A DNA stretch of 64,000 bases, from contig JACKLW010000008.1 of assembly GCA_024235715.1 (NCBI GenBank), positions 124,001 through 188,000 of the forward strand. The letters are read 5' to 3'. The notes beneath the pieces are model-generated. The model was not told the origin of the DNA and ran no database searches. It saw only the letters and a list, made by a program, of their open reading frames with translations. This document shows, in pieces, positions 1 to 64,000 of the stretch (within the stretch, counting starts at the first letter, position 1; each line of letters starts with the position of its first letter). Source of the DNA: Accumulibacter sp. GTDB lineage: Bacteria; Pseudomonadota; Gammaproteobacteria; Burkholderiales; Rhodocyclaceae. The position numbers were made by a program, and so were the translations under genes.

Positions 1-1
1 G

Positions 2-112
2 CTGTTTGCCGACGAAGGCGCCAGCAAGCTCAGCGTCTTCGTCGATCCCGGCGAACTTCCGCCACTTGCTCCTGCATCGCCGGGCCGGGCGCTGTGTGCA
101 GGCAGGCACTGA
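2..112 (+). CDS. C-terminal end of an unidentified protein (partial)
   Basis: The frame is open from the window edge and ends at TGA 110-112, giving about 36 residues (begins LFADEGASKLSVFVDPGELPP, split here as LFADEGASKL and SVFVDPGELPP). The 'SVFV(D/E)PG' style is seen near the end of some anti-sigma-factor or RseB-like periplasmic regulators, but this is only a loose resemblance. The upstream part lies outside the window, so family and start cannot be judged. The 130 bases to recC hold no other gene I can support. Confidence 0.3.
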   Translation: MFADEGASKLSVFVDPGELPPLAPASPGRALCAGRH

Positions 113-244
113 GCACGGTCTTGCGCCGGCCGCTCGGCGCGCCTGCCTGTCGCTGCCGCCTGCCCCGGTCGTCGGCATAGCTTTCAGCTAACGTTCCAAG
201 TTATCGTTCGAGTCTTGCCCGATCCGCCGTTCCCGGAGTCCGAT

Positions 245-3200
245 GTGACCGCACCCGTACTGACACCCGGCCTGCTGCTCGTTCACGGCAACAGACCCGA
301 GATGCTGCGGGATCTGGTCGTCGAATGGATGCAGCGCTACCCGCTGGCGCCGCTGGAGAACGAGATCATCCTGGTGCAGAGCAACGGCATCGCGCAGTGG
401 CTCAAGCTGGCACTGGCCGCCGACGCGAAGTTGGCGAGCGAGCAGCCGGACGTGCAGCAGGGCGAAGGACAGAGAGACGAGCGGGCAGACGAGCGGGGCC
501 GGGCGGATAAGGCGCATGGCGGCTGCGGCATCGCTGCCGCGCTCGAGATCTCGCTGCCGGCACGTTTCCAGTGGCAGGTCTATCGTGCGCTGCTCGGCCG
601 GCAGGCGGTCCCGGAGACTTCGCCGTTCGACAAGGCGCGGCTGCTGTGGCGCCTGATGCGCCTGCTGCCGCAGGTGATGGCGCAAAGGGAGTACGCGCCG
701 CTGCTCGGTTTTCTGGCCGACGACGGGGACCGCCGCAAGCGCTTCCAGCTCGCCGAGCGCCTCGCCGACCTCTACGATCAGTACCAGGTGTACCGCGCCG
801 ACTGGCTGGCGGCGTGGGCGGCGGGTGACGATGTACTGATCGACGCAGGGGGCAAACAAACGACACTTGCCGATGAGCAGCGCTGGCAGGCGGCGCTGTG
901 GCGGGCGGTGCTGGCTGACTTGCGGCAAGGGGAGAAGGGTGAGCGGGGTGAGCGCGAGGCAGCGAACGCGAGCCGCGCAGCGGTGCATGCGGCCTTCCTC
1001 GCTTGCGCCGGGAACTGGCCGCCGGGCGAGCGACCCGCCGGACTGCCGCGGCGGGTGATGGTCTTCGGCATTTCCAGCCTGCCGCGACAGTCGCTGGAGG
1101 TGCTCGCCACGCTTGCCCGCTGGACGCAGGTGCTGGTGTGCGTGCATAACCCCTGCGAGCACTACTGGGCCGACATCGTCGCCGACCATGAACTGCTGCG
1201 TGCCGGCAGGTCGCGCCAGCGTCGGCGGCAGGGCTCGCCGACGGAAATCGCCGAGGAACTGCTGCACCTGCACGCGCAGCCGCTGCTCGCCGCCTGGGGC
1301 AAGCAGGGTCGCGACTTCATTCGCCTGCTCGACGAGCAGGACGACGAGCAGGCACGCCGGCGCGCGCTGCCGCAGTTCTCGGCGATCGGGCAGCGCATCG
1401 ATCTGTTCAGTGCCTTCGGCGGCAGGACGCTGCTGCAACAGCTGCAGGATGACATCCTCGACCTGCGCCCATTGTGCGAGACGAGAGGGCACTGGCCGGC
1501 CGTCGATGCCGCCGCTGACGCGTCGATCCGCTTCCACGTCGCGCACAGTGCGCAGCGCGAGGTCGAGATTCTCCACGACCAGTTGCTCGCCGCCTGCAAC
1601 GCCGACGCCAGCCTGCGCCCGCGCGACATCATCGTCATGGTTCCGGAGATCGACAGCTACGCACCGCATATCCAGGCGGTGTTCGGTCTGCTCGACGCCG
1701 GCGATGCGCGCTACCTGCCGTTCAGCATTGCCGATCGGGGCCGGCGCCATTTCGATCCGCTGCTCACTGCGGTGGAGAAGTTGCTGGCCTTGCCGCGATC
1801 GCGGCTGGCGGTCAGCGACCTGCTCGACCTGCTCGACGTGCCGGCGCTGCGCCAGCGCTTCGGCATCGGCGAAGACGATCTGCCGCAATTGCACCGCTGG
1901 ATACGCGGTGCCAACATCCGCTGGGGGCTGCACGCCGAGCAGCGCGCCAGCCTCGATCTGCCGCGGCAGGCGGAGGCGGTGGCGCAGAACACCTGGCTGT
2001 TCGGACTGCGGCGCATGCTGCTCGGCTACGCGGTGGGCGCCGATGCCGCGCCCTGGCAGGAGATCGAGCCCTACGACGAGATCGGCGGCATCGACGCCGC
2101 CCTGCTCGGCCCGCTGGTGCAGTTTGTCGACGCACTGGAAGCGGCCTGGCGAGCGCTGCGCGAGCCGGCGACGGTCGGCGTCTGGTGCCAGCGCCTGCGC
2201 CAGCTGCTGGCCGATTTTTTCATTGCCGATGGCAGCGGCGATGGTGATGGCGGCGACGCCTTCACCCTGTTGCAACTCGACAGCGCACTCGAGCACTGGC
2301 AGGAAGCCTGCGACGAGGCGGCGCTGCGCGAAGCGCTGCCCTTGTCGGTGGTCGGCGAATACTGGCTGAGCCGGCTCGACGAGGGCGGTCTGTCGCAGCG
2401 CTTCTTCGGCGGCGTGGTTACCTTCGCCACGCTGATGCCGATGCGCGCCATCCCCTTCCGGCGCGTCTGCCTGCTCGGCATGAACGATGGCGACTACCCG
2501 CGCGGCCGCATGCCGATGGATTTCGACCTGATGGCCCACGATTACCGGCCGGGAGATCGTTCGCGGCGCGAGGACGATCGCTACCTGTTTCTCGAAGCGC
2601 TGTTGTCGGCACGCGAATGCCTGCACATCTCCTGGGTCGGCCGCAGCATCAACGACAACAGCCTGCGGCCGCCGTCGGTACTGGTCGGGCAGTTGCGCGA
2701 TCACCTCGCTGCCGGCTGGCAGCTTGCCGGCGCGGCGGGTGATTCCCTGCTCGACGCGCTGACCGTCGAGCATCGGCTGCAGGCTTTCAGTCTCGAGTAT
2801 TTCCCGCCGCAGCCGCAACAGTCCGCGCTGTTCACCTACGCGCATGAGTGGCGGCCGGACGCCACTGCGGGCGCCGCGCCGCTGCCCGACGCACACGGCC
2901 TGCTGCCAGCGCTGCAGCGCGACGAGCCGCTGACGCTGCAGGAACTCGGCGACTTTCTCAAGCAGCCGGTGCGCGCGTTCTTTCGCCAGCGTCTGGGCGT
3001 CGCCTTCGAGCGTGATGACCCGGCCAGCGAAGATCAGGAAGCGTTCGACCTCGACGGCCTGGGCCGCTGGCAGGTGCAGGACGAGCTGATCCAGGTACAG
3101 GCCAGGGCCGTCGCGCAGGGGCTGGACCTCGTCGCCGCGCGCGAGTTGTGGCTGGTACGCCTGGCGAGCATCCGGCGCCGCGGCGAGTTGCCCGGCGGCG

Positions 3201-3895
3201 GCTTCGGCGACGCCCTGGCGGACGAGCTGCTGGCGCCGATGGACGAGCTCTTCGCGCGCTACCAGGACGCGCTTGCGCGCTGGCCGCTGGCGCTCGAGGG
3301 CGAGCAGGAGATTCGCTTCCAGGCCGAGGTCGAAGGGCAGCCGCTGGAACTCGCCGATTGGCTCGGCGGCATGCGCAGCAATGGCGCCGGGGAGCGTGGC
3401 CGGGTGGTGCTGGAGAGCAGCGACCTGGTCAGGAACAGGCACTACCGGGGCGACAGGCTGATTCGCCACTGGGTCAGACACCTGGCATTGCAGCTGGCCG
3501 GTGGGCCGTTGACGACACTGGTCCTCAGCAAGGTGGGCGATGTCGAGCTGCCGGCCCTCGAGCCGGCGCAGGCCGCGTCGCATCTGAATGCGCTGCTGGC
3601 GGCATGGCAACGGGGAATGCGCGGCCCTCTGCCGCTGGCGGCGCGGACCGCGTTCGAGTTCCTGAGGGAGGGAATCGACAAGGCCTGCGAGACCTACGAA
3701 GGCACATCCTGGCAGCCGATTGGCGAGCGCCAGACCGACGCCTGTCTGCTGCGCGCCTATCCGGACTTTGCCGCCCTGACCGGGAGCGGCGAGTTTGCCA
3801 GACTGGCCGGGATGCTGCTGGGTCCGCTGCTCGAAGCGATTCCGGCGCGCGACAGGCCGGCCCGGTCCGGCAAGACCGCAGGAGAAGCGGCATGA
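245..3895 (+). CDS. recC: Exodeoxyribonuclease V (RecBCD) gamma subunit RecC
   Basis: RecC is the Chi-recognition and scaffold subunit of the RecBCD helicase-nuclease, which processes double-strand breaks for RecA loading. The protein is about 1216 residues, close to the usual 1100-1200. Its N-terminus (LLLVHGNRPEMLRDL, then ILVQSNGIAQWL) follows the RecC pattern 'HSNR...ILVQS.GMAQWL'. The C-terminal half carries the inactive nuclease-like fold. The frame is open from TTG 215, but GTG 245 is preferred: it has GGAG 8 bases upstream and gives the normal N-terminal length. It overlaps recB by ATGA at 3892-3895, so the two are translationally coupled. A Ser/Arg/Glu-rich insert around residues 65-90 is unusual. 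Family assignment is firm; the exact start is less so. Confidence 0.93.
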   Translation: MTAPVLTPGLLLVHGNRPEMLRDLVVEWMQRYPLAPLENEIILVQSNGIAQWLKLALAADAKLASEQPDVQQGEGQRDERADERGRADKAHGGCGIAAALEISLPARFQWQVYRALLGRQAVPETSPFDKARLLWRLMRLLPQVMAQREYAPLLGFLADDGDRRKRFQLAERLADLYDQYQVYRADWLAAWAAGDDVLIDAGGKQTTLADEQRWQAALWRAVLADLRQGEKGERGEREAANASRAAVHAAFLACAGNWPPGERPAGLPRRVMVFGISSLPRQSLEVLATLARWTQVLVCVHNPCEHYWADIVADHELLRAGRSRQRRRQGSPTEIAEELLHLHAQPLLAAWGKQGRDFIRLLDEQDDEQARRRALPQFSAIGQRIDLFSAFGGRTLLQQLQDDILDLRPLCETRGHWPAVDAAADASIRFHVAHSAQREVEILHDQLLAACNADASLRPRDIIVMVPEIDSYAPHIQAVFGLLDAGDARYLPFSIADRGRRHFDPLLTAVEKLLALPRSRLAVSDLLDLLDVPALRQRFGIGEDDLPQLHRWIRGANIRWGLHAEQRASLDLPRQAEAVAQNTWLFGLRRMLLGYAVGADAAPWQEIEPYDEIGGIDAALLGPLVQFVDALEAAWRALREPATVGVWCQRLRQLLADFFIADGSGDGDGGDAFTLLQLDSALEHWQEACDEAALREALPLSVVGEYWLSRLDEGGLSQRFFGGVVTFATLMPMRAIPFRRVCLLGMNDGDYPRGRMPMDFDLMAHDYRPGDRSRREDDRYLFLEALLSARECLHISWVGRSINDNSLRPPSVLVGQLRDHLAAGWQLAGAAGDSLLDALTVEHRLQAFSLEYFPPQPQQSALFTYAHEWRPDATAGAAPLPDAHGLLPALQRDEPLTLQELGDFLKQPVRAFFRQRLGVAFERDDPASEDQEAFDLDGLGRWQVQDELIQVQARAVAQGLDLVAARELWLVRLASIRRRGELPGGGFGDALADELLAPMDELFARYQDALARWPLALEGEQEIRFQAEVEGQPLELADWLGGMRSNGAGERGRVVLESSDLVRNRHYRGDRLIRHWVRHLALQLAGGPLTTLVLSKVGDVELPALEPAQAASHLNALLAAWQRGMRGPLPLAARTAFEFLREGIDKACETYEGTSWQPIGERQTDACLLRAYPDFAALTGSGEFARLAGMLLGPLLEAIPARDRPARSGKTAGEAA

Positions 3896-6800
3896 ACCAG
3901 GCACCGCCTGCGGCCGTCGCCAGCACGCTGCCGGCGCCGCTGGATACCTTGCGCTTTCCACTGCACGGCAGCCACCTCATCGAGGCCAGCGCCGGCACCG
4001 GCAAGACGTTCACCATCGCTGCGCTGTACGTTCGCCTGGTGCTCGGGCATGGCGGCGCAGACGCCTACGGACGCGCCCTGACACCGGGCGAGATTCTCGT
4101 CGTCACCTTCACCGATGCGGCGACCCAGGAGTTGCGCGACCGCATTCGCAGCCGTCTGGCGGTGGCGGCGGACGCCTTCCGTGTCGATCCGGGAAGCATC
4201 GGCAGCGCGTCGCCCGGTCAGGATCCCTGGCACGGGCTGCGCGCGGAATACCCGCCCGAGCAGTGGCCAGTCTGCGCCCGCAAGCTGCAACTGGCCGCCG
4301 AAGCGATGGACGAGGCAGCCGTGTCGACCATTCACAGCTGGTGCAACCGCATGCTGCGCGAACATGCCTTCGACAGCGACAGCCTGTTCACCCAGGAACT
4401 GGAGACCGACCAGCGCGAGTTGCTCTCGGAAGTGGTGCGCGACTACTGGCGCAGCTTCATGGTCGCGCTGGACGCCGACGCGGTCGCCGAGGTGCGCCAG
4501 TGGTGGTCCGGCCCGGCAGCGCTTCAAGTCAGTATTGGCGGCCTTCTCGAGCATGCCGGTCTGCTGCCTGCCGCGCTGCGCGCACCGGCAGAAGCGCTGC
4601 GCGAAGCACTCGCCGACAGGCAGCAGCGACTGGCCGAGATCAAGGCGCCCTGGTCGGCGTGGGTCGATGAACTGCAGACCTTGCTCGACACGGCGCGCGA
4701 CAAGAAGCAGTTGAATGGCAGCAAGTTGAAGAAGAACAACTACGACGCCTGGCTGCAGTGCTTGGCACGGTGGCGCGACGACCGCGGGAGCGTGAACCCG
4801 GGCCTCACCGAAGCCGCAACGCGGCGCCTGACGCCAGACGGCATGGCCGAAGCGTGGAATGGCGCCGCCGCCCCGCGACACCCCGCACTCGACGCCATTG
4901 CGGCGCTCGCTGGCCAGCTGGCGGCGCTTCCCGACGCCCGCCAGGAACTGCTGTGTCACGCTGCACGCTGGGTCGCGGCGCGTTTCGCGGCCGAGCAGGC
5001 GCGCTGCGCGCAGATCGGTTTCAATGACCTGCTGACCCGGCTCGACGCCGCTCTGCAGGGCGCCAACGGCGGCCGGCTGGCCGACATCATCCGGCGCCAG
5101 TTCCCTGCCGCCCTGATCGACGAATTCCAGGACACCGACCCGGTGCAGTACCGTATCTTCGATGCCGTCTATCGCGTCGCGGAGAATGCTCCGGATACCG
5201 CGCTGATCCTGATCGGCGACCCCAAGCAGGCGATCTACGCCTTTCGCGGTGCCGACATCCACACCTATCTGGCTGCCAGACGCGCCTGTGGCGGGCGGCT
5301 GCATACGCTGCGGACGAACTTTCGCTCGACCGCCGCCATGGTGGCGGCGACCAATCACTGCTTTGCCGTCGCCGAAGCGCGCACGAACGGCGAGGGGGCT
5401 TTTCTCTTCCGCAGCGACACCGACAACCCGGTGCCCTTCGTCGCCGTTGCCGCCGCGGGGCGACAGGACGAGTTGCAGGCAGCAGGCCGGCGCCTGCCGG
5501 CACTCACCGCCTGGTGGCTGCCGGCGGGCGCCGACGGCAAGTCCCTGAGCAGGGACGCGTACTTCGAGCAGATGGCTGCCGCCTGTGCCAGTGAGATGGT
5601 GCGCCTGCTCAATCTCGGCCAGGCCGGCCAGGCCGGCTTCGCGGGCAGGACGGGGTCGCAACCGCTGCGGCCCGCGGACATGGCGGTGCTGGTCAACAAC
5701 CGCAGGGAGGCCGATGCCATCCGCGGCGCCCTGGCGCAACGCGGCGTGCGCAGCGTCTATCTGTCGGACAAGGACTCCGTCTTCGAGAGCGCCGAGGCAG
5801 TCGAGTTGCAGCACTGGCTCGCCGCCTGTGCCGAACCCGACGACGCGCGCCTGCTGCGCGCCGCACTGGCCACTGCCACCCTGGATCTGAGCTGGCGGGA
5901 ACTCGATGGCCTGAACCATGACGAGCTCGCCTGGGAGGCGCGCGTCCTGCAGTTTCGTGCCTACCGTGACTGCTGGCGTCGCCAGGGCGTGCTGCCCATG
6001 CTGCGCCGGCTGCTCAATGATTTCGAGCTTCCGGCGCGGCTGCTCGGCCAGGGCAGGGCGCTCGAAGAACGCAAGGGGGCTGCGCGCAGCGGCGAACGTA
6101 TCCTGACCAATGTCCTGCATCTCTCCGAACTGCTGCAGCAGGCGAGCACGCTGCTCGACGGCGAGCACGCGCTGATCCGCTACCTGGCCGAACAGCAGCA
6201 GGATGCCGCGAGCAATGGCCGGGACGCACGCCAGCTGCGCCTGGAGAGCGACGCCGACCTGGTGCAGGTGGTCACCGTGCACAAGTCGAAAGGGCTGGAG
6301 TATCCGCTGGTCTTCCTGCCGTTTGCCTGCAACTTCCGACCGAGCAAGGGCAGCGATCTGCCGCTGAAATGGCACGACGAACAGGGTGCGCTGCAGCTCT
6401 CGCTCGCCGCAGACCCCGCCATCCTCGAGCGGGCGGATGGCGAGCGCCTCGGCGAAGACCTGCGCAAGCTCTACGTCGCCCTGACGCGCGCGCGCTATGC
6501 GACCTGGGTGGGGTGCGCGCCGCTCAAGGATCTGGAACGTAGCGCCTTCGCCTACCTGCTTGGCGGTGGGCGGGCGATCGAAGCCACCGCCCTGGCAGCG
6601 GTGCTGGACGCCTGGCGCGATGGCTGTCCGGACGTGCTCGTCGCGCCGGCGCCGGCGCCCGCTGGCGAGCGCTTCGAGGCGCGCGCGCCGAGCATTGCTG
6701 CCGGCGTGGCAAGAACATCGCAGCGCGTCGTCCGCGAGCATTGGTGGATTGCCAGCTATTCGGCCTTGCAGACCGATGCGGCGGGTGTTGGCGTAGCGGC

Positions 6801-7707
6801 CGTCTCGGCCACCATGGCGGCCGAGACGCCGAGCGAAGAGGTCTTCCAGGAGACGCTGGCGGCGCAGAAGGCGGTGCCCGAAGCAGACCGGCTGCCCCCA
6901 GCTCCACGCACAGGCGCCTCGCTGGCGGCGGCCCGCATCGGCTCCTTGCACGAATTTCCACGCGGCGCCGAAGCGGGGACTTTCCTGCACGACCTGCTCG
7001 AAGCGGTGGCCAGGCAGGGCTTCGGCGCAGGCGCTGGCGATCAGCTGCTGCAGCGAGACATGATCGCGCGCCGGTGCCAGGCGCGCGGCTGGGTACACTG
7101 GATCGAGCCACTGAGCGCCTGGCTGCAGCATTTCCTGCGCACGCCACTGCGGCTTTCGCTGCCCGGCGCGCCGCAGGTCGCGCCGCGTCTGTGCGAACTG
7201 GCTGCGGCGATGCCCGAGATGGAGTTCTGGCTGGCCGTGCACGGCGCAGACAGTACGTGTATCGACGCGCTGGTCTGCCAGCACACGCTCGACGGGGCGG
7301 CGCGCCCCGCGCTGCGGCCGGCGCAGTTGAACGGCATGCTCAAGGGCTTCATCGATCTCGTCTTCGAGTACCAGGGGCGCTACTACATCGCCGACTACAA
7401 GTCGAACCGGCTGGGCCCCGACGATGCCGCCTACACTTCGGAGGCCATGCGCACCGCGGTTCTGCACGCGCGCTACGAACTGCAGTACGTGCTCTATCTG
7501 CTCGCCCTGCATCGCCTGCTCAAGTCGCGCCTGCCCGGTTACGACTACGACCGCCACGTTGGCGGTGCAATCTACATTTTCCTGCGCGGGGTTTTCGGCG
7601 CCAGTCAGGGGCTGCACGTCGAGCGACCACCGCGCGCCTTGATCGAGGCACTCGATGCGCTGTTTGCGCGCCGCGGCGGCGGTGAAATGACAGGCGAGCA
7701 GCGATGA
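3892..7707 (+). CDS. recB: Exodeoxyribonuclease V beta subunit RecB (helicase and nuclease)
   Basis: RecB is the 3'-5' SF1A helicase and the only nuclease of RecBCD. The Walker A motif ASAGTGKT is at residues 32-39, the Walker B region (LIDEFQDTD) near 407-416, and motif VHKSKGLEYP in the second RecA-like half. The C-terminal nuclease domain shows FIDLVFEYQGRYYIADYKSN (about 1153-1173), containing the D...DYK catalytic core. Length is 1271 residues, normal for the family (about 1180 in E. coli). The frame is open further upstream, inside recC, but ATG 3892 is chosen because AGGAG lies just before it and it overlaps the recC stop as ATGA. RecD follows with another ATGA overlap. Confidence 0.95.
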   Translation: MNQAPPAAVASTLPAPLDTLRFPLHGSHLIEASAGTGKTFTIAALYVRLVLGHGGADAYGRALTPGEILVVTFTDAATQELRDRIRSRLAVAADAFRVDPGSIGSASPGQDPWHGLRAEYPPEQWPVCARKLQLAAEAMDEAAVSTIHSWCNRMLREHAFDSDSLFTQELETDQRELLSEVVRDYWRSFMVALDADAVAEVRQWWSGPAALQVSIGGLLEHAGLLPAALRAPAEALREALADRQQRLAEIKAPWSAWVDELQTLLDTARDKKQLNGSKLKKNNYDAWLQCLARWRDDRGSVNPGLTEAATRRLTPDGMAEAWNGAAAPRHPALDAIAALAGQLAALPDARQELLCHAARWVAARFAAEQARCAQIGFNDLLTRLDAALQGANGGRLADIIRRQFPAALIDEFQDTDPVQYRIFDAVYRVAENAPDTALILIGDPKQAIYAFRGADIHTYLAARRACGGRLHTLRTNFRSTAAMVAATNHCFAVAEARTNGEGAFLFRSDTDNPVPFVAVAAAGRQDELQAAGRRLPALTAWWLPAGADGKSLSRDAYFEQMAAACASEMVRLLNLGQAGQAGFAGRTGSQPLRPADMAVLVNNRREADAIRGALAQRGVRSVYLSDKDSVFESAEAVELQHWLAACAEPDDARLLRAALATATLDLSWRELDGLNHDELAWEARVLQFRAYRDCWRRQGVLPMLRRLLNDFELPARLLGQGRALEERKGAARSGERILTNVLHLSELLQQASTLLDGEHALIRYLAEQQQDAASNGRDARQLRLESDADLVQVVTVHKSKGLEYPLVFLPFACNFRPSKGSDLPLKWHDEQGALQLSLAADPAILERADGERLGEDLRKLYVALTRARYATWVGCAPLKDLERSAFAYLLGGGRAIEATALAAVLDAWRDGCPDVLVAPAPAPAGERFEARAPSIAAGVARTSQRVVREHWWIASYSALQTDAAGVGVAAVSATMAAETPSEEVFQETLAAQKAVPEADRLPPAPRTGASLAAARIGSLHEFPRGAEAGTFLHDLLEAVARQGFGAGAGDQLLQRDMIARRCQARGWVHWIEPLSAWLQHFLRTPLRLSLPGAPQVAPRLCELAAAMPEMEFWLAVHGADSTCIDALVCQHTLDGAARPALRPAQLNGMLKGFIDLVFEYQGRYYIADYKSNRLGPDDAAYTSEAMRTAVLHARYELQYVLYLLALHRLLKSRLPGYDYDRHVGGAIYIFLRGVFGASQGLHVERPPRALIEALDALFARRGGGEMTGEQR

Positions 7708-9803
7708 ATGCCCAAGATTTCGACGCCCGCGAGACGATGCAGGCCCTGCTGGCACGCTGGACGGAGCGGCAATGGCTGCGTCCGCTGGACTGGGCGTTTG
7801 CCGACTTCCTGTGCCGGGAAGTCCCCGACGCACCGCCGTTCCTGATTCTCGCCGCCGCCCTGGCCAGCCACCAGGTCGGGCGCGGCCATGCCTGCCTGGA
7901 TATGGAGGCGACGCTGAAAGCGCCGGCTTTCGCGCTGTCGCTGCCACCCGAGGGCGCGGCGGCGGGCGCGACTGCGGCTGACGAGGGCGATCCACCACCG
8001 CTGCCCGGCGAAGTCCTCGATGGCCTGAGCCTGAGCCAGTGGCGGCAGGCGCTCACGCATCCGCGGCTGGTCGGCGCCGGCAGCGGCAACACGCCGCTGG
8101 TACGCATTGGTGCGCGCCTTTACCTGCGCCGCTACTGGCAGTACGAGCAGGACGTGCGTGCCGAGATCCAGCGCCGTCTGGCGATGTCGACCCGTTTGCA
8201 GGCAGCGCTGCCGGTCGCCGCGATGCGCCAGACCCTCGATGCCCTGTTTCCGCCAGCAACGGCCGCCGTCGGCTCCGCCGACTGGCAGAAGATCGCCTGT
8301 GCTCTGGCCGCGCGCAGCGGCTTCAGCATCGTCACCGGCGGCCCCGGTACCGGCAAGACGACGACGGTCGTCAGCCTGCTGGCACTGCTGCAGGCACTGG
8401 CGCTCGGCGCCCCGCTCCCCGGAAAGCCGGCGCGACCCCTGCGCATCCGCCTGGCGGCGCCTACCGGCAAGGCCGCCGCCCGCCTCAACGCGTCGATCGC
8501 CAATGCCGTGGCCCGCCTGCCGCTGGCCGCGCTTCCGCAAGGAGAGGCGGTACGCGCTGCCATCCCGGTTACCGTGAGCACCCTGCATCGCCTGCTCGGC
8601 AGCCGGTCCGAGAGCCGCCGCTTTCGCCACCATGCCGGCAATCCGCTGGCACTCGACCTGCTGGTGATCGACGAAGCGTCGATGGTCGACCTGGAGATGA
8701 TGGCCGCCGTGCTCGCCGCGCTGCCCGCTTCGGCGCGGCTGATCCTGCTCGGTGACAAGGATCAGCTGGCCTCGGTCGAGGCCGGCGCGGTGCTCGGCGA
8801 ATTGTGCCAGCGTGCCCGCGACGGCCACTATACGCCGGCGACCCGAGACTGGTTGGAGGAGGCCAGTGGCGAATGCCTGGCGCCGGTCCTGCTTGATGCC
8901 GCCGGCAGCGCACTCGACCAGGCGGTGGTGACGCTTCGTCACAGCCACCGCTTTTCCTCGGGCAGTGGCATCGGCCAGCTGGCCGATGCGGTAAACGCCG
9001 GTGACAGCGCGAGACTGAGGCAGATCTGGCAGCAGGCGCACGCTGACCTCGCCCTGCTGCCGCTTGCCGCCGGCGACGAGGCGGACTTCCGGGCGCTGAT
9101 CGTCGATGGTGGCCTGGCAGCCGGGCCTGCCGCCAAAGCGTCAGGCGTACAGCGCAAGGGCTATCGGCATTATCTGGAGACCCTGCAACAGCAGCAGCCG
9201 GCGCTGGACGCCGGCAAGGAAGCGTTCGACGAATGGGCGAGGACGGTGTTGCACGCGCACGGCGAGTTCCAGGTGCTGTGCGCGCTGCGTCGCGGCCCCT
9301 GGGGTGTCGCGGGACTCAACCAGCGGATTGCCCGGGTCTTGCGTGAAAACGGCCTTATTCAGGCGAGTGACGGCTGGTATCCCGGTCGCCCGGTGCTGGT
9401 CACGCGCAACGACTATGGCCTGGGACTGATGAACGGCGACATCGGCATTACCCTGGCGCTGCCCGGCGCAAGCGATCCGGACTGGACGCCGCGCGTCGCC
9501 TTTCCCGCCGGCGACGCCGGCCAGGGAATCAGGTGGGTCCTGCCGAGCCGGCTGCAGGCCGTGGAAACGGCCTACGCGCTCACCGTGCACAAATCACAGG
9601 GCTCGGAATTTGCCCACGCCGCGCTGCTCCTGCCCGAAGCGCTCAGCCCCATCCTTACCCGCGAACTGCTGTACACCGGCATCACCCGTGCCCGCGCCTT
9701 GCTGACCGTGGCCACGCCGGGTACGCAGCGGCTCCTGGAAGAGGCCGCGCAAAGGCCGGTCCTGCGTGCGAGTGGTTTGCTGGCGGAGGGCGGGTGGCGT
9801 TGA
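7704..9803 (+). CDS. recD: Exodeoxyribonuclease V alpha subunit RecD (5'-3' helicase)
   Basis: RecD is the fast 5'-3' SF1B helicase of RecBCD. The 699-residue protein has Walker A GGPGTGKTTT near residue 213, Walker B VIDEASMVDLEMM near 321, and the C-terminal motif TVHKSQGSEF near 627 followed by LYTGITRAR, all diagnostic for RecD. The start ATG overlaps the recB stop (ATGA). The gene order recC-recB-recD as one tightly coupled operon is common in Proteobacteria, although E. coli places ptrA between recC and recB. No sign of damage is seen. Confidence 0.95.
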   Translation: MNAQDFDARETMQALLARWTERQWLRPLDWAFADFLCREVPDAPPFLILAAALASHQVGRGHACLDMEATLKAPAFALSLPPEGAAAGATAADEGDPPPLPGEVLDGLSLSQWRQALTHPRLVGAGSGNTPLVRIGARLYLRRYWQYEQDVRAEIQRRLAMSTRLQAALPVAAMRQTLDALFPPATAAVGSADWQKIACALAARSGFSIVTGGPGTGKTTTVVSLLALLQALALGAPLPGKPARPLRIRLAAPTGKAAARLNASIANAVARLPLAALPQGEAVRAAIPVTVSTLHRLLGSRSESRRFRHHAGNPLALDLLVIDEASMVDLEMMAAVLAALPASARLILLGDKDQLASVEAGAVLGELCQRARDGHYTPATRDWLEEASGECLAPVLLDAAGSALDQAVVTLRHSHRFSSGSGIGQLADAVNAGDSARLRQIWQQAHADLALLPLAAGDEADFRALIVDGGLAAGPAAKASGVQRKGYRHYLETLQQQQPALDAGKEAFDEWARTVLHAHGEFQVLCALRRGPWGVAGLNQRIARVLRENGLIQASDGWYPGRPVLVTRNDYGLGLMNGDIGITLALPGASDPDWTPRVAFPAGDAGQGIRWVLPSRLQAVETAYALTVHKSQGSEFAHAALLLPEALSPILTRELLYTGITRARALLTVATPGTQRLLEEAAQRPVLRASGLLAEGGWR

Positions 9804-10047
9804 TTTCCGAGGTCGCGCCCGGGTAATTCGCGATCGCGCGATCAAGGCGTGCAGGCTCGCGCCTGGCCCGTGCCGCCGGCCAGTCTGCAGGATGCGGACG
9901 CCACCCGGAATCGCGGCTGCCCGAGTGGCCGCCAGGAATCGTGAAATAAACTGTCTTGCGTGTCCGGCCAACCGCTCTCTCGCGCGTTAAGTGCCCATCC
10001 GTGCCTGTTCGTCCTTGTCGATGGCGAGCTTTTTGAGACCCGAAGTC

Positions 10048-12801
10048 ATGTCCTTGCCAGTTGCCCTGTCGTGCCCCGGTTTACGCGCTGCCCTGCGCCG
10101 CGGCCTTCTCCTGCCTCTGCTGCTGCTCTCGCTGCTATTGGCCGCGCCGGCGTCGGCCGACCCGGCAGGCCGCGTCGGGCGTATCGCCTGGTTGTCGGGC
10201 TCTGTTCATCTGCATCGTGCGGACAGTGGCCAATCGACCAACGCCTTGCTCAACTGGCCAGTTACCAGCGGCGACATCCTGTCTACCGCGGCCGGTGCGC
10301 GCAGCGAGATCCAGCTCGGGTCGACTTCAGTGCAGCTCGATTCGGGCAGCATCCTGGAGTTTGTCGTGGTCGACGATCAGCTTGTCCGCCTGCACCTGGT
10401 CGCTGGTAGCGTGATGCTTCGCCTGCGGTCACCGGGCGCGGCCGCTGAAGTGCAGATGATCACCCGCGACGGCAGCTTCAGTTTTGCCGACGCGGGCAGC
10501 TACCGGTTCGATGCCCAGCCCGCGACCACCGTGGCGGCCGTTCATGCCGGCAGCCTGCGTTTCCTGGCCGATGACCGTGTGCTCGAACTGCGCGCTGGTC
10601 AGCGTGCCCGGATCTGGAACGATGGGCGGACCGGCTATCAGATCTCGGTGCCGGTGGAGGACCCGTTCTTCCTCTGGAGCGCCGGGCGCGACCAGCAGCC
10701 TGCCAGCGTGGCGTACGAGCGCTACGTATCGCCCGAAATGACCGGCGCGGCAGACCTCGACGCGTACGGGCGCTGGCGCGACAGTCCCGAGTACGGCGCT
10801 GTCTGGTTCCCGCAGGCCGTCTCTGCCGATTGGGCTCCCTATCGGAGCGGTCGCTGGGTGTGGGTCGCCCCCTGGGGCTGGACCTGGGTCGGCGACGAGC
10901 CCTGGGGTTTCGCGCCGTTCCACTACGGCCGCTGGGTGTTCGATGGAGGTGCCTGGGGTTGGGTTCCCGGCAAGCGTGTCGCGCGGCCGGTGTACGCGCC
11001 GGCGCTGGTCGCCTGGGTCGGGTCGCCGGGCAGCGGTGTCGCGGTGCAGGTCGGTACGCCCCCCGCTGTCGGTTGGTTCCCACTCGCGCCTCGCGAAGTC
11101 TATGTGCCGCCCTACCGGTCCAGCGCCAACTATGTCCGCCAGGTCAACCTTACCCATGTCACCCAGATCAACAACATCACGACGATCAGCAGCAATCCGC
11201 AAGCGGCGGTCGAGCGCATTCCCTACGCTCATCGGAGAATGCCGCGAGCGGTGACCATGGTTCCGGCCGATGTGGTCGCCCAGCAGCGGCCGATCGATCG
11301 CGCTGTGATGTTGCCGCACGACGGCAAGCCGCTTGGCACCCAGCCGCTGCAGGTGCAGGCACCGGTTGCGGTGCAGCCCCTGGAAGCCGGGCGTGGCCGC
11401 GAAGGGCGTCGGCTGTCCGCGCCGGATGGCCGTGAGCGCGATGCGGCTGCGGGAAGAGGAGATGGCACATCCGGCGGCCGTGCCAGCCAGTCCAGTCAGC
11501 TTCCGCCGGCCAGTCCGACAGGCGTGCCGATCAGCCAGCCTCGCCCGGCCCCCGCCCCGGCGCTGGTGCCTGCAACGACGCCCGTGCCGCCAGCTGCGAC
11601 TGCACCCGTAACGGCACCCGCAGTTCTGCCAGCGCCTGCAGATGCGCCAGCACGGCAGCCGGAAGCAGTGCCGTTGGCCGGTTCTCCGTCATCGCCGCAC
11701 GGTGCCGAGCAGCGTCCCGAAGCAGGGCGGGCTTCGCAGCGTGCGCCGCTCGAGCGGGAGGGAGGTCGGGTCACGCACGGTGGACAGTCGGGCGGGCGTG
11801 GCGAGCAGCAGCGGCAGAGTCCCTTGCCGGCCGCAGTCCCGCCAATGGACGCCAGGTCATCGGCAGTGCCGGTTGCGCCATTGGCTGTGCCGACGCCAGC
11901 GGGGACCCAGGGCAGGGCAGCCGCCAGTCAGGCCGGTGCTCCGGCACCCGCGCATGTGCCGGAAGCGCGACCCGCAGTTCTACCTGGCCCGGCGGGCAGC
12001 GGTGAGCCGCGTTTGCCGAGCCCGGTCGTTGAAGCGGGGGTTGCGAGCGATGCGCGAGTACCGCCGGCACCCGCGCTGCCGGTTCCCACACCGGCGTCGC
12101 AACGCACAGTGCCGACGCCGTCATCGTTGGCGTCGCCTGGCGCCGCCGCCACGGCAGGGCCGCCTGATCGCCTGCCCGCGGCGAATGCCGGGCGCGGAAC
12201 GCAAAACGCTGAGCGATCGGTCACGGCAGTCGAGCGGTCGCTCAGCGGCGCGGCTTTGCCGAGACCCGACGAGCGTGGCATGCCGACGACGCCGCCCGTA
12301 CCGGCCTCACCGCGGTCGCCGACCCTGCAGAGAACTCCTGAACGGCCGGCTATGGTCGTGCCTGCCCCGCCACAAGCGCAAGCGCAGCCACAACCGCAGG
12401 CCCAACAACCGCAGCCGCAGCCGCAGCAGCAGCCGCAGCAGCAGGCCCAACCGCAGCAGCAGCCGCAGCAGCAGCAGCAGCAGCAGGCCCAACCGCAGCC
12501 GCAGCCGCACCCGCCAGCGCGTGGCCCGGAAAGCCTTGGCATCCGCGTCGAGCCGCGTCGAGCCGATGACATTTCGCGTCGCGACGAGGCGTTCCCCCGG
12601 CAAAGGCGACCCGAAGCGCCAGTTGATGCGCGCCCCTTGGCGATGCCGCAGCAGTACCCAGCGGCAGCCCCCGGAGATGCGAGCCGGCCGACGCCCGGTG
12701 AACGCCAGTCGCGGCCTGAACGCCGCCGCGAGGCGGACGGGCAGCGCGAGGGGCGCGGAGGTGGACGCAGCGATCAGTTGCCGCGTGGGCCGGACGGCTG
12801 A
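10048..12801 (+). CDS. Secreted FecR-domain protein with DUF6600-like W/G-rich region and Pro/Gln-rich tail
   Basis: The roughly 917-residue protein starts with a clear Sec signal peptide (RRGLLLPLLLLSLLLAAPASA, cleavage after ASA). An N-terminal FecR-like domain follows (GRVGRIAWLSGSVHLH...WPVTSGDILST...SEIQLGSTSVQLD). Next comes a Trp/Gly-rich stretch near residues 250-320 (WVWVAPWGWTWVGDEPWGF, FHYGRW), as in DUF6600-type FecR proteins. The last 450 residues are Pro/Ala/Arg-rich and include a run of Gln/Pro codons (about 12367-12509). It is probably periplasmic or surface-exposed; the function of these proteins is not established. ATG 10021 and GTG 9991 are alternative in-frame starts; 10048 best fits the signal peptide. 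Confidence 0.75.
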   Translation: MSLPVALSCPGLRAALRRGLLLPLLLLSLLLAAPASADPAGRVGRIAWLSGSVHLHRADSGQSTNALLNWPVTSGDILSTAAGARSEIQLGSTSVQLDSGSILEFVVVDDQLVRLHLVAGSVMLRLRSPGAAAEVQMITRDGSFSFADAGSYRFDAQPATTVAAVHAGSLRFLADDRVLELRAGQRARIWNDGRTGYQISVPVEDPFFLWSAGRDQQPASVAYERYVSPEMTGAADLDAYGRWRDSPEYGAVWFPQAVSADWAPYRSGRWVWVAPWGWTWVGDEPWGFAPFHYGRWVFDGGAWGWVPGKRVARPVYAPALVAWVGSPGSGVAVQVGTPPAVGWFPLAPREVYVPPYRSSANYVRQVNLTHVTQINNITTISSNPQAAVERIPYAHRRMPRAVTMVPADVVAQQRPIDRAVMLPHDGKPLGTQPLQVQAPVAVQPLEAGRGREGRRLSAPDGRERDAAAGRGDGTSGGRASQSSQLPPASPTGVPISQPRPAPAPALVPATTPVPPAATAPVTAPAVLPAPADAPARQPEAVPLAGSPSSPHGAEQRPEAGRASQRAPLEREGGRVTHGGQSGGRGEQQRQSPLPAAVPPMDARSSAVPVAPLAVPTPAGTQGRAAASQAGAPAPAHVPEARPAVLPGPAGSGEPRLPSPVVEAGVASDARVPPAPALPVPTPASQRTVPTPSSLASPGAAATAGPPDRLPAANAGRGTQNAERSVTAVERSLSGAALPRPDERGMPTTPPVPASPRSPTLQRTPERPAMVVPAPPQAQAQPQPQAQQPQPQPQQQPQQQAQPQQQPQQQQQQQAQPQPQPHPPARGPESLGIRVEPRRADDISRRDEAFPRQRRPEAPVDARPLAMPQQYPAAAPGDASRPTPGERQSRPERRREADGQREGRGGGRSDQLPRGPDG
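12367..12509 (+). repeat. Low-complexity CAG/CCG (Gln/Pro) codon run inside the FecR-like gene
   Basis: Imperfect tandem CAG, CCG and GCC codons encode a Gln/Pro/Ala stretch with runs such as CAGCAGCAGCAGCAG. All units are triplets, so slippage would change tail length without breaking the frame. Confidence 0.7.
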
Positions 12802-13677
12802 GAGGCGGCACGGAGACAGGGGCGCGGAACGCGGCGGCAGCAGGGTCTGTCGAGCTTTTGGCGTCATCGCGCCAACCAGCAAAGCCGAAGTCTGACCATC
12901 GATTCCGGAAGCGATAAAGGCGCGTCAGCGCACGCAGCCACGAAGCAGAGGCGTTGGCGCACTTTTCGTGACTGAACTGCGAGTGTGTTAGGCTGCCCCA
13001 CGCAAAGGGGAAATAAAGCGAGGAAGAGCAGATTCAACGGCGGCAGATTCAACGGCGAGCAGATCCTGGTGCGCTACGCGCCGCCGAGACGACCGGCGTG
13101 ACAGCGGTCACAGGTAGGTCTGGTGCCTCGCAGCAACTGGTTCAGCATAGGCGCGCGCCGTTCGCCAAGCTGGCGACGTCGGATGTCCGCGAGTTCAAGC
13201 GGCTGACGAGCAAGCGAACGCGACTTGAGACGCTGCTGGCGGTGCGGGATCCGAGGATCCTGGCAATGAAAGAGATCCGTTCAGGAAAGTGGCTGCCCCC
13301 CGCTTGGGCGGGTGGCGGGGCGCTGTCCGATCGACCGGGGACCGACCCGGAGCCAACCACGGTCTGCCCGGCTGTGCCCGACCCCCAGATCACGTATCCA
13401 CGACAGGTTTCGTTGACAGAGGAAAGGAGGGTTGCCGTTCCTGGAGCTTGAACATGCGAAGTGCCTTGGCGAAGACAGTCAGCCACCGGCGGGCCAGGGG
13501 TGCGATTTCGGGAACGGAATTCCAGACGCCATGGCCTCATGTTCATCTGCCTATCAGTAGCAAGGTATCAAGCGATGCGGTTTCTGTGGCAATTTCATTA
13601 TCTGGCTCAAGAGGGCTGGAGAAAATTTGCGTGCATTGATCGGATAAAAACGAAGAACTTCCTTAAAGGATAAATCT
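12802..13677. other. Intergenic stretch without a supportable gene
   Basis: About 870 bases separate the FecR-like gene from the next secreted-protein gene. Open frames here are short and resemble no family I know. A 15-base direct repeat (GCAGATTCAACGGCG) lies near 13029-13058. Base composition falls toward the right-hand end, matching the AT-richer genes that follow. I see no RNA gene or IS end. Confidence 0.5.
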
Positions 13678-14625
13678 ATGCAGTTTTATGGAAAACCGAA
13701 CAAAGCCGCTGCTGTATTCGTGATTCTGTTGGCAACGATCGCTACTCGGGCAGAGGCGGATCCGGCCGCGGTATGGATAAAGAACCCGTCCAATGTTGAT
13801 GTCAGGCTCAGTGTCAGGAACGCGAATGGTGATTACCAGGGACCGATCGGCGAAAACGTCCTGCTAATCCCGGCCAACGGTGAGGCTCTCCGACGGTCCG
13901 GTCGGGATTCGTCCGGGGGGGGCAAGGTCGGGACGGCGAATTACTATTTCGATCCTTCACCGGTCGGTACCCACGCGGAGGTTCAGGTTCACGGCGGGAA
14001 TGGTTACGTGTTTGTCGAACAGCATTCCAACAGATATCCGGGGGTGTTCATATCAAAGGACGTAGGAGCCCCACAGAACCCTCATCCAGGTGAGAATACC
14101 TATGTGTTGGCAAAAGAACCAGCAAAGCGTCCGACCACGGCGGGGTGGCAGATTTTCTGTAACATCGGCACCTGCCTGGAGAAGAAGCGTGAAGTCGAGA
14201 CGCTGGCCGAGCGCAGGAGACAATCTGTTCGTTCGCAAAGCGACGAGGTTAGAGAAAAACGGGAGATCTGCTCGAAGGTCGGCGGCAAGGGAACCGTTTA
14301 CAGTGCCGAGGTAAATGGTTGCATGTCTAGAGAAGGGATTCACAGAACGGACATCAACCTGGAGCAGGAAATGCGGGACAACTTGAATGTGACAGAACGG
14401 GAATCCTTTTCCCTGGATCCGGCGAAAATGAAAAATGAGGGGGTTGCCTATGTATGGACTTATGTTATTGATGCGAACCCGGGGAACGGGTGGACAAACC
14501 AGCTCTACGTGGGAGAGAAACGCACGGGCGAATTGACCTGCCCAAGAGGCACGAAGAAGCCAACCTACGCACCAGGGTCGCCCGAAAACGATAGCGATAG
14601 CTGCGCGAGAGTAGCGGCGGACTAG
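13678..14625 (+). CDS. Secreted hypothetical protein (315 aa)
   Basis: I do not recognise the family. The N-terminus (AAAVFVILLATIATRAEA before DPAAVW) is a Sec signal peptide. The mature protein has one Cys pair region (FCNIGTC), a charged segment with KKREVETLAERRRQ near residue 165-180, and scattered Cys that could form periplasmic disulfides. A Shine-Dalgarno AAGGA precedes ATG 13678. Codon use is clearly AT-richer than the recBCD region, as in the next gene, so the pair may have been acquired together. Confidence 0.6.
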   Translation: MQFYGKPNKAAAVFVILLATIATRAEADPAAVWIKNPSNVDVRLSVRNANGDYQGPIGENVLLIPANGEALRRSGRDSSGGGKVGTANYYFDPSPVGTHAEVQVHGGNGYVFVEQHSNRYPGVFISKDVGAPQNPHPGENTYVLAKEPAKRPTTAGWQIFCNIGTCLEKKREVETLAERRRQSVRSQSDEVREKREICSKVGGKGTVYSAEVNGCMSREGIHRTDINLEQEMRDNLNVTERESFSLDPAKMKNEGVAYVWTYVIDANPGNGWTNQLYVGEKRTGELTCPRGTKKPTYAPGSPENDSDSCARVAAD

Positions 14626-14883
14626 AGCGACGGACTGGCGCTTTTGAAGAAGTGGCATGTCGGCAATTTCTTCATTGGCGTACCGAGTGTGTCGCCATGC
14701 GTGTATTGATCGCTGCTCACCCGGACGTGCGGGCCTGCTATCGGTGCGGTGGCAGCGGAGTCGATGCGCAAGGGGTTTTTCAGGAAACCGGGCTTTCAGG
14801 TTGTTACGGGATTTGACCGAAAGAGCTGTGCAAGAGTGCTGCGTCGCAGCGCGTTGCAAGAGATAAGACAATGGAGGCAAGGG

Positions 14884-15522
14884 ATGAAGGAAGTTCAACG
14901 TGAAGTGGGTATGGTCAAATCGGCCTTGATTTGTTTCGCAGCGATGGCGGTTCTGTCCAGCCATGCGGTCGCCCAGCAGGACGACGAATTGCCGCCACCT
15001 GAACAGATGAGAGCGGAAGCAGAGTTTTCATTGATGAAGGTCTTTCAGCAGTTGGAGAAAGACAAGATAAGGGACGTCAACCCCAAAGAAAAGAAAAGGG
15101 ATCGCAAGGATACGGTTGGCAGATACACAACAAACCGGGACTTTCAGAAAGCACTCGGCTGGATGAAGGAGTTGGAAACGGCTGGCCAAATCTCCTTCAG
15201 CAAAGGTTCAGAAAAGCCATCGGTCAGTGACGTCATCAGCGACATGAAGAGCTACAAGTTCGTTTCGTCTGAATGCAGCAAGATCTTTGTATATCAAATA
15301 GTGCATGCCTACAATCAACAGCTGGACCTGTATTTTGACAAGGACAGTGGGAAGATAGCCAAGATCGCCAAGTTGCTGGCGCGCGCATACAACAATCTCG
15401 CGGACATGGAAAGCGGAGACACTGGCTATTTTTCGCGCTATCGCACTCAGGAGGCAAACGAGTGGAGGCGAATGCTGGAAAACGCAGCGGATTATTACAA
15501 GCTTTATTGCAAGGTCGAGTGA
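14884..15522 (+). CDS. Secreted hypothetical protein (212 aa)
   Basis: The family is not recognised. A signal peptide (VKSALICFAAMAVLSSHAVAQ) is followed by an acidic and then Lys-rich helical segment (KDKIRDVNPKEKKRDRKD) and a mostly helical remainder with two Cys residues. ATG 14884 is preferred over earlier in-frame starts because GGAGG lies about 9 bases upstream and it puts the signal peptide at the N-terminus. It shares low GC and the secreted character with the gene at 13678, 258 bases upstream. Confidence 0.6.
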   Translation: MKEVQREVGMVKSALICFAAMAVLSSHAVAQQDDELPPPEQMRAEAEFSLMKVFQQLEKDKIRDVNPKEKKRDRKDTVGRYTTNRDFQKALGWMKELETAGQISFSKGSEKPSVSDVISDMKSYKFVSSECSKIFVYQIVHAYNQQLDLYFDKDSGKIAKIAKLLARAYNNLADMESGDTGYFSRYRTQEANEWRRMLENAADYYKLYCKVE

Positions 15523-15583
15523 CGACTGCTTGTGGTTTCGTTGGGCTGAGGTGCAGCGGTCGCCGCCCGATCCTGACTTCTTC

Positions 15584-15605
15584 ACCCCTGCGGAGACGCA
15601 GGGGT
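15584..15605. terminator. Hairpin after the secreted-protein gene, possible terminator
   Basis: ACCCCTGCG and CGCAGGGGT form a perfect 9-bp stem with a GAGA tetraloop, 62 bases after the stop at 15522. There is no T-run after it, so intrinsic termination is plausible but unproven. Confidence 0.4.
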
Positions 15606-15753
15606 CGGATCGCTTCGACGCGCTGATCCGTTCCTTGAACCCCGTGCGTCCGTCGGGAAGCGTCTCGATGGGCGTGCGACCGCCATGTGTCCTGCCCCGA
15701 CAGGTTCCCGTTCATGGTGACGAGTCGCTCCTGCGCGAGCTGGCAAGAACGAG

Positions 15754-16224
15754 ATGACCGACAGCCATCTTTCCGCCTTCAGCGGCGAGTTCCATCGCAA
15801 ACATGCCGATCTTCTTTGCGAGAGTTACGAAAGGCTTACCGGCAAACGGCTTCCGGGCCTTGCGGCGGACCCAACTGCGCTCGTCTTGTTCGATGCCCCA
15901 TTTGCGCTGGTTTCGCACGGCACCGAGGATGATCCCGTTTTCAACTTCGCGAATCGAACCGCGCTCGATCTGTTTGAAATGAGTTGGGACGAGTTCACCG
16001 CGCTGCCATCCAGGAAATCCGCGGAACCCGTAAACCGGGAGGAGCGCGCCCGACTGCTGGCGCGGGTGACCCGGGATGGTTACATCGATGATTACTCCGG
16101 GGTGCGGATTTCGTCCTCAGGGAGGCGGTTCCTGATCGAGAATGCGGTGGTCTGGAACCTGATCGACGGTCGCGGGGTATATCATGGCCAGGCCGCCGTC
16201 TTTGACAGGTGGTCCTACCTGTAG
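15754..16224 (+). CDS. MEKHLA-domain protein
   Basis: The 156-residue cytoplasmic protein matches the MEKHLA family, a PAS-like fold. Typical elements are [17 protein letters not shown] near the N-terminus, the central [20 protein letters not shown] motif, and the C-terminal [27 protein letters not shown]. Stand-alone bacterial MEKHLA proteins are conserved but of unknown biochemical role; a sensory or ligand-binding role is only inferred from the PAS-like fold. It is separated by 73 bases from the ABC transporter genes, which have their own promoter. Confidence 0.8.
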
Positions 16225-16261
16225 GACTTGTCCGGCGGCTGGCCTTTCGCGTGCACGGGTT

Positions 16262-16290
16262 TTGGACGAATCGCCGCTATCTGGTATGTT
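16262..16290 (+). promoter_or_regulatory. Sigma-70-like promoter of the ABC transporter operon, predicting a leaderless mRNA
   Basis: TTGGAC at 16262-16267, a 17-base spacer and TATGTT at 16285-16290 make a good sigma-70 promoter. Transcription would start about 7 bases further on, at or next to ATG 16298, which also argues for that start over ATG 16286. Confidence 0.55.
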
Positions 16291-16297
16291 CGCACCG

Positions 16298-17224
16298 ATG
16301 CAGACAATCATCTCCGTATCCGGGCTTTCCAAGACCTACGACTCGCGCTTCCAGGCGCTCAAACGCATCGACCTGGACATCCGCCGTGGCGAAATCTTCG
16401 CCCTGCTCGGCCCCAACGGCGCGGGAAAGACGACGCTGATCAGCATCATCTGCGGGATCGTCAAGGCCAGCGAAGGCAGCGTTCGCGTGGCTGGCCACGA
16501 CATCGTCGCCGACTATCGCGCCGCCCGCGCCATGATCGGTCTGGTGCCGCAGGAACTGACCACCGATGCCTTCGAATCGGTGTGGGCGACGGTCTCGTTC
16601 AGCCGCGGCCTGTTCGGCAGGCCGGCGAATCCGGCCCACATCGAAAGGGTGCTGCGCGATCTGTCGCTGTGGGACAAACGGGACAGCAAGATCATCACCC
16701 TGTCGGGCGGCATGAAGCGCCGCCTGCTGATCGCCAAGGCGCTGTCGCACGAACCGGAGATTCTCTTCCTCGACGAGCCGACGGCAGGTGTCGATGTGAA
16801 CCTGCGGCGCGACATGTGGCAACTGGTGCGCTCGTTGCAGGCTACCGGCGTGACCATCATCCTGACCACCCACTATATCGACGAGGCCGAAGAGATGGCC
16901 GACCGCATCGGGGTGATCAGCAAGGGCGAGATCATCCTGGTCGACGACAAGGTCGAACTGATGCGCAAGCTGGGCAAGAAACAGATGACGCTGCAGTTGC
17001 AGACCGCCCTGGACCGGATCCCGCCGGCGCTCGCCGCGTACCAGCTCGAGCTGGCGAGCGACGGCAACGAGCTGATCTACACCTTCGACGCGCAAGGCGA
17101 GCGCAGCGGCATCGTCGCACTGCTCAGGGATCTCAATGACGCGGCGATTGCCTTCAAGGACCTGCACACGACGCAGAGTTCGCTGGAGGATATCTTCGTC
17201 AGCCTGGTGAAGGACGCAAAATGA
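16298..17224 (+). CDS. ABC-2 type transporter, ATP-binding protein
   Basis: This is the cytoplasmic ATPase of an ABC-2 exporter (about 308 aa). Walker [11 protein letters not shown], the Q-loop region (LVPQEL), signature LSGGMKRR, Walker [13 protein letters not shown] and the switch His in [14 protein letters not shown] are all visible. The C-terminal extension after residue 220 is the usual regulatory part in NodI/DrrA-like ATPases. The stop overlaps the permease start (ATGA, 17221-17224), so both subunits are made together. The substrate cannot be read from sequence; relatives export lipids, polysaccharides or drugs. Confidence 0.9.
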
Positions 17225-17982
17225 ACTGGCACGCCATGCGCGCGATCTACCTTTTCGAGATGGCGCGTACCCGCCGCACGCTGCTGCAGAGCGTCATTTC
17301 GCCGGTGATTTCGACCTCCCTGTATTTCGTCGTCTTCGGCGCAGCCATCGGCTCGCGCATCGACGAGATCGAAGGCATCAGCTATGGTGCCTTCATCGTG
17401 CCCGGGCTGATCATGCTGTCGCTGCTGACACAGAGCGTTTCCAACGCCTCCTTCGGCATCTATTTTCCGAAGTTCACGGGCACCATCTACGAGCTGTTGT
17501 CGGCGCCGGTTTCCTATCTCGAAATCGCGGCCAGCTATGTCGGCGCGGCGGCAACGAAGTCGATGATCCTCGGCCTGATCATCCTGGCGACGGCGGGCCT
17601 GTTCGTGCCGCTGCAGGTCGCGCATCCTGTCTGGATGCTGCTCTTCCTCGTGCTGACGGCGGTGACCTTCAGCCTCTTCGGTTTCATCATCGGCATCTGG
17701 GCCGACAATTTCGAGAAGCTGCAACTTGTGCCGCTGCTGATCATCACGCCGCTGACCTTCCTCGGCGGCAGCTTCTATTCGATCAACATGCTGCCGCCGA
17801 TCTGGCAGACGATCACCCTCTTCAACCCCGTGGTCTATCTGGTCAGCGGCTTCCGCTGGAGCTTCTATGACGTCGCCGACGTCAGCGTCGGCATCAGCCT
17901 GTTCATGACCGTGCTGTTCCTGGCGGTATTCCTGGCCGTCGTGGGGTGGATCTTCAAGTCCGGATATCGGCTGAAGACCTAG
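17221..17982 (+). CDS. ABC-2 type transporter, permease protein
   Basis: The 253-residue integral membrane protein has six predicted hydrophobic segments and the ABC-2 signature region near [17 protein letters not shown] followed by [20 protein letters not shown], typical of NodJ/YadH-like permeases. It overlaps the ATPase gene by four bases and is the last gene of the pair. The substrate is unknown. Confidence 0.9.
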
Positions 17983-18126
17983 CCGGGAGCGTCGGTGGCA
18001 GGGACAGCGGTGTGCACCAGCATGTGATCTTCGCAAGGCGGAAGCGGCCCGCTGCCGACAGCCGCGCGACAACGGGCAACGACGCGCTCCCGCTGCTGTT
18101 CGACGGAGGGCACGGCCGGCGGGGCT

Positions 18127-21100
18127 TCATTGGTTCGCGGGAAGCTCGCGGAAGATCCTGTCGGCACGGCTGTACTCGTGTGTCGTCCAGCGTCCAGGTT
18201 CGGCCCGTCGCAGTCCGGGCAGCGACCAATTTATCTGCCGCACCTGTGCGGTCTGGGCGGCCGGGGTCATTTCTGCCAGCAGACCTTGTGTGGTTCGTTC
18301 CAGTGCGAGTGCAAGCTCGCGCAACTCGTCGACATAGTCGTTGAACAGGCGGTGGTAGCCCTGGACGTCATCCGGTTCCGGGTCTTGTGCTCGGGTACGC
18401 TGCCATTGAACAACGAGCGCATGCTGGCGCATGCGGCCCAGCGTGTTAGCCAGGGTTCTCGCATGGCTTTCCATGCTGCCGAGTGTTCGCACCAGTTCGT
18501 CTTGCTCGGCTTGCAGCGCTGCGTCAGCCATCGTCTCGCCCTGCTCGATCTCGATCAGTGCGAGACGTGGCACGGTGATGCCCGCGGCGTCGCCCGAGAC
18601 CGCCGCCGGACCGCCCAGAACCTGCTGCCCGGCGGCACGCAGCCGGGTCACGATCTCCCTGGCGCGGGCGGCGATTTCGGCACGAAGCGCGACATTGATT
18701 CGGCGCAGTGCCGGTTCGACCAGCAATGATGCAAGCGTGCCGAGGAGCATCTTGTCGGTAGGCAGGCTGCCGCCGAGGCGTGCAAGTGGCGCCAGATCCT
18801 GACGCAAGCCCGGGTCATCGAGCTGGCGCACATAGAGTGCGATTACCATCGAGCCCAGCTCCTTGTAGAGGGACAGGCGCGTGACCGGTACCTTGTTCCG
18901 AAGATCGCAGAGCGCGGCCGCCAGCAGGCTTTGCATTGCTGACTGATTGAGAACATGGTTGAGAAGTTGCGTCGCAACCCCGGCCGCGGCTTGCAAGGCG
19001 GCGCCGCTCATCCACGTCAGCGCGCGCCGGATCCCCTCCGAAACCACCGCTTCAAGGCCGGCCGCAAGGATGTCGCTGCCCCGTTGCACCGAAGTCAGTT
19101 GCCAGCGACGCAAGCGCCGTATGGCTTCGACGTCAGCCTCGCTCAAGCCGTCACCGGGGCTGGCCATGAAGTCACTCTGACGGTACGAGCTATCGAGTTC
19201 AGCATTGACCTGGACCAGGGCCTGGCCCACAGCATCGGCAAAAACGAGACTCATCTGCACCCCGACCTTCATGCCTTTCACAAGGGGGATATTGTCGGTG
19301 GTGGCCTCTGCGGCCTTGAGAGTCGCTTCCCTGATCGACGCGACCACGGCGCTCTGCAGGTCGGCTGGTGGTGATTGCCGCCACGATCCAATCCCGTCCG
19401 CAATGGCCTCGAGCATGGATCGTGAGCTCTGCCACAGCTGGTTGGTGGTGCTGGTGCCATCGCCCGTGTTGTTGCCCAGGCCGCTCAAGCCACGTATTTG
19501 CGTGGGAGCGACTCGGTCGCTCTGGCCATCGGCGCCGGAAGGCAATGCGCCTAGCGCTGCTTCGCGGACCGATTTTTCAAGCATGGAGCGCACGCCGCCG
19601 CCACCCATGATCGCTTCATCCGTTGCTTTTTGCTCAAAGGATTCCACGCCGGCCGCGCCGGAGCTCGAGGATCCCGGATAAGTCAGCCATTCGTCAGCCG
19701 GGTCGCCTCCAGCACCTGTGGTGCGTGTCGTGCCGGGCGGCAAGGTGTCTGTTGCTCGCCGCTGGTCCATGGATCGGCCCTGATTGATCAATGCGCCGGC
19801 GTTGGTTGGGGTACTGGCGATCCCGGGTTTGGCACTCCCGGCCAGCGCTGCTGCTGCGCCGCCGCCCGCTCCGCCCAGTGCTCCACTGGCGACCTGGGCG
19901 ATCAGCTTCATGAACTCGGTGAGCTGTGTCGCGGCCACTTGCTGCGCTTGTCCGGCGGCGCCTGTTGCCCCTGCGGCGCCTGACTGTGCGGCCTGCAAGG
20001 CGGACTGCGCGAGGGAGGCGATTTGTGCCATGCCACTCATGTCGCGGAACATATTGCCATTGGCCATGGCGGAGTAGAGGGGGGCAAGGCCGGTGGGGTC
20101 GGGCAGGGCAGCCGGATTGACGATGTTCAGCACCTGCCCCTCGAGCGCGCCTGTCCGGAGTGTCGGATCGTTCGCCTTGCCACCGGCGCTGAGCGGATTG
20201 ATTTCGGGCGGCAGGATCGGGATGGGCGAATCCTGCCAGTTCCAGAAGCGCGTGATGTCGAGTTTTTCGGCTGCATTGGAACGGCCCAGCACGGCTTCGG
20301 CAAATACCCCGCCACTGGGTAGCGGGACCATGTCTTCCTTCGGCGCCGGCTGCAGCAGCTGGTGTTTTTTCAGGAATCCCTGCCATGCCTTGTCGTCGTT
20401 ATCCGCGTAGCTGCGGAAGATCAGGTAATTGCCACTTACGGCAACCGGTATCGGGTCGATCTGCTCGATCAGCGGGCGCTTGCCCAGGCTGTAGGCCGAG
20501 AGCATCGTGGTGATCGTGGCCGCGTCCAGCGATTGCCAGATGGCGGTGCTGTAGTGCAAGGCGTTCTGGTTGAGGTGATCGACGATATCTGCTTGCGCCA
20601 GGGTGACATCGAATTCGAAGGCGACGGTCAGCGGTTCGTCCTTCTGGTAACGGATGGGCACCGGCAGCACCAGCGTCGGGGCATCGATATCGGGGCGCGA
20701 CGCCAGCCTGCTGCCGTCGGCCAGTCGGATGTCGTAGAGCAGATGAATCTGCGCGACTCCCGCTGCGGACTCCTGCCCTGCACGACGTCGCAAGGTGAAC
20801 CGAAGAAAGCGATCGACCTTTTCCTGGTTGAGACCAGTGCCTGGCGTGCCAAAGCCGCCGATTGAAAAGCCCTGCCATCCCCATACGTCGCCAACTTTGC
20901 TCTCCGGAATGGGAAAGCGCCTGCTCGATCCGTCGCGGTACTCGACGATCAGTTCGGAGAACAGCGTTTGCAGATCGCCGCCGAGGGTGTGCAGTTCGAA
21001 ACCGGCCTTGGGAATGACGACGCTCGGATCATCGGGCGAGCCGATCTCGTCTCCGAGTGCTCTGGCGGCGATGTTCAGCCAGCTGACGTTCCAGGGGCCG

Positions 21101-22644
21101 GCCTTTCCCGGAGCCGTAATGACGAAATTGTCCGCCTCGGCCCATGCCAGCGCGCGGACTCCGGCGATCAGCCCTGCTCGGGCAATCACGTTGCGATACC
21201 GGCGAATCGTCGCATGCGTGAAGGTGACCAGTTTCATCGGCAGGAACAGGCAGCGCGTCACGCGCGACAGTTCCACCAGCACCCGATAGACCTGCACCAC
21301 CTCGAAGTACTGGATGGTCAGCGCATGCATGTGGTTGTAGTTGGTGACCACGCGCGTGCTGAGTTTTTCGCTTTCCTGCTGCGAGGTCTCGGTGATGGTG
21401 GTGGCCCGGCGATTGCGCACCGAGTTTGCCGCTTGGTGCGTGCGGTCGTTGATGTTCTGCTGCATCTCGGCGTTCAGGTTGCGGTCCCCGCTGGACGAGG
21501 CCCAGCCGGTAGCCGTTGTCGTTGCCGTCGAGTTTGCCGACGAGGTGCCCGACGAGGTGCTGCCCAGTCCGATCTGTGCGCTTGCGCCCTCGCCACCCAG
21601 GATGGCCGTGCCGATGGATTCGAGCAGGCCGGGCGTCCTGAGGCCGCCGCCGATGCCGACGTGTGCCTGGCCACTGGTTTCGCCGGATTGTCTTTCGCTT
21701 GCCGTCGAAGTCGATCCGGAGAAGCCGCTCTGCGCCTCGTGGGCGACGGCGGACGTGACTTCGCTCATTGCCCGGGTGCGCGCGAGGTCGGCGGCGAGCA
21801 GTTCGGACTGGATCGTGTCGTCGTCGGCGCGGGCGCGAACGCGGCGGGTCCAGTCGACCATCGCGATGCGCGTGCTCTCACCGGGGGCGAGGGCCATGGA
21901 ATGCAGCAATTGTCCTAGCGCCAGGCCTTGCGGATACCAGCTTTGCCTGTAGGTGAGCACGGCGCCGACCGCCAGCCTGGCGGTCAATGCGGAGGCGACG
22001 ACGTCACTGATGTCGATACCCCCTGCGCTCACGATGTCCTGTAGCGCGCTCGCTGAGGGCGTCGGCAGTGCATGCGTATGCGTTACTGCCTCGCTGCTGT
22101 CAACGCCGCTTTCAGGTACGACCTGATCCAGAACGATCACGTCGTACTGGACACGTTCCGTTGCATAAAGGCGGGGAATCGGGATGAGATCGTCCGGCCG
22201 CTCCGGATCGCCGGCGATGCGGGCATTGATCCCGTAGGCCTCCTGCAGGATGGCGCTCGCATTGCGAAACGGAGGCCACTGTGCGAGTTCGCGAATGGTC
22301 GCCACTCGCAACCCGGCGGCCAGTCGCTCATCCTTGGCTGCACCTATGCCATGCAGGGCGTTGATCGGGGCAGAGGCCAGCGCGCTCGCCGTCTTGCCAC
22401 GGTAGTGGTTGTCGACCAGATCACCCGGAACGGAGCGGCTGGGGCCGCGTCCATCGGCGGCGTCCACGATACGTCGTGCAGCATCGAACAGGCCCGAGGC
22501 AGCGAGATCGAGCACGGTGGTGATCCCGAATTTCTGTAGCAGTGCGGCGATCTCATCGGATACCCCGGTCAGGGCCTGCAGCGGCAGGTTCAAGGCCGCA
22601 TCGGCGCCGATACCCGAGTAGCCATCCTTCAACAGGGTATTCAT
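18127..22644 (-). CDS. Large hypothetical protein (1505 aa) with two HhH-like repeats
   Basis: I do not recognise a named family. Near the N-terminus two similar segments (ALTGVSDEIAALLQKFGITT at about 24-43; ALHGIGAAKDERLAAGLRVA at about 98-117) look like helix-hairpin-helix repeats. A conserved-looking core follows (SWYPQGLALGQLLHSMALAPGE, then ARADDDTIQSELLAADLART, later NYNHMHALTIQYFEVVQVYR). It is interrupted by a Ser/Thr/Gly-rich segment (about 315-400). An Ala/Gly-rich linker lies near residues 880-960, and the last 400 residues are helical. There is no signal peptide or clear membrane segment. It ends 144 bases from the convergent ABC permease gene and appears monocistronic. GGAG lies about 13 bases before ATG 22644. 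Confidence 0.7.
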   Translation of the reverse strand: MNTLLKDGYSGIGADAALNLPLQALTGVSDEIAALLQKFGITTVLDLAASGLFDAARRIVDAADGRGPSRSVPGDLVDNHYRGKTASALASAPINALHGIGAAKDERLAAGLRVATIRELAQWPPFRNASAILQEAYGINARIAGDPERPDDLIPIPRLYATERVQYDVIVLDQVVPESGVDSSEAVTHTHALPTPSASALQDIVSAGGIDISDVVASALTARLAVGAVLTYRQSWYPQGLALGQLLHSMALAPGESTRIAMVDWTRRVRARADDDTIQSELLAADLARTRAMSEVTSAVAHEAQSGFSGSTSTASERQSGETSGQAHVGIGGGLRTPGLLESIGTAILGGEGASAQIGLGSTSSGTSSANSTATTTATGWASSSGDRNLNAEMQQNINDRTHQAANSVRNRRATTITETSQQESEKLSTRVVTNYNHMHALTIQYFEVVQVYRVLVELSRVTRCLFLPMKLVTFTHATIRRYRNVIARAGLIAGVRALAWAEADNFVITAPGKAGPWNVSWLNIAARALGDEIGSPDDPSVVIPKAGFELHTLGGDLQTLFSELIVEYRDGSSRRFPIPESKVGDVWGWQGFSIGGFGTPGTGLNQEKVDRFLRFTLRRRAGQESAAGVAQIHLLYDIRLADGSRLASRPDIDAPTLVLPVPIRYQKDEPLTVAFEFDVTLAQADIVDHLNQNALHYSTAIWQSLDAATITTMLSAYSLGKRPLIEQIDPIPVAVSGNYLIFRSYADNDDKAWQGFLKKHQLLQPAPKEDMVPLPSGGVFAEAVLGRSNAAEKLDITRFWNWQDSPIPILPPEINPLSAGGKANDPTLRTGALEGQVLNIVNPAALPDPTGLAPLYSAMANGNMFRDMSGMAQIASLAQSALQAAQSGAAGATGAAGQAQQVAATQLTEFMKLIAQVASGALGGAGGGAAAALAGSAKPGIASTPTNAGALINQGRSMDQRRATDTLPPGTTRTTGAGGDPADEWLTYPGSSSSGAAGVESFEQKATDEAIMGGGGVRSMLEKSVREAALGALPSGADGQSDRVAPTQIRGLSGLGNNTGDGTSTTNQLWQSSRSMLEAIADGIGSWRQSPPADLQSAVVASIREATLKAAEATTDNIPLVKGMKVGVQMSLVFADAVGQALVQVNAELDSSYRQSDFMASPGDGLSEADVEAIRRLRRWQLTSVQRGSDILAAGLEAVVSEGIRRALTWMSGAALQAAAGVATQLLNHVLNQSAMQSLLAAALCDLRNKVPVTRLSLYKELGSMVIALYVRQLDDPGLRQDLAPLARLGGSLPTDKMLLGTLASLLVEPALRRINVALRAEIAARAREIVTRLRAAGQQVLGGPAAVSGDAAGITVPRLALIEIEQGETMADAALQAEQDELVRTLGSMESHARTLANTLGRMRQHALVVQWQRTRAQDPEPDDVQGYHRLFNDYVDELRELALALERTTQGLLAEMTPAAQTAQVRQINWSLPGLRRAEPGRWTTHEYSRADRIFRELPANQ

Positions 22645-22767
22645 ATCGTCCGTTTCTCCGCAAAGGTCAGCACGCCGGGATTAAATGAATTCGGAATATC
22701 TGCGCGTTCCGCTCGCTTGTCAACGGCCAGAAAGAAGCGTCGGAAATTCGGCCAAAAATCCCGCTTT

Positions 22768-23889
22768 TCATCTCTCTTGACGGGAAATTGCGGACATCGT
22801 GCCGCCTGCTTTCCGCTTGATCGCGATCGCCAAGGGCAGCTGCTGGCTCAGCGCGTCGTGCCGTGCGGCCTTGTCCAGTGCCGCCAGACCGATGACGCTT
22901 CGGTAGAACTGCGGCAAGTCGTGATTCCGGCTGGCAAGCAATGCCTCGAACGCTGGCACAAGATCGTTGTATAGCGCCAGCGACACGAGCTTGGCGTTGT
23001 TCAGATCCGCAGCAAAGAACCTGTCATAGCCGGCGTAGCCGCCCCAGCTTGCCCTCAACTCGGCGTAGTCGCGTCGCAGCGCGGCGAACAGCTCCGCCTT
23101 GGCGGCAGTTTGCTGGTCAGGCGGGCGACCGCCGTCGTTGTCATACAGCGTGCGGAACTGCTCGCGGTAGTCCTGCAGCAGAGTGGCGACGGCCGTCTTG
23201 CGTGCGCGCTGCGCCTTGAAGGCCGTGCCTTGTTCGGGCGTGGCGTTGGCGGCCAGCCAGCGGCGCATGCCTTCATTCTCGACGGCCGTGGCGAACGACT
23301 CGTTGAACAGCGAATCGTCCTGAACGAATACCACCTGGTGCGCCAGTTCATGGAAGATGATACGTGCCGCCTCCAGCGTACCGAAGCGCAAGAACGTGTT
23401 CAGTACCGGGTCGGGGAAGTAGCCGAGGGTCGAGTAGGCGGGGACGCCGGCGACATAGGTGTCGTAACCCTCCCGACGCAGTTCCGCGGCGAAGTTCTCG
23501 GCATCCTGCTTGTCGTAGTAGCCGCGGTAGCCGACGCAGCCGACCATCAACATGCACCAGTTCTTGGCCTTCAGGGACAGTGCGGGCGCAGCGAAGACAT
23601 TCCACACCACGTAGGGGCGGCCGAGGTCGGCGTAGGCACGGTAGCTGTCGTTGTCGGGCAGCGCCAGCTCGCTGCTGGCAAAGTCGCGCATCGCCTGCAC
23701 GCTCCGCAGTTGCACCTTGAGCGCCGGGTTGCTGGCCGGGTCGCGAATGAGCTCGACGATCGGGGTGGCGGCATGCAGCACCGCGAGGTGCCCGCTGATC
23801 GCCTGCGCGTAGTAGCCGGCATTGCTGCATCCGGCCAGCAGGATGGCCAGCAGCAGCGGCAGGAGCGGATTGCCACGCCTGTTACGCAT
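22768..23889 (-). CDS. Lipoprotein metallopeptidase, putative aminopeptidase family (PF10023-like)
   Basis: The 373-residue protein begins with a lipoprotein signal (PLLPLLLAILLAGC, lipobox LAGC), so it is membrane-anchored. The zinc-binding HELAHQ motif occurs in AARIIFHELAHQVVF, with NESFATAVENEG downstream as the third-ligand region; this matches the putative aminopeptidase family of Proteobacteria. ATG 23889 is chosen because it directly precedes the lipoprotein signal; longer in-frame starts lack one. It overlaps the upstream hydrolase gene by 8 bases, suggesting an operon. Substrate unknown. Confidence 0.85.
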   Translation of the reverse strand: MRNRRGNPLLPLLLAILLAGCSNAGYYAQAISGHLAVLHAATPIVELIRDPASNPALKVQLRSVQAMRDFASSELALPDNDSYRAYADLGRPYVVWNVFAAPALSLKAKNWCMLMVGCVGYRGYYDKQDAENFAAELRREGYDTYVAGVPAYSTLGYFPDPVLNTFLRFGTLEAARIIFHELAHQVVFVQDDSLFNESFATAVENEGMRRWLAANATPEQGTAFKAQRARKTAVATLLQDYREQFRTLYDNDGGRPPDQQTAAKAELFAALRRDYAELRASWGGYAGYDRFFAADLNNAKLVSLALYNDLVPAFEALLASRNHDLPQFYRSVIGLAALDKAARHDALSQQLPLAIAIKRKAGGTMSAISRQER

Positions 23890-24568
23890 GCAGAAAGCGC
23901 CCGCTCTCCAGGAATGCCGCGATCTGCGCCGCGCACGCGCGCGAGGCGAGCATCTGCGAGTGCGCAACCGGCAGGGCGATGAAGTCGGCAGCACCGGGCA
24001 ATCGCGTCTCGGCCACTGCGACGACGCCGTCGTTGGGGCGCGGCAGGCCGGGCACGACGCAGCCAAGCCCGACGCCGCGCGTGCCGGCGAGTACGCCGAT
24101 CTCGAGGACTGGTTCCGGGAAGAGGGTCGTGGCCGGGGAGGGCGACGATCGCGGCAAGCGTGTCAGCCATTCCATGATCGAGCGGCCAAGCAGCGACGGC
24201 ATGCCCGCCACCTTCACCAGCCGCCGCGCGCAGTGACTGTCGAGGCAGGGGGTTCCGAGAAAGACCGCGCGGCGCAGGCGCGGGTCGCGTGCAGTCGCCA
24301 GGAGCTCGAGGATGATCAGGCCACCCATGCTGTGGCCGACCAGATGGATCTCCGTGGCGCTCGTTTCCGCGATGAAGCGTTGCAGGGCATGCGCGTTCTG
24401 CGACAGCGTCGAGCGCACGCTCGGGTAGCCGAAACGCCGCGTGCGGTAGCCGCGACGCTGCAGCCAGTGACTGTGCAGGCTGAAGACGGCCGCCGGCGTC
24501 CACAGGCCGTGCACCAGGATCACTGTTTCTCCGCCGTGTCGATTCGCGGGTGGTTCGCTGTGGCTCAC
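23882..24568 (-). CDS. Alpha/beta hydrolase, lipase-like
   Basis: About 228 residues. VILVHGLW supplies the oxyanion-hole region and HLVGHSMGGL the nucleophile elbow (GHSMG). A late Asp lies in RPNDGVVAVAET and the catalytic His in PVAHSQMLAS, which is the full triad of a small esterase or lipase. GTG 24568 is preferred because GGAG sits six bases upstream and the fold starts right after it. The frame stays open to 25075, so a longer N-terminus cannot be excluded. It overlaps the lipoprotein peptidase gene. Confidence 0.8.
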   Translation of the reverse strand: MSHSEPPANRHGGETVILVHGLWTPAAVFSLHSHWLQRRGYRTRRFGYPSVRSTLSQNAHALQRFIAETSATEIHLVGHSMGGLIILELLATARDPRLRRAVFLGTPCLDSHCARRLVKVAGMPSLLGRSIMEWLTRLPRSSPSPATTLFPEPVLEIGVLAGTRGVGLGCVVPGLPRPNDGVVAVAETRLPGAADFIALPVAHSQMLASRACAAQIAAFLESGRFLHA

Positions 24569-24954
24569 GCCTTGCTCCGGCGGTGCCGACGGGCTGTAAG
24601 TGGTTGCATCTGCACTTTCGAGAGCCTGGCGCCTTTGTCGTGGCGACACGCTTTGCGTCACACATTGTTCCGTGAGTTCGGTGTGGCTTTCGCTCGCTGC
24701 CTGCTGGCGCCGGTAAACGTCGGCTTCGTCGGCCACGATGCTCAAGCCTGCGGGTGGCGTCGCCCTTTCGCTTGGGACAGATGCCTTGCCGGCGACTTCC
24801 GCCAATTCTACGGCCTCGCTGGCTCCGCACGCTCCATTGGACTGTCGATTGCCGAAGTTTTCGGGCGCTTGGCGCGTGCTTCTGGAAGCGCAGCGCGGTT
24901 TTGAGTATCCTGCTCGGCACACATTGAATTCACGCGCCAGACCCGCCACCCGAA
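24569..24954. other. Divergent intergenic region between hydrolase and dipeptidase genes
   Basis: This 386-base stretch should hold the promoters of the leftward hydrolase/peptidase pair and of the rightward dipeptidase gene. The hydrolase frame is open through it, but the translation is low-complexity and unlike the family. No strong promoter boxes or hairpins stand out. Confidence 0.4.
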
Positions 24955-26472
24955 ATGAATGCCACGCCGCAAGCAAGCACGGACCCCGTCTTTTCCGGAC
25001 TCGAGCCGGCAGCCGTCTGGACGCATTTCGCCAGGCTGTGCCGCATCCCCCGGCAGTCGAAGGCGGAAGGGCCATTGCGCGAGGAGATTCGTCTGTGGGC
25101 GCTGGCCAGGGGACTGTCGGCGACGGTCGATGCGGCCGGCAATCTGCTGCTCCGCAAGCCGGCGAGCGGCGGTCTGGAAAAAGCGCCAGGGGTCATTCTG
25201 CAGGCGCACCTCGACATGGTGTGCCAGAAGGAGGCCGAAACAGTGCACGACTTCGCGCGCGATCCGATTCGACCCGTACGTCGCGACGGCTGGCTGCTCG
25301 CCGAGGGCACGACCCTCGGTGCCGACAACGGCATTGGCGTGGCACTGATCCTGGCTGCGCTCGACGATGCTTCCCTGCTGCATGGGCCGCTCGAAGCCTT
25401 GCTGACGGTCGACGAGGAAGCAGGCATGGGCGGGGCGCGCGGCCTGGAAGGCGACTTGCTGCTCGGCCGCCTGCTGCTGAACCTCGATACCGAGGAATGG
25501 GGAGAGTTCTATCTGGGTTGTGCGGGCGGACTCGACGTCAATGTCAAACGCGATGGCACGGCGGTGCCATTGCCGGCCGGTTTCGAGTGCCGACGCATCG
25601 ACCTGTACGGCCTGCGCGGTGGGCACTCCGGCATCGATATCCACGAGGAACGCGGCAATGCGATCAAGCTCCTGGTGCGCGTCTTGCGTGACCTGGAGAA
25701 GCGCTTCCCGCTGCACCTGGCGGAATTCCGCAGTGGCTCGGCACGCAATTCGCTGCCCAGGGAGGCGTCGGCAGTGGTGGCTGTGCCCGCCCGGCAGGTC
25801 GCAGCGCTGGTGGCTGGACTGGGCGCTTGGCAGTGGTTGTTGCGCGAGGAATTGCTGGGTGTCGACGAGGCGGTGAGCATCAATCTCGCGCCGGCAACTG
25901 CCCGGCGGGTGCTGTCGGCCGAGGATCAGGCGGTCTGGCTGGCGTCGCTGCATGCCGCACCGCACGGTGTGCAGCGCCGGAGCCTGCGTGTCCCTGGTGT
26001 CGTCGAGACCTCGAACAATCTCGGCATGGTCGGTATCACGCCCTACGGTGGCTGGTGCAATTTCATGGTTCGCTCGCTGCGCGAGAGTGGCAGCAGGGGC
26101 CTCGCCGACGAGATTGTCAGCCTCTTCGCACTTTCGGGAACCTCCGCCGAGATCGCCGGCTACTATCCGGGCTGGGCGCCAAATCCGGCGTCGCCGCTGC
26201 TCGGGCTGTGTCAGTCGGTCTATCGGCGGCAGTTCGGTGGCGAGTCGAGCGTGCGAGTTATCCACGCCGGCCTGGAGTGCGGCCTCATCGCCGCCGTCTA
26301 CCCGGGCCTGGACATGGTCTCCTTCGGACCGACCATCCGTGGCGCCCATGCGCCGGGCGAGCGCGTCGAGATCGTTTCGGTTGGCAAGGCCTGGCACTTG
26401 CTGAGGGCGATTCTCGCTGCCATCGGCGCGGGGGACGCAAGTGCTGCCAGCGGCGAAGTGGCGAGCCGGTGA
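24955..26472 (+). CDS. pepD: Aminoacyl-histidine dipeptidase (cytosol non-specific dipeptidase, M20C)
   Basis: A zinc-dependent dipeptidase of the PepD family (505 aa; E. coli PepD is 485) that hydrolyses a wide range of dipeptides in the cytoplasm. Metal-site motifs are present: ILQAHLDMVCQ (His/Asp), TLGADNGIGVA (bridging Asp) and TVDEEAGMGGA (catalytic Glu pair). RGGHSGIDIHEERGNAIK in the lid domain and HAGLECGLIA near the end are also family-typical. The stop overlaps the GTG of the next small gene (GTGA), suggesting coupling. Confidence 0.92.
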   Translation: MNATPQASTDPVFSGLEPAAVWTHFARLCRIPRQSKAEGPLREEIRLWALARGLSATVDAAGNLLLRKPASGGLEKAPGVILQAHLDMVCQKEAETVHDFARDPIRPVRRDGWLLAEGTTLGADNGIGVALILAALDDASLLHGPLEALLTVDEEAGMGGARGLEGDLLLGRLLLNLDTEEWGEFYLGCAGGLDVNVKRDGTAVPLPAGFECRRIDLYGLRGGHSGIDIHEERGNAIKLLVRVLRDLEKRFPLHLAEFRSGSARNSLPREASAVVAVPARQVAALVAGLGAWQWLLREELLGVDEAVSINLAPATARRVLSAEDQAVWLASLHAAPHGVQRRSLRVPGVVETSNNLGMVGITPYGGWCNFMVRSLRESGSRGLADEIVSLFALSGTSAEIAGYYPGWAPNPASPLLGLCQSVYRRQFGGESSVRVIHAGLECGLIAAVYPGLDMVSFGPTIRGAHAPGERVEIVSVGKAWHLLRAILAAIGAGDASAASGEVASR

Positions 26473-26675
26473 ATAGCGACGATCTGCCGCTGCTGCTCAC
26501 CTGGAGCATGTCCTTCAGCAAATACAAGGGCTGTCTGATCGCCGATCTGCCGGGCAGCTACCTGAACTGGTTTCCACGCCAGGGCCTCGCGCCGGGCCCT
26601 GAGTACCGAGTGGCGCTGGATTCGGATGACGTTTCACGGGGGGCCGGGAGCGCAGTCCAGGTTCGCGCCGCTTGA
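26469..26675 (+). CDS. DUF3820-like small protein with diverged or truncated C-terminus
   Basis: The 68-residue product (MNSDDLPLLLTWSMSFSKYK...) carries the DUF3820 core: (F.KYKG..IADLP..YL.WF.R.G). Family members are normally about 70-80 residues and end in a conserved helix that is not seen here; after LAPG the sequence becomes unrelated (EYRVALDSDDV). The start GTG overlaps the pepD stop (GTGA). Function of DUF3820 is unclear, although one Pseudomonas relative was described as a quorum-sensing-regulated factor. This copy may be a decayed gene whose 3' end was replaced. Confidence 0.6.
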   Translation: MNSDDLPLLLTWSMSFSKYKGCLIADLPGSYLNWFPRQGLAPGPEYRVALDSDDVSRGAGSAVQVRAA

Positions 26676-26839
26676 ACGGGTTCAAATACGTGCGTTGCCA
26701 CCGTTGGATTTCCTGGTCTTTCAAGATAGGCGGCACTTGCATTTCATGAGGCGTGCACGGTCTACCTGGTGTTGCTGGCTTTCCCCTTTTCTCGCGTTTG
26801 GCAGAACAGTTGCACGGACATGAAAGGCAGGGTAGGGGC

Positions 26840-27862
26840 ATGGGAATTCTGGCCTGGCTGTTCAGCGAGGACGACGAGGCGACCGGTTCCACGGTCGCCC
26901 CCGCGCTTATCGACCAGCGCATCGACCAGGTCGTGCGCATCGTCAATCCACGCTTGAAGCTCGTCGCCGGTTACCGCAGCAGGCTCGCCCCGGCAGTGCG
27001 GGAGGCGATACTCTACTGCCGCGAGTTCGAAGCGCAGATTCCCCCCGCTATCGAAGCCAGCGCCGCTGGCTGGGCGGAGAACCGGACCTTGCGCGCCCTG
27101 TTCGCCACCGCGCGGGACATCCCTGCGGCATTCAGCCGGAGTACGGCGGTGCAGGATTTTTTCGACAAGACGCCGGGTGCGGAGCGGGTATGGGCGACGC
27201 TACGCTTCCTCACCCGCGAGGAGACGCGCTTCGGCACGAGGTTCCACGGTGATGTCGTACAGCACGACGTGCTGCGGACGTGCGTGTCCTTCGCGGACAA
27301 GAAGGTGGTCCTTCCGAGCGGCTGCGAGCACGACGCCCGGATCGAGATGCGGCGCCGCGCCTTCAAGTTCCTGGTAACGGAGGCGCTGGAGCAGATCGCA
27401 TCATTGGACATCCAGCGCAGGGATCTCGCGGCGGAGCGCTCGATCCGGCGGACGCGGCTGATGATCTTGAAGGGCCAGCGTGGGGGACTCGAGGCGATGC
27501 TGGACGGTGGCGGCGGCGTGACAGAGAAGATCGCAGAAGCGGAGCGGAACCTCTCTGAAAACGAGCGTGCGCTGGCCGCACTCCCGAGCACCGGAAAGAC
27601 GCTCGAATACATCATCGAGCGTCTGAAGGACGTGCTCACTCACGGCTCCGATTACATCCGGATCGAGATGGTCAAGCTGCGGCTAGACCAGATGAACGTC
27701 GTGGTGCCCGAGGGATCGGGCGAAGCGCCGGTCGAGATCGTGCTGCCGAAAGTGCTCGTCAAGCGCGCCCCGGTGGTCAACCTGCTCGCCTGCAGTTTTC
27801 CCCGTGACGAGTTCGTCCGCCGTGGGAGTCTGCTCAACGAAGCGCAGCGGCTGCTGGGCTGA
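26840..27862 (+). CDS. Hypothetical protein (340 aa) with a central coiled coil
   Basis: The family is not recognised. ATG 26840 follows a GGTAGGGG sequence and gives a protein starting MGILAWLFSEDDEA. Residues about 195-270 (ALEQIASLDIQRRDLAAERS ... EKIAEAERNLSENERALAAL) look like a helical coiled coil. No signal peptide or membrane segment is seen. GC matches the chromosome. It is the last apparently native gene before the mobile-element region, and its stop is only 10 bases from an inverted-repeat end of an IS3 remnant. Confidence 0.6.
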   Translation: MGILAWLFSEDDEATGSTVAPALIDQRIDQVVRIVNPRLKLVAGYRSRLAPAVREAILYCREFEAQIPPAIEASAAGWAENRTLRALFATARDIPAAFSRSTAVQDFFDKTPGAERVWATLRFLTREETRFGTRFHGDVVQHDVLRTCVSFADKKVVLPSGCEHDARIEMRRRAFKFLVTEALEQIASLDIQRRDLAAERSIRRTRLMILKGQRGGLEAMLDGGGGVTEKIAEAERNLSENERALAALPSTGKTLEYIIERLKDVLTHGSDYIRIEMVKLRLDQMNVVVPEGSGEAPVEIVLPKVLVKRAPVVNLLACSFPRDEFVRRGSLLNEAQRLLG

Positions 27863-27872
27863 CGATCCGTAA

Positions 27873-28560
27873 GGTGGTCCCCTGAGTCAAGACAAATATC
27901 GACCCAGTTAGACTACCGAAAGCGGGACCACCGCATGTGGGCTCGGCAAGGGGCGACCGCGCCGCGCGTGCCCTTCAACAAGCCAATGCTGGCGTCTTGT
28001 CGGCGTGCTCGCCGACAAGACGGTCGGCTCGCCTGCTGGCTCGCTCGACCATGCTTTTAGAATAAACTGAAGAGCATGTCTGGCAGTTACCTCTGGCCCT
28101 GCTCACACTTGGTTGAGTAACTATATTGGTGTGGAATACGCATACCCGCTGGCGATTGACCATGTGCCCCGCCTTCTCAAGAAAGATCACATCCGGCGGG
28201 TACCGTAAAACGGGCGCCGCGTTCACTCCTCATCAATCAGTCGACTGTGGACGAGACCGCTGGCATCGACCACCGGCGGCCGGCGCTGCGCATAGACCGT
28301 GGCTCGGCATACCCCTGCCAAAGCGCATTGCGGAACCACGGCAACTGGCTCGCCGGGGTCGATCTACCCATGCCGTATCACGGCAGGCTGATCCCAGACT
28401 TTTTTGCAGCCAGTCAAGTTTCATCTTCAACTTACCAATCTCGTTGATCGTCTTGATCCCGCGTACTGCCTGCAGACCAACCTTGGCCTTCAACTCTGGC
28501 TTATGCACCTTCCGTGTCGCTACTTCACCCAGCGCTTCTCGCTCCCAATGCCGGAGCACA
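27873..28560 (-). mobile_element. Decayed IS3-family element (orfA and orfB fragments)
   Basis: Read leftward, 28559-28420 encodes an OrfA-like stretch (LKAKVGLQAVRGIKTINEIG, then KLKMKLDWLQKSLG), lacking the middle of OrfA. It is followed by an OrfB N-terminus in other frames: DPGEPVAVVPQCALAGVCRA, then RPFYGTRRM and, after a frameshift, HMVNRQRV. Most of OrfB, including the DDE core, is missing. GGTGGTCCC (27873-27881) and GGGACCACC (27924-27932) form an inverted repeat near the probable right end. The element has an internal deletion and frameshifts and cannot move by itself. Confidence 0.65.
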
Positions 28561-28946
28561 CCTTAAACCACTGTATGATTTCCGGGGACCACGATAGTTT
28601 GACGCCTTTCTCTACTGGCGCTGGATTCCTCTGTCTGCCACAAATTGGCTTTTTTCTGCAGGCGCGCAGTTATTTCGTGAGCACAGACCAAATGAAGACT
28701 TACGGCACCAGAAACGTGTCGGAAAATTTTACAGCCGAATCGATGAATTTCCTTCAACGAGAAGGCGGTGGCCTCGTACTTTCAAGATTAGTTATTTGAA
28801 GTCAATTGATTGGATAGTTTTCCACCTGCTGGCGCAATTATTGCTTTGTTTCTGTGCAGCCTTGGAGAATGTTTACGGGAGCCGACTTGTCCGGAGCCTG
28901 CGCACGGCGTTCGAGGATTGCTAGTCAACTTTCGCGGAGGCACAAC

Positions 28947-29285
28947 ATGAAATCACCTATGTTCAGGACCCTTTTTGTTCTATTGGCGACTCTGGGCGCA
29001 GCACCTGCAGCCCACGCCATGTTTCATTACCAGTTCGTATTTGACGCGGTCAGATTTAACGGAGTCACCTACGCAGCGGATGCATTCGAGTTCGATACAA
29101 ATACTCTATTGCTGGCTGTTGGCGATACGGCCGCGGTGGTGCCGGCGCAAGACTTGAACGGATATTCGGTAAACCAAGCCACCGTCAACCAGCGTAATGC
29201 CCTTGCCGACGCCATTGCGTTCACGCCAGATGGCAATTTCTTTGGCTCGACGGCAGGAACATCCGCAGGCGATGTCATTTTTTAG
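28947..29285 (+). pseudogene. Secreted-protein gene truncated by the ISL3-family insertion
   Basis: A good Shine-Dalgarno (GGAGG) precedes ATG 28947. The product opens with a signal peptide (FRTLFVLLATLGAAPAAHA) followed by FHYQFVFDAVRFNGVTYAADAF, a style common in PEP-CTERM-sorted extracellular proteins. The frame ends with TAG 29283-29285, whose last base is the first base of the IS inverted repeat, so the stop is supplied by the insertion. No matching 3' part is visible right of the IS. The PEP-CTERM assignment is a guess because the C-terminus is absent. Confidence 0.55.
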
Positions 29286-30745
29286 GCTCTATGTCGTTTC
29301 GTGTGGAACCGGCGATGGGTTTCGCGTTTTGAGGGAGCGGTGATGTCAAGGGCGGACGCAGTCCGGGCGCAGCCGAACCCTTTACATCGCCGCCCCCTCG
29401 CTTACGCTCCCTCTGGGCCGAGGAAGGCAGTCTGCCGCCCTCGGCATGGAGGACAATGGCGGCCTTTCCTCTCGCGGCTGCTTCCTCATGATTGAAACGC
29501 TGTTCACCCAGGCTCTGGGTCTCGTTGCTCCTTGGCAGGTCGATGAAGTCATCTTCAAGCCAGAGAACGGGCGGATCGACTTCGAGGTCCGATTTGGCGC
29601 GGCCGTCCACGCCTGTCCGGCCTGTGGTGCGGCGGCGCAGCCGCTGCACGACCGCTTGGCGCGCTCTTGGCGCCATCTGGATTTCTTCCAGTACGAAGCC
29701 CACCTGCATGCCGAGGTGCCGCGAGTAGCCTGTGCCGGTTGTGGCAAGGTGACGCAGGTCGCCGTGCCCTGGGCGCGTGAAGGCAGTCGCTTCACCCTGC
29801 TGTTCGAGGCCTTGACGCTGATGCTGGCGCCGACCATGTCGGTCCTGGCCGCCGGCCGACTGCTGCGTGTGCGCAGTCGCAGACTGTGGCGCGTGATCAA
29901 TCATCATGTGGGCCGGGCGCGCGACCAGGAAAGTCATGCCAGGGTTCGCGCGATCGGCGTCGATGAGACCGCAAGCAAGCGTGGTCAGACGTACATCTCT
30001 GTTTTTTATGACCTCGACGCACAGCGTCTGCTGTTTGCGACGCCGGGCCGGGACAAGGCCACGCTCGGGAAGTTCGCCAGCGACCTCAGGGCGCATGGTG
30101 GCCAGCCCACCGCGATCACCCATGTCAGCATGGACATGAGCGGCTCGTTCCAGGCCGGCGCCGCCGAGCACTTTCCGGCAGCCGACGTCTGTTTCGACCG
30201 CTTCCACGTCGTTGCTCTGAGCAGCAAGGCGCTGGACGAGGTGCGACGCGCCGAGGTCAAGAGCGCGCCCGAACTCAAAGGCACCCGCTGGGGCCTGCAC
30301 AAGAAACCCGCCGACTGGACCGTCAAGCAAACCGACACCATGCACTGGTTGCAGCGCTCGAACCTCAAGACGGCACGGGCCTGGCGGATCAAGCAGGCGC
30401 TGCGCTCCATCTACGCCACCGCCACGACACCTGACGAGGCCAACCCCCTGCTCAAGCGCTGGCTCAGTTGGGCCAGCCGCTGCCGACTCGAACCCTTCAA
30501 GCGCCTCGGCCGGACCATCAGCAAGCATCTTCCTGGCGTACTCAACGGTTTTCACCCCGGCAAGCACAATGGCCGGGTCGAAGCGATGAATCGAGCGCTC
30601 CAGGAGGCTCGCGCAAGGGCACGCGGCTATCGCCGCGTCGAAAACTTCATCGCCATGGCCTACCTCATCGCTGGAAAGCTTACTCATTTGCCCGCCTCGC
30701 CCTTCGCCCCATTCTTGCCCGTTCCACACGAAACGACCTAAACCC
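29285..30745 (+). mobile_element. ISL3-family insertion sequence, structurally complete
   Basis: The element is bounded by 25-base inverted repeats (29285-29309 and 30721-30745) sharing the 17-base core GTCGTTTCGTGTGGAAC, with three or four mismatches outside it. It carries one intact transposase gene. Flanking octamers (ATTTTTTA left, CCCCTTCT right) do not match, so no target duplication survives; adjacent deletion or recombination after insertion is likely. Confidence 0.8.
29488..30741 (+). CDS. tnpA: ISL3-family transposase
   Basis: The 417-residue transposase has the N-terminal zinc-finger pair HACPACGAAAQPLHDR and CAGCGKVTQVAVPW, a helix-turn-helix region, and the DDE catalytic domain: VDETASKRGQTY (first Asp), MDMSGSF (second Asp) and HNGRVEAMNRAL (Glu). 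It is full length and appears intact. ATG 29488 (MIETLFTQAL) matches family starts better than ATG 29446. Confidence 0.92.
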   Translation: MIETLFTQALGLVAPWQVDEVIFKPENGRIDFEVRFGAAVHACPACGAAAQPLHDRLARSWRHLDFFQYEAHLHAEVPRVACAGCGKVTQVAVPWAREGSRFTLLFEALTLMLAPTMSVLAAGRLLRVRSRRLWRVINHHVGRARDQESHARVRAIGVDETASKRGQTYISVFYDLDAQRLLFATPGRDKATLGKFASDLRAHGGQPTAITHVSMDMSGSFQAGAAEHFPAADVCFDRFHVVALSSKALDEVRRAEVKSAPELKGTRWGLHKKPADWTVKQTDTMHWLQRSNLKTARAWRIKQALRSIYATATTPDEANPLLKRWLSWASRCRLEPFKRLGRTISKHLPGVLNGFHPGKHNGRVEAMNRALQEARARARGYRRVENFIAMAYLIAGKLTHLPASPFAPFLPVPHETT

Positions 30746-30753
30746 CCCCTTCT

Positions 30754-30947
30754 GACCACAGGGTCGGCTTCTCCACATAATTGACGAGGCTACTCATGGG
30801 TTCATTTTCATTACGGCCTGCTCTCTTGCTGCTTGGAAACTCACGACCCCGTGTTACCACGACGCCGCTTCCTCATGCTACCGGGGCGTACGGACAACTC
30901 CCCAGACGGGACTTCAACCCGCTAGACTTACTGCTGTTACTGCGAAC
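30754..30947 (-). ncRNA. Probable group II intron fragment (5' ribozyme part)
   Basis: Read leftward, this stretch includes GCGGGTTGAAGTCCCGTC, CCCCGGTAGCATGAGGAAGC, GGTAACACGG and TTTCCAAGCAGCAAGAGAGC. These resemble the conserved domain I region upstream of the reverse-transcriptase ORF in bacterial group II introns. No RT gene or domain V follows: it is cut on one side by the ISL3 element's flank and on the other by the RAYT unit. The call is from memory of motif style and needs a covariance-model search. Confidence 0.35.
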
Positions 30948-31861
30948 GGTCAGGTCTTTCCTTTTGCCTCTGCGGATGCTTGCCTTCGTACTCGAACGAT
31001 CTTGCTTACCCGCGAGTAGTGTAAGCGGAAATAATCGCCGATTTCCCTGAGGGTGTAGCCACCGCTTGCGAAGGCGGCGGCGATCGCCTCGTCGCGATCG
31101 GGATGAAGGCGAGCATAGTGTGCCAGGGGTCGCGGCAGTGGGCGCGCCCTGGCCTGGGGAACTTCACGCAGGTCCCGGTCCCTCGGGATTTCTCGTAGCA
31201 TGGCGTCGACGAAGGCATCCGAACCGAGAAATACTTGTGACTTCAGGCGCTCCCAGGGTGATGGCAGGTTCCTGCCTTCGGCAACGAAGCGCGCGTAGCG
31301 CTCAGCCGCTTGTCGCTCCGTTTCACCGAAGGCCGCCAGAATTTGCCGGATTTCAAGCCATTCCGGCGAGTCGGCTTCGCCCACCATTGCGCGGTAACTG
31401 CTCCATGGCCACTCACCCGGGGCGAGCACCATGCGCGCACGTACGGGGTTGAGCACGACATAGCGGGCCAACTCGAGCAAGTGAGCGTCCTTCTCCACGA
31501 CGATCGCCTTGTATCGACCCTGGAAGACATGACCGACGCGATCGTAAGCACGATTGAAACGTTGCGTGTAGACGCCGTTGAGTTGGCGCATGCCTCGGGA
31601 CAGGTTGGCATCCGGTGTTTCGACCAGCAGGTGGTAGTGATTGCTCATCAGACAGTAGGCATGAACCGTCCAGTTGAAGCGTTCCCATACCTCCGCGAGT
31701 CCCTCGAGAAACACGTGCCGGTCGCCATCGGCGAGAAAGATGTTCTCGCGCCCATCACCACGTGCAGTGACGTGATAGAGCGCGCCGCCGAACTCCAGAC
31801 GAAGAGGTCTTGCCATGCGCTGCAGACTAGATCAAGAAGGGGCAAAAGGAAAGACCTGACC
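30948..31861 (-). mobile_element. RAYT unit bounded by perfect 21-bp inverted repeats
   Basis: The sequence beginning GGTCAGGTCTTTCC at 30948-30968 is repeated as its exact reverse complement at 31841-31861, bracketing one transposase gene. A 14-base part of the right end (TGACCCCCAGCACA, 31857-31870) recurs as a direct repeat at 31880-31893. Y1 (HUH) transposases do not usually use long inverted ends, so the repeats look like REP-type sequences associated with the gene. Confidence 0.7.
30950..31816 (-). CDS. rayT: REP-associated tyrosine transposase (RAYT, Y1/IS200-like)
   Basis: The 288-residue protein begins MARPLRLEFGGALYHVTARG. It has the HUH-like metal motif in CLMSNHYHLLVETP, the DAHLLELARYVVLNPVRA helix that usually precedes or contains the catalytic Tyr region, and PWSSYRAMVG. 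The C-terminal 60 residues add a helix-turn-helix (AAAFASGGYTLREIGDYFRL). RAYTs are single-copy domesticated relatives of IS200 transposases that process REP hairpins. The gene looks intact; its stop codon lies inside the left inverted repeat. Confidence 0.88.
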   Translation of the reverse strand: MARPLRLEFGGALYHVTARGDGRENIFLADGDRHVFLEGLAEVWERFNWTVHAYCLMSNHYHLLVETPDANLSRGMRQLNGVYTQRFNRAYDRVGHVFQGRYKAIVVEKDAHLLELARYVVLNPVRARMVLAPGEWPWSSYRAMVGEADSPEWLEIRQILAAFGETERQAAERYARFVAEGRNLPSPWERLKSQVFLGSDAFVDAMLREIPRDRDLREVPQARARPLPRPLAHYARLHPDRDEAIAAAFASGGYTLREIGDYFRLHYSRVSKIVRVRRQASAEAKGKT

Positions 31862-31891
31862 CCCAGCACACAGCACAAGTGACCCCCAGCA

Positions 31892-32488
31892 CAAGTCGCG
31901 AGGAACCTCGACCGAAACTCGCTGACGGCAACGCTCCAAGTCGCGCGGTGAAGTTCGGTCGAACAGATCGGCGGGCAGGTTGATTCCCCGGATCAGTTCC
32001 AGCTTCGCCAACTCGTCCTGCATGCTGGCAAGGCTAGGTCGACCAGGACTGCCACGTAGCTTCAGCAGGACAGCCGTTGCGCTGCCTATCGCGTCGTCTT
32101 GGTTGGGTTCTTCGCTGCCACCACCCTCTGGACGCAGTAGGGCATCCAGGCACTCGCGTGTTGCGGTCGACAGCCGTTCATAGACGCCGCTATGGAAGCG
32201 GTCTTCGTGAGCGCGCAAAGCGCTGCGCGCGATACGCTCCACCCTGTCGGCCGTCGGCGGCTCGATGGCGAGTTCCCGGCAACGCGCTTCCAGCCGCTCA
32301 ATCATCGAATCAATGTCGCCGGCGAGCTCGCCGGCGACATGATCGCGCAGCGAAACCGTCAGCATCTCCGAGTCGGCGACTGTGGCTTCGCGGAAGCCGA
32401 AGCGCCCGCGAGTTTCAGCGCGCAGGCGCTCCGCCGTGCGCCGTTTCGTTGGCAGTTTTCTACGTGTCGTAAAACACTTGTTTTGCGA
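31892..32488 (-). pseudogene. Internal fragment of a Tn3-family transposase (lineage 1)
   Basis: The leftward frame contains ETRGRFGFREATVADSEML, ARCRELAIEPPTADRVERIA and, near its end, DELAKLELIRGINLPADLFD and LERCRQRVSVEVPRDL. These are the post-DUF4158 middle region of large (about 1000 aa) Tn3-family transposases. Both ends are missing: the N-terminus abuts the toxin-antitoxin promoter and the C-terminus runs into the RAYT repeats. The sequence differs from the two other Tn3 transposases in the window, so it is the relic of a separate transposon. Confidence 0.7.
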
Positions 32489-32534
32489 CATCAACTCTAC
32501 TGGTATCGCGCTTTCGACTTTACCTGAACAGGTA
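32466..32534 (+). promoter_or_regulatory. Promoter/operator region of the HigBA-like module
   Basis: Two inverted repeats lie just upstream of the toxin start at 32547: GTCGTAAAAC / GTTTTGCGAC (32466-32489, one mismatch) and TACCTG-AA-CAGGTA (32521-32534, perfect). The second, 13 bases from the ATG, is the likelier antitoxin-binding operator because type II modules usually autoregulate. Confidence 0.45.
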
Positions 32535-32546
32535 TAAACTGCCACC

Positions 32547-32924
32547 ATGGCCAATAAAGAAAAAGCGCTCGAATGGATCGCGAGCAGCTACAAGGATCTG
32601 ATGGCGTTGCCACCTGACGTGCGCAGGCGCTTCGGTTACGCACTGTCGTTGGCGCAGACGGGCGATCAGGACGACGCGGCAAAGGTGCTCAAGGGCTTCG
32701 GCGGAGCCGGCGTGCTTGAGGTTGTCGAGGACGATGCGGGCGGCACGTACCGGGGCGTCTACACGGTGAAGTACGCGGAAGCAGTGTTCGTCCTGCACTG
32801 CTTCCAGAAGAAGAGCAAGAGGGGGATCGCCACACCAAAGTCAGATATGGACATCATTCGCGCTCGGCTGAAAGTGGCCGACGCATTGGCACTGGAGCTA
32901 CGAAATGCAAAAACGAATCATTGA
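32547..32924 (+). CDS. HigB/RelE-superfamily (Gp49-like) toxin
   Basis: The 125-residue protein fits the phage-derived Gp49/HigB toxin family, mRNA interferases that cleave mRNA on the ribosome. Key parts are FGYALSLAQTGDQDDAAKVL, YRGVYTVKYAEAVFVLHCFQKKSKRG and the C-terminal helix DMDIIRARLKVADAL. It overlaps the antitoxin gene by 20 bases, with the toxin first, as in higBA. Family known; activity here is inferred. Confidence 0.82.
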   Translation: MANKEKALEWIASSYKDLMALPPDVRRRFGYALSLAQTGDQDDAAKVLKGFGGAGVLEVVEDDAGGTYRGVYTVKYAEAVFVLHCFQKKSKRGIATPKSDMDIIRARLKVADALALELRNAKTNH

Positions 32925-33240
32925 AGGGGTCGAGGTTCAACGCAGCTCGGGCAACGTCTTTGCCGACCTTGGACTGCCCGATGCCGAAAAACTCAAGATC
33001 AAGACCGGCTTGGTGGTCGAGATCAGGAAAGCGATGCGCGCCCTTGGGCTGACTCAACAAGAGGCGGCGAAACGCATGGGCATCCCGCAACCGAAGGTGT
33101 CGGGCATGATGCGTGGTGACTTCACGAACCTGTCCGAGCGCAAGCTGATGGACTGCTTGAACCGCCTCGGCTACGACATCGAGATCAAAGTCCGGCCGGC
33201 CGCCGAGCCGGTCGGACACCTGACGCTCGCGGTCGCTTGA
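32905..33240 (+). CDS. XRE-family antitoxin (HigA-like)
   Basis: The 111-residue protein has an XRE helix-turn-helix (EIRKAMRALGLTQQEAAKRMG then PQPKVSGMMRGDF) followed by LSERKLMDCLNRLGYDIEIKV, typical of HigA2-like antitoxins paired with Gp49 toxins. Start ATG 32905 lies inside the toxin gene. It should neutralise the upstream toxin and bind the palindromes before it. Confidence 0.85.
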   Translation: MQKRIIEGVEVQRSSGNVFADLGLPDAEKLKIKTGLVVEIRKAMRALGLTQQEAAKRMGIPQPKVSGMMRGDFTNLSERKLMDCLNRLGYDIEIKVRPAAEPVGHLTLAVA

Positions 33241-33255
33241 TCAGGTTGCCAGCCG

Positions 33256-33615
33256 ATGGTAACCCGCATTACCGATGAAGAGTGGGACAAATTGTCTCCG
33301 GAGAATTTCGAGACGCATTCGCTGCTGCGTGCCGTCGATGCCGTGGACGAACTGCGCGCCGATCTCAACGATGGCGGATACGCCACCCCGCCGCAGCTTC
33401 GCACCGACCTGCTGAAGCTGCACCAACTGGCAATGGCCGTCATCAACGAGGGGTCGCGCAGCCAGGTCGCTTCTCTATTCGAGCTGGCCAGCGATCTGGA
33501 TGAGCAGGTTTCCCACATGATGACCAACCTGGAAGAGGTACAGGCAACGCTATCGCAATTGACGGCGCTGTACCCGGACAGCTTGTGCTATGGAGGCCTG
33601 GACGGCGACAAGTGA
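33256..33615 (+). CDS. Small hypothetical protein downstream of the HigBA-like pair
   Basis: The 119-residue acidic, mostly helical protein (LLRAVDAVDELRADLNDGGY, LFELASDLDEQVSHMMTNLE) is of no family I recognise. It starts 15 bases after the antitoxin stop and is probably the third gene of the operon. Position suggests an accessory of the toxin-antitoxin module or passenger of a Tn3-family element; no function can be read from it. Confidence 0.6.
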   Translation: MVTRITDEEWDKLSPENFETHSLLRAVDAVDELRADLNDGGYATPPQLRTDLLKLHQLAMAVINEGSRSQVASLFELASDLDEQVSHMMTNLEEVQATLSQLTALYPDSLCYGGLDGDK

Positions 33616-33799
33616 TGGCTGGCTGCTCCTACTCTGGCCCATCAAGCGTCAGGTCGCCACGGCGATCGCATCGCCAACCACAAGGGATGCAATCCGCAGG
33701 AGGAACGCGCTTCCTTGAAAGAGCGCCTGCCACGCTATGGATGAGCAAATAAAGTCTGGCTTACTCCAAGGTGGCGGCTGGTGACACAACTGCTTGTTC

Positions 33800-33977
33800 T
33801 ACCCCTAGTCGCATAGTGCGCATAGGCGTGGTAGCCATCCGACAACAAGACCGCTCGTTCGGCAGGCGTCAGTCCCAGCGCCGCCTCGACGTGTTTGATC
33901 TCCCGGCTCGGGAAGAACGGGAAACAGATTTCGTCCAGCTCGCCGTAGACCGGCCAGAAGTAGGCCTTCTTCAGCTT
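33800..33977 (-). pseudogene. IS66-family transposase (TnpC) fragment
   Basis: Read leftward from 33977, the frame gives KLKKAYFWPVYGELDEICFP, then EAALGLTPAERAVLLSDGYH and AYAHYA, matching the catalytic core of one IS66 TnpC lineage. Homology starts exactly at the outer edge of the Tn3-type inverted repeat at 33978 and is lost left of about 33800. It is a truncated relic. Confidence 0.65.
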
Positions 33978-34185
33978 GGGGTTTGAGGTGCCGTGGAACG
34001 GAAAACCGGGTTAGGTGTTTGTCATCGCCAGACTAGCCATGGCTATAGCCGTCCGCTTCCCCCACTTCGTCCCCAAGGTATCTGTGGTCCCAGTTCCGGG
34101 CAAGCGCGCTGCCTATTCGTCGTCTGCGGGATTGCGCAAGGATTGCATTCGCCTCTGGTCACAGCAAGCAAACTGGGTTGGTGAG

Positions 34186-34587
34186 CTACGCCCAGTTGTC
34201 CAGGATTAGCGGTGCAGCGATCCGCTCGTAATGGCGGCTGTTGTTGGTGACTAACACCGCACCGGCTGACAACGAGTGCGCGGCGATCATCATATCCATT
34301 TCGCCGATCGGTTGCCCCGTGCTCACGAGTTGGTGGCGGATTTCGGCGTACCAGTCCGCTGCATCGGCGTCCCACGGCAGGATGCGGACGATCTTGAAGA
34401 ACTGGCGCACCGCCAGATGCAGACGATGATCGCCCGCCAATCGCTTCAGGCCATATTGCAATTCCGCCCGCGTCATCACCGAGATGCAAACCATCGACGG
34501 CATGAGGGGCGCCAGTTTGGCTTCTATCGCGCGCGATTTCCCCTTGATCAGGTAGCTTGCCGTGTCGGTGTCCAGCATATGCAGCAT
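34186..34587 (-). CDS. vapC: VapC-type PIN-domain ribonuclease toxin
   Basis: The 133-residue PIN-domain protein starts MLHMLDTDTASYLIKG (first catalytic Asp). It has the Glu in TRAELQYGLKR, the acidic residues of PWDADAADWYAEIR, and GEMDMMIAAHSLSAG with the further conserved Asp, so the acidic tetrad looks complete. VapC toxins cleave tRNA or rRNA. It lies 2 bases after vapB in the same operon. Confidence 0.9.
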   Translation of the reverse strand: MLHMLDTDTASYLIKGKSRAIEAKLAPLMPSMVCISVMTRAELQYGLKRLAGDHRLHLAVRQFFKIVRILPWDADAADWYAEIRHQLVSTGQPIGEMDMMIAAHSLSAGAVLVTNNSRHYERIAAPLILDNWA

Positions 34588-34589
34588 CG

Positions 34590-34883
34590 CTAGCGGCTCA
34601 CCTTGTGGTTCGTAGAGAGTTCGTCGTCGAAGATGCCTCGTTCTTGAGGCAACACATTCAGCGGGCGCTCGGCCATGAAATCTGCGGGAACGTCGACTTC
34701 ATGCAGCAACTCGAAAAATTCGTTCCAGGTTTTGGCCCCCGGCCGGTTGGACAGCACGACATCGCCGGTTGCATCGTCGCGCGTGACATAGACCTCGTCC
34801 CCTTCAAAGCGGAAGTCCGAGGGGAGACGCACCGCCTGACTGGCACCGTTCTTGAACAGCTTGGCAATACGCGTCTCGATCAT
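34590..34883 (-). CDS. vapB: VapB-type antitoxin (AbrB/MazE-like DNA-binding)
   Basis: ATG 34883 gives a 97-residue protein beginning MIETRIAKLFKNGASQAVRL, the swapped-hairpin SpoVT/AbrB fold used by VapB antitoxins. The C-terminal tail (NEFFELLHEVDVPADFMAER) would wrap the toxin. The longer in-frame start at 34922 runs through the promoter repeats and is less likely. Confidence 0.88.
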   Translation of the reverse strand: MIETRIAKLFKNGASQAVRLPSDFRFEGDEVYVTRDDATGDVVLSNRPGAKTWNEFFELLHEVDVPADFMAERPLNVLPQERGIFDDELSTNHKVSR

Positions 34884-34908
34884 CACGGTTCTCCCTGGTG
34901 CGGCACAA

Positions 34909-34928
34909 AAGTATATGCGCAAGTATAT
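34909..34928 (-). promoter_or_regulatory. Direct repeats in the vapBC promoter
   Basis: AAGTATAT occurs at 34909-34916 and 34921-34928, 12 bases apart, about 25 bases upstream of the vapB start. The overlapping TATACT on the minus strand could be the -10 box, so VapB binding here would autoregulate the operon. Confidence 0.4.
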
Positions 34929-34942
34929 ACAATCTGCCGAAG

Positions 34943-35075
34943 CAGGCCAACTTTTCCTCGTTCCTAGCCAATTGGGATGGTCAAATAGACGCTGGCCAAC
35001 TTACATTGCCTTTCACATTATTGGCTACTTGATCTATAGTTGGCCAAGTTCCGTATACCCATCTTGGCTAGGCCT
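34943..35075. other. Probable res (resolution) site with three subsites
   Basis: Three related segments with TGGCCAA-type outer arms and TTGGCTA/TAGCCAA-type inner arms are visible: about 34943-34972, 34992-35030 and 35038-35075. The array lies directly before the resolvase ATG at 35077 and between it and vapB, as in Tn3-family elements where resolvase binds three inverted-repeat subsites. Confidence 0.5.
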
Positions 35076-35076
35076 C

Positions 35077-35694
35077 ATGAAAGTCGCCCGCATCTATCTC
35101 CGCGTCAGCACCGACGAACAAGACCTTACCCGCCAAGCCGAGATCGAGCACAGTACCCGGGCGGCCGATTACTACGTCGCCGGCGTCTACCGTGAGAAAG
35201 CATCCGGTGCTCGCGCCGATCGGCCTGAACTGCTGCGGATGATCGCCGATCTGCAACCGGGCGAAGTGGTGGTCGCCGAGAAGATCGACCGCATCAGCCG
35301 ACTCCCCTTGGCCGAGGCCGAGCAACTTGTCGGCTCGATCCGGGCCAAAGGGGCGCGGCTGGCCGTACCGGGTTTGGTCGATCTCTCCGACTTGGCGGCT
35401 GACGCCGACGGCGTTGCCAAGATCGTGCTGGAGTCGGTGCAGGAACTTCTGCTCAAGCTGGCCCTGCAAATGGCTCGCGACGACTACGAGACACGCCGCG
35501 AGCGGCAGCGCCAGGGCGTGCAACTGGCCAAAGCGGCCGGCAAATACACCGGTCGGAAGCCGGATGCCACCACACACCAGCGCATTGTTGCCCTGCGCCA
35601 GGCGGGCCATACGATCCAGAAAACCGCCAAGCTGGCTGGGTGTAGCGAAAGCCAAGTCAAACGAATTTGGGCCATGTACCAAGGCAATCCGTAA
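35077..35694 (+). CDS. tnpR: Tn3-family serine resolvase
   Basis: The 205-residue serine recombinase begins MKVARIYLRVSTDEQDLTRQ, placing the catalytic Ser in RVSTDEQ. It continues with the YREKASGARADRPELLRMI loop and ends in a helix-turn-helix (GHTIQKTAKLAGCSESQVKR). It appears intact. It would resolve cointegrates at the adjacent res-like site. ATG 35077 fits the family N-terminus; the upstream open frame is the res region. Confidence 0.9.
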   Translation: MKVARIYLRVSTDEQDLTRQAEIEHSTRAADYYVAGVYREKASGARADRPELLRMIADLQPGEVVVAEKIDRISRLPLAEAEQLVGSIRAKGARLAVPGLVDLSDLAADADGVAKIVLESVQELLLKLALQMARDDYETRRERQRQGVQLAKAAGKYTGRKPDATTHQRIVALRQAGHTIQKTAKLAGCSESQVKRIWAMYQGNP

Positions 35695-35724
35695 GGGTGT
35701 AGCCGCCGTTTTACGGAAGCACGC

Positions 35725-38717
35725 ATGCCGGTCAGCTTTCTGTCCAACGAACAGCGCGAGAACTATGGTCACTATACAGGGGCGCCGTCACCCCACGACC
35801 TCGCCCGCTACTTCCACCTCGACGATGCCGACCACGCGCTGATCGCTCAGAAGCGCGGCAAGCACAACCGGCTCGGTTTCGCCGTGCAGCTCGGCACGGT
35901 GCGTTATCTCGGCACGTTCCTTGAAGACCCTCTGGCTGTGCCGGTGCCGGTGCTGTAGTCGCTGGCCAGGCAATTGCGCATCGAGGTGGGCAGCCGTGTG
36001 TTGGCCTACCGTGCGGGCGAGCAGCGTTGGCTGCATAGGACGGAAATCCGCCGCTCCTATGGCTATGTCGAGATCACCGAGCGCCAGGTCGGCTTTCGCC
36101 TGACCCGCTGGCTATACGCGCTGTGCTGGACCGGCACCGATCGCCCAAGTGTCCTGTTCGAGCGAGCCGTCACCTGGATGGTGACGCACAAGGTGCTGCT
36201 GCCCGGCTGCAGCACCCTCGAACGCTATATCGCCCGCCTGCGCAGTCGGGTCGAGGAGCGGCTGTGGCGTTCTCTCAGCCGCGGTATCAGCGGCGAACAG
36301 CAGGAAAAGCTGGAAAACCTGCTGGTCGTCCCAGCCGGCAGCCGAACTTCGCCACTGGATCGCGTGCGCACCGGACCGGTGATGGTCAACAGCCGATCAC
36401 TGGTCTTGGCCCTGGTGCGGCTGAGCTCGGTGCGCGAACTGGGCATCAGGCTGCCAGCCGCGGCCCGCATCCCGGCCACCCGTGTGGCGGCCTTGGCGCG
36501 GTATGCGGGCACTGCCAAGGTCGGTGCCATCCTGCGCTTGCCGCATCCGCGCCGCTTGGCGACGCTGGTCGCCTTCGCGCATTGCCTGGAAGCTAGCGCG
36601 CAGGACGACGTACTGGAAGTGCTGGAGACGATCCTGCGCGAATTGTTCGGCGACGCCATCAAGGCCGACAGGAAAGCGCGCCTGCGCTCGCTGAGGGATC
36701 TGGATCAAGCGGCCGCGACCCTGGCCGGCGCCTGCCAGATGCTGCTGGATACCGGTTTGCCCGATGGCGAGCTGCGCACCAGATTGTTCGAGAAGATTCC
36801 ACGTACCACGCTCACGCAGGCGCTGGAAGGCGTCCAATCCCTGATCCGACCCGCCGACAACGTGTACTACCGGGAGTTGGATGCCAAGTATCGAACGGTG
36901 CGTTGCTTTCTGCCGGCTCTGGTCGAGAACATTCGCTTCGGCGCGAACGCCGCCGGCGAGCCGGTCGTCGCTGCCTTCGATTGGTTGCGGGTCCACATGG
37001 GGCGGAAGAAGCCAGGCAACGATGCACCGCGCGAAGTAGTCGGCAACTCCTGGCGGCGGCATGTTCTGCGAGACGATGACACCGTCCATTTCCACGCCTA
37101 CATCTTTTGCGTGCTGGATGAATTGCACACGGCCCTGCGCCGACGTGACGTGTTTGGGCGCCAAGCTGGCGTTATGCCGATCCGCGCACCGGCCTACTCG
37201 ATGGCGCCGAGTGGGAAGCCACCCGGCCGATCATCTGCCGGACCTTGGGACTATCGGCCGATCCCGAGCCGACGCTGACCGCCTTGGCTACCGAGCTGGA
37301 TCGCACCTATCGTGCTGTGGTCGACCGGTTGCCCGACAACCCGGCGGTGCGATTCGAAACGACTGGCGACAAACACGACCTGGTGCTCAGTCCCTTCGAC
37401 AAGCTGGATGAGCCAGCCTCGTTGGTCGCGTTACGCGAGAAGGTCGCCGGGTTGCTGCCGCGCGTCGACCTGCCCGAACTGATTCTGGAAATTGCCGCAC
37501 GGACAGGATTCACCGATGCTTTCACCCACATCTCGGAGCGTACGGCCCGCGCCGCCGATCTCCCCATCAGCCTGTGCGCGGTACTGATGGCCGAAGCCTG
37601 CAATACCGGACCGGAGCCGTTGATTCGCGGCGACGTCGCGGCACTCAAGCGCGAGCGCTTATCCTGGGTAGACCAGAATTATGTCCGCGACGACACGCTG
37701 ACAGCGGCCAACGCGATGCTGGTCAATGCGCAATCGCGTCTGGTTCTGGCAACCCTTTGGGGTGGCGGCGAGGTCGCATCGGCCGACGGCATCCGTTTCG
37801 TGGTGCCGGTGCGCACGGTGCATGCCGGCCCCAATCCCAAATATTTCGGGGTCGGTCGCGGCGTCACCTGGTACAACCTGATCTCCGACCAGTTCTCTGG
37901 CTTGAACGACATCACCGTGCCAGGCACCTTGCGCGACAGCCTGATCCTCCTGGCCGTGGTGCTCGAACAACAGACCGACCTTCAGCCGACGCAGATCATG
38001 GCCGACACCGGCGCTTACAGCGACGTGGTGTTCGGTCTTTTCCGGCTGCTCGGCTATCGCTTCAGCCCGCGATTGGCGGATGTCGGCGGCACACGCTTCT
38101 GGCGAATCGACCCACAGGCTGACTACGGCCTGCTCAACACCGTTTCGGCCCACCATCTTAGCTTGCAGAAGATCGTACCGTATTGGGACGACATGTTGCG
38201 CCTGGCCGGTTCGCTCAAACTCGGTCGCGTGCCGGCCGCCGGAATCATGCGCACACTCCAGGTTGGCGACCGGCCAACGCGGCTGGCGTTGGCTATCGCT
38301 GAATTCGGCCGGATCGACAAGACCATCCACACGCTGACCTACATCGATGACGAAGCCAAGCGGCGCGCTACGTTGACGCAGCTCAACCGAGGAGAGGGCC
38401 GACACAGCGTTGCTCGAGCCGTGTTCCATGGCAAGCGCGGCGAGCTGCGCCAACGTTACCGCGCAGGACAGGAAGACCAGTTGGGCGCGCTCGGCCTGGT
38501 GCTGAACATGATCGTGTTGTGGAACACCATCTACATCGCGGCAGCCTTGAAGCAACTGCGCTCGGAGGGCTACCCGGTGAATGATGAAGACGTGGTGCGC
38601 CTGTCTCCGCTGCTGTACGAACACATCAACATGCTGGGGCGCTATTCGTTCTCGGTTCCGGAAGCTGTGACCAAAGGCGAATTGCGACCCTTGCGCAATC
38701 CCGCAGACGACGAATAG
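35725..38717 (+). pseudogene. Tn3-family transposase, broken by a stop codon and a frameshift (lineage 2)
   Basis: The DUF4158 N-terminus ([20 protein letters not shown]) is followed by an in-frame TAG at 35956-35958. The frame then reopens (SLARQLRIEVGSRVL) and runs to about 37156, where one extra G in TTTGGGCG shifts the frame. The sequence resumes as APSWRYADPRTGLLDGAEWE in the next frame. The remaining part has the C-terminal DDE domain (VGRGVTWYNLISDQ, MADTGAYSDVVFGLFRLLGY, FHGKRGELRQRYRAGQEDQL). Apart from these two lesions the gene seems full length, about 990 codons, so inactivation looks recent. Confidence 0.85.
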
Positions 38718-38855
38718 GCCGCGCGTTCGCCCGGATCCGGGACTACAGACACCTTGGGGACGAAGTGGCGGAAGCGTGCGGCGGCTGTAGCCATGACTGG
38801 TCTGATGATGACAAACACCTAACCCGGCTTTCCGTTCCACTGCACCTCCGACCCC

Positions 38856-39193
38856 AGGTTCAGCCATGCCTGCAACTCCAGCAGGTGCTCGCGCCGGGTT
38901 TCCGGCCGCTGCGCGTACTGCGGCCAGGCGTCCGGCTCAATGCGCAACTGGCGGCCGACGATGTTCAGCAGGGACGCGGGCGGCTCCGCATCCGTCGGCA
39001 GGGCGAAACCGGGATAGCGCAGATAGCACAACGGTACCGCGAAACCGAGCCGGTTGTGATTGCCGCGCCGTTGGCGGATCACCGACAGCTCGGGTTCGGA
39101 GAAGGTGTAATGCCGGATGAGGTCGTCGTCAGTAGTTGGGAAGGCAAGCAGGCCGGTGCGGTCGGCGGGCGTCAGCAAACTGCGGCGCGGCAT
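38856..39193 (-). pseudogene. N-terminal fragment of a Tn21-subgroup transposase (lineage 3)
   Basis: The frame begins MPRRSLLTPADRTGLLAFPT and includes DDLIRHYTFSEPELSVIRQR and QRPETRREHLLELQAWL, closely following the start of Tn21 TnpA. Coding similarity stops at residue about 113, exactly where the right 38-bp repeat of the lineage-2 transposon begins, so that element or a later rearrangement cut it. The missing part is not found elsewhere in the window. Confidence 0.8.
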
Positions 39194-39195
39194 GG

Positions 39196-39672
39196 TCAGT
39201 CATCCGTTCTCAGGTAATGGTAGATGGTTTCGCGGCTGATGCCGAACTCGCGGGCGAGCTTGGCTTTCTGCTCACCGGCGGCGGCCCGCCGGCGCAGCTC
39301 GGCCATCCGCTTCGGCGATAGCGCCTTCTTGCGGCCCCGGTAGGCCCCGCGCTGCTTGGCGAGCGAGATACCCTCGCGCTGCCGCTCGCGGATCAGGGCG
39401 CGCTCGAACTCGGCGAACGCGCCCATCACCGACAGCATCAGGTTCGCCATCGGCGAGTCCTCGCCGGTGAAGGTAAGGCTTTCCTTGACGAATTCGATGC
39501 GCACGCCACGCTGGGTGAGGCCCTGCACCAAGCGGCGCAGGTCGTCGAGGTTGCGCGCCAGGCGGTCCATGCTGTGCACCACCACCGTGTCGCCCTCGCG
39601 CCGGGTGCTCTGACGCCAGGTTAGCGTATAGCTCAAGATGACACCTTGCTTGAATGACTCACTGTAAATCAC
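39196..39672 (-). pseudogene. Resolvase fragment lacking its catalytic N-terminus (lineage 3)
   Basis: From about 39600 leftward the frame encodes a serine recombinase (GDTVVVHSMDRLARNLDDLR, VMGAFAEFERALIRERQREG, and a C-terminal helix-turn-helix AKLAREFGISRETIYHYLRT). The first 60 residues, including the nucleophilic Ser region, are replaced by unrelated sequence (MIYSESFKQGV...). The stop is 3 bases before the Tn21-type TnpA start, so this was the tnpR-tnpA pair of one transposon. Confidence 0.75.
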
Positions 39673-39674
39673 TA

Positions 39675-39691
39675 TGATTGTATTTCAATCA
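39675..39691 (+). promoter_or_regulatory. Operator-like palindrome upstream of the RHH antitoxin gene
   Basis: TGATTG-TATTT-CAATCA is a perfect 6-bp inverted repeat about 40 bases before the antitoxin ATG and overlapping a TATGAT -10-like sequence. Autoregulation by the ribbon-helix-helix antitoxin is the natural inference. Confidence 0.4.
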
Positions 39692-39732
39692 CAAATACGC
39701 AGAGCTGTCCCGCAAACGAAGGAGATTTCGCA

Positions 39733-40002
39733 ATGGCACAGACCGAAACCAAAGTGCTGACCGCACACATTCCCATCCCCCTGGCCGAGAAGGTCGATCA
39801 GATGGCCGCTCGGCTTGAAAGGTCGCGCGGCTGGATCATGAAACAAGCGCTGTCGGCCTGGATCGACCAGGAGGAAGAGCGCAGTCGCCTGACCCGCGAG
39901 GCACTGGCCGATGTGGACGCCGGTCGGGTCATCGACCACCAAGCCGTACAGGCATGGGCCGATAGCCTCAGCTCCGACACGCCGTTGCCGGTGCCGCGTT
40001 GA
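39733..40002 (+). CDS. Ribbon-helix-helix (CopG/ParD-like) antitoxin
   Basis: The 89-residue protein has the RHH pattern TKVLTAHIPIPLAEKVDQMA then RSRGWIMKQALSAWI, followed by an acidic toxin-binding tail (DVDAGRVIDHQAVQAWADSL). A strong AAGGAG precedes the ATG. Its stop overlaps the toxin ATG by one base (TGATG). Located between the 38-bp terminal repeat and tnpR of the Tn21-like relic, as is usual for transposon-borne modules. Confidence 0.88.
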   Translation: MAQTETKVLTAHIPIPLAEKVDQMAARLERSRGWIMKQALSAWIDQEEERSRLTREALADVDAGRVIDHQAVQAWADSLSSDTPLPVPR

Positions 40003-40277
40003 TGGAACTGAAATGGACCAGCAAGGCGCTCTCCGACCTGGCTCGTCTATACGAATTTCTGGCCCCGGTAAACAAACCGGCAGCTGCGCGCACCGTACAG
40101 GCGCTAGCGGCCGCGCCGTCTGCCTTGCTGGCCAACCCACGCATCGGCGAACGGATTGATGAGTTCGAGCCGCGCGAGGTGCGCCGGATTCTCGTGGGGC
40201 ATTACGAGATGCGCTATGAACTTACGGAAACCACCATCTACGTGCTGCGGCTGTGGCACACCCGAGAGGATCGCTGA
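40002..40277 (+). CDS. ParE/RelE-superfamily toxin
   Basis: The 91-residue toxin starts MELKWTSKALSDLARLYEFL and ends with REVRRILVGHYEMRYELTET and YVLRLWHTREDR, the ParE-like fold with the typical C-terminal strand and HTRE(D/E)R. ParE toxins poison DNA gyrase while RelE toxins cut mRNA; sequence alone does not decide, though ParD/ParE-type organisation favours ParE. Apparently intact. Confidence 0.85.
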   Translation: MELKWTSKALSDLARLYEFLAPVNKPAAARTVQALAAAPSALLANPRIGERIDEFEPREVRRILVGHYEMRYELTETTIYVLRLWHTREDR

Positions 40278-40340
40278 TGGGCCCTGCCGCCAACCTGTCT
40301 CGCAACGTCGGCAGGGGACGAGCTTGGGCGAGCAATTCCT

Positions 40341-41519
40341 TAGTGTCTCTCTAATGCCTTTACATAAGCATCGTTTAATCTATACTTCAGGCAATCACTG
40401 CTTGGAGGACGAAGCGATGCCGAAAACACCGATTGTGCTTGACGCGGAGGAGGCCCGGGAACTGAGAAGGCGGACGCGAGCCAGTACAGTGGCGGTTCGA
40501 GACCGGTTGCGCGCGCAGATCATCCTACTGGCCGCCGAAGGCCAGAAACAGGAAGCCATCGGCGCTGCGGTGGGGGTAACGCGTGTGACCGTGAATCACT
40601 GGTGCCGGCGTTTTGCGCAACAAGGTTTTGCTGGCTTGAGGGATGCACCTGGTCGGGGGCGGAAGCCGAGCGTCCCCACGGCGGCAGTCCGTAAAGTGTT
40701 GGAGACGGTTGCTCGCCCGCCGGAAACGGTGGGGCGCTGGAGTTGCCGCAGCATGGCGAAGGCGGCCGGCATCTCGCCGGCGAGCGTGCAGCGCCTCTGG
40801 GCAGCGAATGATATCAAGCCGCACCTGACGCGCACCTTCAAGCTGTCGAACGACCCACATTTCGAGGAGAAATTCTGGGACGTCATCGGTTTGTATCTCG
40901 ATCCACCGGAGAAGGCCTTGGTTCTGTGCTGTGATGAGAAGTCGCAATGTCAGGCGCTGGAGCGCACCCAACCGGGGCTGCCCTTGGGCATTGGCCACAT
41001 CAAGACCGAAACCCATGACGACATCCGTAGCGGCACCCTCACGCTGTTTGCAGCACTGAACTATCTGGAAGGCAAACTGATCACGACCATTGCTGAGCAG
41101 CACCGGCATCAGGAATGGCTGGCCTTCCTCAAGAAGATCGACCGCGAAACCTCCAAGGATCTGGCCATTCATTTGATTGTCGACAACTATGCGACCCATA
41201 AGCATGCTGAGGTAAAGGCCTGGTTGCAGGCGCATCCGCGCTTTCACATGCACTTCACACCGACTTCTTCGTCCTGGCTCAATCTGGTGGAACGTTTCTT
41301 CCGTGACGTTTCCGACCGCATCGCCGCGGGTAGCTTTGCGTCCGTCAAGGAGTTGGCGAACACCATCATCACCTTCTTGGCTGAGCGCAACGACAATCCA
41401 AAGCGATACGTCTGGCGTGCCAAGGGCGAGGAAATCCTGCGCAAGATCCAGCGCGCTCGCGACGTGATGAGTGCGCCGGAAACGTCCGAATCAGGTGCGT
41501 AGCTATTTTTGTGACACTA
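40341..41519 (+). mobile_element. IS630-family insertion sequence flanked by TA
   Basis: TA dinucleotides (40341-40342 and 41518-41519) bracket ends sharing the inverted GTGTC motif (GTGTCTC left; GTGTCAC on the other strand at the right), as expected for IS630/mariner-type insertion at TA. The single transposase frame is intact. The right end is one base from the inner edge of a Tn21-type 38-bp repeat. Confidence 0.75.
40417..41502 (+). CDS. tnpA: IS630-family transposase
   Basis: The 361-residue protein has an N-terminal helix-turn-helix (QKQEAIGAAVGVTRVTVNHW) and the DDE domain: VLCCDEKSQCQALERTQ (first Asp), LIVDNYATHKH (second Asp) and SWLNLVERFFRDVSDR (Glu). GGAGG lies upstream of ATG 40417, and the in-frame extension upstream overlaps the toxin gene, so the ATG is preferred. 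It looks functional. Confidence 0.92.
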   Translation: MPKTPIVLDAEEARELRRRTRASTVAVRDRLRAQIILLAAEGQKQEAIGAAVGVTRVTVNHWCRRFAQQGFAGLRDAPGRGRKPSVPTAAVRKVLETVARPPETVGRWSCRSMAKAAGISPASVQRLWAANDIKPHLTRTFKLSNDPHFEEKFWDVIGLYLDPPEKALVLCCDEKSQCQALERTQPGLPLGIGHIKTETHDDIRSGTLTLFAALNYLEGKLITTIAEQHRHQEWLAFLKKIDRETSKDLAIHLIVDNYATHKHAEVKAWLQAHPRFHMHFTPTSSSWLNLVERFFRDVSDRIAAGSFASVKELANTIITFLAERNDNPKRYVWRAKGEEILRKIQRARDVMSAPETSESGA

Positions 41520-41520
41520 C

Positions 41521-41558
41521 ATTAGCGTACGATTTCTTCCGTTTCGTGAGCTGACCCC
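41521..41558 (-). repeat. 38-bp terminal inverted repeat of a Tn21-subgroup transposon
   Basis: On the minus strand the sequence starts GGGGTCAGCTCACGAAACGG and ends CGTACGCTAAT. It has the GGGGTC...CTCA...AAACGGAA...CGCTAA layout of the Tn21 terminal repeat. It faces the tnpR/tnpA fragments at 38856-39672 and so marks their transposon's outer boundary. The matching opposite end was not found. Confidence 0.75.
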
Positions 41559-41597
41559 CTTTACAACCAAGCGGCAACCTGAACCGGAGCAACTTGC

Positions 41598-43250
41598 ATG
41601 GTGAGAAAGCGAGACGACGAATGGACCAACGTGGAGTCCCTGATCGCGCTGCTGTCCCATGGCTATACGGACGAGGTAAGAGCCTTCACCAAGGGCATCC
41701 AGGCGAATCCCTCGGCCGTTACCGGCTTCGAGCGGCTGTTCAAATTATTGAACGCCGAAGGAAAGATCGACTGGGCGGGCACCGAATCTCAGCAAGCGGC
41801 GATGGCCAGAGCCGAGGAGAGCGCCCAGGAACTGGACGATTTCCTCGAAGGCATGACCCATCCGTTCGAAACCTATGTCCTGGTACTCAATCACGGCCAC
41901 GAGATCATCGTCGAGACCGGCTGGCATGACGACGTCGCCGGTCCGGTCGTGTGGGATCGCTGGGCGAGCGACGTAGACGATCCCGTCATGGCATACGCCG
42001 ACATCGGCTTTCTGTTCGACAACCCGGACTACCGCTGCGAACCGAAGACTGCCGAAAAGCCAGCACCGCCGCTGTATCGCTATCACCCGGAACGCTTCAA
42101 GGCATACCGTGACTATGCCGAGCCGGTCGGCAAGCTTTACCGGCAGCGGGTCGATCCGGCAACGGGCATGTTGACCATCGACCAGCTCAACGCAATTGCT
42201 CGTCATATGAGCACGGCATTGAACCAGCGCTCACTCCGGTTTCCTCGCAAGCGCAAGGAATCCCATCCGCAACCATCACTTGTCATTGAGGCCGAGCAAA
42301 CGCTTGCTACTGCCTACGGGCGCTTCATCCAAGCCGGCCGACAGATCATCGACTTCCCGCCGGCGTTGACCGAAATGCTGGCCGAGACGGACATCGACGA
42401 CATTCCGATGAACAGCATCAATCTGCCCTACGCGTCGCAATACCTGTACTTCGGCCCGCAGCCCAGCCTGGAGATCGAGCCGGACTGGCTGGTCGACGGC
42501 GCCTATGTCGAGCAGCGCGGCGCAAGCGGCGACGTGCGCTTCACGGTCACCGCCGTCCCGCACGAGCAAGCCTTGTCGGCGCAGTGGTATCTGTTTCCGG
42601 AGGTTGAGTACACCCAGGACTTCGTCGGCGAGTTTCGCTCAATGGATTTGGCCACCGCCATCGACACTGTGCTGTCGAGCAGGCTCGCCGAGCTGATGAA
42701 ACGGCGCGCGGGCACCGGTGGCGACATCACGGCGACGTTGGAGGAGGCGGCCACCGAGAGCGGCATGGCACTGCCCGCGGGCGTCAGTGTCGTCGACGTC
42801 AGCCCGACGCTGGCGGCCGTGCGCGACAACATCACCCGCCGCCGGCACCCCGTCTACAAAGCGGCCCTGCAATTGGTGGTCAATGCGCTGTGCTACGTCG
42901 CGGCCTATCCCGAAGACATTGATACGGTCTGGCCGGAAGGAACACCCGACTCGCTCAAACAGAAGGCGCTGCACGGCAAGGGCAAGGAGCAGATGCGGGC
43001 AAGGTCGAAGCTGACCGCGCTTGGCTATGTACCGGTGCATATTTGCGGCAAGCGCGTCGCCGAACAGCGTACGCACCGGGGCATCCCAGCGCATGGTCAC
43101 GTCGCTACGCACTGGCGGCGTGGTCACTGGCGCAACCAGGTGCACGGCCCGGCGCGCTCGCTGCGCAAGCTGATCTGGGTCATGCCGGTCGTCGTCGGGT
43201 CCAAGCACGCCGACGAACCTGAGGCCGGGCATGTCTACTTGGTGTCGTGA
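41598..43250 (+). CDS. Hypothetical protein (550 aa) with AcrVA2-like C-terminal layout
   Basis: I cannot assign a function with certainty. Soluble, no signal peptide. The C-terminal half has a series of elements recalling the AcrVA2 anti-CRISPR family: INLPYASQYLYFGPQPSLEI, then ALQLVVNALCYVAAYPEDI, a lysine/arginine-rich linker, and HWRRGHWRNQVHGPARSLRK followed by LIWVMPVVVG. AcrVA2 and its many homologues on mobile DNA end in a similar H.RR.HW...G...RW..P..V block. The N-terminal 250 residues are longer than in AcrVA2 and unrecognised. It starts 39 bases outside the Tn21-type repeat and precedes another orphan gene. Confidence 0.55.
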   Translation: MVRKRDDEWTNVESLIALLSHGYTDEVRAFTKGIQANPSAVTGFERLFKLLNAEGKIDWAGTESQQAAMARAEESAQELDDFLEGMTHPFETYVLVLNHGHEIIVETGWHDDVAGPVVWDRWASDVDDPVMAYADIGFLFDNPDYRCEPKTAEKPAPPLYRYHPERFKAYRDYAEPVGKLYRQRVDPATGMLTIDQLNAIARHMSTALNQRSLRFPRKRKESHPQPSLVIEAEQTLATAYGRFIQAGRQIIDFPPALTEMLAETDIDDIPMNSINLPYASQYLYFGPQPSLEIEPDWLVDGAYVEQRGASGDVRFTVTAVPHEQALSAQWYLFPEVEYTQDFVGEFRSMDLATAIDTVLSSRLAELMKRRAGTGGDITATLEEAATESGMALPAGVSVVDVSPTLAAVRDNITRRRHPVYKAALQLVVNALCYVAAYPEDIDTVWPEGTPDSLKQKALHGKGKEQMRARSKLTALGYVPVHICGKRVAEQRTHRGIPAHGHVATHWRRGHWRNQVHGPARSLRKLIWVMPVVVGSKHADEPEAGHVYLVS

Positions 43251-43355
43251 GGACGCCTGTCGTGACTTTGCAAAAACGCGGGTTTGCCAACCACGCTCTC
43301 TTCCCAAGATCGACCATCTGACAACTACCGCGAGACGCTTGATGGGGTTCCTCGC

Positions 43356-43982
43356 ATGAGCAACGTCTACCGTCTACTCACCAAGCTGACGCTCAACCGC
43401 TGGTTCGCGCAGGACTTCCTCGACGCCCCTGAGCCGTGCTGCGCGCTCAGCGTTATCGAGGAGCGCAAACAGGTGTTGCCGCTTGTGGCCTTTCGTCCCG
43501 GCGTCGTGCTTCCTTATGGCGTCACCGAACAGGGTTTCGATTTCGGCCATTCGGTGCTGGGCGGCGATAGCTACGAAATCGTGCACTTCGCGTTCAAGTT
43601 CCGCGGTTTCTGCACCTACAACGTGCTGGTCAACCCGAGCGATCCGGTGGTGCGGGAGGTGATTCGGCACCTGGTCGAGCATCGCTGCTATGTCGTGCTT
43701 GCCGTCGATCCTGACCAGCACGTCGCCGCGTTCAAGGCCGGAGTCGGCGAGGTGACGCTGTCCGGCCTTATCGATCACTACCCGCGTATCGCACGCTCAA
43801 TCACCAGCAGGGCGACATACGGCCGGGTGCTCGCGCAATTTCGCCGGCGGACGCCGCCGTCCGGACAGATGCTCAATTGGGCCTGCCGCAGCGCGCTGTC
43901 TTACCTTGACCTGACGACGGACCGGATGGAATTGTCCTCAGCGCCGATGCCCGAATCAAGCGACGGCCTGTCCGTGCAGTAG
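43356..43982 (+). CDS. Hypothetical protein (208 aa), partner of the AcrVA2-like gene
   Basis: The family is not recognised. ATG 43356 (MSNVYRLLTKLTLNRWFAQD) follows a GGGG sequence, 105 bases after the upstream stop on the same strand. The protein is cytoplasmic with a mixed alpha/beta pattern (EEVRHLVEHRCYVVLAVDPD is typical of its style around residue 115-135; the actual text there is REVIRHLVEHRCYVVLAVDP). GC and codon use match the upstream gene, suggesting they travelled together. Confidence 0.55.
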   Translation: MSNVYRLLTKLTLNRWFAQDFLDAPEPCCALSVIEERKQVLPLVAFRPGVVLPYGVTEQGFDFGHSVLGGDSYEIVHFAFKFRGFCTYNVLVNPSDPVVREVIRHLVEHRCYVVLAVDPDQHVAAFKAGVGEVTLSGLIDHYPRIARSITSRATYGRVLAQFRRRTPPSGQMLNWACRSALSYLDLTTDRMELSSAPMPESSDGLSVQ

Positions 43983-43989
43983 TAAATTC

Positions 43990-44217
43990 TTATGTGTCTT
44001 CAAATCGCAGATTCGCTCCCACTGAGCCAAATTCGGCAAGCCTTATCAGCTCTTTGGTTGCAGTATCCCCGCTTATATGAAACTCATCCACCGGCTGCAG
44101 ATCATCCAATGTGACTTTTGACAGGTCCTTGCCCAAATTATTGAGCCCGTCAATTATCTTGGAATATAAATTGGTCGGAGAGTAATAGATGTGGATGTGC
44201 TTGACATCTTTGGTCAT
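43990..44217 (-). pseudogene. N-terminal remnant of a SAM-dependent methyltransferase
   Basis: The 75-residue frame (MTKDVKHIHIYYSPTNLYSK...) contains LQPVDEFHISGDTATKELIR, the segment that in UbiE/sarcosine-type methyltransferases lies just before the SAM-binding motif 'VLDVGCGxGG'. That motif and the rest are missing, and the frame runs out within 10 residues in unrelated sequence. It is AT-rich compared with its left-hand neighbours, so the junction near 44020 marks a change of origin. Confidence 0.5.
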
Positions 44218-44549
44218 GATCTCTATTTCCCTATGGACAGTATGCACTACTTGTCGGCATCTAATGTTGAAATCGGGCGGCGACAACACGCGCAGCACAG
44301 CCTGGCTCTCTGACGTCCGCCTGGAAGTGCCTTGTTAGCCAAGATCAAGTCAAGATGAGTTATTCGTGCTGTCGATCAGCACACGAATTCGTGCTGTTGT
44401 GGCGTCCCATCTGGTTCCACTGTTCCCACGGTTCGACCACTCGCGCTGCAGGCGCGAAGCAGCGCAGAGAAGCAAGGCCAAGCGCATACCGCAAGTTTGC
44501 CATTCGCGCGCGCCAGAGCTGATTAATCCGCAGCCCATTCGCCACGACC
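44218..44549. other. Intergenic stretch with a GTGCTG repeat cluster
   Basis: No gene is supported here. The notable element is at 44362-44396: ATTCGTGCTG is present twice in direct orientation (44362-44371 and 44387-44396) with an inverted relative, CAGCACACGAAT (44377-44388), between them. It lies about 150 bases beyond the acyltransferase stop and could be a terminator-like fold, a protein-binding site or a recombination remnant. Confidence 0.4.
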
Positions 44550-45593
44550 CTAGTTGCCTTTTTCCTGCGCTGGCGTTTGCGCAAGACTCGGTCGTGACGT
44601 GAGCGCCCGACGCATTCGGTTGCGTGCCGGAGCCTCGATCGTATGATGAAGTAGAGCAGCGCAAGCAATGACAACCATTAACTCGATCACCAGGGGAAGA
44701 GGGGGGCCGCGGAATATCACCCGCAAGATCGTAAAGACCATGATATGGCTCATGTAGAGCGAGTAAGAGATCTCGCCGATATAGACGCTCACGCGATTGG
44801 CGAACAGGAACTGCGGCGGGACCTTGAAAAGTGCGAGCGATATGATACCGGATAGAATCGGCGTGCGATCGGGTGTAAGCGTGTGCGCGAAAATGCACCA
44901 GCCCAGGTAGCCGAGTGCCCCATACAGAATCAATGCCCATGTCAACTGCGTACCACCAAGCCTGGGCGCAAGGATCCGCAGGCCATAGCCAACAATGAAC
45001 ACCAGGAATGCGGACACGGGTTGAGCCATATAGGAAAAGCCAAGGTTTTGGTGAAATAGCCAGGGATAAATGACCACCCCTATCACAATCAGCACAGTTG
45101 CAACGCTCACCTGACGACGTCCCTGGCCCGTGACAAATGCAAGCAGTGGAAACATCAGATAGCAGAACCATTCGGCGCTGATCGACCAGGAGGGTTGGTT
45201 CCAGTTTATCCCGTCGATATCAAAAAATCCCCAGGCGTGAATGAGAGTGATGTTCATCGCAAAGGACGTCGCGTTGTCATACTCACTGAATCCCCACAGC
45301 CCGACGGCGTAACAGAGAAGCAGGAACAGGTGGACGGGATATATGCGTGCAAGGCGAAGCCACAGGAAGTGGAATACCCATCGCGCTTCCAGGTGCTTGT
45401 CAAAATCACTGTCGTGCACATGTGCGAGAATGAACCCGGACAGTGCAAAAAAGATGGTAACTCCCGACGCACCACTCTGAAAAATTGATGCAAGCGGGCC
45501 GTACTCGAGAGCCAGATCACCATAGCGCAGGTGCAGTAGCACCACCCAGAGCGCTGCGAAGGCACGAAGACCGGTCAGGTTGTCTATTTTCAT
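44550..45593 (-). CDS. Acyltransferase 3 family membrane protein (OafA/YrhL-like)
   Basis: The 347-residue integral membrane protein starts MKIDNLTGLRAFAALWVVLL, with the conserved R and H of acyltransferase 3 enzymes (LRAFAALWVVLLH). It has about ten hydrophobic segments, the FFALSGFILAHVH motif, and LRLARIYPVHLFLL. These enzymes O-acetylate surface polysaccharides or lipids from cytoplasmic acetyl-CoA. There is no C-terminal SGNH domain. GC is visibly lower than in the flanking core genes, suggesting acquired DNA. No polysaccharide cluster adjoins it. Confidence 0.88.
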   Translation of the reverse strand: MKIDNLTGLRAFAALWVVLLHLRYGDLALEYGPLASIFQSGASGVTIFFALSGFILAHVHDSDFDKHLEARWVFHFLWLRLARIYPVHLFLLLCYAVGLWGFSEYDNATSFAMNITLIHAWGFFDIDGINWNQPSWSISAEWFCYLMFPLLAFVTGQGRRQVSVATVLIVIGVVIYPWLFHQNLGFSYMAQPVSAFLVFIVGYGLRILAPRLGGTQLTWALILYGALGYLGWCIFAHTLTPDRTPILSGIISLALFKVPPQFLFANRVSVYIGEISYSLYMSHIMVFTILRVIFRGPPLPLVIELMVVIACAALLHHTIEAPARNRMRRALTSRPSLAQTPAQEKGN

Positions 45594-46255
45594 TTTTTCC
45601 GGCCTAACTCGGATAACGGCGGGCAGTTCACCGGCCGCTGCATCGGGCCGTTGTCATGGTGATAGGAGCGGGTGATGCGGGTGGCGCTGTGGGTACGCCG
45701 AAGAAGAAACCAGGGAACCGGTAGAAGAGAGGGTCTCAGCGCTATGGCCGGCCGAAAGAGCGAGATGCGGACCGCGATCAGGATATTCTCCCCGACGCGC
45801 TTTACACCCCTGCGCCTTGGACCATCCAGCCGTTTATCCGCGCGACCGCGGAGTCTAGCAGAACGCTAAGGCAACACCAAACGTGACCGGTGGAGACCCT
45901 GCGACGTTGCTCGTGTTCACACCGCTAGCCCGGCGCCCTGGAGAGCTTCGACAACTGCTGCGAATCCACCTTCTTCCCTGGCCATCGCGATTTCGACATC
46001 GTGATCTTCTTCCTCCGGTGCAAAGCCATCCATCCCGACCTTCGGGGCCGCTAGCCTGAAACCGTCGGCTGGCGGTGCTGTTCTGCACGTCTGCTTTTTG
46101 CACAATGGGCGCTCTCGATCGACGGCCTGGTGTGTTCTAATTGTTCAAGTCCCCTCTTGCTTTCGATCATCACGGCGCATGCCACGGTCGTTGGCCTGTG
46201 ACGCTCGGCATCCAAGGGGCCACGAAAGCCCTCCGCCGACATCTGGAGTCCCGTT
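45594..46255. other. Gene-poor stretch, origin unclear
   Basis: About 660 bases with no frame I can support. A leftward 62-codon frame ending at 45917 (EEEDHDVEIAMAREEGGFAA) has protein-like composition but matches nothing I know and lacks a clear start signal; it could be the remnant of a larger gene. Confidence 0.4.
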
Positions 46256-46948
46256 ATGCACGTCCACGTCCTGCAGCACGTTCCCTTTGAAGGTCTGGGC
46301 AGCATCGAAGCCTGGCTGCGACAGAAGCATGCGTCGATTACCTGGACCCGATTCTTTGAGGCCGGTATTCTTCCGCCGCTGGACACAGTTGACTTGATCA
46401 TCGCCCTGGGCGGACCGATGAGTGTCAACGACGAGAGTGAACTCCCCTGGCTCGTCGACGAGAAGCGATTCATCGCCGCTGCCATCGAGCTGGGAAAACC
46501 GGTGCTGGGAATCTGTCTCGGGGCGCAACTGATTGCCACTGCGCTTGGCTCGCGCGTCACCCCGGGCCCGGAGAAGGAGATCGGCTGGTTCCCTGTTCGT
46601 GCGGAAATGAGCGCCGCGGGGAGCTTTGCTTTCCCGACGTCGACGCTCGCCTTCCACTGGCACGGCGAGACATTCGATCTGCCGCCGCAGGCAATGCACC
46701 TGGCCAGCAGCGAGGCCTGCCGCCATCAGGCGTTCCAGGTCGGGAAACGCGTGCTGGCGCTGCAGTTCCATCTCGAAACGACGCCGGAAAGTGCCGATGC
46801 GCTCATTGCCCACTGCGGCAACGAACTGGTGGCGCAACGCTTCGTCCAGACTGAAGCCGCGCTTCGCGGCGTTGCCACGAGCAGCTACGAGGGAATCAAC
46901 ACCTTGATGGCTGACGTGCTCGAGTACCTGACTCGCCGTGGGAACTGA
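46256..46948 (+). CDS. Class I glutamine amidotransferase (GMP synthase-like)
   Basis: The 230-residue protein has LIIALGGPMSVNDE, the nucleophile elbow GKPVLGICLGAQLIA with Cys at residue 87, and the catalytic His in LQFHLETTPESAD. These are the Cys-His-Glu triad features of stand-alone GuaA_N-like amidotransferases. Such proteins hydrolyse glutamine or gamma-glutamyl compounds; the partner or substrate is unknown. GGAG sits 7 bases before ATG 46256. It stands alone. Confidence 0.88.
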   Translation: MHVHVLQHVPFEGLGSIEAWLRQKHASITWTRFFEAGILPPLDTVDLIIALGGPMSVNDESELPWLVDEKRFIAAAIELGKPVLGICLGAQLIATALGSRVTPGPEKEIGWFPVRAEMSAAGSFAFPTSTLAFHWHGETFDLPPQAMHLASSEACRHQAFQVGKRVLALQFHLETTPESADALIAHCGNELVAQRFVQTEAALRGVATSSYEGINTLMADVLEYLTRRGN

Positions 46949-47386
46949 GCCTTGACGTGCAAGCGAAAACCGTTGCTGTTGCGATGAAGTGTGAAAGTGC
47001 CCACCGGCAAGGGGCTGGCGTGCGCGCCGGCCGCACCCGCGGCGAGGTCGCAACCGCTTCGCGGTGGTTGCCGCAGCCGGCTTCGGGATTCCAGCCCAAA
47101 CTGACCGCTGGTGGACTGCGCACATATGCTCTCCGCCGGTCGAGTCAGCTTGCAGTGCCAGGCAATGATCGAGGACGTTTCCCTCGCCCTCGGATAAGCG
47201 TAACGCCCGACGACGGGCATTGTGGCTGGCTTGCTGCACGCAGCTTCCGGAGCGACTCGGCGCGCCGATTGAGTGCGCCGGTCGCGACGTCATTGTGGAT
47301 CACACCGACCGCCGGGAGGGCAGGGAGCGGTTTCCCGCTCTCCCTGCTGCACCGGACAGCAGACTCCGTCGGCACACGAGGCTGTA
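46949..47386. other. Intergenic stretch with a hairpin before the methyltransferase
   Basis: No gene is supported. At about 47322-47349 GCAGGGAGCGG pairs with CCGCTCTCCCTGC around a short loop, with two unpaired bases. It could terminate the amidotransferase transcript or shape the methyltransferase leader; it is not followed by a T-run. Confidence 0.4.
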
Positions 47387-48163
47387 ATGCGAGTCCTGGC
47401 TAAACTTCTATACATCTTTTTCGCGATGAATCGCCGCATCGTGCGATCGTTCGAGTACCGAATGCCAGCGGGATTTGTGTGCAACCTGCACGCGCTCAAC
47501 GATCGGGTTGTCGCCGAGACTCTGACGACCGCCGACAATCAGATCGTGCTTGATATCGGCGCGGGAACGCGGACGCCGTTCGTGCAGCAGGTCGACCCGA
47601 CACTCGGCAACCGCATCATCGCGCTAGATATCCTGGCCGACGATCTTGCGCTGAACCCGGACACTCCGCTGAAGATTGTCGCCGATTGCGGCCGGGGAAT
47701 CCCGATCAAGACCGCGGCGACCGACATGGTGGTTACGCGCTCCTTTCTCGAACATCTCCCTGACACTGGGGCATTCGTCGCCGAGTGCGCGCGCGTGATC
47801 AGGCCCGGAGGCCTCTTTATTGCCGTCTTTCCTTGTCGTTATTCACCGTTCGCGTTGATCAACCGGATGTTGCCGAACCGGATCGCCAACACGCTGCTGC
47901 GCTGGTTTCAGCCGGAGAGGGCAGGTGATCTGGGGTTTCCAGCTTATTACGATCGGCTGTATTACGCTCAGATCGAACGAACGCTTGCCAAACACGGTTT
48001 TACGCTGGAACTTGTCGCTCTCCGTTACTACCAGTCCACTTACTACGACTTCTTTCTGCCGCTCTACTTGGTGTTCGTTCTCTACGACCTTGCAGTCTTC
48101 GCGCTCGGTAGCAAGAACCTCTGCTGCCAGATGTTCGTTGTGGCGAGGCGCGGGACGGGATAG
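47387..48163 (+). CDS. Class I SAM-dependent methyltransferase
   Basis: The 258-residue protein shows motif I IVLDIGAGTRTPF, the acidic residue of motif II in IALDILADDL, and motif III-like VTRSFLEHLPDTGAFVAECA plus VIRPGGLFIAVFP (Methyltransf_11 type). A C-terminal hydrophobic stretch (DFFLPLYLVFVLYDLAVFAL) suggests membrane association. Substrate unknown. ATG 47387 opens the protein with another hydrophobic patch (LAKLLYIFFAM). Confidence 0.8.
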   Translation: MRVLAKLLYIFFAMNRRIVRSFEYRMPAGFVCNLHALNDRVVAETLTTADNQIVLDIGAGTRTPFVQQVDPTLGNRIIALDILADDLALNPDTPLKIVADCGRGIPIKTAATDMVVTRSFLEHLPDTGAFVAECARVIRPGGLFIAVFPCRYSPFALINRMLPNRIANTLLRWFQPERAGDLGFPAYYDRLYYAQIERTLAKHGFTLELVALRYYQSTYYDFFLPLYLVFVLYDLAVFALGSKNLCCQMFVVARRGTG

Positions 48164-48371
48164 CACGTGCCTGGTTGGGCTGACAATCCTGCGCAAGGGG
48201 TATTGTTCGCCAACAAGAACAGCCGAACCCCGGCTGGCTCAGCGATGCTTGTCATTGACCTTGTGGGCGGCATGAAGGCAAGAGCAGGAAGGCGGACACA
48301 GGGAGCGGATGGCGGCGGCCGAACTCGGCCGCCCATGTCACGCCATCGCAGGCCAACGGCGCGGTCCGCTC

Positions 48372-49055
48372 TTACGGGCCGGTCCTCGTCGCGGCTGTCG
48401 GCAGATTACGCACGAACCATCCGGCGGTTTCGCGCGCAACCCACTCGAATGCCGCGGCCGAGTCGGGTGCTTCGACGCTCGCCGGCAGCAGCTTCAAGGC
48501 GTTGCGCCCTCCGAGTTCGCGCAGCGCCCGCCGATTGCTGGCTTCGACACGCTGTTCGCCATCGCCGACGAGTACCAGCAACGGCGAGACGAGCGTGCGC
48601 AGGTAGAGCACGCCCGCGAGGTCGATCAGCCCACCGCGACAGACGATGGCGAAGATGTCATGGTCGCGGGTCGCCGCCGCGCGTACCAGCACCGGCGAGC
48701 AGTCCCCGGCGGCGCTGAGGCCGACCGGCAGCATCGGCAGTTCTTCCAGCAGCATGCGCCGCTTGATAAGTGCCAGACCGTCAAGCAGGCGGCTGGCCAG
48801 CAGCGAGACGTTGTGATGGTTGTCGTCGAAACGCCCTTCGCTGCTGGTCAGCAGGTCGAGGCTCAGCGTACCGAAGCCGGCGTGGCGGAGGACTACCGCC
48901 AGGGCGTCGTCGCGGGCCGCGGGATTCGGTCCGGCATGCGCCAAAACGACCAGTGCTGACAGCTGCGCGGGCAGGGCAAGCTGCGCGTGCAGGTGTACGT
49001 TGCCACTGTCAATGGCGATCAGAGTCTCGTCGACCGCGCCAATCGCTTCGCTCAA
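48372..49055 (-). CDS. Alpha/beta hydrolase (dienelactone-hydrolase-like) coupled to amrS
   Basis: About 227 residues. It has LVVLAHAGPNPAARDDALAV (oxyanion region), LPVGLSAAGDCSPV with the nucleophilic Ser in GLSAAG, and VSPLLVLVGDGEQRVEASN with the acidic residue. The C-terminal His expected in the triad is not obvious, so activity is uncertain. TTG 49055 is inferred as start because TTGA overlaps the amrS stop (49052-49054); the frame upstream is inside amrS. It is the last gene of the amrB-amrA-amrS operon. Confidence 0.7.
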   Translation of the reverse strand: MSEAIGAVDETLIAIDSGNVHLHAQLALPAQLSALVVLAHAGPNPAARDDALAVVLRHAGFGTLSLDLLTSSEGRFDDNHHNVSLLASRLLDGLALIKRRMLLEELPMLPVGLSAAGDCSPVLVRAAATRDHDIFAIVCRGGLIDLAGVLYLRTLVSPLLVLVGDGEQRVEASNRRALRELGGRNALKLLPASVEAPDSAAAFEWVARETAGWFVRNLPTAATRTGP

Positions 49056-50161
49056 CGGCGTACCAGCCTCACTGGCACGCGACGCGGCCCGAAAGGTTTG
49101 CCAAAGCGCTCGAAATGGCCGGCGATCGGCGTCGCGCAGTGCGGGCAGCGACCATCGGCGGGCAGATCGTAGTGCCGGATGTTGTACCAGTCGCGCTCGA
49201 TCAACGCCGCCTGGCAAGCCGGACAGAAAGTGGTACCGCCTTCGGTGTCGTGCACGTTTCCCGTATAGACGTAGTTCAGGCCGGCACCCAGTGCGATGCT
49301 CCGGGCACGGGTAAGCGTTGACGGCGGCGTCGGCGGCAGATCGCTCATTTTCCAGTCGGGGTGGAAGGCCGAGAAGTGTACCGGCACGTTCGCTCCCAGT
49401 TCACTCGCCACCCAGTCGGCGAGTGCCTTGATTTCGGCTGGCGAGTCGTTCTGGCCGGGGATCAGCAGGGTGGTGATTTCCAGCCAGCAGCTCGTTTCGT
49501 GATGGATGTAGGCGAGCGTGTCGAGCACTGGTTGCAGGTGGCCGCCACAGAGCTTGAAGTAGAAGTCATCGGTGAAGGCCTTGAGGTCGACGTTGGCGCC
49601 GTCCATGACCGCGAAGAACTCGCGCGCCGGCTCGGGATGAATGTAGGCGGCGGTGACGGCGACGGTCTTGATGCCCTTCGCGCGGCAGGCAACGGCGGTG
49701 TCGATCGCGTACTCGGCAAAGATAACGGGGTCGTTATAGGTGAAAGCGACCGACTGCGCGCCATAGGCGGCCGCGGCCGCGGCGATTCCCTCCGGGCTGG
49801 CGGCGTCGAGCAGGCGATCCATGTCCTTCGACTTCGAAATATCCCAGTTCTGGCAGAATTTGCACGCCAGGTTGCAGCCGGCAGTGCCGAAGGAAAGAAT
49901 CGACGAACCGGGGTAGAAGTGGTTGAGCGGCTTCTTCTCGATCGGGTCGATACAGAAGCCGGACGAGCGGCCGTAGGTGGTCAGCACCATCTCGCCGGCG
50001 ACGTTTTGACGAACGAAACAGGCGCCGCGCTGGCCTTCGTGCAGCTTGCAGTCGCGCGGGCAGAGATCGCACTGTATGCGTGCATCGGCAATGGTATGCC
50101 ACCAGCGACCGGGATGGGCGGACTCCGGGGTCTTCAGCGAGTCGTTCAGTTCTCTTTCCAT
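49052..50161 (-). CDS. amrS: AmmeMemoRadiSam system radical SAM enzyme AmrS
   Basis: The 369-residue radical SAM protein has the cluster-binding CxxxCxxC in FGTAGCNLACKFCQNWDISK, preceded by an N-terminal Cys motif (CDLCPRDCKLHEGQRGACF). A C-terminal rubredoxin-like pair is also present (FCPACQAALI...CPHCATPIAG). This is the AmrS (PflA-like) architecture. It overlaps amrA by 16 bases. The substrate of the AMMECR1/Memo/AmrS triad is not settled; co-conservation suggests a joint modification reaction. Confidence 0.92.
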   Translation of the reverse strand: MERELNDSLKTPESAHPGRWWHTIADARIQCDLCPRDCKLHEGQRGACFVRQNVAGEMVLTTYGRSSGFCIDPIEKKPLNHFYPGSSILSFGTAGCNLACKFCQNWDISKSKDMDRLLDAASPEGIAAAAAAYGAQSVAFTYNDPVIFAEYAIDTAVACRAKGIKTVAVTAAYIHPEPAREFFAVMDGANVDLKAFTDDFYFKLCGGHLQPVLDTLAYIHHETSCWLEITTLLIPGQNDSPAEIKALADWVASELGANVPVHFSAFHPDWKMSDLPPTPPSTLTRARSIALGAGLNYVYTGNVHDTEGGTTFCPACQAALIERDWYNIRHYDLPADGRCPHCATPIAGHFERFGKPFGPRRVPVRLVRR

Positions 50162-50700
50162 TTCCGTACTCCATAACGCGCCAGGGTGACTGCCGGGTCC
50201 CAGAAGTCGGCGGACAGGCCGGCTTTCAGTTTGAGTTCACGCATGAACTGCCGGGGGTCGGGGAGCGACTCCCAGACCTGCGGCAGGAAGGTCGCCCGCC
50301 GCCGGCCGAAGCTCAGGATCAGGCCATCGATACCCGGTTGCAGGCGGGCAAGCGCGTCTTCCTCGCCAGACACCGGGAAGGGCTTGGCGGGCGTCAGCAA
50401 GGATACCTCGACGCGCGTGCGCGCCAGTTCCTCTTGGCTGAGCGGCGGGAAGCGCGGGTCGCGAAAAGCAGCAGCGAAGGCATTCTCGGCGACGTCGGTG
50501 GCCAGCGGTCGCTGCGCTTCGAGGCTGCCGATGCAGCCGCGCAAGCGGCCGTTCTGGGTCAGCGTAACGAAGCTGGCGCCTGGCTCGGCCAGTTCCGGCG
50601 GCGGAGTGACCGGGTCTGGCGGCAGCCCGAAATGCGCGGCGATGGCGTTGCGTGCGCTGACCAGCAGGGCGTTGCCGAGGGCGTCAGTGGGCATCGGCAT
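50146..50700 (-). CDS. amrA: AmmeMemoRadiSam system protein AmrA (AMMECR1 domain)
   Basis: The 184-residue protein contains the AMMECR1 signature LRGCIGSLEA (N-terminal part FVTLTQNGRLRGCIGS) and FRDPRFPPLSQEELARTRVE, then a C-terminal LARYGVRKWKEN. Bacterial AMMECR1 proteins are small cytoplasmic partners of Memo and AmrS. Start overlaps the amrB end; ATG 50694 is an alternative two codons later. Confidence 0.92.
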   Translation of the reverse strand: MPMPTDALGNALLVSARNAIAAHFGLPPDPVTPPPELAEPGASFVTLTQNGRLRGCIGSLEAQRPLATDVAENAFAAAFRDPRFPPLSQEELARTRVEVSLLTPAKPFPVSGEEDALARLQPGIDGLILSFGRRRATFLPQVWESLPDPRQFMRELKLKAGLSADFWDPAVTLARYGVRKWKEN

Positions 50701-51502
50701 TCACCGGGACAAAGCTGAAGGCGCCGTAGCCGACGACGCGCGACTTGTCGCCGGCGGTGTCGCCGGAATTGCGCAGGTCGAGCATTTCCGCTCGCAGTCC
50801 GTGCCGACGCGCTGCCAGGAGCAGGCCATTGACCGGTGTCGCCCCGCACGCCTGGCGATGATCGAGATGAGCATCCAGGGCGACGATGTGCCGGGCGGTG
50901 TCGGTGTCGCTCTTGCAGGCAAGGGCATAGGGCAGGTAGTGCGAGAGATCCGAGCTGATGACGATCAGCGTTTCGTCGCCGCCCCAGAGGGTTTCGAGCA
51001 CCTCGGCAACCTCGGTCGGCGACGCGTCGCCGACCGCCAGCGGAACCAGCGCAAAACGTTCGAGAACCGTCTGCAGGAAGGGCAGTTGCACTTCGAGCGA
51101 GTGCTCCATGGCGTGCGCAGCGTCGCTGACGACGACCTGCGGCAACTGCGCAATGCTGGCGATGGCGCCGGTGTCAAGCGGGACGTCGCCGAGCGGCGTG
51201 GCAAAGGCGCTCGCCGATGGGACCGCCAGCCCATCGACCGCGACGCGGTGCGTCGGGCCAAGCAGAACGACGCGCCTGATGCTGGTGCGCAAGGCCTGCA
51301 GCGACGCATAGACACTGGCGGCGATCGGACCTGAATAGACGTAGCCGGCGTGCGGCGCGATGATTGCTTTCGGGCGCGCGCCCGGTGGCCGCGGCGTGTC
51401 GCGGAGCAGTCGCTGCAGATCGCGCGTCAGAGCGCCTGCCGACCCGGGGTAGAACATGCCGGCGACTGCCGCTGGTCGAACGGTGGTTGTCGAATGTGTC
51501 AT
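50684..51502 (-). CDS. amrB: AmmeMemoRadiSam system protein AmrB (Memo family)
   Basis: The 272-residue Memo-family protein resembles non-haem-iron dioxygenase folds. Visible motifs are AAVAGMFYPGSAGALTRDLQ, IIAPHAGYVYSGPIAASVYA, VVLLGPTHRVAVDGLAVP, EHSLEVQLPFLQ and VISSDLSHYLPYA, all with the conserved His/Cys-site positions of Memo. ATG 51502 is chosen over upstream starts because the Memo fold begins within 15 residues. First gene of the operon, divergent from ispD. Confidence 0.93.
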   Translation of the reverse strand: MTHSTTTVRPAAVAGMFYPGSAGALTRDLQRLLRDTPRPPGARPKAIIAPHAGYVYSGPIAASVYASLQALRTSIRRVVLLGPTHRVAVDGLAVPSASAFATPLGDVPLDTGAIASIAQLPQVVVSDAAHAMEHSLEVQLPFLQTVLERFALVPLAVGDASPTEVAEVLETLWGGDETLIVISSDLSHYLPYALACKSDTDTARHIVALDAHLDHRQACGATPVNGLLLAARRHGLRAEMLDLRNSGDTAGDKSRVVGYGAFSFVPVNADAH

Positions 51503-51635
51503 CTGGTCGATCCTCGAAGCGTTGCGCACGGGCAAGGCGGGTGAAATCGGCACAGGCAGTGGAACGATAGCCCGGCGGTGAGTCCCGGTTCGCCGCGGCG
51601 ATGGTTCATTCCGCAATACACCTGCCTTCTTTGGT

Positions 51636-51641
51636 TAAAAT
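51636..51641 (+). promoter_or_regulatory. -10 box (TAAAAT) immediately before ispD, suggesting leaderless start
   Basis: TAAAAT ends 6 bases before the ispD ATG at 51648, so transcription would begin at or beside the start codon and leave no room for a ribosome-binding site. No good -35 box is visible at normal spacing. Confidence 0.4.
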
Positions 51642-51647
51642 TACGCC

Positions 51648-52346
51648 ATGCTACGTCACTACGCAATCGTTCCCGCCGCGGGCAGCGGATCGCGCTTTGG
51701 CGGCGATATGCCCAAACAGTACCAGATGCTCGCCGGCCGGCCCATGATCTACTACAGCCTGGCTGCTCTCTGTCGCTGCCAGCGCGTGGATCGCGTCTGG
51801 GTGGTTCTTTCTCCAGATGACAAATACTGGCGGCTGCACGATTGGACAAGTCTCGGCCACAAGCTGGAGACGGTATTTTGCGGCGGCGGGAGCCGCTCGG
51901 AAAGCGTCGCCAATGGACTGTCTGCGGCGGCGACGGCTGCCCACGACGACGACTGGGTGCTGGTTCACGACGCGGCACGCCCCTGCCTGTCGCAGGCGAA
52001 TCTGAACGCCCTGTACGGCCAACTCGCCGACGATCCGGTCGGCGGCATCCTGGCCGTACCCGTGGCCGACACGCTGAAGCGTGCCGACGCCGAGCAGCGT
52101 GTCGCGCACACCGAGTCGCGCGACGGCCTGTGGCAGGCGCAGACGCCGCAGATGTTTCGCTATGGTCTGCTTTCCCGAGTGCTGGCGGCGCACGCCGTCG
52201 GCACTGACGAAGCCTCGGCGGTCGAGGCAGCCGGATTCAAGCCACGGCTGGTCGCCGCCGACGCCAGCAACCTGAAGGTCACTTACCCCGCCGACCTGCG
52301 TCTGGCCGAACTGATCCTGCAGGGCCGGGCGCGGGTGGACGAATGA
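51648..52346 (+). CDS. ispD: 2-C-methyl-D-erythritol 4-phosphate cytidylyltransferase IspD
   Basis: IspD couples MEP with CTP in the MEP isoprenoid pathway. The 232-residue protein has the nucleotide-binding N-terminus [45 protein letters not shown] and the C-terminal [20 protein letters not shown]. Length is normal (about 230). The stop overlaps the ispF start (ATGA), so consecutive-function enzymes are co-translated. Confidence 0.95.
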
Positions 52347-52819
52347 TCCGCGTCGGACAGGGCTGCGACATTCACGCGCTGGTTCCAGGCCGCAAGATGA
52401 TTCTCGGTGGGGTCGACATCGCGCATCACAGCGGCCTGCTTGGCCATTCGGATGCCGACGCGCTGCTGCACGCAATCATCGACGCGCTGCTTGGCGCCGC
52501 GGCGCTCGGCGACATCGGCCGCCACTTCCCGGATACCGATCCGCGTTATCGTGGCGCCGACAGCCGCGTGCTGTTGCGTGCCACGCTGGCGCTGCTGATG
52601 CAGGCCGGCTGGCAGGTCGGCAACATCGACGCGACGATCATCGCCCAGCAGCCGAAAATGGCGCCGCATCTGCAGCACATGGTCGCCAACATCGCGGCCG
52701 ATCTGAAGGTGGCGGTGGACTGCGTGAACGTCAAGGCGAAGACTGCCGAGCGACTGGGCTTTGTCGGGCGCGGGGAAGGCATTGCCACCGAGGCGGTGGT
52801 GTTGATCACGCGGCCGTGA
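52343..52819 (+). CDS. ispF: 2-C-methyl-D-erythritol 2,4-cyclodiphosphate synthase IspF
   Basis: IspF cyclises CDP-ME-2-phosphate to MEcPP with release of CMP. The 158-residue protein shows [20 protein letters not shown] with the zinc ligands (Asp, His), [39 protein letters not shown], and the C-terminal [19 protein letters not shown]. All active-site residues I know are present. ATGA overlap with ispD. Confidence 0.95.
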
Positions 52820-52879
52820 TTTGAATACACGCGGGGTTTGCTCCGTTGCGCCCGAAGTGCTGCGCTTTCTCTGGCGAAG

Positions 52880-53905
52880 TCAGTTCGCTGCCGGCACACG
52901 CGCCAGACCGACCGCACGTTCCACCTGTTGGCCGTTCAACCACAGAGTGCCGGCCATGGTGGCGCCATCGGCGGCGATGGTCGCGTGCAGGTTGCCGGTA
53001 TCGACCAGTACGTCGCCGGGATTGCTGACGATCTGCAACGCGATGTCGACCACCAGCGGGTCTCCCGGGAGGGCGCTGGCGCTGCCTTTGCCACGGTAGC
53101 TGACGGCGTCGAGTTCGCTGCCGAAGCGCTGGCGCCAGAAGTTGCGATAGTCGGCCCAGTCGGCCCGCTGACTGATTGGCACCGGCCGGCTGTTGAACTC
53201 GACCTGATCGCCGGCCTGTCGCAGCGACAGGGAGAGCGTCTCCCCGGGCGACAGCGTCGCCAACCAGGCACCGCTGACGTCGGTAGAGGACGGGCGACCG
53301 GCGAGTCGCAGAGCGTACCAGCCAATGCCGAACGCGCCTGCCACAGCCGTTACCACCGCCACGCGCAGCCACCGCCGTCGTGCCTGGCCGCCGGTCAGCT
53401 GACCGGCGGCCAGGGCTGCGGGCGCGGCCGGCTGCGCGGGAGCGATGCCCAGCGCGTGCAGATCGTCCACCAGTCGCCGGACGTCGTGCTGCCAGTCGTA
53501 GGCACGCAGCGGGCGCCAGGTAAACTCGCCGATGCGGTTGAATGGCGCCGGCAGGTCGGCGGCAGGGGGCGGCGTCGCCACCCCGTCACAAAGCAGGGGG
53601 ATGAGGTGCGCGCCACTGGCCAGCGCGTCGGCCACTTCGCGACGGATGGGGTCGGCGGGGTCATCGATGCGCCTGCCGCCGCGATCATCGCTCGCCGCCA
53701 GCAACTGCGGCGTCAGCAGCAGCAGGAGTATCGGCCGTCCCTTCAAAGTCTGCGCGATTTCGTCGCGCCAACGGACCCCGGCGCGCAGATCATCCTTGTC
53801 GAGGAAGACCTGGTCGTCGCCGAAGACGACGCCGAGATCGCGCGCCAGGGCGGTCGCCTTGTCCTTGCCGTCTGACGCGCGATAGCTGATGAACAGCTGC
53901 GCCAC
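52880..53905 (-). CDS. TIR-like domain protein with single membrane anchor
   Basis: The 341-residue protein starts with a TIR-type domain: MAQLFISYRASDGKDKATAL, then VFLDKDDLRAGVRWRDEIAQ and LLLLLTPQLLAA. The Glu in WRDEI (residue 49) is at the place of the NADase catalytic Glu of TIR enzymes. A membrane segment follows at about 179-201 after an Arg cluster, and a 140-residue C-terminal domain (TLSPGETLSLSLRQAGDQVE ... GTLWLNGQQVERAVGLARVP) would be periplasmic. TIR proteins are known in bacterial immunity and signalling; here the topology suggests a sensor outside and a TIR effector inside. No obvious defence partner adjoins it. Confidence 0.75.
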   Translation of the reverse strand: MAQLFISYRASDGKDKATALARDLGVVFGDDQVFLDKDDLRAGVRWRDEIAQTLKGRPILLLLLTPQLLAASDDRGGRRIDDPADPIRREVADALASGAHLIPLLCDGVATPPPAADLPAPFNRIGEFTWRPLRAYDWQHDVRRLVDDLHALGIAPAQPAAPAALAAGQLTGGQARRRWLRVAVVTAVAGAFGIGWYALRLAGRPSSTDVSGAWLATLSPGETLSLSLRQAGDQVEFNSRPVPISQRADWADYRNFWRQRFGSELDAVSYRGKGSASALPGDPLVVDIALQIVSNPGDVLVDTGNLHATIAADGATMAGTLWLNGQQVERAVGLARVPAAN

Positions 53906-53991
53906 GGTGGTGCGCCCGCCTTTCGCCGTTCAGCGAGAGCGCTTGCGCGCCATGCCACTGCTCGCGGCGAGCGGATAACCCTTGGTCTGCA

Positions 53992-54927
53992 CTACCCGCG
54001 CCGCCGTGCCTTCTTGCCCTTGCCGCTCTTTTTCAGTTTCGTGGGAGCAAAGGTCGGATCGGTTGACGCCGGACCGGCGACGGTAAATCTCGGCAGAGTC
54101 GTTTGTCCGCCGGTATCGAGCGCGGCGATGTAGGCATTGCTCACCCAACCCTCGACTTCAGGGTCGGAGACAACCTTGACCAGGCTCCAGCGGTCACGCG
54201 CCTCCAGCAGCTGCAGTTCCGTACCGTTCTTCAGCGCCGCGGCAACGCGTTCAAAACCGGCGTCAGGGCCTTTGCGGATGTTGAGGCTGCTGGCGATAAC
54301 CACGTAGCGTGGCGGTTCATCGTGTTCGCGACCGAGGATGCGGCTGCGTACCGCTGCCAGCGGGAACGCGGGACCCGGGTCGATCTTGCGGCCGGGAGCG
54401 ATGTCTTCGTGGCCGAGGACGTCGAGCAGGCCATAGTGCTCGACGAGCAGTTCGGCGAGTTCCATCGCTCGTTCGATCTGTGTCTCGGTGTAGGCATGCC
54501 AGGGCGACACCGGGCCGCCGTTTCGATGCGCAGCGAGAGTAACTTCTTCCTCGGGATAGACTTTGGCGAACCAGGCCTGGTATTGGTTGCCAACTTTCTT
54601 GAGGAGACCGGCGTTGTCCATTTCAACGCCGATGGAGTGCGAGTTGAGGCCCACCAGCCCCGCCCACTGACTGACGCCGGCGTGCCAGGTGACGACGTTG
54701 AAGGGCGCCAGCTGGACGATTTGGCCTTCGCGGCCGAGTACCACGTGCGCCGAAGCGTTACCGCGCGGTTTGCGTGTGCATAAGGACTCCACCGAACCCT
54801 CGACCGAACGACCGGCCGTGTAGTGGAGGATCAGATAGCTGGGAGACATGATTCCGCCATGGTTTGGCGTGCTGCGATGACTGACCAGGTCGCCGACCAG
54901 TTTGTGGTTCTCGATTTTCAGAGTCAT
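53992..54927 (-). CDS. N-acetylmuramoyl-L-alanine amidase with C-terminal SH3-like domain
   Basis: The 311-residue protein has an Amidase_2 (PGRP-like) zinc domain: YLILHYTAGRSVEGSVESLC (first His), VTWHAGVSQWAGL, and VLGHEDIAPGRKIDPGPAFP (third ligand and catalytic part). An SH3_3 domain follows (VVIASSLNIRKGPDAGFERV ... GWVSNAYIAAL), then a Lys/Arg-rich tail. It would cleave the amide bond between MurNAc and the stem peptide. No signal peptide is seen at ATG 54927, which has a GAGGAAAG ribosome site; the longer in-frame start adds none either. A cytosolic recycling or phage-derived role is possible. Confidence 0.85.
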   Translation of the reverse strand: MTLKIENHKLVGDLVSHRSTPNHGGIMSPSYLILHYTAGRSVEGSVESLCTRKPRGNASAHVVLGREGQIVQLAPFNVVTWHAGVSQWAGLVGLNSHSIGVEMDNAGLLKKVGNQYQAWFAKVYPEEEVTLAAHRNGGPVSPWHAYTETQIERAMELAELLVEHYGLLDVLGHEDIAPGRKIDPGPAFPLAAVRSRILGREHDEPPRYVVIASSLNIRKGPDAGFERVAAALKNGTELQLLEARDRWSLVKVVSDPEVEGWVSNAYIAALDTGGQTTLPRFTVAGPASTDPTFAPTKLKKSGKGKKARRRG

Positions 54928-55414
54928 GTGCTTTCCTCGCTGTATTGGGACAGGATCGAACACGGCGCATCGCGGACGCGCCACCGGAAACATGCCTGCT
55001 GTTCCGCGAATCGTAGCACCATCCATCGTCGAGGCACCGATTTTGCTCGTCAGAGGGCATGCTGAGCGGGCCATTCATGCCGACTGCGGAAGCGCAGAAA
55101 GCCTTCCCCAAGCGGCGCACGGTCGCGTAATTGCGCGAGGACCCACGCGGGAGCTTCCGGATCACCGGCAGCGCGCACGATGAACCGGGAGCCTCTTCGC
55201 ATGCGCTTCTAGCGCCTTACCACAGCTACAAGGCAGACGTCAAGTCAGAAAAAAGCTCGCTCGCCGCGGTAGGCAGGCGCGTGCGCAATGCTTTAGACTC
55301 GCCGCTAACGTGAGCGGTCAACCTGGAGTTCACGAAGCAGCTGGAGAATTTTGTATTCGTATTTCGCATTCGAAATCGTCAGCAGTCAAACGGGAATATC
55401 GTGGGGGTATTGAA
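54928..55414. other. Divergent intergenic region between amidase and glgP
   Basis: About 490 bases without a supportable gene. Near the glgP end, ATTTCG-CATT-CGAAAT (55361-55376) is a short palindrome and may be a regulator site; the region to its right is AT-richer, as expected for a promoter. Nothing else stands out. Confidence 0.4.
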
Positions 55415-57994
<2,580 letters not shown>

Positions 57995-58002
57995 TCACTG
58001 TG

Positions 58003-58041
58003 GGAAGCAGGGCCGGCATGACGCTGGCTCTCCCTGCTTCC
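58003..58041 (+). terminator. Hairpin just after glgP
   Basis: GGAAGCAGGG (58003-58012) and CCCTGCTTCC (58032-58041) form a perfect 10-bp stem with a 19-base loop, starting 8 bases after the glgP stop. No T-run follows. Confidence 0.4.
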
Positions 58042-58124
58042 GGGTATCGGTGAGGGACTGAGCACGGCCGAGTTTCGGGTCCGCACCGATCCGGTGCGTT
58101 TCCCGACCGGCGCATAGCACAGAA

Positions 58125-58149
58125 GAATGGCGGCCAGCGGCCGCCATTC
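58125..58149. terminator. Bidirectional hairpin between convergent glgP and glgE
   Basis: GAATGGCGGCC and GGCCGCCATTC make a perfect 11-bp stem with an AGC loop, 17 bases beyond the glgE stop and 130 beyond glgP. As the most stable fold between two convergent genes it is the likely shared terminator. A smaller hairpin (GCACCG-ATC-CGGTGC) lies nearby at 58083-58097. Confidence 0.55.
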
Positions 58150-58166
58150 CCGCGTGCTGCCAGCCT

Positions 58167-60125
58167 TTACCAGCGGCGGATCTTGATGATGTGCGCCATC
58201 AGGTTATGCGGGCTGAGTTCGACGTAGGCTGTCGGGCCGCTCCAGCGGTAGCTCTGGTCGTTCAGCACGTCGTGGGCCTGGTATTGCTCGTCCCAGCCGA
58301 TTTCGAACGTGCCCAGCGGGATCTGGACGGTCGCTACCTGCTTATGGTAAGGATCGAGGTTGACGGCGCAGACGATGATATCCGAGCGATCATCGGTCAT
58401 CTTCGCGTAGGCGATGATGCTCGGGTTGTCGGTGGCCAGGAAAAGGACATTGTTATAGCCATGCAGGGCGGGCGATTCGCGCCGGATCTTGTTGATGCGG
58501 GTGATGATGTCGACGATGTTGCCCGGCGCCCGCCAATCACGGACCTTGATTTCGTATTTCTCGGAGTCGAGGTATTCTTCCTTGCCCTCGATCGCAGCGT
58601 TCTCGCACAGCTCGTAACCGCTGTAAATGCCATAAACGGAGGACAGGGTCGCTGCCAGGACGGCGCGCATGATGAACGCTGGCCGACCGCCGTACTGCAG
58701 GATCGGCGGCAGAATGTCGGGTGTATTGGCGAAGAAGTTGCCGGTGAAGTACTCCTTCATCTCGCCGCTGGTCAACTCGCTGACGTAGTCGATGAGTTCC
58801 TGTTTCTCGTTGCGCCAGGTGAAGTAGGTGTACGACTGTGCGTAACCGGCTTTGGCCAATAAGCGCATCATCTTTGGCTTGGTAAATGCTTCGGCGAGGA
58901 AGATCACGCCGGGGTGCTGCCGATGTACCTGGCCGATCACCCATTCCCAGAAAGGCACCGGCTTGGTATGCGGATTGTCCACGCGGAAGGTGGTCACGCC
59001 CTTGTCGACCCAGAACAGGAATACCCTGAGCATCTCCTGCCACAGGCCGGCGCGGTCGGTGGTGCCGAAGTTCAGCGGGTAGACGTCCTGGTACTTTTTC
59101 GGCGGGTTCTCCGCGTACTTGATGGAACCGTCGGGACGATGGAAGAACCACTCCGGATGGGCGGTGACGTAAGGATGATCGGGCGAGCAGTTCATCACGT
59201 AGTCGAGCGCAATTTCGATTTCCAGCTCACGACAGGCAGCGACGAAGCGATCCCAGTCATCCCAGGTGCCGAGCTGCGGCTCGAGGCCGGTGTGACCGCC
59301 GTGCTCATTGCCGATCGCCCACGGACTGCCGACGTCACCAGGCGCGGCCGTCAGGCTGTTGTTCTTGCCTTTGCGGAAACTGTGGCCGATCGGGTGGATC
59401 GGCGGCAGGTAGATGACGTCGAAGCCCATGGCCTTGATTTCCGGCAGGCGGCGGATGCTGTCCTGCAGGGTGCCGTGTTTGTGCGGGGTGGTGCTTTGCG
59501 AACGTGGAAAGAACTCGTACCAGGCGGCAAAACGGCTGATCGGCCGGTTGACCATCACTTTCAGCGTCGGCGCCAGTTCGTAGCCCTCGCTGCGATCCGG
59601 GTATTTGGCCATCAGGCTGTGCAGTACGCCACCGATCCCCAGGTCGATAACCCCCTGCTGTTCGCCGGCACCCAGCGCATTGTCCATTGCGCCGATGATG
59701 CTTTCGATGCGGGCACGATCCTCGCCCTTGGCAATGGCGGCCGACTTCCGGATGATCGCCATTCCCTCGAGTAGCTCACTGCCCAGCTGGGCGCCCGGCA
59801 CATTCTTCTTGCTGATCTCTTCCACCCAGGACCGGTAGTGGTCGGCGTAGGCCTCGATGGTGTACTCCCAGGGACCGATCTCGGTAACCGAGAACTCGCC
59901 GTACCAGTCGTCGTTGAGGGCCAGCGTCATCGGGCTTTCCTGCCACGCTTTCTCGCCGACCTTGCGGGCCTTGAGAACGGCAGACAGCTTGTCGTGGCCT
60001 TCCTTGTAGATATCAGCGCTGACGGCGACCTTTTCGCCGACGACGCGCTTGATCGGATAGCGGCCACAGTCGATCTGCGGCTTGACCGCTTCAATGTTTA
60101 CGCGGGGGTAGTCCTTGGGAATCAT
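58167..60125 (-). CDS. glgE: Alpha-1,4-glucan:maltose-1-phosphate maltosyltransferase GlgE
   Basis: GlgE extends alpha-1,4-glucans with maltosyl units from maltose-1-phosphate. The 652-residue GH13_3 enzyme has an N-terminal beta-domain, then YEFFPRSQSTTPHKHGTLQD, VIYLPPIHPIGHSFRKGKNN, IALDYVMNCSPDHPYVTAHP, TTFRVDNPHTKPVPFWEWVI with the nucleophile Asp at residue 383, and VIFLAEAFTKPKMM with the acid/base Glu. The length matches actinobacterial GlgE. ATG 60125 is preferred (AGGAG 8 bases before) over the TTG one codon up. The glycogen synthase gene lies 150 bases upstream on the same strand. Confidence 0.95.
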   Translation of the reverse strand: MIPKDYPRVNIEAVKPQIDCGRYPIKRVVGEKVAVSADIYKEGHDKLSAVLKARKVGEKAWQESPMTLALNDDWYGEFSVTEIGPWEYTIEAYADHYRSWVEEISKKNVPGAQLGSELLEGMAIIRKSAAIAKGEDRARIESIIGAMDNALGAGEQQGVIDLGIGGVLHSLMAKYPDRSEGYELAPTLKVMVNRPISRFAAWYEFFPRSQSTTPHKHGTLQDSIRRLPEIKAMGFDVIYLPPIHPIGHSFRKGKNNSLTAAPGDVGSPWAIGNEHGGHTGLEPQLGTWDDWDRFVAACRELEIEIALDYVMNCSPDHPYVTAHPEWFFHRPDGSIKYAENPPKKYQDVYPLNFGTTDRAGLWQEMLRVFLFWVDKGVTTFRVDNPHTKPVPFWEWVIGQVHRQHPGVIFLAEAFTKPKMMRLLAKAGYAQSYTYFTWRNEKQELIDYVSELTSGEMKEYFTGNFFANTPDILPPILQYGGRPAFIMRAVLAATLSSVYGIYSGYELCENAAIEGKEEYLDSEKYEIKVRDWRAPGNIVDIITRINKIRRESPALHGYNNVLFLATDNPSIIAYAKMTDDRSDIIVCAVNLDPYHKQVATVQIPLGTFEIGWDEQYQAHDVLNDQSYRWSGPTAYVELSPHNLMAHIIKIRRW

Positions 60126-60274
60126 CAATGCGCTCCTGAATGCTGACCGGGCGACGCCGGAATAAAGCGGTCAGCTCTGATCTGTGTGGGGACGGTCCGT
60201 TCGGACCGCCGATACCTTGACCCGGCGACCGCTGGGCGAGTTCCCGCCCGCGGTCGCGCGGGTGCTGCGACTGG

Positions 60275-61483
60275 CTACTTGAGCAGCGAATTGTAGAGCT
60301 TCCGTGTTTGCTCGGCGATGCTCGACCAGCTGAAGACTTCGCGCGCGCGCTTCTGGCCCGCAGCGGCCATCGATTCGGCGAGCGCCGGATCGTCGAGCAC
60401 CTTGTTGATCGCCGTCGCCAGATCGCGCGAGAAGGCATCCGGATCCACCGGCTCGAAGGGTGCTACGTGCAATTGTTCCAGCGGTACCAGGAAGCCTGTT
60501 TCGCCATCAACGACCACCTCCTTGATGCCGCCGACGGCACTGGCGACGACTGCCGTGTGACAGGCCATCGCCTCCAGGTTGATGATCCCGAAAGGCTCGT
60601 AGATCGACGGGCAGCAGAAGACCGTGGCGTGCGAATACATCTGGATCACCTCGGGCTTGCTCAGCATCTCCTGAACCCAGATCAGGTTCCTGAATCCCTC
60701 CCGGCGAACGGCCTTGACCGCAGCCTCCATCTCGGCAAGGATTTCCTTGGTATCGGGAGCGCCGGCACAGAGGACGACCTGCACGTCAGGATTGATGTGC
60801 TTGACGGCGTTGACCATGTGCACGATGCCCTTCTGGCGCGTGATCCGGCCGACGAAGAGCACGAAGGGCCTGCTCGGATCAACGCCGTGCTTTTCGAGGG
60901 CATCGGTGTCGCTCGTCGGATGATACTGCTCGACCTTGATCCCGTTGTAGATCACGGCAATCTTGTCCGGGTCGATGTCGAAATGCTCGAGAATGTCCGC
61001 CTTGGTTCCTTGCGAGACGGCAATCACCGCGTCCGCCATCTGCAGCGAGGTACGTTCGACCCACGACGACATGTCGTAGCCGCAGCCGAGTTGTTCGCGT
61101 TTCCATGGGCGCAGCGGTTCCAGCGAGTGCACCGTGTGCACCAGGGGAATGCCGTACAGGTTTTTTGCCAGGATGCCGCCGAGGTGCGCGTACCAGGTGT
61201 GCACATGCACCAGATCGGCGTCCACCTGTTCGCTCAAGGTCTCGAGGTTGGTCTCGAAGGTGTCGAGCGCACCGCTGAGCTTCTTGTCGACGTGCGCGAA
61301 ACTGCCCTTGCCAAAGGGGTAACCCTTGACCCGCACACCGCCACTGACAGTGTCCTGGTCACCAAAACAGCGCACTTCGACGTGCATCAGTTTGGCCAGC
61401 TCATCAGCCAGATACTCGACGTGAACGCCGGCTCCACCGTAGACGTTGGGAGGGTATTCGCGTGTCAATAGCAGTACTTTCAT
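60275..61483 (-). CDS. GT4-family glycogen synthase (GlgA/GlgM type)
   Basis: The 402-residue enzyme is a GT4 retaining glycosyltransferase of the actinobacterial glycogen synthase type, not the about 480-residue GT5 bacterial GlgA. Motifs: LLLTREYPPNVYGGAGVHVE, VHTWYAHLGGILAKNLYGIP, FVLFVGRITRQKGIVHMVNA, and CCPSIYEPFGIINLEAMACH with the E(x7)E catalytic pair. In mycobacteria the homologue GlgM makes maltose-1-phosphate from ADP-glucose and glucose-1-phosphate, feeding GlgE. Co-orientation with glgE makes the GlgM role likely here. Confidence 0.85.
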   Translation of the reverse strand: MKVLLLTREYPPNVYGGAGVHVEYLADELAKLMHVEVRCFGDQDTVSGGVRVKGYPFGKGSFAHVDKKLSGALDTFETNLETLSEQVDADLVHVHTWYAHLGGILAKNLYGIPLVHTVHSLEPLRPWKREQLGCGYDMSSWVERTSLQMADAVIAVSQGTKADILEHFDIDPDKIAVIYNGIKVEQYHPTSDTDALEKHGVDPSRPFVLFVGRITRQKGIVHMVNAVKHINPDVQVVLCAGAPDTKEILAEMEAAVKAVRREGFRNLIWVQEMLSKPEVIQMYSHATVFCCPSIYEPFGIINLEAMACHTAVVASAVGGIKEVVVDGETGFLVPLEQLHVAPFEPVDPDAFSRDLATAINKVLDDPALAESMAAAGQKRAREVFSWSSIAEQTRKLYNSLLK

Positions 61484-61721
61484 GGGGGCACTTTCTATGC
61501 TGTGGTTGTGAGGTCGAACGCGACGTCATCACGTCGAAGGCCCTGCTATTGTATCGGGAAAGGGTCCGGGCGGCCAAACCGGCGGTCAGCGCCAAGGCCG
61601 TCGCACAATGCCGCGCGTCGCCGGCTCCGGGGACAAACACGGCTGCCGGCGCGGCGCATGCGAGCACCGGCCGGCAGGCGCTGCAGGCCGGCGGGCAGGC
61701 GACGTCGGCCGACGGGACGGG

Positions 61722-61727
61722 TAAAAT
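61722..61727 (+). promoter_or_regulatory. -10 box (TAAAAT) directly before tsaB, suggesting leaderless start
   Basis: TAAAAT ends 7 bases before ATG 61735, the same arrangement as at ispD. No Shine-Dalgarno sequence fits between them, so a leaderless or near-leaderless message is predicted. Confidence 0.4.
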
Positions 61728-61734
61728 AGCGCAC

Positions 61735-62412
61735 ATGAATCTACTCGCCATCGAGACTTCGACCGAGCTTGGCAGCATTGCCCTCTGGCGCGACGGCGAG
61801 TTGCTCCGGCGTGCGTGCCCTGCCGGAATGTCGCACTCGGAAACACTGCTTCCGCTGATCCGGACGACGCTGCACGACGCCGGATTGCGCTTCGCCGAGT
61901 TGAACGCAGTTGCCTTCGCTGCCGGCCCTGGTTCGTTTACCGGTCTGCGCGTCGCATGCGGCGTCGCGCAGGGTCTGGCGTGCGCTCACGACCTGCCGGT
62001 CATCCCGGTGGGCACGCTCGAGGCGATGGCGCTGCACAGTGGCGGTCAGCGGGTGATCGTCGCCCTCGATGCGCGCATGGGGCAGGTCTACTACGGTTTC
62101 TACGTTGATGGTGTCGGGCTGGCGGCCGTGGCCGTAGGAGACCCGGCAGACGTGCCTGTTCCCGATTCGCCTGGCTGGCTGGCCTGCGGTAACGGGCTGC
62201 TGGCGTATCCCGTGCTGACCGAGCGTCTGTCGGGATGCGTGCAACGATGGCAGCCGGAACTGATGCCCGATGCCGCTCCGATAGCCCGTCTTGCCGCCTT
62301 GCGCCTGGCGCGTGGCGAAAGCCTCGACGCGGCCGACGCAGCGCCCCTGTACGTGCGCAACAAGGTGGCTCTGACGGTCGCCGAGCGCCTGGCGAGCGGC
62401 GGCAAAGCGTGA
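61735..62412 (+). CDS. tsaB: tRNA threonylcarbamoyladenosine biosynthesis protein TsaB
   Basis: TsaB is the non-catalytic partner of TsaD in the t6A37 tRNA modification complex. The 225-residue protein starts MNLLAIETSTELGSIALWRD and has SHSETLLPLIRTTLHDAGLR, FAAGPGSFTGLRVACGVAQG and VIVALDARMGQVYYGFYVDG, all typical. ATG 61735 starts exactly at the family N-terminus; the open frame upstream is low-complexity. The stop overlaps the rimI start (GTGA). Confidence 0.93.
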   Translation: MNLLAIETSTELGSIALWRDGELLRRACPAGMSHSETLLPLIRTTLHDAGLRFAELNAVAFAAGPGSFTGLRVACGVAQGLACAHDLPVIPVGTLEAMALHSGGQRVIVALDARMGQVYYGFYVDGVGLAAVAVGDPADVPVPDSPGWLACGNGLLAYPVLTERLSGCVQRWQPELMPDAAPIARLAALRLARGESLDAADAAPLYVRNKVALTVAERLASGGKA

Positions 62413-62885
62413 ATGCCGCGCTTGCCGCCGAGGTCGAGATGCTGCCCATGGGTCCAGCCGACGTCGACGAAATGCTGCTGGTCGAGCAGGGCGTCTATCG
62501 CTTTCCCTGGACGCGCGGCAACTTTGTCGATTCGATTGCTGCTGGCTACGGTGTCTGGGGCTGCCGTGTCGCCGGCGAGCTGATCGCTTACTTCATACTC
62601 ATGCTGGCTGTGGACGAGGCGCACCTGCTCAACCTCAGCGTCGCCGAGAAGCGCCAGAGGATGGGTTTTGGCGCCCGCATGCTGCGCCACGCCATGCTGA
62701 CGGCGCGTCGGGCGGGGGCGACGATGCTCTTTCTCGAGGTTCGCCCGTCGAACAGCAGGGCTCTGGCCCTGTACGAGCATTTCGGTTTTCGCCAGATTGG
62801 CGTGCGGCGCGGCTACTACGAGGCCGAAGGCGGACGCGAGGACGCCCTGGTGATGCAGCACGACCTTGACGAGGTGTCGGCATGA
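62409..62885 (+). CDS. rimI: Ribosomal-protein-S18-alanine N-acetyltransferase RimI
   Basis: RimI is a GNAT enzyme acetylating the N-terminal Ala of ribosomal protein S18. The 158-residue protein has the acetyl-CoA loop EKRQRMGFGARMLRHAM (RxxGxG/A pattern), FLEVRPSNSRALALYEHFGF and IGVRRGYYEAEGGREDALVM, the RimI hallmark. GTG 62409 overlaps the tsaB stop; the nearby ATG 62413 is out of frame. The next gene overlaps by ATGA. Confidence 0.92.
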   Translation: MNAALAAEVEMLPMGPADVDEMLLVEQGVYRFPWTRGNFVDSIAAGYGVWGCRVAGELIAYFILMLAVDEAHLLNLSVAEKRQRMGFGARMLRHAMLTARRAGATMLFLEVRPSNSRALALYEHFGFRQIGVRRGYYEAEGGREDALVMQHDLDEVSA

Positions 62886-63748
62886 GCGAACGGAGCAAGC
62901 GATCTGCTGCCGGCGCGGGCTTGACCCGCTGGCAGCTGCTGCACGAGATGGGCCTGCCGTCGCAGTGGAGGCTGCGTGAGCAGCCGGCTGTGCGGCGCGC
63001 GCGCGAGGAAGCATTGGCGATGCCGGCCGCTATTGCCCACCGGTCCGAGGAGACGGTGGCGCGTGCGCCCGTCGCAATGGTCCACGAGCGCCCGTCGGTA
63101 CCCGCTGCCGCCCCGGCCGCAGACCGCGAGCAGCAGATCGCGAGTCTGGACTGGGACCAATTGAGGCAAAGCGTTGCCGATTGTCGCGCCTGCGGGCTGT
63201 GCCAGGCGCGCCGGCAGGCGGTGCTCGGCGTTGGCGACGTGCGCGCCGACTGGCTGTTCATCGGTGAGGGCCCCGGGGCCGAGGAAGACGCCCGCGGTGA
63301 GCCTTTCGTCGGTCCGGCCGGCAAGCTGCTCGATGCCATGCTCGCGGCGATAGACCTGCGGCGCGGCGAGGATGTCTACATCGCCAACGCCGTGAAGTGT
63401 CGCCCGCCCGGAAATCGCACGCCGGAAACTGCCGAAATGGCCTTGTGCGCACCCTACCTCCGACGCCAGATCGCGCTGATCCAGCCACGCCTGATCGTTC
63501 TTCTCGGCCGCGCGGCAGCGCATGCGGTTCTCGGCGATGTGGGGTCGCTGGCCAGCCAGCGCGGTAAGACCTTTGCCTTTGAAGCGGTCGGCAGCAGCAA
63601 CGCCGCGGCCACGATTCCGGTCGTCGTCAGCTACCATCCCGCGTACCTGCTGCGCACGCTGCAGGACAAATCGAAAGCGTGGGAGGATCTCTGCCGGGCC
63701 AGGGCCCTGATGCGCGTCGCCAAGGCGGCTGCGTCGCTGCCGGCCTGA
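62882..63748 (+). CDS. Uracil-DNA glycosylase, family 4/5 type (Fe-S)
   Basis: The 288-residue protein removes uracil from DNA. The catalytic domain begins near residue 95 with Cys ligands of a 4Fe-4S cluster (CRACGLCQARRQAVLGVGDV). Motif 1 is FIGEGPGAEEDARGEPFVGP, the middle block NAVKCRPPGNRTPETAEM with a third cluster Cys, and motif 2 VVSYHPAYLLR. The first 90 residues are an Ala/Arg-rich extension common in betaproteobacterial homologues. It overlaps rimI by ATGA, so tsaB-rimI-udg form one operon. Confidence 0.92.
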   Translation: MSERSKRSAAGAGLTRWQLLHEMGLPSQWRLREQPAVRRAREEALAMPAAIAHRSEETVARAPVAMVHERPSVPAAAPAADREQQIASLDWDQLRQSVADCRACGLCQARRQAVLGVGDVRADWLFIGEGPGAEEDARGEPFVGPAGKLLDAMLAAIDLRRGEDVYIANAVKCRPPGNRTPETAEMALCAPYLRRQIALIQPRLIVLLGRAAAHAVLGDVGSLASQRGKTFAFEAVGSSNAAATIPVVVSYHPAYLLRTLQDKSKAWEDLCRARALMRVAKAAASLPA

Positions 63749-63771
63749 ACATCTTCATGAAGGAAACCGCT

Positions 63772-64000
63772 ATGCGCAATCGCTTTATGGCCATCGTCGT
63801 CCTGCTCGCCAGCCTGCTCTCGGGCTGCGGCTACAATACCTTCCAGACCGGTGACGAGGCGGTCAAGTCGGCGTGGTCCGAAGTGCTCAACCAGTACCAG
63901 CGGCGAGCCGACCTGGTCCCCAATCTGGTCAGCACGGTGCAGGGCTACGCCGCCCACGAAAAGGACGTGCTTACCCAGGTGACCCAGGCGCGGGCGCAGG
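63772..64000 (+). CDS. lemA: LemA family protein (5' part, cut by window end)
   Basis: The available 76 codons begin MRNRFMAIVVLLASLLSGCG, a lipoprotein-like or anchor signal with LSGC. FQTGDEAVKSAWSEVLNQYQ and RRADLVPNLVSTVQGYAAHE follow, the LemA signature. LemA proteins are membrane-anchored helical bundles of uncertain function, often followed by TPM-domain genes. AAGGA precedes ATG 63772; ATG 63757 is an alternative. Confidence 0.9.
   Translation, partial: MRNRFMAIVVLLASLLSGCGYNTFQTGDEAVKSAWSEVLNQYQRRADLVPNLVSTVQGYAAHEKDVLTQVTQARAQ

Follow-up and report, generated by a model that had tools for sequence, protein, structure and literature searches.

A protein sharing the predicted fold of the anti-CRISPR AcrVA2, from a putative sister group, in the relic of a Tn3-family transposon of Accumulibacter

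Introduction

What is a 550-residue protein that resembles an anti-CRISPR in its C-terminal half doing at the edge of a broken transposon, and does the smaller gene that follows it belong to the same functional unit? The question is raised by two reading frames, here called A and B, in a stretch of 64,000 nucleotides from an Accumulibacter sp. genome (the window, positions 124001-188000 of contig C8; the genome comprises 4.14 Mb in 25 contigs). The protein of comparison is the Moraxella anti-CRISPR AcrVA2 (PDB 7CI1, 7CI2). According to the excerpt of PMC13131331 consulted here, AcrVA2 recognises the nascent N-terminus of Cas12a, leading to loss of the Cas12a mRNA by a decay machinery that is still unknown; the AcrVA2 crystal also contains another Cas12a peptide in bound form, and this is the first documented case of prokaryotic mRNA loss triggered by the recognition of a nascent peptide. 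AcrVA2 is also mentioned as a programmable repressor in an excerpt of conference notes (PMC12908700), and a tubulin study, in the part available, draws a parallel with nascent-chain-linked mRNA decay (PMC10403363). Excerpts of two further papers report relatives in phages: proteins clustering with AcrVA2 in huge phages (PMC7162821), and ORF43 of the Shewanella phage vB_SbaS_Y11, described as AcrVA2-like (PMC10846135).

Results and discussion

Gene A and the transposon relic

Gene A extends from 41598 to 43250 on the forward strand (550 residues, ATG start, according to the ORF list and its translation). Gene B (43356-43982, forward strand, 208 residues, ATG start) begins 105 bases after it. 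The initial annotation had placed both frames at these positions and had named an ordered set of elements in A; both the frames and the elements are real. The elements are INLP from residue 274, LCYVAAYPEDI, a basic linker, the C-terminal signature HWRRGHWRNQ (residues 505-514, 43110-43139, forward strand, as delimited in the alignment of A relatives) and WVMPVVVG. Predicted structures and alignments divide the protein into an N-terminal extension (approximately residues 1-180) and an AcrVA2-fold core (approximately residues 190-540). Residues 1-168 of the extension (41598-42101) are predicted, with low confidence, to be helical and match no family. Searches of Pfam, PADLOC and NCBIfam with A gave nothing usable (the lone NCBIfam row, E 0.16, was far under the cut-off), a Pfam search with alignment A1 gave no family, and sequence searches of the PDB with A or with alignment A1 gave no match at E 10.

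The closest named relatives of the window in this comparison are three Accumulibacter assemblies (L002, L003 and L004). The segment 41557-43324 (forward strand), containing A, is approximately 98% identical in DNA to L002 and L003 (blastn of the loci against the window), and the match with L002 extends to 43454, where the L002 contig ends. All three relatives have a serine resolvase gene ending shortly before A (41 bases in L003, the locus in which the domain was tested). In the window, an insertion-sequence transposase with a DDE_3 domain (40420-41502, forward strand), by inference IS630-like, lies directly upstream of the shared segment. Farther upstream there is a broken tnpA split over two frames, with the N-terminal part at 35974-37278 (PF13700) and the Tn3-family DDE domain at 37245-38717 (PF01526, forward strand), followed by the remnant of a serine resolvase on the reverse strand (39196-39672; PF00239, PF02796). 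On the other side, 6 bases past B, there is a Tn3-type terminal inverted repeat of 40 bases (43989-44028, reverse strand, ends TAAG inward). Genes A and B are consequently both inside the repeat, B nearest the end and A next inward.

The repeat differs at 6 of its 40 positions from the repeat of L003 (L003:122-161), which precedes frames with PF01526 and PF13700. Between the transposase and A, L003 has two PIN-domain genes and one further resolvase; its shared block with the window stops at 43324, before B, and a transposase gene with an rve domain comes next. Repeats of this type (at most 2 mismatches to the pattern) were found at 12 sites in 7 of the 28 genus genomes, and the reversed pattern at none. 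An element having both ends and an intact transposase was not found in the window, which holds one repeat of the type and the broken tnpA, indicating that the window element is a relic. We infer that it corresponds to the right end of a transposon whose original order would have been repeat, transposase, resolvase, PIN genes, resolvase, A, B and repeat. The relic had been labelled Tn21-type; membership in the Tn3 family stands (PF01526 and the Tn3-type end), and the Tn21 label is narrower than the evidence. The arrangement resembles the Tn3-family transposons with toxin-antitoxin passengers (PMC7157771, consulted in excerpt) in its transposase, resolvases, terminal repeat and cargo, and the L003 relative resembles them further by its two PIN-domain genes; the window differs from them in having B and A beside the end repeat, a cargo that is not described in the consulted part of that account.

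In another locus (L205, contig C118 of genome G314), two repeats face each other at 5492-5531 and 5857-5896 (6 and 11 mismatches in 40), spanning 405 bases with a remnant of B between them; the pair has the appearance of a miniature element derived from the transposon.

Comparison of A with AcrVA2

Two alignments, both with rows chosen without the motif, were used for the profile comparison: A1 (17 rows, A plus 16 plasmid relatives) and A2 (ORF43 plus five further phage relatives). ORF43 matches solved AcrVA2 (7CI1) at 1.5e-72 and the phage family PHROG 6160 at 1e-58, and AcrVA2 is the one PDB sequence that the A2 profile retrieved with an E of at most 10. Compared by hhalign, A1 and A2 match with a probability of 97 (E 1e-10) over residues 246-538 of A (42333-43211, forward strand), aligned with residues 87-324 of the AcrVA2 family, that is, over the main body of AcrVA2. 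Without the motif region the score is E 6.3e-4 (probability 28), and residues 235-500 of A give E 3.3e-4 (probability 38) against A2; the controls gave E 0.14-0.99 (20 column-shuffled versions), 0.62 (reversed alignment) and 0.19 (B alignment). As the motif-free scores are better than those of the controls, the likeness between A and AcrVA2 is more than the motif alone, though the score is modest once the motif is removed. The A family also matches ORF43 as a single protein over residues 415-536 of A (probability 80, E 1.4e-5).

Of the A1 rows, 14 of 17 have a match to PHROG 6160 and 14 of 17 to PHROG 15934 (E 0.01 or better); A itself matches these two phage families, whose function is unassigned, over 35 and 41 residues of the C-terminal block only, and its N-terminus is longer than theirs. 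Among the viral proteins collected by the motif scans there are go-betweens: L171 reaches 2e-29 with the A profile and 5e-10 with that of AcrVA2, L173 reaches 3.5e-30 and 4e-10, and L179 and L184 match the AcrVA2 profile at 1e-48 and 6e-48 and the A profile at about 3e-10. The block H-x-R-R-[GA]-H (residues 505-510 of A) is present in 6 of 6 AcrVA2-family rows and in 14 of the 16 plasmid relatives, which retain H505, R507, R508 and H510; the exceptions are L010, lacking this end, and L028, in which M replaces H505. Judged by this retention of the C-terminal block among relatives, the named sequence elements exceed what chance would give.

Confidence in the two structure models of A is low to moderate, with mean pLDDT values of 45.5 and 56.3, the Foldseek TM-scores are low (0.24-0.41) and identity to AcrVA2 in the structural alignments is 10-15%; within these values, the predicted fold of A matches that of AcrVA2. 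The alignment used for model 2 (A6) was made without L179, a row of the AcrVA2 branch, and without L171, L173 and L136; its viral rows were picked by the motif, and 11 of the 12 retain a weak match to the AcrVA2 profile (E 1e-6 to 4e-3, mostly through the motif), so that circularity is reduced in model 2 compared with model 1, though still present. The likeness to AcrVA2 is accordingly based on A1, A2, the motif-free comparison and model 2. Profile and predicted fold thus agree on a match to AcrVA2 within the C-terminal 300 residues, as first proposed from the sequence, and the comparison shows the last 300-350 residues or so of A to be homologous to AcrVA2, with the same predicted fold.

The tree was built from 55 core sequences, leaving aside the A1 rows L010, L011 and L028 (short or without the motif). 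A branch with a support of 100/99 separates the 13 AcrVA2-family rows from all others; A pairs with the copy on a Denitratisoma plasmid (L009, 100/100) and then with L012 (99/96), within a wider, loosely supported group made up of rows from plasmids and viral contigs. Support is weak at the deeper forks, and long end branches are numerous. Since the AcrVA2 rows have their own supported branch, we file A as a sister group in the wider AcrVA2 superfamily; by that branch, A falls outside the AcrVA2 family sensu stricto. The initial description of A as an AcrVA2 member with a new N-terminal domain therefore stands for the N-terminus, which has no counterpart in the AcrVA2 alignment, and fails for the membership.

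AcrVA2 and A have in common the order of an 'IFDF'-like stretch, 'PY..Y..F', a hydrophobic helix, a basic linker, H-x-R-R-G-H and a W..P..V end. They differ in the approximately 170-180 extra N-terminal residues of A, in the block itself (H-W-R-R-G-H-W-R-N-Q in A, H-I-R-R-G-H-W-H-G in AcrVA2), in the position of A outside the AcrVA2 branch and in its location in a transposon relic. ORF43 belongs to the same superfamily and is, unlike A, a close relative of AcrVA2. Literature searches (AcrVA2 with homologs, plasmids, structure or mRNA, and Accumulibacter anti-CRISPR) returned titles and abstract openings in which the sister group of A is not described; earlier AcrVA2 papers, or preprints, which were outside the scope of the search, may mention it.

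Relatives and distribution of A

Proteins similar to A were found by tblastn in 37 of 72,556 plasmid records, three of them covering at least 80% of A, and in none of 50,697 phage records. Residues 1-168 alone were found in 3 of the 72,556 plasmid records and in one of 369 genomes drawn from the class, the window's own, and are rare by these counts. The long relatives L012 and L013 (576 residues each) have N-terminal parts unlike that of A, indicating that the N-terminal part varies while the core is retained. Five of 300 genomes of the order gave matches to A, one being the window's own; among the other four, L007 is regarded as a chance match. Eight of the 28 genus genomes gave a match to A, in some as fragments only. 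The search for relatives covered collections of plasmids and phages as well as genomes related to that of the window, so that the description 'on plasmids' partly mirrors this coverage; copies also occur in genome contigs and in viral contigs, and the sister group is known here from all three.

HWRRGHWR was found in at least 120 viral stretches (IMG/VR loci L040-L159). Among the matches listed, 112 of 115 ORFs of at least 60 residues, taken from 120 loci, match the A profile at 0.01; these loci were selected by the motif, and its columns therefore match by construction. Also among the matches listed, proteins on viral contigs often end in HWRRGHWR, and many of these proteins have about 300-480 residues. 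When viral contigs were scanned with peptide patterns of A, of the Shewanella AcrVA2-like protein and of one plasmid relative, no match was confirmed, and neither was one for B, as a single sequence or as an alignment.

Several relatives have features of their own. In L008, from a genome of the same order, the C-terminal block is worn, which suggests decay or a changed role. In L004 (5960-6296), A has lost about 1.3 kb internally (41837-43161 of the window). On a Pantoea plasmid (L010, 5445-7533) and a Citrobacter plasmid (L028, 1665-3399), a ribbon-helix-helix/ParE-type pair, 2 bases and the A relative follow each other (domains tested in L028), an arrangement that suggests a three-gene operon. 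The A relative of L028, an IncC plasmid, is also beside an integrase and a Tn3-family transposase (2212 onward).

Possible role of A

The reading that we place first, at about even chances of being right, is that A is sister-group cargo with the predicted AcrVA2 fold, serving a mobile element in counter-defence or establishment, and that it would act by recognising a peptide and lowering the expression of its target, with B travelling along. By analogy with AcrVA2, the variable middle and N-terminal parts of A would recognise one target protein through a peptide, possibly during synthesis of that protein; the H-x-R-R-G-H block, found throughout the superfamily, would be the common working part, in contact with the ribosome, RNA or the decay machinery; and the target mRNA or protein would be lost. 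The target is probably other than Cas12a. The step from fold to mechanism draws on the one family that has been studied, AcrVA2.

A broader version is possible, although we consider it rather unlikely: AcrVA2 would be one branch of a superfamily in which mobile elements use peptide-guided shutdown of synthesis against many host proteins, the group of A being directed at defences or factors other than Cas12a and H-x-R-R-G-H being the common working end. If the mechanism were shared, this would suggest that the use of the AcrVA2 trick extends far past Cas12a. With its predicted AcrVA2 fold, rare N-terminus and kept block, the sister group on plasmids and a transposon offers a direct way of separating the residues that do the shared work from those that choose the target.

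The main rival, owing to the parAB, repA and toxin-antitoxin neighbours in some records, is that A is a plasmid housekeeping factor tuning genes of its own element (replication, partition, toxin-antitoxin) with no anti-defence role; we judge it unlikely, while taking it seriously. On the Denitratisoma conjugative plasmid, A comes after parA, parB and a trfB-type regulator and before relB/yafQ and repA, and in the Pantoea and Citrobacter plasmids 2 bases separate a parE-type toxin gene from the start of the A relative. Five of the 16 annotated plasmid loci (L009, L010, L013, L027 and L028) have a gene with a toxin or toxin-antitoxin annotation at about 1 kb or less from A, a count that stands without a background rate, such neighbours being common on plasmids; the other 11 have no gene so annotated within about 1 kb. 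Moreover, AcrVA2, the sole member with known function, acts on a defence protein.

We consider it improbable that A is a decaying passenger without present function. The broken transposon around it, the internally deleted copy of L004 and a dN/dS of 0.53 between the close copies L002 and L003 would fit decay; against this, the frame of A is open across 550 codons and comparison with two close Accumulibacter copies gives it a dN/dS of 0.34 and 0.36 (on 18 and 26 changed codons); the value is 0.33 for L200 and 0.11 for the Denitratisoma plasmid copy, a pair in which dS is saturated. These values are consistent with purifying selection that is not strong.

Gene B and the proposed pair

The initial annotation had suggested that A and B may be functionally linked. 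A functional two-gene unit (effector and regulator, or toxin and antitoxin) would agree with their common strand, their 105-base spacing and their adjacency in three of the 28 genus genomes (the window's own, G000, plus G317 and G321, in these two at contig ends). Co-occurrence largely refutes it, leaving it very unlikely: the 37 plasmid records with A-type and the 37 with B-type genes have one record in common, in which the two are 93 kb apart; G310 has a full-length A and no match to B; B is split into two frames in G321; and only a remnant of B remains, beside the repeat, in G304 and G314. On these grounds B was rejected as the partner of A.

Altogether, B or a remnant was found in 5 of the 28 genus genomes, and beside the terminal repeat in G000, G321, G304 and G314. 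Among the 37 B-type plasmid records are pJP4, where the gene is close to a Tn3-family transposase, and a Serratia plasmid, where its neighbour is vapBC. B gave no family in Pfam, PADLOC or NCBIfam, nor did alignment A5 in Pfam; the PDB returned insignificant rows only (E 1.7 and 0.089), and the profiles of A and B are unrelated (E 0.45). Comparison with the broken copy in L206 gave 3 synonymous and 8 nonsynonymous codons over 88, too few to judge selection. The simplest reading is that B is co-travelling cargo of the right end, sharing with A a cargo position and presumably not a function. In Methylomonas (L015, 5001-6377), the frame of the B relative is about 250 residues longer (458 residues in total).

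CRISPR context in the genus

That A is a true Cas12a inhibitor working exactly like AcrVA2 is very unlikely: homology and a predicted fold are common to both, but A is outside the AcrVA2 branch, has the low structural-alignment identity given above, and the Cas12a model TIGR04330 matched none of the 28 genus genomes, nor any control genome, so that the empty result does not establish the absence of Cas12a from the genus.

Cas1 was above the cut-off in 25 of the 28 genus genomes, the window's own included. A repeat search in the 19 kb around Cas1 in the window's own genome gave one pair of 33-base repeats and no clear array. Cas1 is found there in two separate pieces (G000:C15:73379-74087), which suggests that the gene is broken in this genome.
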